A stretch of 36,304 nucleotides of DNA, taken from an uncultured Parvularculaceae bacterium (GTDB lineage Bacteria; Pseudomonadota; Alphaproteobacteria; Caulobacterales; Parvularculaceae). Positions within the stretch are counted from its first letter, which is position 1; each line of letters starts with the position of its first letter. Positions 1 through 36,304 of this stretch are shown one piece after another. The DNA is taken from positions 1 through 36,304 of the forward strand of contig CAJXLJ010000028.1 of assembly GCA_913055785.1 (NCBI GenBank), in the 5' to 3' direction. A program made the translations under genes and the position numbers. Under the pieces are notes generated by a model. It saw only the letters and a list, made by a program, of their open reading frames with translations. It was not told the DNA's origin and searched no databases.

Positions 1-587
1 TTTCGCTCCTTGCGACCACGCCGTTTCATTGTCATCAAATGTGTGGGCTGACCGTAGAAATAGGACCACAAGAACATGTTTGCTCGGGGGTGCCCGCCAG
101 GGCTGTCGCGCATGTCGATTATGATGGCCTCGGAATCGGCAATGTTTGCCATAGCTTCTACAATTGACGCCTCTGTCTCCGGAAACGGCGTCAAAACCGT
201 GAGTTTGAAATACCCGACTTTATCATCCAGCATTCTGGATTCCGCTTTATCAGGCGGGGGCGGTTTGAAACTATTCGTTTCTTGATCAGCGCTTTGATGT
301 TTGAAGTGAAATACTAAGTGCTTGTCATTAGATATGGCTTGGAGATCTTCGGTAAGTCGCTGAGCTAACAGCTCAGGATCGTCAATAGCCAAATACTTCG
401 TTATATTATCATTGAGATAAGCGTAGATCTCAGCGCCTATATCTTTAAAGACGTATTCTTTTTTCAAATCCTTGGCCGCAGCTTTAACAACTTCCTCCTG
501 CCACTCCTTGGCGTAAGCCGCGTTTGCTTGAAGAGCTAGACAAGCAACTAGTAAGGGTATTGCGCAGAGTTTTCGTAAGAATGCCAT
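1..587 (-). CDS. S41 family peptidase, N-terminal part (runs off the left edge)
   Basis: An open frame runs from ATG at 587 to the window edge with no stop (about 195 codons). The first 26 residues form a signal peptide: Arg-Lys, a hydrophobic core, then an AYA/K cleavage site. An LVAC lipobox ending at Cys16 makes a lipoprotein an alternative. Residues about 45-92 are helical and resemble the N-terminal helper domain of the IRBP-like S41 peptidases. They are followed by GYFKL and by the S41 core motif IIIDMRDSPGG with a SYFYGQPTHL strand, as in C-terminal processing proteases. The catalytic Ser-Lys part lies beyond the window. Expected role: exported serine protease acting in the periplasm or at the surface. 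Base composition is visibly more AT-rich than the neighbours, which may signal transfer. The ribosome-binding site is weak (AAAGATGAG). Family call is good; substrate unknown. Confidence 0.75.
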   Translation of the reverse strand, partial: MAFLRKLCAIPLLVACLALQANAAYAKEWQEEVVKAAAKDLKKEYVFKDIGAEIYAYLNDNITKYLAIDDPELLAQRLTEDLQAISNDKHLVFHFKHQSADQETNSFKPPPPDKAESRMLDDKVGYFKLTVLTPFPETEASIVEAMANIADSEAIIIDMRDSPGGHPRANMFLWSYFYGQPTHLMTMKRRGRKER

Positions 588-861
588 TTTTGTCTCATCT
601 TTAATATGCAGAAATATTACTATTACGCATAATTATTTACTATGAAAGAAGTGATTCAGAACAACATTTCAATATATTGAGAATTTCTCAATTTCTTTTA
701 GGCGGTCGTGCCGGGAACGCCCATCGTCTTATTGGCGGGCATTCCGGCTCTTTCGTGACCTCTAACGCGGCCTCCGGAAGTTCAAATGGCCGCGAATAGA
801 TATTTTGGGCATACAAGTCACAGCGCGGCGATTTTCACAGAATGCGCTTCGGCTGAGTAGT
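588..861. other. Intergenic region with AT-rich promoter zone and one imperfect hairpin
   Basis: This 274-bp gap separates the stop of the nitroreductase-like gene from the start of the S41 peptidase gene, both on the minus strand. Positions about 590-700 are strongly AT-rich and probably carry the S41 promoter, but I could not settle on one -10/-35 pair. An imperfect GC hairpin lies at 710-748 (GCCGGGAACGCCC against GCGGGCATTCCGGC). It could end the upstream operon, but no T-run follows it on the minus strand. No gene is supported here. Confidence 0.4.
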
Positions 862-2010
862 CTAAATCGGGATAAGCTTGGATATCAGCGCTTCGCGCGG
901 CGCGGGCGGGGTTTTTCGCGTTGCATAACCGAGCCGCGACAGCATTTGCACGGTTTCGCCCTCTTTGGCGCCCAATAATTCATGGGCGCGGGCGTAGTGT
1001 TCCGCCATTTCGGGAAATTCCTGCAGCGCCTGGCTTAAGGGGTGAAAACCCAGACCGTGCGTTGCGGCGGCGAGCTGCATTCGCACCCAGGCGCGGCCGC
1101 TCTCGAGCTGATCGATGCGCGTGTTCGACGCGGTTTTGATCCACGCATAAGCAGACGCCGTCTCGCAGGCCTTTTCGTAAAACTCAAGGCTCTGTTCGTA
1201 GGCCGTCGATCCTTCTTCGTTCATTTTCTCATGGGTAAGCAGTCCGAGACCGGCGGCGGCATCCATCGGCGCGCCAGCCAAAGACAAGCCATAAGGATTT
1301 GTATTGTTTTCCGTTTTGCCGATGCGCGTGACGTTGATGCTTTCCTCGCGGGTCCGTTTGAGCGCCCACTCGGTACGCCAGGCAGCGATGGTCAGCGCGC
1401 GTAAATCCTCCACCATGGCGGGCTTAGCGACAAAACCGGCGGCGACGGCCGAATTGGCGGTCTGAACGACTGCGCTGAGATCATCGGCGGAAGGTATTTT
1501 ACTGGTATCGAACGGCGCCCTGTTCGTGCGCCGCAACAGAACCTGACCGAAAAGCGGATCGCGTTCGACCGCGTCAGTCTGAACGAGCGTTACCTTTGCA
1601 ATCGGGCGATCGTCGAGCGCTGGATGGGATTGCCCCTCAGGGAAAGGCGTAATCTCTGCGAGAAAGCCCCTTTCCGCCGCCGCTTGTCGCAGGAGCTCAA
1701 GAAAGGCGCCGAAGCCGATGGTGATCTGTCTGTTCGGCGGATCGGTTTCCGGCAGCAGCCGGTCATGGTCGCAGAACACCGTCAGCGCATTCTCGCCATC
1801 AAGGCGGATGCGCCAGGGCTGCATATTGTGCGGGTTGGGCGCCAGGATCGCATAGGCGAGAACATCAAGTCGCGGATCGCCGAAGCCCGCCGCCGCCTCG
1901 CGCCACGGCGCGCGCGCCGCCTTCGGGTCCCGCGTCGCCGCCCATGTTACGCCCGCGACGGTGACGGCGGCTGAACCTGTTAATAGCAGCATGCGGCGTG
2001 AGACGGACAT
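862..2010 (-). CDS. Tat-exported Acg/nitroreductase-like flavoprotein
   Basis: 382 aa. It begins with a twin-arginine signal (SRRMLLL followed by a hydrophobic stretch ending near AATRD), so it is probably exported folded. The body matches the Acg-type branch of the nitroreductase fold. APNPHNMQPWR near residue 60 is the typical FMN-phosphate-contact segment, and LLRRTNRAPFD near 155-165 and the late GLGFHPLSQALQEFPEM segment also fit. Members of this branch are thought to bind FMN; many have no known substrate. The gene starts with a strong GGGGAGG site and lies 20 nt after the P450 stop, so it is probably the last gene of an operon with the P450 and the aldehyde dehydrogenase. A role in handling oxidation products or redox by-products would be inference only. 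Confidence 0.75.
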   Translation of the reverse strand: MSVSRRMLLLTGSAAVTVAGVTWAATRDPKAARAPWREAAAGFGDPRLDVLAYAILAPNPHNMQPWRIRLDGENALTVFCDHDRLLPETDPPNRQITIGFGAFLELLRQAAAERGFLAEITPFPEGQSHPALDDRPIAKVTLVQTDAVERDPLFGQVLLRRTNRAPFDTSKIPSADDLSAVVQTANSAVAAGFVAKPAMVEDLRALTIAAWRTEWALKRTREESINVTRIGKTENNTNPYGLSLAGAPMDAAAGLGLLTHEKMNEEGSTAYEQSLEFYEKACETASAYAWIKTASNTRIDQLESGRAWVRMQLAAATHGLGFHPLSQALQEFPEMAEHYARAHELLGAKEGETVQMLSRLGYATRKTPPAPREALISKLIPI

Positions 2011-2030
2011 TCAGGCCTCCCCAGCGAAAT

Positions 2031-3266
2031 CTATGAGACGATACGCACCGGCATTTTGTGAAATCCGTGAATGAAGTTTGACTTGATGCGTTCCGGCGTT
2101 CCCGCGATTTCGATGCGGCGCCAGCGTTCCAGAACCGCCTCAAGCAGGATTTTCAATTGCAGTTCCGCCAGCCGCCTTCCCATGCAGCGATGGATGCCCA
2201 TGCCGAAAGAAAGATGCCGCCGCGCGTTTTCCCGGTCGATGCGGAAGGCCTCGGCGTTATCGAAGACAGCCTCGTCGCGATTGCCGGAAATATACCACAT
2301 GACGACCTTGTCGCCCTTTTTGATTTCGCGGCCGCTGATTACGGCGTCGGCGACGGCGGTCCGGCGCATATGGGAAATCGGCGTCTGCCAGCGGATGATT
2401 TCGCTGACGGAGTTTTCAATAAGCGACGGGTCCTGTCTGAGCTTTTCGAGCTGGTCCGGGAACCGGTGAAACAGATCGACCATAGCCGACATGGAATTCC
2501 GGGTCGTGTCGTTGCCGCCGACAATCAGCACGAGCACATTACCCAGAAAGTTCATTGGCTGCATGCCCGAAGTCGACTGGTTTTGCGCCAGCATCGAGAC
2601 CAGATCGAGGCCGCCGGTCTTGTCTTTTCGTTCGCGCCAGAGCTTGGTGAAATAAAACAGACATTCCTTGATTTCCCGGCGCCGTTCGGCTTCGTCGGCG
2701 ATTATGCCGAGACCAGGCTCGGTTGTGGATACGTCTGACCAGCGGGCGAGACGCCGCCGGTCTTCGAGAGGAAAGTCGAAAAGCGTCGCCAGCATTTGCG
2801 TCGTCAACTCGATGGATACCGCCTGCGCCCAGTCGAAAGTCTCATTGACAGGCAGGTTGTCGAGCACGCTGGCCGTGCGCTCGCGAATGATCTTTTCGAA
2901 ATGCTCGAGATTGGGCCGCGCGACAATTCCTGAAACCGCATTGCGGTGAACGCTGTGGCTCGGCGGGTCCATCGTGATCATGCCCTCAAGCACATAAGGG
3001 CCCATATGAAACGCGAATGCGTCATGGATGATGATGCCGCCATGTTCGCTCGCTGAGGAAAAGGCCTGATGATTGGTGTCGACGGCGAGGATGTCCTCAT
3101 AGCGCGTGACGGACCAATAGGGGCCGTAAGCACTGTCCGGACAGTAATGCACAGGCTCTTCCCGGCGCAGGCGCTCGAAAAGCGGCAGGAAACCGTCGTC
3201 TTCCCAGAACCCGGGGTCGGCGATATTCAGGCGGGCCAGGTCAAGATTCTGGGCGGTGTTGGCCAT
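2031..3266 (-). CDS. Cytochrome P450, CYP153 family (alkane/fatty-acid terminal hydroxylase type)
   Basis: 411 aa, the usual length for a soluble bacterial P450. Seen in order: PVHYC and FGPYWSV-like segment at about 38-53 (here YGPYWSV), I-helix VGGNDTTRNSM at 249-259 (oxygen activation), K-helix EIIR at 289-292, and the haem loop FGMGIHRCMGRRLAELQ with cysteine ligand Cys361. The PVHYC, GPYWSV, TRNSM, EIIRWQTPISHMRRTA and VVMWYISGNRD segments agree closely with what I recall of CYP153A alkane hydroxylases. These insert oxygen at the terminal carbon of medium-chain alkanes or fatty acids. No ferredoxin or ferredoxin reductase lies beside it, so electrons must come from partners elsewhere. 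An aldehyde dehydrogenase lies 74 bp upstream on the same strand, which suits stepwise oxidation of an alkyl end. The exact substrate is not visible from sequence. Confidence 0.9.
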   Translation of the reverse strand: MANTAQNLDLARLNIADPGFWEDDGFLPLFERLRREEPVHYCPDSAYGPYWSVTRYEDILAVDTNHQAFSSASEHGGIIIHDAFAFHMGPYVLEGMITMDPPSHSVHRNAVSGIVARPNLEHFEKIIRERTASVLDNLPVNETFDWAQAVSIELTTQMLATLFDFPLEDRRRLARWSDVSTTEPGLGIIADEAERRREIKECLFYFTKLWRERKDKTGGLDLVSMLAQNQSTSGMQPMNFLGNVLVLIVGGNDTTRNSMSAMVDLFHRFPDQLEKLRQDPSLIENSVSEIIRWQTPISHMRRTAVADAVISGREIKKGDKVVMWYISGNRDEAVFDNAEAFRIDRENARRHLSFGMGIHRCMGRRLAELQLKILLEAVLERWRRIEIAGTPERIKSNFIHGFHKMPVRIVS

Positions 3267-3340
3267 AGGGCGCTCTTTTCAACGGAACCACTGAGGCCCG
3301 GTTGTCGGTTCTATCGCTTGTTCTGTAAAGAGGCCGCGCC

Positions 3341-4768
3341 CTATTTCGCCGGCCGCAGCACCGCCTTTGTCTCGAGAAATTCTTCGAGCCCGAGCACTCC
3401 CCATTCACGGCCATTGCCCGACATTTTGTAACCACCGAACGGCGCCATGAAATTCACGCCCGCGCCGTTGAGGTGAACGCTACCGGCGCGCAGGCGACGG
3501 GCGACCTTAAGCGCATGCGCTTCGTCGCCGCTAGATACATATGCTGCAAGGCCGTAGGGCGTGTCGTTGGCGATAGCGACCGCGTCGTCTTCATCCTTGT
3601 AGGGAAGGATTGAAAGCACAGGACCGAATATCTCTTCACGGGCGATGGTCATGTTGTTTCGAACATTAGCGAATATGGTCGGTTTCACGTAATAACCTTG
3701 TTCCAGCCCTTCAGGTTTTCCTGGGCCGCCAGCGATAATCTCGGCGCCTTCCTCAACGCCTTTCTCAATCAGCCCCTGTATCTTGTTCCACTGCAGTTCG
3801 CTGACGACAGGACCGATGCCGGTTGCTTCGTCTGATGGATTGCCGGGCCTGACCTTCTCTACGGCCGCTTTGGCGATTGCGATCGCTTCTTCCATGCGTG
3901 CTTCCGGGACCAGCATGCGCGTCGGCGCATTGCAGGACTGCCCGGAATTGCCCATGCAGGCGATAACGCCGCCGGCGACCGCCTTCTGGAAGTTGGCGTC
4001 GTCGAGAATGATATTCGCGGATTTTCCGCCGAGTTCCTGTGCGACGCGTTTGACGGTCGGGGCGGCGTTTTTTGCGACCTCGACGCCTGCGCGTGTCGAC
4101 CCGGTGAAGGACACCATATCGATTTCAGGATGCGATGAAAGCGCCGCGCCGACATCAGGGCCGGTTCCATTGACGAGATTGAACACGCCTTTGGGAACGC
4201 CGGCGGCGTCCATGATTTCAGAGAAAATGTAAGCTGAAATCGGCGCCACTTCCGAAGGTTTGAGCACCATCGTGCACCCCGCGGCAAGGGCGGGCGCGAC
4301 CTTGCAGGAGATCTGGTTGATCGGCCAATTCCAGGGCGTGATCAGGCCGACGACCCCTACCGGCTCGCGCAGAATGTTATAGCTCTCGTGCACGCCCTCG
4401 AATGGAAAATCCTTCAGGATTGCGATCATTCCCTGAAAGTGGCCGAGACCGGTCGCCGCCTGCGCCTGCTGGGCGAGTTTTGTAGGTGCGCCCATTTCTT
4501 CGGTGATCGCAGCCGCGAGATCGGCGTAACGCGCCTGATAGGCCTCGACGATGTTCTGCAGGAGCTCCAGCCGTTCTTCCCGGCTTGTGGCGGCGTAACT
4601 GTCGAAGGCGGCGCGGGCGGCGCGCGTTGCGGCGTCTACATCTTCCGCATTTCCAAGTGAAATTGTCGCGCAGGGCGCTTCGGTCGCCGGGTTGATCACC
4701 TCGAGCGTCTTTCGGCCTTGAGGCTCAACCCATTCGCCATTGACGTAGAATTTGGTGAGATCGCGCAT
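3341..4768 (-). CDS. NAD(P)-dependent aldehyde dehydrogenase
   Basis: 475 aa, standard ALDH length. Catalytic landmarks are all present: PWNWP with Asn147, coenzyme-binding Lys170 in VLKPSE, the Rossmann FTGST at 221-225, general base Glu245 in QELGGKS, nucleophile Cys279 in GQSCNAPTR, and EEIFGPVLS near 388-396. The substrate-side sequence does not pin down a subfamily. The gene precedes the CYP153-type P450 on the same strand, so oxidation of an alkyl or fatty aldehyde to the acid is the natural guess. The start is secure: GAAGGAGG lies 6 nt before the ATG. It is likely the first gene of a three-gene operon, since the regulator gene upstream has a strong hairpin after its stop. Confidence 0.88.
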   Translation of the reverse strand: MRDLTKFYVNGEWVEPQGRKTLEVINPATEAPCATISLGNAEDVDAATRAARAAFDSYAATSREERLELLQNIVEAYQARYADLAAAITEEMGAPTKLAQQAQAATGLGHFQGMIAILKDFPFEGVHESYNILREPVGVVGLITPWNWPINQISCKVAPALAAGCTMVLKPSEVAPISAYIFSEIMDAAGVPKGVFNLVNGTGPDVGAALSSHPEIDMVSFTGSTRAGVEVAKNAAPTVKRVAQELGGKSANIILDDANFQKAVAGGVIACMGNSGQSCNAPTRMLVPEARMEEAIAIAKAAVEKVRPGNPSDEATGIGPVVSELQWNKIQGLIEKGVEEGAEIIAGGPGKPEGLEQGYYVKPTIFANVRNNMTIAREEIFGPVLSILPYKDEDDAVAIANDTPYGLAAYVSSGDEAHALKVARRLRAGSVHLNGAGVNFMAPFGGYKMSGNGREWGVLGLEEFLETKAVLRPAK

Positions 4769-4848
4769 GAATGGCCTCCTTCGGGGTGAACGTCGGCCCT
4801 TTCGTAACGTATTTTCGCGCAGTTAGACAGGTGCAGGCGCATATGCGA

Positions 4849-4874
4849 AACGCCCGGCGCGAGGGCCGGGCGTT
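4849..4874 (-). terminator. Strong hairpin downstream of the response-regulator gene
   Basis: Perfect 10-bp inverted repeat AACGCCCGGC / GCCGGGCGTT with a 6-nt loop, starting 28 bp after the regulator stop on the minus strand. A short palindrome, CGCATATGCG, follows at 4838-4847. There is no clean T-run after the stem on the minus strand (TTTTTT precedes it instead), so this is either a weak intrinsic terminator or a 3'-end stabilising hairpin. Confidence 0.5.
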
Positions 4875-4902
4875 CAAAAAATCAATGTGTATTGTCTTGA
4901 GG

Positions 4903-6381
4903 TTAGCCTGCGCGACGCACTTCAAGATCGTGTTCGCGCAGTTTGCGGTAGAGGGTTGAACGACCCATGCCAAGTCGGCGGGCGACTTCAGACATTTTGC
5001 CTTCATATGTCTCGATCGCCAGGGAGATAAGGTCTTTTTCGATTTCCTGCAGACTGCGCAGATGGCCTTCGCGATCGAAAACGGCGACCGCTTCATGGTG
5101 GTCGGCGGATGCGTCCGCAGGCGCGCCAGTTTCCGGCTCGAAGGCAGGCGGCAGGTCGCCGCCGACCAACGGTGGCCCGGAAACGATGCCGGCCTTGGCG
5201 AATTCGTCGCGGAGGAGCGGGAAGTCTTCGGCCGAGAGATAGGCGTCCTCAGCAAGAACGACGGCGCGGAAGATCGTGTTTTCAAGCTGGCGGACATTGC
5301 CTGGCCAGGCCTGGGCGACGAGTACTTCGAGCACTTCGTGGCGAACCCCGCGCACATCGCGGCGTTCCTCTGCGTTGTAACGACCAATGAAGTGATCGAT
5401 CAGCGCGGGAATATCCTCAGCGCGTTCGCGAAGCGGCGGTACGTCGATCGGGAACACGTTAAGGCGATAGAACAGATCTTCGCGGAACGCTCCTTTTTTC
5501 ACTTCTTCAGCAAGGTTCCGGTTGGTTGCGGAAATCACCCGAACATCCACCTTGACCGGACGCTTGGCGCCGATCGGGTCGACTTCGCCTTCCTGCAGGA
5601 CGCGGAGCAGCTTGACCTGCATGTCAGGCGGCAATTCGCCGACTTCATCGAGGAAAATCGTGCCGCCGTCCGCTTCCTGAAACTTGCCGACATGCTTGGC
5701 GCTTGCGCCGGTGAAAGACCCTTTTTCATGGCCGAAGAGAATGCTCTCAACCAGGTTTTCCGGAATGGCGCCGCAGTTCACCGTAATAAAAGGAAGCCGT
5801 GAGCGTTCAGAGGAGCCTTGTATCGCGCGAGCGATCATTTCCTTGCCGGTGCCGGACTCGCCGGAGATCAAAATCGGGATGTTTGAGGCGGCGGCGCGCT
5901 CGCCGAGTTTCATGACATGGCGCAGCGCCGTGCTCTCGCCAACGAGATCGCCGAAGCCCATAGCGCCTTCATGCTTGCGCTTGAGGCGCGAGACTTCGCC
6001 CTTGAGGGTGGTGAGGTTGAGGGCGTTGTTGATCGAAACGATCACCCGTTCCGGCGAAGCGGGCTTGACGAAAAAGTCCGCAGCGCCGCTTTGCATCGCC
6101 TCGACGACGGTGTCGATACCGCCTTGCGCTGTAAGCACGATCACCGGGAGTTCGTCGCGGAAACTTTTTGCACGCTTGAGCGTTTCCATGCCGCCGAGGC
6201 CAGGCATCCGCAAATCAAGCATAATGAGGCCGATATCGTGACCTTGCTGGCTGCGCAGGAGATCAAGCGCGCTTTCGCCGCTGTCGGCCTGCAGCACCGG
6301 ATAACCGGCTTTTTCGCAAACGGCGCGCATCAGCCGGCGCTGCGTAGGGTCGTCGTCGACGATTAGTACGGTCTTCACCAT
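4903..6381 (-). CDS. Sigma-54-dependent response regulator, NtrC class (TacA-like)
   Basis: 492 aa with three domains. Receiver, residues 4-120: acidic pocket DDD at 9-11, phosphoacceptor Asp56 in MLDLRMP, and Lys106 in FVKPAS. Sigma-54 AAA+ ATPase, about 143-375: Walker A GESGTGKE at 174-181, GSFTGA at 221-226 (a Ser variant of the sigma-54-contacting GAFTGA loop), and Walker B TIFLDE at 241-246. A Fis-type helix-turn-helix lies at about 452-485, after an acidic Ala/Pro linker. It would activate sigma-54 promoters when phosphorylated. The start VKTVLIVDDDPTQRRL resembles my memory of Caulobacter TacA, which is controlled by CtrA and phosphorylated by a distant phosphorelay. The absence of a neighbouring kinase and the two CtrA-like boxes about 130-165 bp upstream both fit. 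The TacA assignment is inference. Confidence 0.85.
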   Translation of the reverse strand: MVKTVLIVDDDPTQRRLMRAVCEKAGYPVLQADSGESALDLLRSQQGHDIGLIMLDLRMPGLGGMETLKRAKSFRDELPVIVLTAQGGIDTVVEAMQSGAADFFVKPASPERVIVSINNALNLTTLKGEVSRLKRKHEGAMGFGDLVGESTALRHVMKLGERAAASNIPILISGESGTGKEMIARAIQGSSERSRLPFITVNCGAIPENLVESILFGHEKGSFTGASAKHVGKFQEADGGTIFLDEVGELPPDMQVKLLRVLQEGEVDPIGAKRPVKVDVRVISATNRNLAEEVKKGAFREDLFYRLNVFPIDVPPLRERAEDIPALIDHFIGRYNAEERRDVRGVRHEVLEVLVAQAWPGNVRQLENTIFRAVVLAEDAYLSAEDFPLLRDEFAKAGIVSGPPLVGGDLPPAFEPETGAPADASADHHEAVAVFDREGHLRSLQEIEKDLISLAIETYEGKMSEVARRLGMGRSTLYRKLREHDLEVRRAG

Positions 6382-6510
6382 GTCGGGCAGGTCCTGTTGT
6401 TAATAACGCGTTGTTTGGGAGACTGCGTGATCTGGGTAAAGATCGGTTTAAACCCGTGTCATTCCGAAACGGTTTTCTCGCACAATTTCGCGGCTGCGAG
6501 TGCGATCAGA

Positions 6511-6545
6511 TTAATGATTAGTTTACGGATTAACGGTGCGTTTAC
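6511..6545 (+). promoter_or_regulatory. Two tandem CtrA-like boxes (TTAA-N7-TTTAC)
   Basis: Two copies of TTAA-N7-TTTAC occur at 6511-6526 and 6530-6545, each one base away from the Caulobacter CtrA consensus TTAA-N7-TTAAC. Both also share the G before TTTAC. Their starts are 19 bp apart, close to two helical turns. They lie between the divergent TacA-like regulator (start 6381, minus) and the sulfotransferase-like gene (start 6648, plus), so either or both promoters could be controlled. Binding is inferred. Confidence 0.5.
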
Positions 6546-6647
6546 TTTAATGCATGGGAATCCGCCCCGCCGTTATGTATGCCGGATGCTGGGTATAATT
6601 GGTTGACGAGGCGATGCTTTAGCGTATGTGTTCCTGAAAAAGCGGAG

Positions 6648-7364
6648 ATGAAGAGGGGCGGCGTGAGAGCGGCTGTTGTTTACACGATGGGGAAGGTCGG
6701 GTCCGATGCGATGGCGCGCGCGCTCGAAAAAACCAATATCGCGACTTTTCACCTACACACGCTCGCCCGCAGGCAAGTCATTGGCCGGGTGGCGAAATTC
6801 ACGGAAAACGGCCGCTTGCCGCCGGCGCACCTTACAGCCTCACTGCTGTTTCTACGCCGCAAACCGCTGGACCCTGTATTCATTTCATCGGTGCGGGACC
6901 CGGTCGCGAGAAACCTGTCGGCGTTCTTTCAAAATCGCGATGCTCTTGAGTTTGACGAGACGGCTGAGGTTGATGAGGTCTGCGCGCGTTTCATCGATCA
7001 ATACCCTCATGATTTGCCGCTCGATTGGTTCGACCGCGAATTCGGAAAACATGCAGGCGTGGATGTCTACTCGAAAGCCTTCGATCACAAGCGGCTGTTT
7101 GTCCGCGGCGATGACTGGATCGTTTTCCGCGCTGATTGTCCCGACGCCCTGAAGAGTCGTGAGCTCACAGCGCTGGTCGGCGTGAAAGTCGCGGTGAAGC
7201 GAGGAAACGAAACCGGCGACAAGGCAGAAGGCGCGCTCTATCGGAAAACAAGAGACAACTTGAAGCTTCCGGCAGAATTGCTGGACAGAATGTATGACTC
7301 GCGTTTCGCGCGGCATTTCTGGACCGATGAAGAACGCGCCGCCATGCGGGCGCGCTGGTCGTGA
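6648..7364 (+). CDS. Sulfotransferase-like / NKWYS-type putative capsular polysaccharide protein
   Basis: About 238 aa. The N-terminal strand-loop VYTMGKVGSDAM (residues 11-22) looks like a 5'-phosphosulfate-binding loop. FISSVRDPVARNLSAFF (about 78-94) looks like the 3'-phosphate-binding segment of PAPS-dependent sulfotransferases. The LDWFDREF segment at 125-132 recalls the small family labelled putative capsular polysaccharide synthesis proteins. The likely role is modification of a surface glycan or small molecule with sulfate. The acceptor is unknown and no other glycan gene is nearby. Start choice: the frame is open from 6579, but homology begins after ATG 6648; GTG 6663 has a better ribosome-binding site (AGAGGGG) and is an equal candidate. 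It is divergent from the response-regulator gene, with two CtrA-like boxes between them. Confidence 0.65.
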   Translation: MKRGGVRAAVVYTMGKVGSDAMARALEKTNIATFHLHTLARRQVIGRVAKFTENGRLPPAHLTASLLFLRRKPLDPVFISSVRDPVARNLSAFFQNRDALEFDETAEVDEVCARFIDQYPHDLPLDWFDREFGKHAGVDVYSKAFDHKRLFVRGDDWIVFRADCPDALKSRELTALVGVKVAVKRGNETGDKAEGALYRKTRDNLKLPAELLDRMYDSRFARHFWTDEERAAMRARWS

Positions 7365-7431
7365 CGCCCCGGCGCCTGACCGGCTAGGCGTACTTCGAAA
7401 TATCGTCTATCCGGAGACCGGAGGCCCTTTC

Positions 7432-8406
7432 ATGAATGAAAAGCGCGAAGACCTCATTCGGCCGCTCGCCGCGCTTGGCGGGGCGACACCGCCGGCTCCC
7501 GAATGGTTCGAAAGAGCGATTGAGACACCCTCCGAGGAGGGCGAAGTCGAGGTGAAGGGCGCTCGTATCGCCTATTCCGCCTGGGGTGAGGTCGGCGCGC
7601 GCGGGCTGCTCTTCGTTCATGGCGGGCGCGCTCACCGTAACTGGTGGCGGCCTTTTGCGCCTTTTTTCGCCGAAACCCGCCGGGTCGCGGCCCTGGATCT
7701 TTCCGGCATGGGCGATTCCGACTGGCGGGATCAATATTCGCTTGATCTGCTGGTCGACGAGATTTTTGCCGTGATCGAGAAGGCTGGACTGGATCGGGGC
7801 GGGCGCCCGGTTATCGTCGGCCACAGCTTCGGCGGCTGGGTGACGCTGGCGGCGGTCGAACGTGAAGGCGACCGGCTCGGCGGCGCGGTTGTCGTCGACA
7901 GCCCCCTTGGCGTGCCCGATCCGGACGAAGGTTACACTGTTGTTCGCGCCGAAAACGATGAAAAACCTGCCGGTCCGCCGTTATTGCGGGTCTATGAGCA
8001 TATCGAGGAGCCAATCGCCCGCTTCCGCTTCCTGCCAAACCAGCCCGCTGAGCACCTTTATCTGGTGGATTATATCGCCCGCGAGGGCCTCCGCCGCGCG
8101 CCGATAGAGGGGGGCGGCGAGGGGTGGACTTGGAAATTCGACCCGTCGAAGGGCAAAAATTTCGATATCCATTTCGAACGAGATTTGCTGCGCGCCGCCC
8201 GATGCCCTCTTGCCTTCATTTATGGGGAAAAATCCTTGTTCGCCCGGGGTGACGCACTGCAACACCTTAGAGACCAGGCGAAGGGGCGCTCGCCCTTCGT
8301 GATGATGCCAGACGCCTACCACCATCTGATGATGGACCAGCCAATCGCCTTTATTTCCACATTGCGGACCCTGCTAAGCTGCTGGCCGGTTCGGGTGGGC
8401 GGTTAG
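7432..8406 (+). CDS. Alpha/beta hydrolase
   Basis: 324 aa. Classical alpha/beta-hydrolase landmarks: oxyanion HGG at 63-65 in LLFVHGGRAHRNWW, LDLSGMGDSDWR near 89-99, nucleophile elbow GHSFGG with Ser132, a late acidic segment FIYGEKSLFARG, and catalytic His in PDAYHHLMMDQP. No signal peptide, so it is probably cytoplasmic. The substrate is not readable; the overall pattern resembles epoxide-hydrolase/esterase-type enzymes. ATG 7432 is chosen because CCGGAGG lies about 7 nt upstream. The gene follows the sulfotransferase-like gene by 67 bp and may be cotranscribed. Confidence 0.82.
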   Translation: MNEKREDLIRPLAALGGATPPAPEWFERAIETPSEEGEVEVKGARIAYSAWGEVGARGLLFVHGGRAHRNWWRPFAPFFAETRRVAALDLSGMGDSDWRDQYSLDLLVDEIFAVIEKAGLDRGGRPVIVGHSFGGWVTLAAVEREGDRLGGAVVVDSPLGVPDPDEGYTVVRAENDEKPAGPPLLRVYEHIEEPIARFRFLPNQPAEHLYLVDYIAREGLRRAPIEGGGEGWTWKFDPSKGKNFDIHFERDLLRAARCPLAFIYGEKSLFARGDALQHLRDQAKGRSPFVMMPDAYHHLMMDQPIAFISTLRTLLSCWPVRVGG

Positions 8407-8465
8407 CGGACTTGCCCAAATCGTTGAATTCCGTCAAAAACGCCGGAAAAGAACGGGGTTAGATT

Positions 8466-8690
8466 ATGACTGATGAAGCTGTTCAGCGACTACAGGACGC
8501 CGAGGAACACCGGCGCTCCTATCAAGGAATCATGAAAGCGTCCTCCGAGGTCGGCGTACCGATGGCGCTCGCTCTCGCGATGTTCTTCACCAATCTGGTG
8601 ATGGCGCACGGCATCCTTCTGTCAATCTTTGCTGGCGTTGTGACTTATGTTTTCGTCCACATCGTCGTGAAGCTCTTCTTCTCCCACTAA
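8466..8690 (+). CDS. Small membrane protein, aa3-type cytochrome c oxidase subunit IV-like
   Basis: 74 aa. A short polar head ending HRRSYQGIMKAS (about 16-27) is followed by two hydrophobic stretches (about 32-46 and 50-70). The head plus first membrane segment resembles the small bacterial aa3 oxidase subunit IV domain, usually 40-70 aa with a conserved Tyr-x-Gly-Phe/Ile-x-Lys turn. From general knowledge, such genes often sit immediately upstream of pntA in alphaproteobacteria, as here (36 bp gap). It probably sits in the inner membrane with a respiratory complex. The presence of two rather than one hydrophobic segment is slightly unusual. Confidence 0.6.
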   Translation: MTDEAVQRLQDAEEHRRSYQGIMKASSEVGVPMALALAMFFTNLVMAHGILLSIFAGVVTYVFVHIVVKLFFSH

Positions 8691-8726
8691 AGCCTGAATG
8701 TTGCGGCTGACGCCGCGGGAGGCCTG

Positions 8727-9917
8727 ATGAAAATCGCCGTTCTCAAGGAGACGCGCTCGGGTGAGAGCCGGGTCGCGGCTTCGCCGGAAAGCGTCAAAAA
8801 ATTTGTCGGTCTTGGCGCGGAAATCGCCGTGCAGTCCGGTGCGGGAGAGGGAGCGCGGTTTTCAGACGAGGCCTATCGGGAAGCCGGCGCTTCGATTAGT
8901 CCGAGCGCGGCGGACGCCGCCCAGGGCGCCGATCTCATCGTCAAGGTACAGCGCCCGACAAGCGAGGAATTGCGGGTCTTCGGTCGGGGCGCCAAACTCG
9001 CCGCAATCCTATCACCTTATAATGATCCGGATTCTTTGGCTTCTTACGCCCGGCTTGGAGTGGACGCCTTCGCTCTTGATTTAATGCCGCGCATTACCCG
9101 CGCGCAGTCGATGGATGTTCTGTCCTCTCAGTCGAACCTCGCCGGCTACAAGGCGGTGATCGACGCGGCCGCCTATTACGGCCGTGCGCTGCCGATGATG
9201 ATGACTGCGGCGGGCACCATCGCGGCGGCGAAAGTCTTTGTTATGGGTGCCGGCGTTGCGGGGCTGCAGGCGATAGCGACGGCGCGACGGCTCGGCGCAA
9301 TAGTTTCGGCAACCGACGTCCGTTTCGCCGCCAAGGAACAGGTCGAAAGTCTTGGCGCGACCTTCGTGACCGTCGATGAAGAGGCGATGAAAGACGCCGA
9401 AACTGAAGGCGGCTACGCCAAGGAAATGTCGCAGGACTTCCAGCGTCGTCAGGCGGAATTCGTCGCAGAACACATCAAGAAACAGGATATTGTCATAACG
9501 ACAGCGCTGATCCCTGGCCGCCCCGCGCCGAAACTGATCAGTGAAGAGATGGCGCAAGGCCTGAAACCTGGTTCCGTGATCGTCGATCTGGCGGCGGAGC
9601 AGGGCGGCAATGTCGCCTTGACGCGTCCCGGTGAAGCCATTGAGATCGGCGGCGTTACCATTCTCGGCTTTTTCAACGTGCCGGGAAGGCTCGCCGCCGA
9701 CGCGTCGAGCCTGCTCGCCCGCAATATCTACAATTTCGTTTCCGCCTTCTGGGACAAGGAGAAGTCGGATTTCATTGTCGACTGGGACGACGATATCTTC
9801 AAAGGCGTTGGCCTTACGCGCGACGGCGCTGTCGTTCACGCCGCCTTTGCAGGCGCCGAATCCGCTCAGGCGGCTGTCGATTCGGCGCCCGGAGAGACTG
9901 GCGAAGAAGAAGAGTAA
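8727..9917 (+). CDS. pntAA: Proton-translocating NAD(P) transhydrogenase subunit alpha-1
   Basis: 396 aa. It is the soluble NAD(H)-binding domain (dI) of the membrane transhydrogenase, which passes hydride between NADH and NADP+ using the proton gradient and supplies NADPH. Seen: start MKIAVLKET with ESRVAASPESV, MMTAAGTIAAAKVFVMGAGVAG (Rossmann GxGxxG) near 156-177, the mobile-loop region, and the LIPGRPAPKLI segment. The length and the separate downstream genes show the split three-gene form typical of alphaproteobacteria, not the fused PntA of enterics. It is first of three tightly spaced genes. The C-terminus is very acidic (GETGEEEE). Confidence 0.96.
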   Translation: MKIAVLKETRSGESRVAASPESVKKFVGLGAEIAVQSGAGEGARFSDEAYREAGASISPSAADAAQGADLIVKVQRPTSEELRVFGRGAKLAAILSPYNDPDSLASYARLGVDAFALDLMPRITRAQSMDVLSSQSNLAGYKAVIDAAAYYGRALPMMMTAAGTIAAAKVFVMGAGVAGLQAIATARRLGAIVSATDVRFAAKEQVESLGATFVTVDEEAMKDAETEGGYAKEMSQDFQRRQAEFVAEHIKKQDIVITTALIPGRPAPKLISEEMAQGLKPGSVIVDLAAEQGGNVALTRPGEAIEIGGVTILGFFNVPGRLAADASSLLARNIYNFVSAFWDKEKSDFIVDWDDDIFKGVGLTRDGAVVHAAFAGAESAQAAVDSAPGETGEEEE

Positions 9918-9940
9918 AATCCTAAAGGAACCGACCGGCC

Positions 9941-10414
9941 ATGCAGGATAAAAAAGAAAGCATCGAAGAGGCCGCCAGAACTGCCGAGGAACTGGCCAAG
10001 GCCGCCGAAACGGCGGCGGCGAATGCGAGCGGAAATGCGGAAGCGGCGACAGCCGCCGCTGAGCAGGCGCGGACGATCGCCGATCAGCTCGCTGTTCTCG
10101 CCGCGGCAAGCCCAATCTCAGACTTCGTGTTTCTTTTGACGATTTTCATTCTGGCGATTTTCGTCGGCTATTACGTCGTCTGGTCCGTTACGCCGGCGCT
10201 TCACACACCGCTTATGTCCGTCACCAACGCCATATCTTCCGTTGTGATTGTCGGGGCGCTGATCGCGCTCGGCGCGGACCTTGCGGATTCCGCCGCCGGC
10301 GGCTGGTCGAAACTGTTGGGCTTCGGCGCTGTGGCGCTCGCCAGCGTCAATATTTTCGGCGGATTTCTTGTAACCCAGCGCATGCTTGAAATGTACAAGA
10401 AGAAAGAACGGTAG
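9941..10414 (+). CDS. pntAB: NAD(P) transhydrogenase subunit alpha-2 (membrane part)
   Basis: 157 aa. Residues 58-157 hold the membrane helices of the alpha subunit ([40 protein letters not shown], and [20 protein letters not shown]); the [17 protein letters not shown] loop is diagnostic. The first 55 residues are an unusual Ala/Glu-rich, probably helical and amphipathic extension ([18 protein letters not shown] and more), likely cytoplasmic. It forms part of the proton channel domain (dII) with PntB. It lies 23 bp after pntAA with AAAGGAA upstream, and 9 bp before pntB. Confidence 0.95.
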
Positions 10415-10423
10415 GGCGCATTC

Positions 10424-11824
10424 ATGGCTGACAATCTTCCCGCCCTGCTTTACGTCGCCTCGGGCATCCTTTTCATCCTGGCGCTGCGCGGCCTTTCCTC
10501 GCCGGAGACTGCCCGGCAGGGAAATCGCTTCGCCATCATCGGTATGGGTATCGCCGTTGTGACGACCTTGTTCGTTCTGGAGAACAAGGGTTTCGGTACA
10601 TGGGTATTGGTGCTGGTCGCTGTCGCCGTCGGCGCAGTGCCCGGCGCCTATATCGCCCGGCGTATTCCCATGACGGCGATGCCGCAGCTCGTGGCGGCTT
10701 TTCACAGCCTTGTCGGTCTCGCCGCGGTTTTCATCGCCTGGGCTGCGTTTCTGGCGCCGCGCGCATTCGGTATCGGAGAGCCAAACGAGATCCACCTGCA
10801 GTCAATTGTCGAAATGTCGCTCGGAGTTGCGATCGGGGCGATCACGTTCTCCGGGTCGATCATCGCTTTCGCCAAACTGAACGGAAATATGTCGGGCAAG
10901 CCTATTCTCTTGCCTTTCCGGCATTCCATCAATCTCGGCATTGCGCTTTTTATTCTGTTGTTCATCGGCATGTTGATGACCTTCGAACAATCGCCGACGA
11001 TCTTCTTCCTGTTGACGCTCCTGGCGTTCATTCTCGGTTTTCTCATCATCATTCCGATCGGCGGCGCCGACATGCCGGTGGTCGTGTCGATGCTCAACTC
11101 CTATTCCGGCTGGGCGGCGGCGGGGATCGGCTTTACGCTCGAGAATATGGCGCTGATTATCACCGGCGCGCTTGTCGGATCATCGGGCGCGATCCTCTCC
11201 TATATCATGTGCAAGGGCATGAACCGCTCTTTTATATCGGTCATCCTCGGCGGCTTTGGCGGCGAGGATGTCGCGATTGGCGCTGCGGGTGAGGAAACCC
11301 GTCCCGTCAAGCAGGGGTCAGCTGACGACGCCGCATTCATCATGAAGAACGCCAACAAGGTGATTGTCGTGCCGGGCTACGGCATGGCGGTGGCGCAGGC
11401 GCAGCACGCTCTGAAAGAAATGGCAGACAAGCTCAAGGAAGAAGGCGTTGAGGTGAAATACGCCATCCATCCCGTGGCGGGACGGATGCCGGGGCACATG
11501 AACGTACTGCTCGCAGAAGCGCAGGTGCCTTATGACGAAGTATTCGAGCTTGAGGATATCAATTCGGAATTCCGCACCGCCGATGTGGCGTTTGTCATCG
11601 GCGCTAATGACGTGACTAACCCGGCGGCGAAGACCGACAAGGCCTCGCCGATCTACGGCATGCCGGTGCTGGATGTGGAAAACGCCGGGACTGTGCTGTT
11701 CGTCAAACGCTCCATGGCGTCAGGCTATGCCGGCGTTCAAAATGAGCTCTTCTTCCGTGACAACACGATGATGTTGTTCGGAGACGCCAAGAAGATGTGC
11801 GAGGAAATCGTCAAATCGCTCTAA
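10424..11824 (+). CDS. pntB: NAD(P) transhydrogenase subunit beta
   Basis: 466 aa, usual length. The N-terminal about 260 residues contain the membrane helices, with MPQLVAAFHSLVGLAAV and IIPIGGADMPVVVSMLNSYSGWAAA. The C-terminal third is the NADP(H)-binding domain dIII, with VIVVPGYGMAVAQAQHAL, HPVAGRMPGHMNVLLAEA and FVIGANDVTNPAAKTD, all diagnostic. It completes the inner-membrane proton-pumping complex. Last gene of the operon; I saw no convincing terminator in the 50 bp before the convergent mipA-like gene. Confidence 0.97.
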   Translation: MADNLPALLYVASGILFILALRGLSSPETARQGNRFAIIGMGIAVVTTLFVLENKGFGTWVLVLVAVAVGAVPGAYIARRIPMTAMPQLVAAFHSLVGLAAVFIAWAAFLAPRAFGIGEPNEIHLQSIVEMSLGVAIGAITFSGSIIAFAKLNGNMSGKPILLPFRHSINLGIALFILLFIGMLMTFEQSPTIFFLLTLLAFILGFLIIIPIGGADMPVVVSMLNSYSGWAAAGIGFTLENMALIITGALVGSSGAILSYIMCKGMNRSFISVILGGFGGEDVAIGAAGEETRPVKQGSADDAAFIMKNANKVIVVPGYGMAVAQAQHALKEMADKLKEEGVEVKYAIHPVAGRMPGHMNVLLAEAQVPYDEVFELEDINSEFRTADVAFVIGANDVTNPAAKTDKASPIYGMPVLDVENAGTVLFVKRSMASGYAGVQNELFFRDNTMMLFGDAKKMCEEIVKSL

Positions 11825-11874
11825 CGCGAGTTGCCAGATTGGCTCTTACAGGCGTTGCTTTTAATTAGCGCAGA

Positions 11875-12966
11875 CTAGTCGTCATCGCCGAAGGTGAATT
11901 CGCGCATCAGGTGGAAGCCGAAGCGGAACTGGTCGCGGGCGCCATATTGGGCGATGATTGGCGAGGTCGCGAACTGGTTGTCGTAGACATAAGAGTAAGT
12001 GACGTAAGGGTTGAGCGACCACCGGTCGAAGAGATTGATATAGGCGGTCGCGCTCGCACCAATATCCCTGAAACCGGCGTCTGCGTCATGAACGGGCAGG
12101 TTGCCCATGGAAGCCAGCGACTGTTCCGGCGTCACAGAAAAATAGGCGTCGGCGAAACGGTTGCCGACCCAAGTGGCGGTCGCAGAAGTTGAAAGGGATA
12201 AGGCGTCCGACCGGAAGATAAGCGCCGTCACCGATCCATCGACGACCGTGCCGCGGTGACCGGTCTTGATGCCGTGGCGCACCTTCGCCTTGAAAGCGAA
12301 ACGATCGAGAAACGTCGTCGCTGCGAAGCCGCCAAACTCGAATGTCGTGCCGACATCCCCCAGCCCCATGAGGGCGGGATTATCAGTTTCCTTGCGTTTC
12401 TTTCGCAAGCGCATGGTTGGACCGAGTTTGAAGCCGGAAAACCCGATTACGGCGATGTCGACGCCTTCATCGTCGAGGAACAGGAAGTTGCGGAACCGCA
12501 CATAGACCTGCGGATCGACATTCCACTCATAATCGTCCGAGCCGAAATAATCGGGTTCGTAGACAGGGCCGAGGCCGATGCTGAGATTGGTGGCGTCCGG
12601 GATCAGGAAGTTGAAGGCGCCGAAAAAGCCCTGATTGTCGCCATCATCCCCCGATGTGATGCGCGTGCCGACTCGGTCATATTCGTCTTCGCCGTCATAG
12701 GCGGGACCGAAGGCGAGCGGCCTCAGACGCGGTTCATCCAGTTTCTGGCTGTCTTCTTCCTGCTGATAAGAAATCCGCTGAGCTTCTTCTTCTTTTTCCC
12801 GTTGCTCACGGGCCTCTTCCTCACGTTCCTTTTGGGATTTACCAAAAAGCATGGGACTGAGCGAAGGCTCGTCGATCGTTTGCTGGGCGGAAGCAGGCGC
12901 AGCAAAGACCATGGCGAGGCTGGCGCCTAGCAGAAGCGTTGAACAAATACTGGTCGCTGGTCTCAT
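11875..12966 (-). CDS. MipA/OmpV family outer-membrane protein
   Basis: 363 aa from ATG 12966. Signal peptide residues 1-27 ending ASA/QQ. From about 105 on it looks like a MipA/OmpV beta barrel: GLGPVYEPDYFGSDDYEW, DPQVYVRFRNF, alternating hydrophobic strands, and AYFSVTPEQSLAS near 270. The barrel ends REFTF followed by an acidic tail GDDD, so the usual terminal Phe is displaced. Before the barrel lies an unusual segment: two near-copies of DEPxLxPxxFG (32-42 and 78-88) flanking a very charged Glu/Arg/Gln helix (43-76). Family members are scaffolds or adhesin-like barrels; the role here is unknown. A GTG at 12987 is an alternative start, but the signal peptide favours 12966. Confidence 0.82.
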   Translation of the reverse strand: MRPATSICSTLLLGASLAMVFAAPASAQQTIDEPSLSPMLFGKSQKEREEEAREQREKEEEAQRISYQQEEDSQKLDEPRLRPLAFGPAYDGEDEYDRVGTRITSGDDGDNQGFFGAFNFLIPDATNLSIGLGPVYEPDYFGSDDYEWNVDPQVYVRFRNFLFLDDEGVDIAVIGFSGFKLGPTMRLRKKRKETDNPALMGLGDVGTTFEFGGFAATTFLDRFAFKAKVRHGIKTGHRGTVVDGSVTALIFRSDALSLSTSATATWVGNRFADAYFSVTPEQSLASMGNLPVHDADAGFRDIGASATAYINLFDRWSLNPYVTYSYVYDNQFATSPIIAQYGARDQFRFGFHLMREFTFGDDD

Positions 12967-13233
12967 CAGGCCCCCCAACTCCGTCACATTCGCCGGGCTA
13001 TTTTACCGGCGTTAACCCTGAAAGCTACTGTCCGTTCGTCAATATTCTGTTCAAGAATACCGGATGAATGTGATTTTTCTGTGATTCTGGAGTGCGCCGG
13101 TCTTCTGAAAACCAGCTGAGAATGGGGAAATTGCCGACGCTTGGCCTCCAGCCAGCGTTATACTTGGCCGGTTTCCAGCCCTGCCGACGGCCTGACGGTC
13201 TTTTAGGGCAGGGCGGGGGCGAGCAAATCCGCC
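12967..13233. other. Intergenic region between rpsU and the mipA-like gene
   Basis: 267 bp between two minus-strand genes. It should hold the end of the rpsU transcript and the mipA-like promoter. An 8-bp inverted repeat, GCCCTGCC / GGCAGGGC (13178-13185 and 13207-13214, 21-nt loop), lies about 20 bp after the rpsU stop. It is a weak terminator candidate because no T-run follows. AT-rich sequence at 13030-13085 is the likely promoter zone. No coding frame is supported. Confidence 0.35.
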
Positions 13234-13443
13234 CTAGATGACGCCTTCGCGCTGCTGGCGCTTGCGCATCAGCTTGCGGGCGCGTCGCACGGCTTCCGCC
13301 TTCTGGCGGGCGCGCTTTTCCGACGGCTTTTCATAAAATTTCCGGCGTTTCATTTCCCGGAAAGTCCCCTCGCGCTGCATTTTTTTCTTAAGCGCTTTAA
13401 GGGCTTGCTCGACATTGTTGTCGCGGACAAAAATCTGAACCAA
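13234..13443 (-). CDS. rpsU: 30S ribosomal protein S21 (TTG start)
   Basis: 69 aa, typical for bS21. [20 protein letters not shown] and [22 protein letters not shown] are the conserved family sequence, followed by a very basic tail. It binds the small subunit near the anti-Shine-Dalgarno region. The start is a TTG at 13443: AAGGAGG lies 9 nt upstream (13453-13459 on the minus strand), and translation from it gives exactly the family's usual N-terminus. A GTG at 13479 would put the ribosome-binding site inside the coding frame and add 12 foreign residues, so it is rejected. It is divergent from coq9. Confidence 0.95.
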
Positions 13444-13519
13444 GACTTCCAGCCTCCTTGCTGAAAATAAAAACGTCACGGGGGATAGCCGCGACGCGAA
13501 ACGAAACCCGGCTCACAGG

Positions 13520-13538
13520 CGCCTGTTTTATGCAGGCG
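13520..13538 (-). other. Hairpin in the rpsU leader
   Basis: Inverted repeat CGCCTG / CAGGCG with a 7-nt loop, about 77-95 nt upstream of the rpsU TTG start and just downstream of the proposed promoter. It would form in the 5' leader and could affect leader stability or translation. The function is not supported beyond its position. Confidence 0.25.
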
Positions 13539-13553
13539 GGTGAGGCGACGCGG

Positions 13554-13582
13554 CCTATACCAAAGCTCCGCGCCGCTGTCTA
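13554..13582 (-). promoter_or_regulatory. Predicted rpsU promoter
   Basis: On the minus strand, TAGACA (five of six matches to TTGACA) is followed after 17 nt by TATAGG, with TGG just before it (extended -10-like). The predicted start is about 100 nt upstream of the rpsU TTG codon. It lies between divergent rpsU and coq9. Confidence 0.4.
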
Positions 13583-13612
13583 TATACGGGTGCGAGCAAG
13601 GAGAAGCCAGTG

Positions 13613-14395
13613 ATGGGCTCCGCAAAATCCGCTTCTGGACCGGAAAACACCGCTGAAATCGACGGTTTTGAGCCGGTTCGGCAGGCGGTTCTGGCCGAAG
13701 CGCTGAAAATGGCCGCGTTTGAGGGCTGGACGGGGCAAATGCTGGCCTCGGCGGGGGAATCGGTCGGAATCGCGCCGGCCAGCATCCGGGCGGCGTTTCC
13801 CGGCGGTGTTCGCGATCTCCTGCGTTACTGGTCTGCAGAAACGGACAGAACCATGTCGGCTGCGATGAGCGGTCCGGAATACGAGGCCCTGAAGATCCGC
13901 GAAAAGGTGGCGTTTGCGATTCAGGCGCGGCTCGACGCTCTCCGCCCCCATAAGGAGGCGGCGAGACGGGCGGCGGCGCTTCTCGCTCTGCCGCCATACG
14001 GACTCCTCGGTGCGAGGCTCGCCTGGTCGACGGCGGATGCGGTCTGGCGGGGGCTCAAGGACAAGTCGACCGATTTTAACTTCTATTCGAAACGAGGGAT
14101 CCTGACCGGCGTCTGGACAAGCGTCTTCGCCAGATGGCTGGCCGACGAGACAGCTGAAGAGGCGGCCACCAAGGCGTTTCTCGACGCGCGTATCGGCAAT
14201 GTCATGCAGATCGAGAAAGCCAAAGCTCGGATGCGGGAAATCGGTCTCGATCCCGCCAAGCCAATCGAATGGCTTGCGAAACTGCGTTACCCGGCGTCCG
14301 CATCTGCGGGAAATAACCATGCCCGCGAAGCGAAGGTCGACGAAGCGCTGGAAGAAACGTTTCCGGCGAGTGACGCGCCTTACTGGACACCCTAG
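13613..14395 (+). CDS. COQ9 family ubiquinone-biosynthesis protein
   Basis: 260 aa. The bacterial COQ9 family was first labelled 'rpsU-divergently transcribed protein', and this gene sits exactly there. The N-terminal half is TetR-like helical (EALKMAAFEGWTGQMLASAGESVGI), then FPGGVRDLLRYW, and the C-terminal half carries WSTADAVWRGLKDKSTDFNFYSKRGIL, the conserved COQ9 signature. COQ9 binds lipid and helps the Coq7 hydroxylase step of ubiquinone synthesis. The last 20 or so residues (VDEALEETFPASDAPYWTP) are not part of the COQ9 core. They match a short motif I know as small stand-alone proteins in other bacteria, so this may be a fused tail. The start ATG 13613 follows AAGGAG. Confidence 0.88.
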   Translation: MGSAKSASGPENTAEIDGFEPVRQAVLAEALKMAAFEGWTGQMLASAGESVGIAPASIRAAFPGGVRDLLRYWSAETDRTMSAAMSGPEYEALKIREKVAFAIQARLDALRPHKEAARRAAALLALPPYGLLGARLAWSTADAVWRGLKDKSTDFNFYSKRGILTGVWTSVFARWLADETAEEAATKAFLDARIGNVMQIEKAKARMREIGLDPAKPIEWLAKLRYPASASAGNNHAREAKVDEALEETFPASDAPYWTP

Positions 14396-14558
14396 CCGCG
14401 CCGCGAAATGCGGCCGAATTGCGGCTTAACCATCTAAGATACCTCAAGATCGCCATATCTCGCCCCGCCGGAGCCCCGTTTTAACCAAATTGGACCGGCA
14501 TCACCCTCTCACGGTTGTTGCGTAATGGGTGAAGCGTTGAGACCGAAGGGCGAGAGAC

Positions 14559-14987
14559 ATGGTATGGGCGGCATTCGCTGCGGTGATCGCGGCTGCGGGC
14601 GTTAACAATCCCGCAGCTGACGAAATGGCGGAACGCAAACTGGATTTTCACAAGGAGCGCCTCGTTGAGGCGGAAAAGCCTGTCGTGCAGATCTTGCGCG
14701 CGGTCGCGACAGGCGCTGCCGCGATAGCGGTTTACGAATCCGCAGACCAGCCGATCGAATTCTATCCCTTGCGGTTTGAGAACACCGGCTCCGGCTTTTC
14801 ATTGGCCGACAAGCTCCGCATGAAACGCGGCGGTTTCGATTTTGCGGTTTCCGCCTTTAGCCCGAAAATGACGAGCGAAGCCGGCCCGGTTCGCGATGCC
14901 AGGACAGAAGCGCGAAAGATGTCGAAAGTGATACCGGGTTATCCGCAACCGGCGCAGCTCGTGGTCGGCGTCAAAATTTCATTTTAG
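14559..14987 (+). CDS. Small exported protein of unknown function
   Basis: 142 aa, not recognised. Residues 1-20 are hydrophobic and Ala-rich (MVWAAFAAVIAAAG) and look like a short signal peptide without the usual basic N-region. The rest is mixed polar with strand-like stretches (AIAVYESADQPIEFYPLRFE, LVVGVKISF at the end), suggesting a small beta-rich periplasmic or envelope protein. GAAGGGCGAGAGAC before the ATG can serve as a ribosome-binding site. Its TAG stop overlaps the convergent purK stop: the four bases TTAG at 14984-14987 serve both genes. Codon use looks like the neighbours, so I think it is real. Confidence 0.6.
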   Translation: MVWAAFAAVIAAAGVNNPAADEMAERKLDFHKERLVEAEKPVVQILRAVATGAAAIAVYESADQPIEFYPLRFENTGSGFSLADKLRMKRGGFDFAVSAFSPKMTSEAGPVRDARTEARKMSKVIPGYPQPAQLVVGVKISF

Positions 14988-16108
14988 GCGCTGCGCTTCA
15001 GGCGTGTAACGTGGCCCATTTTACGGCCTGCGCGCGCTTGCCGTTTTCCGTAAAGATGAATGCATGCGTCCGGCGCGGAAGCGAGTTCCCGCCAGGCGTT
15101 CACCTCATCGCCGATCAGGTTTTCCATCACGGCGTCTGAATGGCGCGCCGGGTCACCGAGGGGCCAGCCGGCGACCGCTCTTATATGTTGTTCGAACTGG
15201 GAGACGGCGCAGGCGTCAGTCGTCCAGTGGCCGGAATTATGAACGCGCGGTGCGAACTCATTGATCACGACGTCGCCATTTTTGAGGACAAAGAATTCGA
15301 CGCCGATTACGCCGACATAGTCGAGCGCCGCTAGAATCGCTGATGTCACAGAACGCGCCTTGCGGGCGGTTTCGGGTGTAACCCGCGCCGGTGCGGACGA
15401 AGTTTTTAGAATGCCGGAACGGTGAACGTTCTCGGCCGGGTCGTACAACTGGACTTCGCCGCCAGCGGACCGTGCGCCGATGATGGAGATCTCACGTTCG
15501 AACGGAACGAACGCTTCCAGGATCGACGGCGCAGCGCCGATTTCATCCCAAGCGAATGCAATGGCTTTTTGAAACGCCTCCGGCAGGTCCTCATCCTTAT
15601 CAGTCAGCGTTGTCTGACCTTTGCCGTCATATCCGAGCCGTCGCGTTTTCAGGATTGCCGGACGGCCAATTCTGTTCAGCCCTTCCTCGAGCGAGGCGAG
15701 ATCGTCGACGGCGTGATAGTCTGCTGTCGCGGCGCCGAGCGCATTGATGAAATCCTTCTCGAACAGCCTGTCCTGCGCCTTTTCGAGGGCCTTCGCGCCA
15801 GGCCGCACGGTTGCGCCGATGGAGGTCAGGAAGGCGACCGTTTCCGCTGGTACATTCTCGAATTCATAAGTGATGACGTCGACTGATGCGGCGAAAGCGG
15901 CGAGCGCCGGCTCATCCGTATAGGATGCATGTGTGAAAACGGCTGACACATCCTCGGCAGGGCAAGGCGTATCGGGGCAATAGCTGTGGGTTTTCAGCCC
16001 AAGCTGGGCCGCCGCCATAGCGAGCATGCGTCCGAGTTGACCGCCGCCGAGAACGCCGATTACGCCGCCTGGCTCAACGATGGCAGGGTGATTGATGCTC
16101 GCTTGCAT
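14984..16108 (-). CDS. purK: 5-(carboxyamino)imidazole ribonucleotide synthase
   Basis: 374 aa. ATP-grasp enzyme converting AIR, bicarbonate and ATP to N5-CAIR in purine synthesis. Seen: GGVIGVLGGGQLGRMLAMAA at the N-terminus, TYEFENVPAE near 82-91, the ATP-grasp lid and Lys strand AILKTRRLGYDGKGQ, FEREISII, VEFFVLKNGDVVINEFAPRVHNSGHWT (metal-binding and substrate residues), and SQFEQHIRAVAGWPLG. The frame is open further upstream, but ATG 16108 is the family start. It lies 7 nt after the purE stop, with no strong ribosome-binding site of its own, which suggests translational coupling. Confidence 0.96.
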   Translation of the reverse strand: MQASINHPAIVEPGGVIGVLGGGQLGRMLAMAAAQLGLKTHSYCPDTPCPAEDVSAVFTHASYTDEPALAAFAASVDVITYEFENVPAETVAFLTSIGATVRPGAKALEKAQDRLFEKDFINALGAATADYHAVDDLASLEEGLNRIGRPAILKTRRLGYDGKGQTTLTDKDEDLPEAFQKAIAFAWDEIGAAPSILEAFVPFEREISIIGARSAGGEVQLYDPAENVHRSGILKTSSAPARVTPETARKARSVTSAILAALDYVGVIGVEFFVLKNGDVVINEFAPRVHNSGHWTTDACAVSQFEQHIRAVAGWPLGDPARHSDAVMENLIGDEVNAWRELASAPDACIHLYGKRQARAGRKMGHVTRLKRSA

Positions 16109-16115
16109 GTGGGGA

Positions 16116-16613
16116 TCAATCTTCGACCGATTCTGCGATGCCGCCGGTTTGTTTTGTCCGCCAGTCGTCAAGGCGCCCGGCGAGCGCATCATCGTGAACG
16201 GCGAGAATGGCTGCAGCGAGCAGCCCGGCGTTTGCAGCGCCCGCATCGCCGATAGCGACCGTCGCCACCGGCACGCCTGCCGGCATCTGGACAATGGAAA
16301 GCAGGCTGTCGAGCCCTTTGAGGGCTTTTGACTGCACCGGCACGCCAATGACCGGCAGCGGGGTCATTGAGGCCGCCATGCCCGGCAGATGCGCAGCGCC
16401 GCCGGCGCCTGCGATGATGGCCTTGAGCCCCCGCGATTTCGCTGTCCTGGCGTATTCGTAAAGCCGGTCCGGGGTGCGATGCGCCGAGACGATCCGGGTT
16501 TCATAAGGAACGCCGAGGGCGTCGAGATTATCCGCCGCGCGTTTCAGCGTTGGCCAGTCCGAGCGCGAGCCCATGATGATTCCAACTAGCGGTGTCGGCT
16601 GGTCTCCGGCCAT
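16116..16613 (-). CDS. purE: N5-carboxyaminoimidazole ribonucleotide mutase
   Basis: 165 aa. It converts N5-CAIR to CAIR in de novo purine synthesis. [17 protein letters not shown] at the N-terminus, [18 protein letters not shown] with the catalytic SAHR loop, and [14 protein letters not shown] are diagnostic for class I PurE. The start at 16613 follows GGAGGA by about 6 nt. Together with purK it forms a two-gene operon. The 5' side holds a long structured leader or separate RNA (16669-16840), so expression may be linked to that element. Confidence 0.96.
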
Positions 16614-16668
16614 GGCTGTCCTCCGCCCGGTACGGGGCCTCAAAGCGAAGCGGGGCTTATAGCAGGCC

Positions 16669-16840
16669 CAGTCTCTTCGGCAAGAACGAGGCGATTGGGG
16701 AGGGAACGGCCAATGCCGTCAGCGAAATGAGGAGACGCCAGTCTAACAGACGGGGGGCGCGATGACGGACGCCTCCTCACACCGGACGCGGGAGCTGGTC
16801 GCCTCAGAAGGGGACTTATTTGCGACCTGTTCCGCAAGGA
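16669..16840 (-). ncRNA. Structured RNA candidate, 6S-like or purE leader
   Basis: I folded this by eye on the minus strand. Outer pairing: UUGCGGAAC (16829-16837) with a bulged GUUCUUGCCGAA (16676-16687). Next stem: perfect GAGGCGA (16799-16805) with UCGCCUC (16688-16694). Long apical stem: UGAGGAGGCGUC (16768-16779) with GGCGUCUCCUCA (16728-16739), 12 bp including two G-U pairs that would be mismatches on the plus strand, so the minus strand is favoured. A small hairpin ACGGC-AUUG-GCCGU (16706-16719) sits on the 3' side between the two stems. A total of about 170 nt, an internal bubble with a 3'-side mini-hairpin, and UCGCAA...AGUCCCCU near the 5' end all recall 6S RNA. A purE-specific leader is the alternative. 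Confidence 0.42.
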
Positions 16841-16842
16841 TG

Positions 16843-16871
16843 AACATGAGACTGAGTGCGGCTCGTCTCAA
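16843..16871 (-). promoter_or_regulatory. Possible promoter for the purE-upstream RNA
   Basis: Minus strand TTGAGA (16866-16871, five of six matches to the -35 consensus), a 17-nt spacer, then CATGTT (16843-16848, a weak -10). It would start transcription near 16836, at the 5' base of the proposed structured RNA. No other promoter-like pair stood out nearer purE. Confidence 0.3.
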
Positions 16872-17007
16872 GGGTGAAGCGGCGAACCGAGCAGGGGCCG
16901 CGCTGAAACGAATGTAGCAGGCGCCGGTTTAGAGGCGCTCGCGCTTCTGTTAGACATGTTGATCTCGTCTCGCGTTGCGTGGGACGAATCGGCATGAAAG
17001 CACGTAT

Positions 17008-17715
17008 ATGAAAGTCGGCGACCCGCCCAAAACCTATCGCATCGCAAAGATCGAGAAAAAGGCCGCTCAAAAGGGAGCTGCGCCTTCCGTCGTGCAAGCG
17101 GCGGAGGATAGTATTGAAGTGTTGGGCGTGCCGGGGGCGGAACTGACGCCACGCGTCAGAAGCGCGTTGATCTCGCTGCTGGAAGAGGTGAACTCGCTAA
17201 GGCGGGAGCTTGACGAGGCGCGCGAACGGCTGGGCGAGCTGGAACAACTCGCCGACCGCGATCCGTTACTCAACATTCTCAACCGGCGCGCATTCGCCCG
17301 GGAGCTAAACCGCGCGCTCGCGATGATCGATCGCTATGACGCTCGCGCCAGCCTGGTCTTTGTCGACCTTAACGACTTGAAGAAGATCAACGACGCGAAA
17401 GGGCACGGCGCCGGCGACGCCGCGCTCGATCATGTCGCCCGCATGTTGCAGGATAATGTGCGGCAAACAGATTCTGTCGGCCGGCTGGGAGGCGATGAAT
17501 TCGGCGTGCTGTTATTGCAGACCGATCAGGCGCAGGCGGAGAAAAAAGCCGCGGAACTCGCCGTCAAAGTCGACAGCGCGCCGGTTGAATGGAAAGGCGA
17601 GTCTTTTGCCGCCCGCATCTCCTGGGGGGCCGTAGAGATCAAGAAAGGCTTTTCAGCGGAGCAAGCGATGGAGCACGCCGACAGCGCCATGTATCAGTCA
17701 AAACAGAAAAAATAG
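17008..17715 (+). CDS. GGDEF-domain diguanylate cyclase
   Basis: 235 aa, soluble. The N-terminal 85 residues have no known sensor domain: a basic start, then a predicted coiled coil (about 55-82, LLEEVNSLRRELDEARERLGE), which may drive dimerisation. The GGDEF domain runs from DRDPLLNILNRRAF (83-96) through FVDLNDLKKINDAKGHGAGD to the intact active site GGDEF at 161-165. RQTD at 152-155 is placed five residues before it, which is the RxxD product-inhibition I-site. It should make c-di-GMP from GTP with feedback control. ATG 17008 is chosen over 16975 because the earlier part looks non-coding; the ribosome-binding site is weak either way. Convergent with the DUF465 gene (4 bp gap). Confidence 0.88.
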   Translation: MKVGDPPKTYRIAKIEKKAAQKGAAPSVVQAAEDSIEVLGVPGAELTPRVRSALISLLEEVNSLRRELDEARERLGELEQLADRDPLLNILNRRAFARELNRALAMIDRYDARASLVFVDLNDLKKINDAKGHGAGDAALDHVARMLQDNVRQTDSVGRLGGDEFGVLLLQTDQAQAEKKAAELAVKVDSAPVEWKGESFAARISWGAVEIKKGFSAEQAMEHADSAMYQSKQKK

Positions 17716-17719
17716 CGCC

Positions 17720-18022
17720 TCAGGCGATGATGTCCGGCAACATCGCGTCCTTGATCTTCTGGATCTTGTCCTTGAGGTGCAGCTTCTTCTTTTTGAGGCG
17801 CGCGATGGTCAGCCGTTCATAAGGCGTGTTCATTTCCATCGCGGTGATCGCTGCGTCGAGGTCGCGGTGTTCTTCCTCAAGCGTCGCGAGTTTAATCGCC
17901 AGCGCTTCGTCATTGGCGCCGTCCAGTTCATCAGCGTCGTCATCGACGCGGTCACCGTCAATCGTCGAAAAGGCAGGGTGAGACTGGTCGTCATCGTCAA
18001 ATGGCGGGCGGCCGTCATTCAT
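17720..18022 (-). CDS. DUF465/YdcH family protein with acidic N-terminal extension
   Basis: 100 aa. Residues 45-95 match the short DUF465 (YdcH) helical hairpin: LATLEEEHRDLDAAI, then LTIARLKKKKLHLKDKIQKI. Typical members are 55-80 aa; here a 40-residue Asp-rich extension (FDDDDQ, DGDRVDDDADELDG) precedes it. Function of the family is unknown. The ATG overlaps the end of the upstream TIGR02444 gene by 8 bp, so the two are cotranscribed and probably translationally coupled. A second family member lies divergently at 18806. Confidence 0.8.
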   Translation of the reverse strand: MNDGRPPFDDDDQSHPAFSTIDGDRVDDDADELDGANDEALAIKLATLEEEHRDLDAAITAMEMNTPYERLTIARLKKKKLHLKDKIQKIKDAMLPDIIA

Positions 18023-18572
18023 TGGCGCAGGCCTTTTCTGCAGCGGCTTCGTGATTGTCGTTAAAGATATGGTCGATCAGCGTATGAAGCAATGAGGTGG
18101 AAAACCCCTTGATGCGCGCCGCCCCGGCGGTGGCGGCGTAGGCGGCGAGGTTGCGTCTAGCGTCTCTCAGAATATCGGCGCGGACTTTCTCGCCAGACGC
18201 GGTTAGCGTGGACGCCGCCAGACGTTCGAGCAGGGTTTGCTCGATATGTTCCGCCTCGAGTTCGGCCTTTTTAATCTGTTCACGCAGCAATTCGCCGGCC
18301 TCGCCCGCGTCATTGCTAGTTTTCAGGCTGCGCCGCGCCTGGCGAAGTTTTCCCGTCACTTCGCGATTCCATGCGGACGTGGTGTCGACAGCCTTTTTGA
18401 CAACGATATCGGGGACTGGGCCGAACGCTTCAGCGATCCAGCACAGCCACAAAAGAATATTAGCATTGCAGCCGAAATCGTCCTGCAGACGTAAAAGCGC
18501 CGTCTCGACGCCCGGGCGGTGATATCGGGTTAGCGACCAGTTCCAGAAAACATCGGACTTGGAGTTCGTCAT
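18015..18572 (-). CDS. TIGR02444 (DUF2390) family protein
   Basis: 185 aa. The N-terminus FWNWSLTRYHRPGVETALLRLQDDFGCNANILLWLCW is the hallmark of the TIGR02444 family, a conserved helical protein of unknown function in proteobacteria. The rest is helical and charged (AGELLREQIKKAELEAEHIEQTL). The frame is open to a TTG at 18617, but homology begins at ATG 18572. The ribosome-binding site is poor there (GGAGG is 17 nt away), so the exact start is uncertain. It overlaps the following DUF465 gene. Confidence 0.82.
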   Translation of the reverse strand: MTNSKSDVFWNWSLTRYHRPGVETALLRLQDDFGCNANILLWLCWIAEAFGPVPDIVVKKAVDTTSAWNREVTGKLRQARRSLKTSNDAGEAGELLREQIKKAELEAEHIEQTLLERLAASTLTASGEKVRADILRDARRNLAAYAATAGAARIKGFSTSLLHTLIDHIFNDNHEAAAEKACANE

Positions 18573-18703
18573 TTGCGATTCGTTTCGCCGCCTCCGGGGC
18601 TGAAAGAGCGCCCCCAAGGCTCTTTAAGCGCATGATTCTCTTTATGGAATACATAAGAAACTCAACCGCTTGTCGTCCAAGTCAGAGCGTCAGGGTTAAC
18701 AAT

Positions 18704-18733
18704 TTGAAAGCGAAGATGGTTGCTCCGTATTAA
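18704..18733 (+). promoter_or_regulatory. Possible promoter of the second DUF465 gene
   Basis: TTGAAA, an 18-nt spacer, then TATTAA on the plus strand, about 70-100 nt before the ATG at 18806. A second pair nearer the gene (GTGACA, 19-nt spacer, TACATT, within 18740-18780) is an alternative. The 233-bp divergent gap between 18573 and 18805 holds no other feature I could support. Confidence 0.3.
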
Positions 18734-18805
18734 CAGACTATTTCGTGACAAAGACCCGGAAAATGTGGTTACATTACAACACAGCTTACAAAAAGGAGGC
18801 CGACC

Positions 18806-18988
18806 ATGGCGACAAAAGCTCAGATGGAAACGCTGACGAAGCGGCATCAAGAGCTGGAGGCGGCGATCGCCGCCGAGATTAAACACCCCGCCTTTGACGA
18901 ACTCCGGGTCATTGAACTGAAACGAATGAAATTACGCATCAAGGATCAACTGGAAGAACTCCGACACGAGGATGCGACACCCCATTAG
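18806..18988 (+). CDS. DUF465/YdcH family protein
   Basis: 60 aa, the usual compact size. Two helices: LTKRHQELEAAIAAEIKHPAFDE and IELKRMKLRIKDQLEELR, the DUF465 pattern with the conserved Leu-Lys-x-x-Lys-Leu-x-x-Lys-Asp/Glu run. AAAAAGGAGG lies 6 nt before the ATG, a very strong ribosome-binding site, so it is probably abundant. It is divergent from the TIGR02444/DUF465 pair. Function unknown. Confidence 0.88.
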   Translation: MATKAQMETLTKRHQELEAAIAAEIKHPAFDELRVIELKRMKLRIKDQLEELRHEDATPH

Positions 18989-19129
18989 ATCAGCTTACTT
19001 TTATCGCCGAGCGCGGCCTTGACGTCGCTGCGGCGCTGATCGAATGAACACAGAAAATTCAACTGCACGCAATGTGGCGGCGCTTGCAGATAAGCGCCGC
19101 CGTATCGTTTTAGGGAGCTCGCCGGAAGC

Positions 19130-19915
19130 ATGAGCAGCCGATCCGTGATTGTGACGGGCGCCGCCTCGGGCGTTGGCGCGGCCTGCGCGCGAAAGTTTGC
19201 AGCGGCCGGCGACAAACTCGTTCTCGCCGATAGTGATGAAGAAGGCGTTGCCGCAATCGCCGGAGAATTGCGGGAGAAAGGCGCTGAAGCTGCATTCGTT
19301 CACGCGGATGTCGCAAACCGGCTTCATGTTCACAATATCGTCGCCGAAACGCTTGACGCCTATGGCCGCGTTGATGTTCTCGCGCACACAGTGATGGTAA
19401 GATTTTCCGCGCCTTTTTTTGAAACAAGCGAGGAGGATTTCGACCGCATCGTCGCTGCGAATATTAGGGGCGCGTTTTTGATTAATCAGTCGGTTGCAAA
19501 GCAATTCGTCAAGCAGATTGATGCTGGCGGTTCAAATGGCGCGCCGGGAGCCATCGTCAATATCGGCTCGGTCGAAGCGGTGACCGCCGCCGCCAATCAT
19601 GTCGCCTTCGCCGCATCTCAGGGCGGACTTCATCAGCTCACCAAGGCGGTCGCGATGGCGCTGTCGCCACATGGCGTGCGTGCGAACGCGGTGGGAGTCG
19701 GCGCCATCAAGGGCGAGATGGACGAGAAGGCGACTCAAAAGCGGGAAAGCGCAATGACGCCGCTCAGGCGGGTTGGCGACCCCGAAGAAGTCGCCGAAGT
19801 CGTATTCTTCCTGGCGAGCGAGGCGGCATCCTATGTCACGGGACAGACCCTGTATGTGGATGGCGGGCGGCTCGTGCAGACGGATCTGTCGGCGGAGAGG
19901 GATGAAAGCGCGTAG
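19130..19915 (+). CDS. SDR-fold protein with degenerate active site
   Basis: 261 aa, classical short-chain dehydrogenase length. The cofactor motif TGAASGVG (9-16) is intact, Asp60 in HADV is present, and the late segment AAS-YVTGQTLYVDGG (PG-motif region of classical SDRs) is normal. The active site is not: the catalytic YxxxK has become FAASQ (Phe160, Gln164) and the NNAG motif has become AHTV (85-88). Only Asn111 (AANIRG) and Ser147 (NIGSVEA) of the tetrad remain. It may bind NAD(P) without catalysing the usual reaction, as a regulator or structural partner, or use another mechanism. The frame is clean and codon use is like the neighbours, so it is under coding selection. Start ATG 19130 has GGGAG upstream. 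Confidence 0.85.
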   Translation: MSSRSVIVTGAASGVGAACARKFAAAGDKLVLADSDEEGVAAIAGELREKGAEAAFVHADVANRLHVHNIVAETLDAYGRVDVLAHTVMVRFSAPFFETSEEDFDRIVAANIRGAFLINQSVAKQFVKQIDAGGSNGAPGAIVNIGSVEAVTAAANHVAFAASQGGLHQLTKAVAMALSPHGVRANAVGVGAIKGEMDEKATQKRESAMTPLRRVGDPEEVAEVVFFLASEAASYVTGQTLYVDGGRLVQTDLSAERDESA

Positions 19916-19927
19916 GCTGAGGATAGC

Positions 19928-20629
19928 CTAGTCGTTATTCGCGTCTTCGGTTTCCGATCCGCTGAGATTGGCGAACACTTTCGACAAGTCGACGTCTTTC
20001 TTTTCTTCCACCGGTTCTTCGGCGTCCTGTTCGGCGGGAGCCGTCGTTTCGGCGGCCGGCTTGAGGCTGGGGCCGGCGTCCGGATTGGCTTTTTCTAGTT
20101 TTGCGCGCTTCGCCGCCGCCTTGCGGACCACGGTATCGAGATCGATCTGCGTGCACAGCCCAAGACCGACAGGATCCTGCGGCTGAATGTTAGACGAATT
20201 CCAGTGCGAGCGGTCGCGCACAGACTGGATGGTCGTCTTGGTGGTACCAAGTAGTTTCGCGATTTGCGCATCCGAAACTTCCGGATGGTTTCTCACCATC
20301 CAGGCGATTGCGTCCGGACGGTTCTGGCGTTTTGACACTGGCGTATAGCGAGGCCCTTTGCGCGGTTTCTCGGCGACGATGGTCTTGGGACGCGACAGTT
20401 TGAGTTTGTATTCGGGGTCCGCCTGTCCTTTTTCGATTTCGTCACGGGTCAGCTGATGCGTGGTGATCGGATCAATGCCGCGCACGCTCGCGCCGACATC
20501 GCCATCGGCGATGCCGCGCACCTGCAAAGGGTGAAGACCGCAGAAATCGGCAATCTGGTCGAAGCTCAACGAGGTGTTGTCGATAAGCCAGACGGCTGTG
20601 GCGATGGGCATTAGCGGACGGTCTGCCAT
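19928..20629 (-). CDS. trcR: TrcR (DUF1013) cell-cycle transcriptional regulator
   Basis: 233 aa. The opening PLMPIATAVWLIDNTSLSFDQIADFCGLHPLQVRGIADGDV is the highly conserved DUF1013 signature. NRPDAIAWMVRNHPEVSDAQIAKLLGTTKTTIQSVRDRSHWN (about 115-157) is a second helix-turn-helix-like block. The C-terminal 60 residues are acidic and low complexity. The family is known in alphaproteobacteria as cell-cycle transcriptional regulator TrcR. ATG 20629 is the family start; the upstream open frame is not conserved-looking. It follows the quinone oxidoreductase gene on the same strand with a 168-bp gap that may hold its own promoter. Confidence 0.9.
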   Translation of the reverse strand: MADRPLMPIATAVWLIDNTSLSFDQIADFCGLHPLQVRGIADGDVGASVRGIDPITTHQLTRDEIEKGQADPEYKLKLSRPKTIVAEKPRKGPRYTPVSKRQNRPDAIAWMVRNHPEVSDAQIAKLLGTTKTTIQSVRDRSHWNSSNIQPQDPVGLGLCTQIDLDTVVRKAAAKRAKLEKANPDAGPSLKPAAETTAPAEQDAEEPVEEKKDVDLSKVFANLSGSETEDANND

Positions 20630-20797
20630 GGGTCTCTCAATTCTCAATTTCTCGCGGGCGAACCCGCGGCAATGGATAAGGTCCGGCGCTCCTTTCGGGA
20701 GCGCCGCGCTAACCGCCGGATTTTCGGGGAAAGCGCCCGCGTGAGGCACGCGAATGACCGGCCATATAGAACGATTGGAGAGCCGCGCCAAGGCGGG

Positions 20798-21802
20798 TTA
20801 GACGATTTTGAGGACGATTTTCCCGATATGAGCGCCTGATTCCATGTGTTCATGCGCCTTTCCCGCCTCTTCGAGGGGGAAGACCGCATCGATCCGGGGC
20901 CGAACCTTGCCGGCTTCAATCCACGGCCACACCGTCTTGCGGATCGCCCTGGCGAGGCGCGCCTTCTCCTCGGGGGGGCGGGCTTTCATGGTCGACCCGG
21001 AAAGCCTGAGGCGCTTTTGCATGAGCGCCATGATGTTCACTTCGCCGGACGGTCCGCGCAGGAAAGCGATAGAGACATGCCGGCCATGCGGTTTGAGACA
21101 AACGATGTTGCGCGCGTAAAAATCGCCGCCCGCCATGTCGAGGACGACATCGGCGCCGCCGTTCTTGATAATGGCGTCATCCCAGGCGTCCTCCTTGTAA
21201 TTGTAGGCGGCGTCGGCGCCGAGCTTCAGCGCGGCCTCGACTTTTCCAGCGCTACCGGCTGTTGCGATGACGCGGGCGCCCGCCGCTCGCGCCATGGCGA
21301 TCGCCATGGCGCCGATACCGCTTGTGCCGCCATGCACCAGCAGCGTTTCGCCGTCGTTCAGTTGGGCGTCGTCAAAAACATTCGCCCAGACGGTGAAGAC
21401 GGTTTCCGGCAGTGCGGCGGCTTCTTCAAATGAAAGTCCTTCGGGGACCGGCAAACAGGAACCGGCGTCGACGGTGGCGTATTCTCCATAGCCGCCGCCC
21501 GGGAGTAGGGCGCAAACTTTGTCGCCTGGCGCCCAGTCTTTCACGTTGCCGCCAACTGCGGCGATTGTACCGGCCGCCTCAAGACCCGGAATATCGGTCG
21601 CGCCCGGCGGCGGCGGATAAAAGCCTTTGCGTTGCAACACTTCGGGGCGGTTGATTCCCGCCGCAGCGTTCCTGATCAGCACTTCATTGGCGGCGGGCGC
21701 AGGCAGCGCGCGCTTGACCGGCTTTAGAACCTCGGGGCCGCCGAATTCCGTGATCTCAATGACGGTCATGGTTTCCGGCAGGCCGGTTAGTCCGTTGCTC
21801 AT
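20798..21802 (-). CDS. NAD(P)H-quinone oxidoreductase, PIG3 type
   Basis: 334 aa. Zinc-free medium-chain dehydrogenase/reductase. VIEITEFGGPEVLKPV at the start, AGINRPEVLQRKGFYPPPPGATDIPGLEAAG and the NADPH-binding HGGTSGIGAMAIAMARAAGARVIATAGS (Rossmann, about 148-175) are the PIG3/quinone-reductase pattern. It likely reduces quinones with NADPH. ATG 21802 is used; ATG 21769 (METS start MTVIEITEF) is equally possible. It is divergent from the DUF1192 gene, an arrangement I associate with alphaproteobacteria next to trcR. Confidence 0.9.
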   Translation of the reverse strand: MSNGLTGLPETMTVIEITEFGGPEVLKPVKRALPAPAANEVLIRNAAAGINRPEVLQRKGFYPPPPGATDIPGLEAAGTIAAVGGNVKDWAPGDKVCALLPGGGYGEYATVDAGSCLPVPEGLSFEEAAALPETVFTVWANVFDDAQLNDGETLLVHGGTSGIGAMAIAMARAAGARVIATAGSAGKVEAALKLGADAAYNYKEDAWDDAIIKNGGADVVLDMAGGDFYARNIVCLKPHGRHVSIAFLRGPSGEVNIMALMQKRLRLSGSTMKARPPEEKARLARAIRKTVWPWIEAGKVRPRIDAVFPLEEAGKAHEHMESGAHIGKIVLKIV

Positions 21803-21892
21803 GGCTTCGTTCCAATGCTGCGCACAGCGCTTCTTGAACCGCCGCGAGCAATTTCGCAAACTGCTTCTCAATGACAAAACGGGAGCGCCGAC

Positions 21893-22087
21893 ATGGACGA
21901 CGAACCGCTGAATGAAAAACCTGATCTCACGCTGGGATATCTGGCGAAGCAGGATCTTTATGCGCTGTCGGTAAGCGATCTTGAAGAGCGCATCGCATCG
22001 CTCAGAGCCGAGATTGCGCGCTGCGAGGCGGCGATGAATGATCGCGGCTCAACCCGTTCTGAAGCCGAGAAATTGTTCAAGTTCTGA
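21893..22087 (+). CDS. DUF1192 family protein
   Basis: 64 aa. The pattern LYALSVSDLEERIASLRAEIARCEAAM (about 23-49) followed by a short RSEAEKLFKF end is the DUF1192 family, small helical proteins of unknown function in alphaproteobacteria. CGGGAGCG lies before the ATG. It is divergent from the PIG3-type oxidoreductase gene; its stop is 1 bp from the convergent pirin stop. Confidence 0.88.
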   Translation: MDDEPLNEKPDLTLGYLAKQDLYALSVSDLEERIASLRAEIARCEAAMNDRGSTRSEAEKLFKF

Positions 22088-22088
22088 T

Positions 22089-22979
22089 TTATTGCTCGGG
22101 CAGCGGAATAAATTCCGTTTCATCCGGCGGCAGCGAAAAAACGGCGTTTTTGAAATTCGCCTCAGCGGAGGCGGTCCAGTCGGCTTTGGCGCGATCTATC
22201 CGGTCCTGGCTCGTGGATACAAGATTCCACCAGATGATGCGGGAGCCCAAGGGGGCGCCGCCGAGCAGCATTGCTTTTGTGTCCGACGATGTCTTGATCG
22301 TAGGCGTTGCATCTTTACCGAAGACGATCATTCGGCCGGCGTCAAAGGCCTGACCGTCGATTTCAAGTCCGCCTTCGAGAAGATAGAGCGCGCGCTCCTC
22401 ATGTTCTTGTGGGAGCGGAATAGAGGCGCCCATTGCCGCTTCGACACCGAGATAGAACATGTCCGAAAATGTTTTTACCGGAGATGTCTCGCCGAACGCA
22501 TTTCCTGCAATCAGGCGCATTTCCGCACCGCCCTGATTGATTACTGGAAGCGTTGCTCTTGGATGGTGATGAAAGGCCGGCGCCGTTTCTTCAGCGTCTT
22601 CGGGTAGCGCCACCCAGCTCTGCACGCCGTAAAGGCGGTGGCCGGTGTTGCGCAGACCGGAATCGGTGCGTTCTGAATGCACGATACCGCGCCCGGCGGT
22701 CATCCAATTGACATCGCCGGGGCGGATCACTTGATTAAATCCAAGATTGTCGCGATGGCGTATTTCGCCGTCAAAAAGGTAGGTGACGGTTGCAAGGCCG
22801 ATATGTGGATGCGGGCGGACATCGATACCGTTGTCAGGCTTAAACTCCGCCGGGCCCATAACGTCGAAGAAAATGAACGGCCCGACCATGCGCAGCCGGG
22901 CGTATGGAAGAACCCGTCCGACCGTGAAACCGCCAAGATCGCGTATGCGCGGTTCGATCGTGAGGTTGACGGCGTTCAT
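22089..22979 (-). CDS. Pirin family protein
   Basis: 296 aa. Double cupin: FIFFDVMGPAEF, then the metal site HPHIGLATVTYLFDGEIRHRD (His57, His59 and further His), GDVNWMTAGRGIVHSER, and a second cupin from about 160. PRIRDLGGFTVGRVLP is the pirin start. Pirins are iron-binding; bacterial ones include quercetinase-like enzymes and regulators of pyruvate metabolism. The gene follows a TetR regulator by 13 bp, so the two form an operon, suggesting that an aromatic or stress signal controls it. Confidence 0.92.
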   Translation of the reverse strand: MNAVNLTIEPRIRDLGGFTVGRVLPYARLRMVGPFIFFDVMGPAEFKPDNGIDVRPHPHIGLATVTYLFDGEIRHRDNLGFNQVIRPGDVNWMTAGRGIVHSERTDSGLRNTGHRLYGVQSWVALPEDAEETAPAFHHHPRATLPVINQGGAEMRLIAGNAFGETSPVKTFSDMFYLGVEAAMGASIPLPQEHEERALYLLEGGLEIDGQAFDAGRMIVFGKDATPTIKTSSDTKAMLLGGAPLGSRIIWWNLVSTSQDRIDRAKADWTASAEANFKNAVFSLPPDETEFIPLPEQ

Positions 22980-22992
22980 GAGGCGGTTCCTT

Positions 22993-23697
22993 TCACGCTT
23001 CGGCTTCCGCGTATTTTGTAAACACTATCCATTTGGTCATGATCCGGATGTCATCTTCCATGCTCGTCAGCGCGCCGTCATTTGTCGATCCCATCCCGAC
23101 AAACAGCTTATAGCCTTCTTCAAGACTGAACAGCTGCAAAGTGGCGCGTCTGATTTCGTGATCACTGAGTTCCGGATTGGCTTCGCGGATAAGGTAATAG
23201 ATAAACCTGCCAATGGGGCGATAAAGGTTGCGGACGGTCTCCATCGCTGTTTCGTCGCTGCCGGCGTAACCCCACATCTGGTAAAAGAAACGATGCGATT
23301 CCCAAGCGTTGCGGGCGTAGTAGGTAACGACGTTCAACAGAATATCGAGCGGCGAATCCCGGTCGGCCTCGAACTGAGCGAGATGATCTTCCGCATATTC
23401 AGCAAGCGCTTCGCGCAACATGGCGTCCAGAAGGATGTGCTTGGTGGGAAAGTGATAGGTTAGGTTGCCAACAGCGATATCGGCCTTTCTGGCGACCTTT
23501 CTTAACGAGAGGCTTGCATGTCCCTCGTTTACGAATATCTCCCGGGCCGCCGATATAATGTTTATTAATGTTGCGCCCGTCTTGGCTGATTTTCCTTCTG
23601 TCAGGCTGGTGGTTGGACGATTGCTCCTAACCTGATCGAGATGCGCGATGATTGAGCTAACAGCTTTGCTGTCGTTCCGTTTCAAGTTTCCGCTCAT
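22993..23697 (-). CDS. TetR/AcrR family transcriptional regulator
   Basis: 234 aa. The DNA-binding helix-turn-helix is at about 47-90: IISAAREIFVNEGHASLSLRKVARKADIAVGNLTYHFPTKHILLDAM. The N-terminal 40 residues are an extra polar tail. The ligand domain (about 95-225) is unclassified. GGGGGG lies about 9 nt before the ATG. It is first in an operon with pirin and probably autoregulates. I saw no clear palindromic operator in the 250 bp upstream. Confidence 0.9.
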   Translation of the reverse strand: MSGNLKRNDSKAVSSIIAHLDQVRSNRPTTSLTEGKSAKTGATLINIISAAREIFVNEGHASLSLRKVARKADIAVGNLTYHFPTKHILLDAMLREALAEYAEDHLAQFEADRDSPLDILLNVVTYYARNAWESHRFFYQMWGYAGSDETAMETVRNLYRPIGRFIYYLIREANPELSDHEIRRATLQLFSLEEGYKLFVGMGSTNDGALTSMEDDIRIMTKWIVFTKYAEAEA

Positions 23698-23895
23698 GAA
23701 TTTTATCCCCCCGACGAGTTGACCTGATCAGCGCAATCTCGTATTCGCCCATGCTTTAGGGCGGTTGACCTAAACAATTTTGGGCGCACTAGACAAGGGT
23801 GCGCAGGATGGTTTTCTATCGGCGCGGCGCTTGGCGCATTCGCCGAGCATAAAGATCCCGGTTGTGTGGCGATCTCCCCCTGCTGCACGTCGGGG
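23698..23895. other. Intergenic region upstream of the TetR-pirin operon
   Basis: About 200 bp (250 bp in all to the trmFO stop). It must hold the TetR promoter. The 8-mer AGGTCAAC occurs twice on the minus strand (around 23718-23725 and 23764-23771), which could be half-sites but is not beyond chance. No coding frame is supported. Confidence 0.3.
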
Positions 23896-23923
23896 GGCCG
23901 CAGCGAGGAGACTCGCTGCGGCC
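23896..23923 (-). terminator. Perfect GC hairpin after trmFO
   Basis: Perfect 11-bp inverted repeat GGCCGCAGCGA / TCGCTGCGGCC with a 6-nt loop, 25 bp after the trmFO stop on the minus strand. Position and strength fit a transcription end, but no T-run follows on either strand, so it may instead stabilise the 3' end or need Rho. Confidence 0.5.
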
Positions 23924-23948
23924 TGCCTTACTTAAGTTCTTGAAAATA

Positions 23949-25343
23949 CTATGCTGCTGCTGAGCGCTGCTGCTCTATCCATGCGGTGAGTTCGGCGAGC
24001 GCACGGGCTGACAACGCCCGCTTGCGGGCGGCACCCTTTTCCTTGCCCTTGATCCGCCGGCCTTCGGCGTCGAATCGCGGCGCCTCGATATCCGGGAACA
24101 GGCCGAAATTGACATTCATGGGCTGGAAGCTTTTTGCGCCGGAAATATGCCCGCCGGTGATGTGTCCTAGGAGCGCGCCGAAGGCTGTTGTGGGCGGCGG
24201 CGCGGCGATCGCTTCGCCGCATGCATCCGCCGCCGCGAAGCGTCCTGCGAGAAGGCCGATCGCGGCGCTTTCGAGATAACCTTCAACGCCAGTGATCTGA
24301 CCTGCAAACCGTAAGGCGGGACGCTGTTTGAGGCGCAAGGTTTGGTCGAGCAATTTCGGCGCGTTGAGAAATGTATTGCGGTGAATGCCGCCGAGGCGGG
24401 CGAACTCTGCTTTCTCAAGACCGGGGATCATTCGAAAGACCTCCGCCTGGGCCCCGTATTTCAGCTTCGTCTGGAAGCCGACCATGTTGTAGAGCGTGCC
24501 GAGCGCATTGTCCTGGCGTAGCTGAACGACCGCATGGGCGCGTTTGCCGGTGCGCGGATCGGTCAGCCCGACCGGTTTCATGGGGCCGTAACGCAAGGTG
24601 TCGGGACCGCGCTCGGCCATCACCTCGATCGGCAAGCATCCCTCGAAATAGGGAGTCGATTTCTCCCAGTCCTTGAACTCGGTCTTCTCGCCCGTGAGGA
24701 TCGCATTGAGGAATGCAGTATATTGCGTTTCGTCGAGCGGGCAGTTGATGTAATCCGCGCCATCTCCGCCGGGACCTTTCTTGTCGTAGCGCGACTGGAA
24801 CCAGGCGACGTCGAAATTAATCGAGTCCTTGTAGACGATTGGCGCGATAGCGTCGAAAAAGGCGAGTTCGTTCTCGCCCGTGAGCGCATGCACCGCCTCG
24901 GCGAGCGGCGGCGAGGTGAGGGGGCCGGTGGCGATCACGACATTCGCCCAGTCTTCAGGGGGCAGGCCGGCGATCTCCTCGCGACGCGTCTCAATATTCG
25001 CATGAGCTTCGATCGCCCGGCTGACGCCAGCCGAAAACGCTTCACGATCTACCGCCAGCGCGCCGCCCGCCGGCACCTTATGGGCGTCCGCCTCGCGCAT
25101 GATCAGCGAGCCCATGCGGCGCATTTCTTCATGAAGCAGCCCGACCGCATTGGTCTCGGCGTCGTCGGAGCGGAACGAATTCGAACAGACGAGCTCGGCG
25201 AATCCGTCCGTTTGATGCGCTTCCGTCCGCCGGTGAGGGCGCATTTCGTGGAGGATGACGCTAACGCCGGCGTTCGCCGCCTGCCAGGCGGCTTCGGAGC
25301 CCGCGAGCCCCGCGCCGATGATGTGGATGTCGTTAGTAACCAT
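23949..25343 (-). CDS. trmFO: Methylenetetrahydrofolate--tRNA-(uracil-54-C5)-methyltransferase
   Basis: 464 aa. Flavin and folate enzyme that makes ribothymidine at tRNA position 54. Seen: FAD dinucleotide motif [18 protein letters not shown] at the N-terminus, [101 protein letters not shown] and [10 protein letters not shown]. All are diagnostic for TrmFO. ATG 25343 is the family start. It is an apparent single-gene unit on the minus strand, divergent from an orphan membrane protein. Confidence 0.96.
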
Positions 25344-25462
25344 AAGGGCCGCTTCTAGCGCGTTGATATGCCGACGCAAATAGCGCGGGCGCGGGAATTG
25401 CCGTTTGCGAACGCGGCGATTAGCCTATAGCGTAAGGGTTCCGGGGTGTTGAGGGGTGTTAA

Positions 25463-26845
25463 ATGGGGTTGCGTATCTTTTCGGTCGTCGGCGAAGCGCT
25501 TAATTTCGGCGGCCGCCGTATGGAAACGATTGCTCGGGTCGCCTGGCTGCCGCTCGTCCTTTCGATGATCGTCAACATGGCGGCGATTTTCGCCTATCTC
25601 TCGGTGATTACCGGCCGGATAATCACGTTTTCGGACGTGCCGACATTTTTCTCCGCCCAGCAGGCGCTTGGGCGTCTCGCCGCCGCCGGTTTTCAGCAGC
25701 ACCCGACGGAAATGTGGCTGATCACCGCGATCACGCTGGTCATCAACGGCATCATCTCCTCATCCTACATGGCGCCGCTGATCCGCTATTCGGGACTCGG
25801 CGAAAAGCCGTCGCCGGGTGCGGTGAAGCTGCATTTCGGTCCCGACCAGCTGCGGTTCATATTCTCAAGCCTCGTCAGCACAATATTTGTCGGCGTTCTG
25901 ATCTTCGGGCCGATCCTGAGCGCGACTTATTATTCACTGAAATATATTGCTGACGCGCTTTCGAAAACGGTCGTCACATTTCCGGATCCGAACAGCCTTC
26001 ACACAATTGAGGTGACGACCGTCGCCAAACAGGCGGCTGCGTCCGGCACGACCTGGATATACGATCTCGCCATGCCGCTTGCGGCGATTGCGCCGATGGC
26101 CGCTTTATTGTGGTTGCTGATATTTCTTCATGTGCATCCGAGAAACCGGCCGGGGGCGTTCGGCCCGGCCAACGAATTGCTGCGCGCAACGACGACGCTT
26201 TTGCTGACCGTCACCCTAATTGCGGCCGGATATTTCTGGTTCAAGGAGATGATCCTCAACCGGTTCGCGGGCGACATCCAGTTTCTGCTCACGTCCGCTG
26301 ACTTCATCGAGCAGCTAAAGGCCGCCAATGCGTCGCTTGCTTTCGACATGACCGGGTTCAAGGGCATGATAGCGACGATCCTGCAATCGCCCGCAAGCCG
26401 TGTCCTCCTTTTCGGCACGGTCTCATTCTATCTCGTCAACTATTTCGGTTTGCGGCTGTTCGCCTATCCCGGCGTCGCGGTCTGCCGCAAATCCTTCGCG
26501 CTCGGCAACACGCTGAAAGTCACCCGCGGTTGGGATTTCATCCGTCTGGCGGTGATCGTCTTCGCACTCTCGGTCATCATGTTCGTGATGTACCAGTATG
26601 TGATCAATGTCTTCCTGTTCCGGCAGATATTCCCGATGGTCCTGAACTATATTTTTGAGTTGACCCGCATCGGCACGCGCATGGTCAATAGCGGCGTAAC
26701 CGCTGACTGGGTGTTGCCGACCTTCACCTGGATCTGGAATATCCTGAAAATTCTGATCAACCTTCTGTGGACGTTTTTTGCGATTGGCGTTGGGGCCGGG
26801 CTTTACGGACGGCTTTACCGCGAAAGCGAGCGTGCGGAAGCTTAA
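25463..26845 (+). CDS. Multi-pass inner-membrane protein of unknown function
   Basis: 460 aa, not recognised. I count about seven or eight hydrophobic segments: around 27-50, 84-102, 133-160, 205-226, 243-262, 310-335, 362-385 and 425-450. A polar, Ser/Thr-rich stretch at about 165-200 and another at about 262-305 lie between them, probably as periplasmic loops. No catalytic motif stands out. GAGGGG before the ATG supports the start. It is divergent from trmFO (119 bp between starts) and convergent with the DUF429 gene, with only 2 bp between stops. Confidence 0.7.
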   Translation: MGLRIFSVVGEALNFGGRRMETIARVAWLPLVLSMIVNMAAIFAYLSVITGRIITFSDVPTFFSAQQALGRLAAAGFQQHPTEMWLITAITLVINGIISSSYMAPLIRYSGLGEKPSPGAVKLHFGPDQLRFIFSSLVSTIFVGVLIFGPILSATYYSLKYIADALSKTVVTFPDPNSLHTIEVTTVAKQAAASGTTWIYDLAMPLAAIAPMAALLWLLIFLHVHPRNRPGAFGPANELLRATTTLLLTVTLIAAGYFWFKEMILNRFAGDIQFLLTSADFIEQLKAANASLAFDMTGFKGMIATILQSPASRVLLFGTVSFYLVNYFGLRLFAYPGVAVCRKSFALGNTLKVTRGWDFIRLAVIVFALSVIMFVMYQYVINVFLFRQIFPMVLNYIFELTRIGTRMVNSGVTADWVLPTFTWIWNILKILINLLWTFFAIGVGAGLYGRLYRESERAEA

Positions 26846-26847
26846 GG

Positions 26848-27594
26848 CTAGCCCCAGATTTCCATGACAAGGCCGCGGGCGTCTTGGGCGCCGTCGGTGA
26901 GCCGCAGAGCGTCGCCCGCGAGCCGCGCTTTGGCGGTGAGGGCGAGCGCGCAGGCGTCGTAAACGTCGTCCCTGGCGACGCCGGCGCCGGCGGCCTTTCG
27001 CAATTCGTTGTATACCCGGTCAGCGCCGGTAAGACCGTGCGTCGTGAGAAGCGCCAGCCGCTCCGCCGCCCCCTCGGTTGTGCGTTTGCCGTATGTGCAG
27101 GGCGCGCCGCCATTCAGTCGCCAGAACGCAACTTCCGGATGCGCTTCACCAATTCGCGCCTGATCGGCAGGATGCAGCGTTGTGTCTGCTTCCCGGATCT
27201 TCGGCGTAATCATCCAGGCCTGTTTCGAAAGGCCTCCGCCGGCGTCACTGCCTTGGGCCTTGCCCCAAACGTTCGCCGTCTCATAGTCGGCGAAGGCGAG
27301 CATCGGCCGTCGCGGCGTAGAGAAGACACTCGAATGACGTTTTGGGGCAAGGAGACGTCTCGCCAGCGCCTCGCATTTACGCCGGCCCCGATCCGCGAGC
27401 CCGATCGGTATGTCGATCATTACGGCCAGCGCGTCAGCCCCCGGTCCCGTGATGAGATCGGCTAGCGCCTTCGTGATCCCTGCCTGAAGCGCGCCGTTTT
27501 CGACCTCGAGGCGCGCAAAAACCCACCCGGCGGGACATCCGTCCACCCCGAGGACGAATGACGCCTCTGGTTTTCCCGTTCCGGTTGCTGGCAT
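26848..27594 (-). CDS. DUF429 family protein (predicted RNase H-like fold)
   Basis: 248 aa. LGVDGCPAGWVFARLE at 14-29, MIDIPIGLADRGRRKCEALARRLLAPKRHSSVFSTPRRPML near 58-98, QAWMITPKIREAD and EAHPEVAFWRLNG are the DUF429 pattern. The fold has been predicted to be RNase H-like, with the early Asp (GVDG) and the Asp in IDIPIG as metal-ligand candidates. Function unknown. It is divergent from rcdA. Confidence 0.85.
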   Translation of the reverse strand: MPATGTGKPEASFVLGVDGCPAGWVFARLEVENGALQAGITKALADLITGPGADALAVMIDIPIGLADRGRRKCEALARRLLAPKRHSSVFSTPRRPMLAFADYETANVWGKAQGSDAGGGLSKQAWMITPKIREADTTLHPADQARIGEAHPEVAFWRLNGGAPCTYGKRTTEGAAERLALLTTHGLTGADRVYNELRKAAGAGVARDDVYDACALALTAKARLAGDALRLTDGAQDARGLVMEIWG

Positions 27595-27724
27595 AAGGGT
27601 TGCTCAAATTCACCCAGGCGGCGCAAGAAGTTACAGGCACACAATATTCGCCCGGATGCGCGCTTGCCAGTCCGTCAATCGGACGGCATCCTAAGGTAAG
27701 GCGAGAGGGCTTAGGGGTTAAGGT

Positions 27725-28225
27725 TTGCCGGAAGCTGAAAAAATCACAACGGGCGCTGCGACGTTCGTACAGTCCGAGCTGTTTGCGCGGACCTTCCGCG
27801 AGGGGATGGGGCTGGTCGAGGAAACCGCGAATTATCTCGACGGTCCTGGCAGGGAATTGTCGAAAGGGCTGAGTCGCGATCTTGCGCTGGTCTACGCCGG
27901 CGTTTCGATGCGTCTTACAACCCAGTTGATGCAAATTGCATCATGGCTGCTTGTCTTGCGCGCCGTACGCGAGGGGGAGATGGTGCTGAGCGAAGCAGCC
28001 GAATCCAAATACCGGCTCGAATCCGCTGAAGAAATACCCTCAGATATGCAGTCCGAAGGGTTGCCTGACGAACTGATCGGACTGGTTGAGTCGACCCGTC
28101 AACTCTACCGGCGTATCAGCCGGCTCGATGCGGAGTTGTTCAGGCAACGGGACGCCGTCTCGCCAAGCGCGGACGCGGCCGGTCAGCAACAAGCGTTGCT
28201 CAAGGCTTTCGGAAGCTCGAACTGA
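27725..28225 (+). CDS. rcdA: RcdA (DUF1465) protease adaptor of the CtrA degradation pathway
   Basis: 166 aa. FVQSELFARTFREGMGLVEETANYLDGPGRELSKGL followed by LVYAGVSMRLTTQLMQIASWLLVLRAVREGEM (about 14-84) is the conserved DUF1465 helical bundle. Caulobacter RcdA of this family delivers cell-cycle substrates, including CtrA, to ClpXP. The start is TTG at 27725: an in-frame stop lies just upstream at 27719 and no ATG follows until residue 28, which is inside the conserved core. AGGGG lies about 7 nt upstream. rpmE is convergent next to it, 4 bp away. Confidence 0.88.
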   Translation: MPEAEKITTGAATFVQSELFARTFREGMGLVEETANYLDGPGRELSKGLSRDLALVYAGVSMRLTTQLMQIASWLLVLRAVREGEMVLSEAAESKYRLESAEEIPSDMQSEGLPDELIGLVESTRQLYRRISRLDAELFRQRDAVSPSADAAGQQQALLKAFGSSN

Positions 28226-28229
28226 GCAG

Positions 28230-28454
28230 TTATTTCTTGAGGCCGAAAGCGCCGAATTTCTGGTTGAACTTGGAAACGCGACCACGCTCGGAGAGCCGCT
28301 GCGGGCCTCCCGTCCATGCCGGATGGCTTGTTGGATCGATGTCGAGATTGAGGGTCGCGCCGGGCTCGCCATAGGTCGAGCGCGTTTCGAAGGTCGTCCC
28401 GTCGGTCATCACGACCTTGATCATGTGATATTCGGGATGCGTGTCTTTCTTCAT
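28230..28454 (-). CDS. rpmE: 50S ribosomal protein L31
   Basis: 74 aa. [28 protein letters not shown] and [16 protein letters not shown] are the bL31 signature. No cysteines are present, so this is the zinc-independent form usual in alphaproteobacteria. ATG 28454 is the family start; the longer open frame upstream is not conserved. AAAGG about 9 nt upstream serves as ribosome-binding site. Confidence 0.95.
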
Positions 28455-28572
28455 GTCGGCGGCCTTTATCTTCGGCAAGTGTTTCGCGGAGCCTAATTGT
28501 CTCTCTGGCTCAAGAGCGGGGCGTATACGCGCGATAAACCGTTTTCGCAAGCCCGTGAGCGGAGATTTTGCG

Positions 28573-28636
28573 GCCTAGTCCCCAATTCCTACGGATGATA
28601 TAGACTAGGCGTCTGCCCCTAGGCAGGCGTCCAGTC
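28573..28636 (+). promoter_or_regulatory. Mutually exclusive hairpins in front of the first PON-like gene
   Basis: Three arms overlap. GCCTAGTC (28573-28580) is perfectly complementary to GACTAGGC (28603-28610). The latter is also the 5' part of a 15-bp hairpin, GACTAGGCGTCTGCC / GGCAGGCGTCCAGTC (28603-28617 and 28622-28636, loop CCTA), which has 14 pairs including two G-U. The G-U pairs favour an RNA read from the plus strand. It ends 33 nt before the PON-like ATG at 28669. The layout resembles an attenuator or a leader switch, but no T-run follows. Confidence 0.4.
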
Positions 28637-28668
28637 AGCCCTCGCGCCATTATTCCTGCCGAGATCGT

Positions 28669-29706
28669 ATGCGTTTTGCCGCCTTTTTGTTGTTTTTGGT
28701 GCTTCTCGCCGGCGGCGCGATTACCTGGTCTCTGCTCTCCTTTAACCATTTCAGTGAGATAGAGCGTTCATTTGAGGGACGCTGTACGCCAGTCGCGGGG
28801 ATTGCGGGGCCCGAGGACATTCAGGTCGACGCGCGTCGGGGCAGGGTGTTTATCTCTTCGCTCAATCGCCGCGAAGAAGAAGGACGCGGCGGGATTCACG
28901 TTTTCAAGCTGTCAGATCCTCTCAATGAGGCAGGCTGGCGCGACGTTACAAACGGCCAGCCCGCGGGCTTCCGGCCCCTTGGCATCGATTATTTCGAGGA
29001 TGGCGAGGTGCGTCGGCTGTTCGTCGTCAACGAGGCGGCGGGCTCGGTCGAGGTTTTCGACGTCGCCGAGGATGGGGGACTTATTCATCTTGAAACATTC
29101 GCCGAACGCCGCCTCACCAGCCCCAACAATGTGGTCGCACTGGGGCCGCGCGCCTTTTACGTCACCAATGACGTGAAACCGGGCCGCAACACCGCTCTTG
29201 GCGACCTTCATTTCCTGACGCGGCAGTCTTCCGGCGAGGTGTTTTTCGTCGACGGCGATTTCTGGCGTCTCGCTGCAGAGGATTTGCATTTCGCCAACGG
29301 CATCGAGATTTCCGCCGACGGCTCGCAGCTTTTCGTTGCGGAAACGTCGGCGCGGCGCGTGCGGATCTACGACCGCGACGCTGCGACGGGCGTGCTGACG
29401 GAGGCAGGGGCCATCAGCCTGCCCTCGGCGCCGGACAACCTCACAGTTGATGAGCAGGGCGACCTTTGGGTCGCGGCCTTGCCGAAACCGCTCGCCACGC
29501 CGCGCCATAAACGCAATCCTGACGTTCCGGCGCCGTCGGAAGTGATCCGCATTGACGCTGACGGCCATGCGCAAACGGTTTATCGGGATGACGGCTCTGA
29601 ACTCTCCGCATCCACGGCGGCGGCCCGCCTTGGCGACCTTCTGGTGATCGGCGCGCTTTACGACGAGAAATTCCTGATCTGCAATTTGCCTGCAGGCGCG
29701 TTTTAG
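28669..29706 (+). CDS. Paraoxonase-like six-bladed propeller, membrane-anchored, His dyad lost
   Basis: 345 aa. N-terminal membrane anchor (about 3-24), then a PON/SMP-30-type propeller. By comparison with human PON1 the calcium ligands are kept: GPED (Glu49, Asp50), SPNN (Asn153), ANGI (Asn210) and PDN (Asp256, Asn257). The disulfide pair Cys39 and Cys338 is also kept. The His dyad is not: PON1 His115 is replaced by Leu104 (FRPLGID) and His134 by Glu122 (VVNEAAG). PON1 Asp169 is Asn154. It is probably a calcium-bound periplasmic protein that no longer does classical lactonase chemistry. The gene ends 16 bp before thrC. The ribosome-binding site is weak. A paralogue with an intact dyad lies at 34402-35454. 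Confidence 0.8.
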   Translation: MRFAAFLLFLVLLAGGAITWSLLSFNHFSEIERSFEGRCTPVAGIAGPEDIQVDARRGRVFISSLNRREEEGRGGIHVFKLSDPLNEAGWRDVTNGQPAGFRPLGIDYFEDGEVRRLFVVNEAAGSVEVFDVAEDGGLIHLETFAERRLTSPNNVVALGPRAFYVTNDVKPGRNTALGDLHFLTRQSSGEVFFVDGDFWRLAAEDLHFANGIEISADGSQLFVAETSARRVRIYDRDAATGVLTEAGAISLPSAPDNLTVDEQGDLWVAALPKPLATPRHKRNPDVPAPSEVIRIDADGHAQTVYRDDGSELSASTAAARLGDLLVIGALYDEKFLICNLPAGAF

Positions 29707-29722
29707 GCGAAAGCAGACTCCC

Positions 29723-31132
29723 ATGAAGTATCGATCCACACGCGGCGGGGCGCCGGCCGCCGGTTTCGAGGATGTGTTGCTGGCGGGGCTTGCCCCTGAC
29801 GGCGGCCTTTATGTGCCGGAAAGCTGGCCCCGGATCAGCGCTGAAGAAGCCGCCGGTTTCCGCGGGCGGCCATACGGCGAGATCGCCGCCGCCGTGATGG
29901 GCCGCTTCACGGGCGGCGCGTTCACCGAAGCGCGGCTGTCGGAAATCGCCCGCGAGGTCTACGGCGCATTCGAACACGATGACGTCGCGCCGCTGGTCCG
30001 CGTTGGCGAGGAAGACTGGATACTCGAGCTTTTCCACGGGCCGACCCTCGCCTTTAAAGACTTCGCCATGCAGTTGCTGGGGTGGCTTTTCGACGACGCG
30101 CTGTCCCGGCGCGGCGAACGGCTCACGATCATCGCGGCGACATCAGGCGACACCGGCGCGGCGGCGATTGAAGCGCTGAAAAGATGCCGTCAGATCGATA
30201 TTGTCGTTTTGCACCCGGAAGGCCGGGTTACCGACGTGCAGCGGCGGATGATGACGACGGTCGATGCGCCGAATGTCTGTAATATCGCTATTGAGGGTTC
30301 GTTCGACGACTGTCAGGCGATCGTCAAGGCGCTCTTTGCAGACCGTCCGTTTGCAGAGAAAGTGCGCCTGAGCGGCGTCAACTCCATCAACTGGGCTCGG
30401 CTGGCGGCGCAGACGGTTTACTATTTCACATCGGTCGCGGCGATCGCAGCGCAAGGGGAGAAAGTCAGTTTCGTAGTGCCGACCGGCAATTTCGGCGATG
30501 TTTATGCGGGCTATGCGGCGAAGAAGATGGGATTAAACATCGACAGGCTCGGCGTCGCTGTTAACGCCAACGACATTCTGCACCGGGCGATGTCCACGGG
30601 CGCTTATGCGCCGGCTGCAGTTGCGCCGACATTTTCGCCGTCGATGGATATTCAGGTCGCGAGCAATTTCGAGCGGTTGCTTTTCGATGTCATGAATCGC
30701 GACGCCGCTGCCGTGAGGGGGAAAATGACCGCCTTCGCCCGCGACGGCGAAATGGGTTTGAGCGAGACAGAACGTGCGCGCATCGCTGAAGATTTCGTAT
30801 CCTGTTCCGTCAACGAGGCGGAAACGCTTGCCGAGATAAAGCGCCACAACGAGGAAACAGGCGCGCTGATCGATCCGCATACGGCGGTTGCGCGTCATGC
30901 GGCGCGTCATTTGCGGCAAGCGGGCGCGCTGGACGGAAAGATCGTAACGCTGTCGACGGCGCATCCGGCGAAATTTCCCGACGCGGTCTCGCGCGCGACC
31001 GGCGTTAAGCCGGACTTGCCGCCCGCTCATGAAAACCTGTTCGATTTGCCGGAGGCCATGGCGCGCGCGTCCGCCGACAAGGAAGCGGTCAAACGCATTA
31101 TTCTGGATCGCGCCGCCGGGGCGAAAAGATGA
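29723..31132 (+). CDS. thrC: Threonine synthase
   Basis: 469 aa. PLP enzyme making threonine from O-phosphohomoserine. YRSTRGGAPAAGFEDVLLAGLAPDGGLYVPESWP at the N-terminus, HGPTLAFKDFAMQLLG with PLP lysine Lys112, ATSGDTGAAAIEAL, HPEGRVTDVQRRMMTT, GNFGDVYAGYAAKKMGL and LSTAHPAKFPDAV are diagnostic of the fungal/gamma-type ThrC. The stop overlaps the start of the M16 peptidase gene (ATGA at 31129-31132), so translation is probably coupled, an arrangement seen in many alphaproteobacteria. Confidence 0.96.
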   Translation: MKYRSTRGGAPAAGFEDVLLAGLAPDGGLYVPESWPRISAEEAAGFRGRPYGEIAAAVMGRFTGGAFTEARLSEIAREVYGAFEHDDVAPLVRVGEEDWILELFHGPTLAFKDFAMQLLGWLFDDALSRRGERLTIIAATSGDTGAAAIEALKRCRQIDIVVLHPEGRVTDVQRRMMTTVDAPNVCNIAIEGSFDDCQAIVKALFADRPFAEKVRLSGVNSINWARLAAQTVYYFTSVAAIAAQGEKVSFVVPTGNFGDVYAGYAAKKMGLNIDRLGVAVNANDILHRAMSTGAYAPAAVAPTFSPSMDIQVASNFERLLFDVMNRDAAAVRGKMTAFARDGEMGLSETERARIAEDFVSCSVNEAETLAEIKRHNEETGALIDPHTAVARHAARHLRQAGALDGKIVTLSTAHPAKFPDAVSRATGVKPDLPPAHENLFDLPEAMARASADKEAVKRIILDRAAGAKR

Positions 31133-32376
31133 GTGAAATTCATACGTTAAAGAACGGACTTCGAGTTGTGACGGACCCCATGCCGTCCCTTGAAACCGTC
31201 GCGCTTGGGGTCTGGGCCCATGCCGGCAGCGTCGACGAGCGTCCGGAAGAACACGGCATCGCTCATCTGCTCGAGCATATGGCGTTCAAGGGCACGAAGC
31301 GGCGCACAGCCCGCGCCATCGCCGAGGAGATTGAAGCGCTGGGCGGATATCTCAACGCCGCCACCAGTCATCAGCGTACGGGCTATTATGTCAGGTTGAT
31401 GAAGGACGACATCGCCGCCGGTTTCGACATCATCGCGGACATTCTGCTCAACCCGCTTTTCGAAGCGAGGGAACTCGCCAAGGAGCAGGAAGTCGTCGTG
31501 CAGGAGATCGGCGAGGCGGCCGATATTCCCGACGATGTGATTTTTGAATTGCTGCAGGCGGCGACCTGGGAAGGCTATTCACTGGCCCGTCCGATCCTCG
31601 GCACGCCGCAATCGGTGCGCGCGCAAACATCTTCCTCGCTGCGCGCCTTCATGGCGCGCCATTATCAGCCTTCATCCATGGTTGTTGCGGCGGCGGGCAA
31701 TCTGGATCCGGATGCGTTTGTTGCGTTTGTGGAAAAACAGTTCGGAAGTGTTGAAACAGGTGCGGCGCCGCCAGCCCGCCCCGCGCCGAAATTCAAGGGC
31801 GGCGTGCGTCACGATGCGCGCGAGATCGAACAGACGCATCTTGCAGTCGCTTTTCCGGGCGTCTCTTCGCGGGATGAGGATTATTTCGCGTCGCGGATTT
31901 TCGCCGATGCGCTGGGCGGCGGCATGTCCTCGCGGTTGTTCCAGATCATCCGGGAGGAGCGCGGTCTCGCCTATTCGGTTTACGCGTTCGCCGACGGCTA
32001 TGAAGCATGTGGCCTCGTCGGCGCCTATGCCGGCGCTGACGCTGAGCAGATCCCTGAGATCGCCGGGCTTATCGTCAGCGAAATCGAAGCGATGGCGAAG
32101 GGAGCGGGGCAGGTCGAAATCGATCGGGCGCGAGCGATGCTGCGCGCCTCACTGATGATGAGCCTCGAAAGCCCGTCGGCGCGCATCGAAAGCGCTGCCG
32201 GACAGCTGTTCACCTATGGGCGCGTGCGCGAGGCACAGGAAATCCTGCAACTGCTCGAAGCGGTCACTATCGAGGATGTGCGCCGTTGCGCGATGAGGGC
32301 GCTCGACGGGGCGTTTTCGCTGGCGATTGTCGGAGAGGCGGACGCCGATTCGGCCGCCGCGCGCCTGAGGGCCTGA
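31129..32376 (+). CDS. M16 family zinc peptidase (processing-peptidase type)
   Basis: 415 aa. The inverted zinc motif HLLEH is at 46-50 in HGIAHLLEHMAFKGT, with further Glu in EEIEALGGYLNA and EVVVQEIGEA; these are M16 landmarks. GGYLNAATS-QRTGYYVRLMKDD and SSRLFQIIREERGLAYSVYAF fit the one-domain-pair bacterial homologues of mitochondrial processing peptidase beta. No signal peptide is visible, so it is probably cytoplasmic. It is coupled to thrC by an ATGA overlap and followed, 69 bp later, by an M1 peptidase gene. Confidence 0.93.
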   Translation: MSEIHTLKNGLRVVTDPMPSLETVALGVWAHAGSVDERPEEHGIAHLLEHMAFKGTKRRTARAIAEEIEALGGYLNAATSHQRTGYYVRLMKDDIAAGFDIIADILLNPLFEARELAKEQEVVVQEIGEAADIPDDVIFELLQAATWEGYSLARPILGTPQSVRAQTSSSLRAFMARHYQPSSMVVAAAGNLDPDAFVAFVEKQFGSVETGAAPPARPAPKFKGGVRHDAREIEQTHLAVAFPGVSSRDEDYFASRIFADALGGGMSSRLFQIIREERGLAYSVYAFADGYEACGLVGAYAGADAEQIPEIAGLIVSEIEAMAKGAGQVEIDRARAMLRASLMMSLESPSARIESAAGQLFTYGRVREAQEILQLLEAVTIEDVRRCAMRALDGAFSLAIVGEADADSAAARLRA

Positions 32377-32445
32377 TGCGCCTTGCCGTCATGGGGCGGC
32401 GCAATTAGGGTTCGCGCGATGCAAACCAGCCCTGAGGTTTTCCCC

Positions 32446-34398
32446 ATGTCGTTACGTGCTCCCGCCGTCAGTCTCTTCGCCATCGCCGTCATGCTTTCGG
32501 CCTGTTCGAAAAAAGCCGAAGAGCCTGAGGCCGCAGCGCCCGATCCCGCTGAAACTGCTTCAACAGAGCCGGGCGAGGAGCGGGAGGCGGTTTTCACTGC
32601 GCCCGAACAGACGCCGATCGATGCGTTCACCTACGCCAATTATAACGATGTGCGCGTTACCCACGCAGCGCTCGACCTCGATGTTCTGTTCGACGAGAAA
32701 ATTCTCGATGGAACGGTGACGCTCGATCTCGAATATCTGAACAGCGACGCCGAAACGCTTGTTCTTGACGCCAATGACCTGACCATTCGCTCGGTTGAAG
32801 CGCGCACGAACGGGGACTGGACGCAAGCCACTTACGAAATGGGCGAGGACGACCCAAGAAAAGGGTCACGGTTTGAAATCGCGCTCCCCGACAGGGCCGA
32901 CCAGGTGCGCATTTCCTATCATACCAGCCCCGAAGCCGAAGGGTTGCAATGGCTCTCGAAAGAGCAGACGGCCGGCAAGGAGCATCCGTTCCTGTTCAGC
33001 CAGTTCCAGCCGTTTTATGCGCGCACCATGGCGCCGCTGCAGGATACGCCTGCGGTGCGCATGACCTACTCGGCGAAAATCTCAACGCCGCCGGAGCTGA
33101 TCGCGATCATGAGCGCGGAACAGGACCCGGACGGCGAACGCGACGGAGAATATGAATTCAAGATGCCGCAGCCGATCCCGTCCTATCTGCTGGCTATCGC
33201 GGTTGGCGATATCGAGTTCCAGGCGATCAGCAAGAATGTCGGCGTTTATGCGGAGGACTATATTCTCGACGCGTCCGCGAAAGAATTCGCCGATACGCCG
33301 AAAATGGTCACGGCGATCAACAAGCTTTACGGGCCTTATCGCTGGGGCCGTTACGACATGATCGTGCTGCCGCCGAGCTTTCCCTTTGGCGGCATGGAGA
33401 ACCCGCGTCTTTCATTCCTCACCCCGACCCTGATCGCCGGCGATAAAAGCCTCACCAATGTCGTTGCGCATGAACTGGCGCACTCATGGTCCGGCAATCT
33501 TGTGACCAACGCGGTGTGGCCGGACGCCTGGCTCAATGAAGGCTTTACGTCCTATGTCGAAAATCGCGTCATGGAGGCGCTTTACGGTGAAGACCGCGCG
33601 GTGATGGAGCGCGCCCTCGACATGGCGGGCCTGAAGCGGACCATCGCAAACGCTGAGCGGCCAGAAACGACGGCGCTCAAGGTTGTCGGCGTCGAACATC
33701 CGGACGAGGCGTTCAGCAGCGTTTCATACGCCGGCGGGATGTTCTTTCTGAAGTTCCTGGAGACGCGTTTCGGTCGTGAGAAATTCGACGCGTTCCTGAA
33801 AGATTATTTCGATCACTTCGCTTTCCAGAGCATCACCACCGAGGACTTTCTCGCCTATTTTGAGGACAATCTCTGGGCGGAAAATCCGGATGCGGTGACC
33901 AAGGAGGAAATCACCGCGTGGGTCTATGAGCCGGGCCTGCCGGACACGGCGGAAAACCCTGTCTCGGACGCCTTTGAAAAAGTGTCTGCGCAACAGGCTT
34001 CATGGCTCGCCGGCGAGACAGCGGCGGCGGATATAGAAACGAGCGCCTGGTCTACGCATGAATGGCTGCATTTCGTTAACACCCTGCCGGTGGAAATGAC
34101 GGCTGAACAGTTTCTGGCGCTCGATGACGCCTTTGACCTGAGTCGAATTCAAAACGCAGAGATTGCGTTCGCCTGGTACATGAAGGCGATCGCCGGCGGT
34201 TATGAACGCGTGATGGAACCGCTGGAAAGCTTCCTGATACGTGTCGGGCGCGGCAAGTTCATCTACCCGCTCTACGGCGCGCTGAAAGCGAACGGCAAAG
34301 GGGACTGGGCGCAGGAAGTCTACGCCCGGGCGCGCTCCGGTTATCATCCGATTGCGCAGCGCCGTATCGATGCGATCCTTGCCGGCGTCGGCGAGTGA
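32446..34398 (+). CDS. M1 aminopeptidase lipoprotein, leukotriene-A4-hydrolase-like
   Basis: 650 aa. Start ATG 32446 gives a lipoprotein signal with lipobox LSAC (Cys20) followed by Ser-Lys-Lys, and has GAGG about 8 nt upstream; it is likely in the periplasm, outer- or inner-membrane tethered. An Ala/Glu/Pro-rich linker covers 24-60. GGMENP at 315-320 and zinc site HELAHSW at 342-348 with third ligand Glu365 (LNEGF) are the M1 signature. [31 protein letters not shown] and the C-terminal EPGLPD with a helical LTA4H-type tail make it closest to leukotriene A4 hydrolases. Expected activity: aminopeptidase on short peptides, with epoxide hydrolase activity possible. Stop is 3 bp from the convergent PON gene. 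Confidence 0.92.
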   Translation: [650 protein letters not shown]

Positions 34399-34401
34399 TC
34401 G

Positions 34402-35454
34402 TCAGCGCGGACAGACCATGACATGGCCGTCAAAGACGGCGCCGACAAGCAACGTGTCGTCTGTCGTTGCCGCGACGGAGGAGGCGTTGATCTCGCCGTC
34501 GGTCGAGATGAAGACGTCTTCGCTTTCGCCGCTTGCCGGATCGATGCGCACGACATGAGACGGCGCGACAGCGTTCTCATCCTTCGCATGTTTTAAAAAC
34601 TCAAAGACCTTCGTATGTCCGCCGATCCACAGCGCGCCGTCTTCGGCGACATCGATATTATCGGGGCCGGTGCTGGTTTTCAGGCTGCGAAGTTTTCGGA
34701 GAGCGCCGGTTGACTGGTCGCGTTCGAAGATGGCGACGCGGCGCTTCAGGAATTCGGCTACATAAACTTCGCTTCCATCGGCGGACATGTTGATCCCGTT
34801 GGCGTAGGTCATGCCTTTCTTGATGATACGGCCTTCCTCGCCGTCGAAATAAACGACGCTGGAGAAGGGGAGCGCCATGTAAGCTTCAAGCGTCGCCATA
34901 ACCCCTTCTTCATAGCCCCTGTCATTGGTTGCGTAGAAAGAGCGCATGCCAACCGCCAGCACGTCGTTGGGAGAGTGCATGGCGTCGAAAGAGATGCTGT
35001 CGAGGTGAGTCAACGCGCCATTATCGCCGATGCCGAAAATCTCCACGATCTCTTCGCCGGTCGTCGGATGATTAACGACGAAAAGCCGCTTTTCGCCGTT
35101 CGGGCTTTTCCAGAGGCTGATCCCGTGCGGCAGGAAATTATCCATGGGCGGCGAAACTTTCGTCACCGTGTCGGCGCCGTCGAGACTGAGCGTATAGATC
35201 CCGTTCTTCGGGTTGAACGGTTCGCCGGTCTCATTGTACCAGCCGCGCCGGTCGGCGGCGGAAATGAACGCAATATTCATGTCGTGATCGATGGCAATGT
35301 CTTCCGTGCCCGACGCGATGTCGACCCCCCGGCACTGATCGACCAGTTTGGGCTCCATAGCGACGAACCAGCCGGCGGCCGGAACAAGATGCGCAAGCAT
35401 CCAGCCGAAACCGGCGAGGATGACGGTGATGAGGATAATGACGAATAGTCTCAC
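34402..35454 (-). CDS. Paraoxonase/arylesterase-like lactonase, membrane-anchored
   Basis: 350 aa from GTG 35454 (GGGGGG about 7 nt upstream; a TTG at 35490 would be the alternative). N-terminal membrane helix RLFVIILITVILAGFGWML, so the body is periplasmic. The PON family is unusually clear: GTEDIAID (Glu51, Asp52), catalytic dyad HGIS (His110) and VVNHP (His129), SPNDVLAVG (Asn163, Asp164), TYANGINMSADGS (Asn219), GPDNIDV (Asp265, Asn266), and cysteines 41 and 348 matching PON1 Cys42 and Cys353. Numbers are within about six of PON1. Calcium-dependent lactonase or arylesterase activity is predicted; the physiological lactone is unknown. Convergent with the M1 gene and divergent from the epimerase-like gene. 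Confidence 0.88.
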   Translation of the reverse strand: MRLFVIILITVILAGFGWMLAHLVPAAGWFVAMEPKLVDQCRGVDIASGTEDIAIDHDMNIAFISAADRRGWYNETGEPFNPKNGIYTLSLDGADTVTKVSPPMDNFLPHGISLWKSPNGEKRLFVVNHPTTGEEIVEIFGIGDNGALTHLDSISFDAMHSPNDVLAVGMRSFYATNDRGYEEGVMATLEAYMALPFSSVVYFDGEEGRIIKKGMTYANGINMSADGSEVYVAEFLKRRVAIFERDQSTGALRKLRSLKTSTGPDNIDVAEDGALWIGGHTKVFEFLKHAKDENAVAPSHVVRIDPASGESEDVFISTDGEINASSVAATTDDTLLVGAVFDGHVMVCPR

Positions 35455-35566
35455 GGGAACGCCCCCCTGTCGTTTCCGGAAAGGATACAAGTTTTAAGCA
35501 CTAGAGGGCAATCGACCGGGACAGCGGGCGCTTTGCGCAGCAAAGAGAACGCGCTAGAGCCTGTGC

Positions 35567-36304
35567 ATGTCGTTCTCTCGCATTCTGGTCGCCGGCGCCG
35601 GCGGCCCGCTCGGGCTTGAAATCGTCCGCCGTTTGCGCGCGCGCGGCGCTCGCGTAATTGCAACCTACAGGACCGGGAGGCCGGGGCTTGCAGCGGCGAT
35701 CGAAGCGTTCGGGGCTGAGCCTTTGCAGCTTGATTTCGAGGATGGCCCAGCGCTGGCGCGCACGCTCGCAGCTGTCGACGGCGCTGTGCTGACGCCGATC
35801 CTCAGCGTGTCGAAACGGGCTGCGCCTTTTTTGCGCATGGGCGTTCGCGCAATCTTCTTTTCCAGCAACAATGTTGCGATCGATCCCGAAGACCGGGTCT
35901 ATGCCGCGTTGAACCGGGCTGAAGACGAGATCCTCAACGCCGCGACGGGCGCCGTCATTTTGCGGCCGTGCATGATCTATGGCTATCCTGGCGACGGCAA
36001 TATGAGCCGGCTGATGAACGCCATGCGCCGTTCTCCCATTATTCCGTTGCCGGGAGGCGGCAAGGCGCTACAGCAACCTGTCTATTACGAGGACCTGGCG
36101 GAGATCGCCGTCAGAACGCTTCTCGACGAGGCGCAAGATGAGCGCCTTTACGCGGTCGCTGGACCACAGCCGATTACGCAGCGCGCGCTTTACAGGAGTG
36201 TCGCCGAAGCCATTGGCGCAAAACCGGCGGTAATCCCGGCGCCGGTCAATCTCCTCGCGCCTGTTATCAACGCCCTTCAAAAAGCCGGTATCGCCGCGCC
36301 GGTT
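35567..36304 (+). CDS. NAD(P)-binding epimerase/atypical SDR protein, 3' end beyond the window
   Basis: 246 codons are open from ATG 35567 to the edge. ILVAGAGGPLGLEIVRRLRARGARVIATYR (5-34) is a Rossmann start of the atypical-SDR type (GxxGxxG). VLTPILSVSK, AIFFSSNNVAID, the LRPCMIYGYPGDGNMSRLM segment and VYYEDLAEIAVRTLL are the NAD-dependent epimerase/NDUFA9-like pattern. The typical YxxxK is present only loosely (VYAALNRAED: Tyr but Asn at the Lys position). The ribosome-binding site is weak. A 6-bp hairpin, CTTTGC-GCA-GCAAAG (35531-35545), lies just upstream in the divergent gap with the PON gene and may be an operator. Confidence 0.78.
   Translation, partial: MSFSRILVAGAGGPLGLEIVRRLRARGARVIATYRTGRPGLAAAIEAFGAEPLQLDFEDGPALARTLAAVDGAVLTPILSVSKRAAPFLRMGVRAIFFSSNNVAIDPEDRVYAALNRAEDEILNAATGAVILRPCMIYGYPGDGNMSRLMNAMRRSPIIPLPGGGKALQQPVYYEDLAEIAVRTLLDEAQDERLYAVAGPQPITQRALYRSVAEAIGAKPAVIPAPVNLLAPVINALQKAGIAAPV

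Follow-up and report, generated by a model that had tools for sequence, protein, structure and literature searches.

In Caulobacter, the small RNA (sRNA) GsrN (ccna_R0081) pairs with the katG leader through a C-rich loop in its 5′ part; in the passages of the report that concern us here (PMC5869019), this loop is the best-conserved part of the molecule, and the gene has a sigma-T promoter and usually adjoins stress-response genes. PmaR of Agrobacterium, as portrayed in part of another report (PMC6234868), has a long stem whose loop contains C-rich regions, and it affects several mRNAs. Excerpts from the same report, for AbcR1, and from one on the alphaR8 siblings SisA-D (PMC12559287) describe further alphaproteobacterial sRNAs, these with anti-Shine-Dalgarno regions. 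Here we describe what is apparently a real and undescribed sRNA family encoded beside purE, which fits an alphaproteobacterial pattern of sRNAs that share C-rich loops without detectable kinship. Like GsrN, it is small and exposes C-rich sequence in a loop; unlike GsrN, it has two such loops in the predicted fold, another genomic place, another promoter and no Rfam match. PmaR, which we liken to it by description, is a single spoon-like stem-loop in the portion of its source used here, whereas the new RNA has two hairpins. The new RNA is separated from AbcR1 and SisA-D by the absence of any Rfam match at E up to 1, and their motifs presumably differ from its loops, CCCUUC and CCCCCGUC.

On balance, we think it probable that the purE-side RNA is an independent, new, clade-restricted sRNA that pairs in trans with mRNAs through its two C-rich loops. 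The RNA is a defined, testable gene in a little-studied bacterial group (our literature search found no paper combining Parvularcula and sRNA), and its identification as an sRNA forestalls an otherwise plausible 6S annotation at purE. The evolutionary evidence is unusually clean, in that entire stems have been exchanged and the two C-rich loops are unchanged.

The window, that is, the whole 36,304-nt stretch of DNA analysed, comes from an uncultured Parvularculaceae bacterium. The putative sRNA gene, of about 118 nt (16718..16835, minus strand), was recognized as a conserved block with covariation, matched by our model at 16718-16838; its 5′ end was placed from the promoter and its 3′ end is approximate. 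It lies between purE (AIR carboxylase; 16116..16613, minus strand; PF00731, E 3.4e-65), which is followed on the same strand by purK (PF02222, PF17769), and a divergent GGDEF-domain gene (17008..17715, plus strand, start codon inferred; PF00990, E 3.5e-37). The position of the RNA between these genes is constant: the GGDEF gene adjoins it in all 27 same-genus loci, and purE lies downstream on the same strand in 25 of the 27, two of which have an insert between. Rfam gave no family match in the whole window at gathering score, and none at 16500-17100 at E up to 1.

A promoter-like TTGAGA-17-CATGTT had been pointed out in the first-pass annotation; it is present in the sequence, and its hexamers are conserved. 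The -35-like TTGAGA (16866..16871, minus strand) is represented by [CG]TTG at the same place in all 27 same-genus upstreams, and the -10-like CATGTT (16843..16848, minus strand), 17 nt after it, by CANNTT at that spacing in 25 of the 27 loci. CATGTT is weak against the sigma-70 consensus, and a consensus promoter scan lists no promoter here. We set the look of this element, CTTG..CCATNTT, by eye beside the groES upstream, considering a heat-shock RpoH promoter. Farther upstream is a box (16879..16907, minus strand) formed by a direct repeat, TTCAGCGC (16907-16900) and TTCGCCGC (16886-16879), 21 bp from start to start. The repeat (TTCRNCGC) is found in 32 of 37 loci when the search pattern is intentionally relaxed (one mismatch allowed, no shuffled control), and is a possible activator site.

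Read on the minus strand, the conserved element has two hairpins joined by a linker: a 5′ one that carries the loop GUCCCCUUCU and a long 3′ one whose loop reads CGCGCCCCC(C)GUCU. Helix P1 (16788..16835), in which GCGG at 16835-16832 pairs with CCGC at 16791-16788, closes the 5′ hairpin domain; it is nearly invariant and so offers scant covariation, which makes it the least supported helix. Within it, P2 (16797..16827) joins GGTCGC at 16827-16822 to GCGACC at 16802-16797, with two-sided changes in 5 of 7 pairs. Loop 1, GUCCCCUUCU (16806..16815), retains CCCTTC in 34 of the 37 members, which comprise the 27 same-genus loci plus, from sister genera, seven of g6, one of g5 and two of g3. The linker CUCCCGCGUCCGGU (16781..16794) is near invariant in the window's own genus only, and its word CCCGCGTCCG occurs in 27 of the 37 (one of the ten misses, L024, belongs to the own genus). 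The long 3′ hairpin P3 (16728..16779) pairs 16779-16768 with 16739-16728 and, further in, GUC at 16766-16764 with GAC at 16743-16741, and 12 of its 14 pairs change on both sides among 24 diverse rows. Loop 2, CGCGCCCCCCGUCU (16748..16761), carries the word CCCCCGTC in every one of the 37 members. Indeed, the P3 stem of g3 has few letters in common with that of the window, yet its loop word CCCCCGTC is identical. In the g3 form (L090, L091) a further hairpin is predicted in the region that separates the two conserved ones. A coding gene was rejected: in the 34 members with both loop words, the spacing between the words takes all three frames.

The case for a structured RNA rests on covariation; fold energy alone is modest. 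The 203-nt stretch folded with z = -1.90 (9 of 200 shuffles equally good) and the 119-nt core with z = -2.47 (3 of 200), while the seven sister-genus members ranged from -2.2 to -5.2. In the 27-locus, same-genus alignment, made without structure, P1, P2 and P3 are paired in 98.8% of cells, and two-sided change affects 34 cells and 7 pairs, against 10.1 and 3.9 in shuffled controls and 0-11 cells and 0-3 pairs when the structure is slid. Covariation across the purE upstream regions of relatives, a check that the first-pass annotation had suggested, proved strong. When the 24 diverse rows (own genus, g6, g5 and g3) were aligned to the model, pairing held in 97.5% of cells and two-sided change was seen in 20 of the 25 pairs, compared with 7.3 in shuffles, none of 500 of which reached as high; the covariation score was 0.422, versus 0.199 shuffled and 0.04-0.10 slid. 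We also counted two-sided events between standard pairs along a tree built from the GGDEF proteins encoded next to the RNA. The model-fitted alignment gave 43 events (17 in P2 and 25 in P3), against 0-5 for slid structures and a mean of 4.6 (maximum 18 in 200) when the same columns were randomly re-paired. A fitted alignment favours the structure it was fitted to, so we took the count again with the same 24 loci aligned without structure. This still gave 25 events (P2 7, P3 17); slid structures gave 2-8, and random re-pairing gave 4.1 on average, with a maximum of 12 in 200. In this alignment 92.3% of cells are paired, P2 reaching only 81%, versus 38-55% for slid structures.

The same data bear on the strand. 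Of the 667 paired cells in the 27-locus alignment, 96 hold G-U, which would be A-C mismatches on the plus strand, and the plus strand folds more weakly (z = -1.29). The G-U pairs rule out the plus strand as a candidate, and the minus-strand assignment made earlier holds.

The first-pass annotation had proposed an unannotated structured RNA upstream of purE, and this much is supported by conservation and covariation in relatives. Its single rod of about 170 nt with a bubble does not survive the comparison, the conserved fold being two separate hairpins in about 118 nt. Only one of the stems claimed for the rod is conserved, namely the 12-bp apical stem with two G-U pairs (16768-16779 with 16728-16739), which is present and recurs in relatives. 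A 7-bp stem (16799-16805 with 16688-16694) is indeed complementary in the letters, but its 3′ half, TCGCCTC, follows the core in 1 of 27 loci, the window itself; this outer stem would reach across the purE promoter and compete with P2, the GGTCGC/GCGACC hairpin that covaries. The mini-hairpin at 16706-16719 can likewise be read in the letters, but the stretch is largely gap in the other 26 loci.

The rod had been taken to be 6S RNA, and the purE-side RNA is almost certainly not that. The two are of about the same size class, and this general size, the strand and the nearness to purE are all that favours the identification. When the locus was scored with the Rfam 6S model, as had been proposed, the window held no RF00013 match at gathering score, and no Rfam family matched in 16500-17100 at E up to 1. 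The whole genome, searched at E up to 10, gave a single RF00013 match, at C23:38362-38517 (L001), with 55.4 bits and over the cut-off. After this one comes a gene for 5-formyltetrahydrofolate cyclo-ligase (PF01812), which does not adjoin the purE-side RNA. The gene for this enzyme, fau/ygfA, is the usual neighbour of ssrS/6S in proteobacteria, and the genome's 6S RNA thus lies elsewhere, in its usual company. The covarying fold also argues against 6S RNA, with two hairpins side by side in place of a closing stem, a central bubble and an apical stem. The suggested placing of alphaproteobacterial 6S genes near purE/purK fits cyanobacteria, where 6Sa/Yfr7 lies downstream of purK (PMC1242208).

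With purE downstream on the same strand at 25 of the 27 same-genus loci (two with an insert), and likewise in sister genera, the RNA is placed as a cis-acting leader (riboswitch or attenuator) of purE would be; a purE leader had been the earlier alternative to 6S RNA. Several observations make it improbable. First, purE has a separate promoter in the window (16656..16683, minus strand), with TTGCCG at 16683-16678, a 16-nt spacer and TATAAG at 16661-16656. Within 230 nt after the RNA, a purE promoter of the form TTG..TATAA is present in 18 of the 27 same-genus loci and one of the form TTG..TGTAT in 5 more, the remaining four being a contig end (L009) and the inserts of L010, L013 and L025. Second, same-strand purE is not directly downstream in all members. 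At four loci other DNA, twice with a convergent open reading frame (ORF), follows the RNA in the place of purE, and the RNA is kept. In L010 (G014) a convergent 206-aa ORF without a Pfam match is followed by a squalene-hopene cyclase gene, and no purE was found in this 86% complete assembly; in L059 (G061) the RNA and purE are separated by a convergent methyltransferase-like ORF; in L013/L078 (G024) a PepSY_TM-like ORF and in L025 (G008) a 129-aa ORF without a Pfam match come after the RNA. Since the RNA is retained where purE is displaced, it is not, or not only, a purE leader. Third, no terminator-like hairpin was found. Nor is a U-rich terminator visible after the RNA, which leaves its 3′ end approximate. 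On comparison of related sequences, then, the RNA is conserved, folded, assigned to the minus strand and separable from purE.

We next consider how far the RNA extends among relatives. Counting the own genome, 26 of the 28 genomes of the genus hold a match to the stretch. The two without the RNA, 84 and 83% complete, gave no purE match either. Across 60 genomes, the same search matched 28, of which the two beyond the genus (G033 and G040) were weak, with E about 0.008. A model, R1, built on the 27 same-genus loci from 26 genomes, found the RNA in 34 of 62 family genomes, namely 26 of 28 in the own genus, 7 of 9 in g6 and the single genome of g5; weak second matches appeared in G061 and G009 (E 0.012 and 0.025). 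Two g6 genomes gave no match. One is G064, whose purE is truncated by the start of a contig; in the other, G062 (L096, 1380-1600), purE comes directly after a DUF465 gene, with the GGDEF gene and the RNA absent between; this is an apparent loss of the RNA, perhaps together with the GGDEF gene as one block. In g3, a diverged copy was present at both loci read (L090 and L091; 26.0 and 24.6 bits with filters off); these copies were missed by the stricter family scan, in which a third g3 genome gave no match. A separate observation concerns G006 (84% complete), which holds two differing copies of the GGDEF-RNA-purE region (L005 and L030) and is perhaps a mixed bin.

In genera g7 (5 genomes), g4 (2) and g2 (4), purE is present and the model gave no match in the stretch before it; L088 has a model match of 10.3 bits elsewhere. 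The 700 nt before purE held no C-rich loop word in 10 of these 11 genomes, the exception being a lone CGCCCCC at -594 in L086. Among 200 genomes of the order, 26 matched, 23 of them in the family, and the other three (E 0.04-0.06) were at chance level. For 385 genomes of the class (277 genera), searched with model R2 at E up to 0.02 under stricter filters, only the own genome was among the matches listed. With no convincing match to the RNA outside Parvularculaceae in these searches, the RNA appears to be restricted to some genera of this one alphaproteobacterial family.

One of the three order matches outside the family was itself an RF01529 RNA. At L064 1541-1645, in G099 from another family of the order, Rfam reports RF01529 (CC3552) with 98.3 bits, beside phyR and with a hairpin bearing a C-run loop; to judge from its place by phyR, this RNA is probably of the GsrN kind. 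L064 is not a member of the new RNA family, and its fold energy is left out of the sister-genus range given above. Eight loci of the new RNA, checked against Rfam at E up to 1, gave no match. That our model weakly matched it (24.8 bits, E 0.044), and that both RNAs have C-rich loops, would be expected if the purE-side RNA were a diverged relative of GsrN/RF01529. We regard such kinship as very unlikely: with 200 genomes scanned, a per-genome E of 0.044 is no better than chance, RF01529 exceeded its cut-off in none of the 62 family genomes, its sub-threshold matches (best E 0.03) lay away from the purE loci, and GGAAC-N15-17-[CG]GTT, the sigma-T/EcfG promoter, was found in none of the 37 upstreams.

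What remains is how the RNA may act. According to the reading we prefer, an RNA of about 118 nt would be transcribed from its own promoter on the minus strand, probably assisted by an activator bound at the upstream repeat. Two stem-loops would then present the C-rich loops GUCCCCUUCU and CGCGCCCCCGUCU, the stems serving as scaffolds and the loops as the active part. Most likely the loops would base-pair in trans with several mRNAs, at G-rich stretches that include Shine-Dalgarno regions, and this pairing would alter the translation or stability of those mRNAs, as with the C-rich loops of GsrN and PmaR. Fixed C-rich loops combined with freely changing stems are what an RNA working through its loops would show, and by analogy a loop-based mechanism is the most likely one. 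Against this reading count the poor -10 hexamer, the lack of a visible U-run terminator and the failure of our searches to find a conserved target. The loss in one genome (G062) and the loop-2 excess described below also count against it but were weighed as offset by the structure-free covariation.

Alternatively, the C-rich loops might dock or sequester a protein, with mRNA pairing playing no part. Loop letters almost fixed across four genera would suit such a protein-binding RNA, as would the lack of a conserved mRNA target in our loop-complement searches. We hold this to be rather unlikely, since the comparable C-rich loops of GsrN and PmaR pair with mRNAs, according to the parts of the reports cited above, and no result here suggests a protein partner.

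Candidate partners for pairing in trans were sought as exact loop complements before ATG, with the reversed pattern as control. For loop 1, the 28 same-genus genomes gave 34 matches versus 7 for the control. Thirteen of the 34 were at rplD, one was the RNA's own antisense strand (L135), and four (L124, L131, L138 and L139) appear to be repeats within the coding frame of a single other gene. The sequence AGAAGGGGAC, to which loop 1 (GUCCCCUUCU) is exactly complementary, immediately precedes the start of rplD at the rplC/rplD overlap; at L141 1449-1467 (G000:C61), for instance, the end of rplC and the start of rplD meet at AGAAGGGGACGAATAAATG, which holds this complement. We checked the rplC/rplD junction in 54 rows from 53 genomes. 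In the own genus (g1), the 10-mer is present in 13 of 24 rows and the 9-mer in 17 of 24. Outside it, the 9-mer occurs in the one g5 row, in none of 8 g6 rows (7 from RNA-carrying genomes), in none of 3 g3 rows, and in none of the 18 rows from genera in which no RNA was found. Since g6 lacks the site although its RNA has an identical loop, rplD counts as no more than a lead, and because the end of rplC codes through the site, coding and ribosome-binding needs may explain its conservation. Nor was there any excess of loop-1 complements outside the genus: 8 genomes with the RNA gave 5 matches, one of them the RNA's own antisense strand, and 10 genomes lacking the RNA gave 11. On this sequence match, rplD is thus a weak lead as a target of loop 1, and the idea that the RNA is a clade-specific brake on ribosome production, acting through loop 1 at rplD, is a long shot. 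The E. coli L4 protein, the product of rplD, is a regulator of the S10 operon. If the idea were true, the brake would couple an activator-driven signal to L4 (S10 operon) synthesis, and in g6 the RNA, its loop unaltered, would have turned to other targets.

For loop 2, the complement GACGGGGGCG before ATG gave 69 matches in the 28 same-genus genomes, versus 8 for the reversed control, and 8 of the 69 were the RNA's own antisense strand. No recurrent gene start emerged: among the 30 loci read, no two starts that open a frame of more than 40 aa are alike. In the same search, GACGGGGGCGATCCTGACTATG recurs five times in four genomes.
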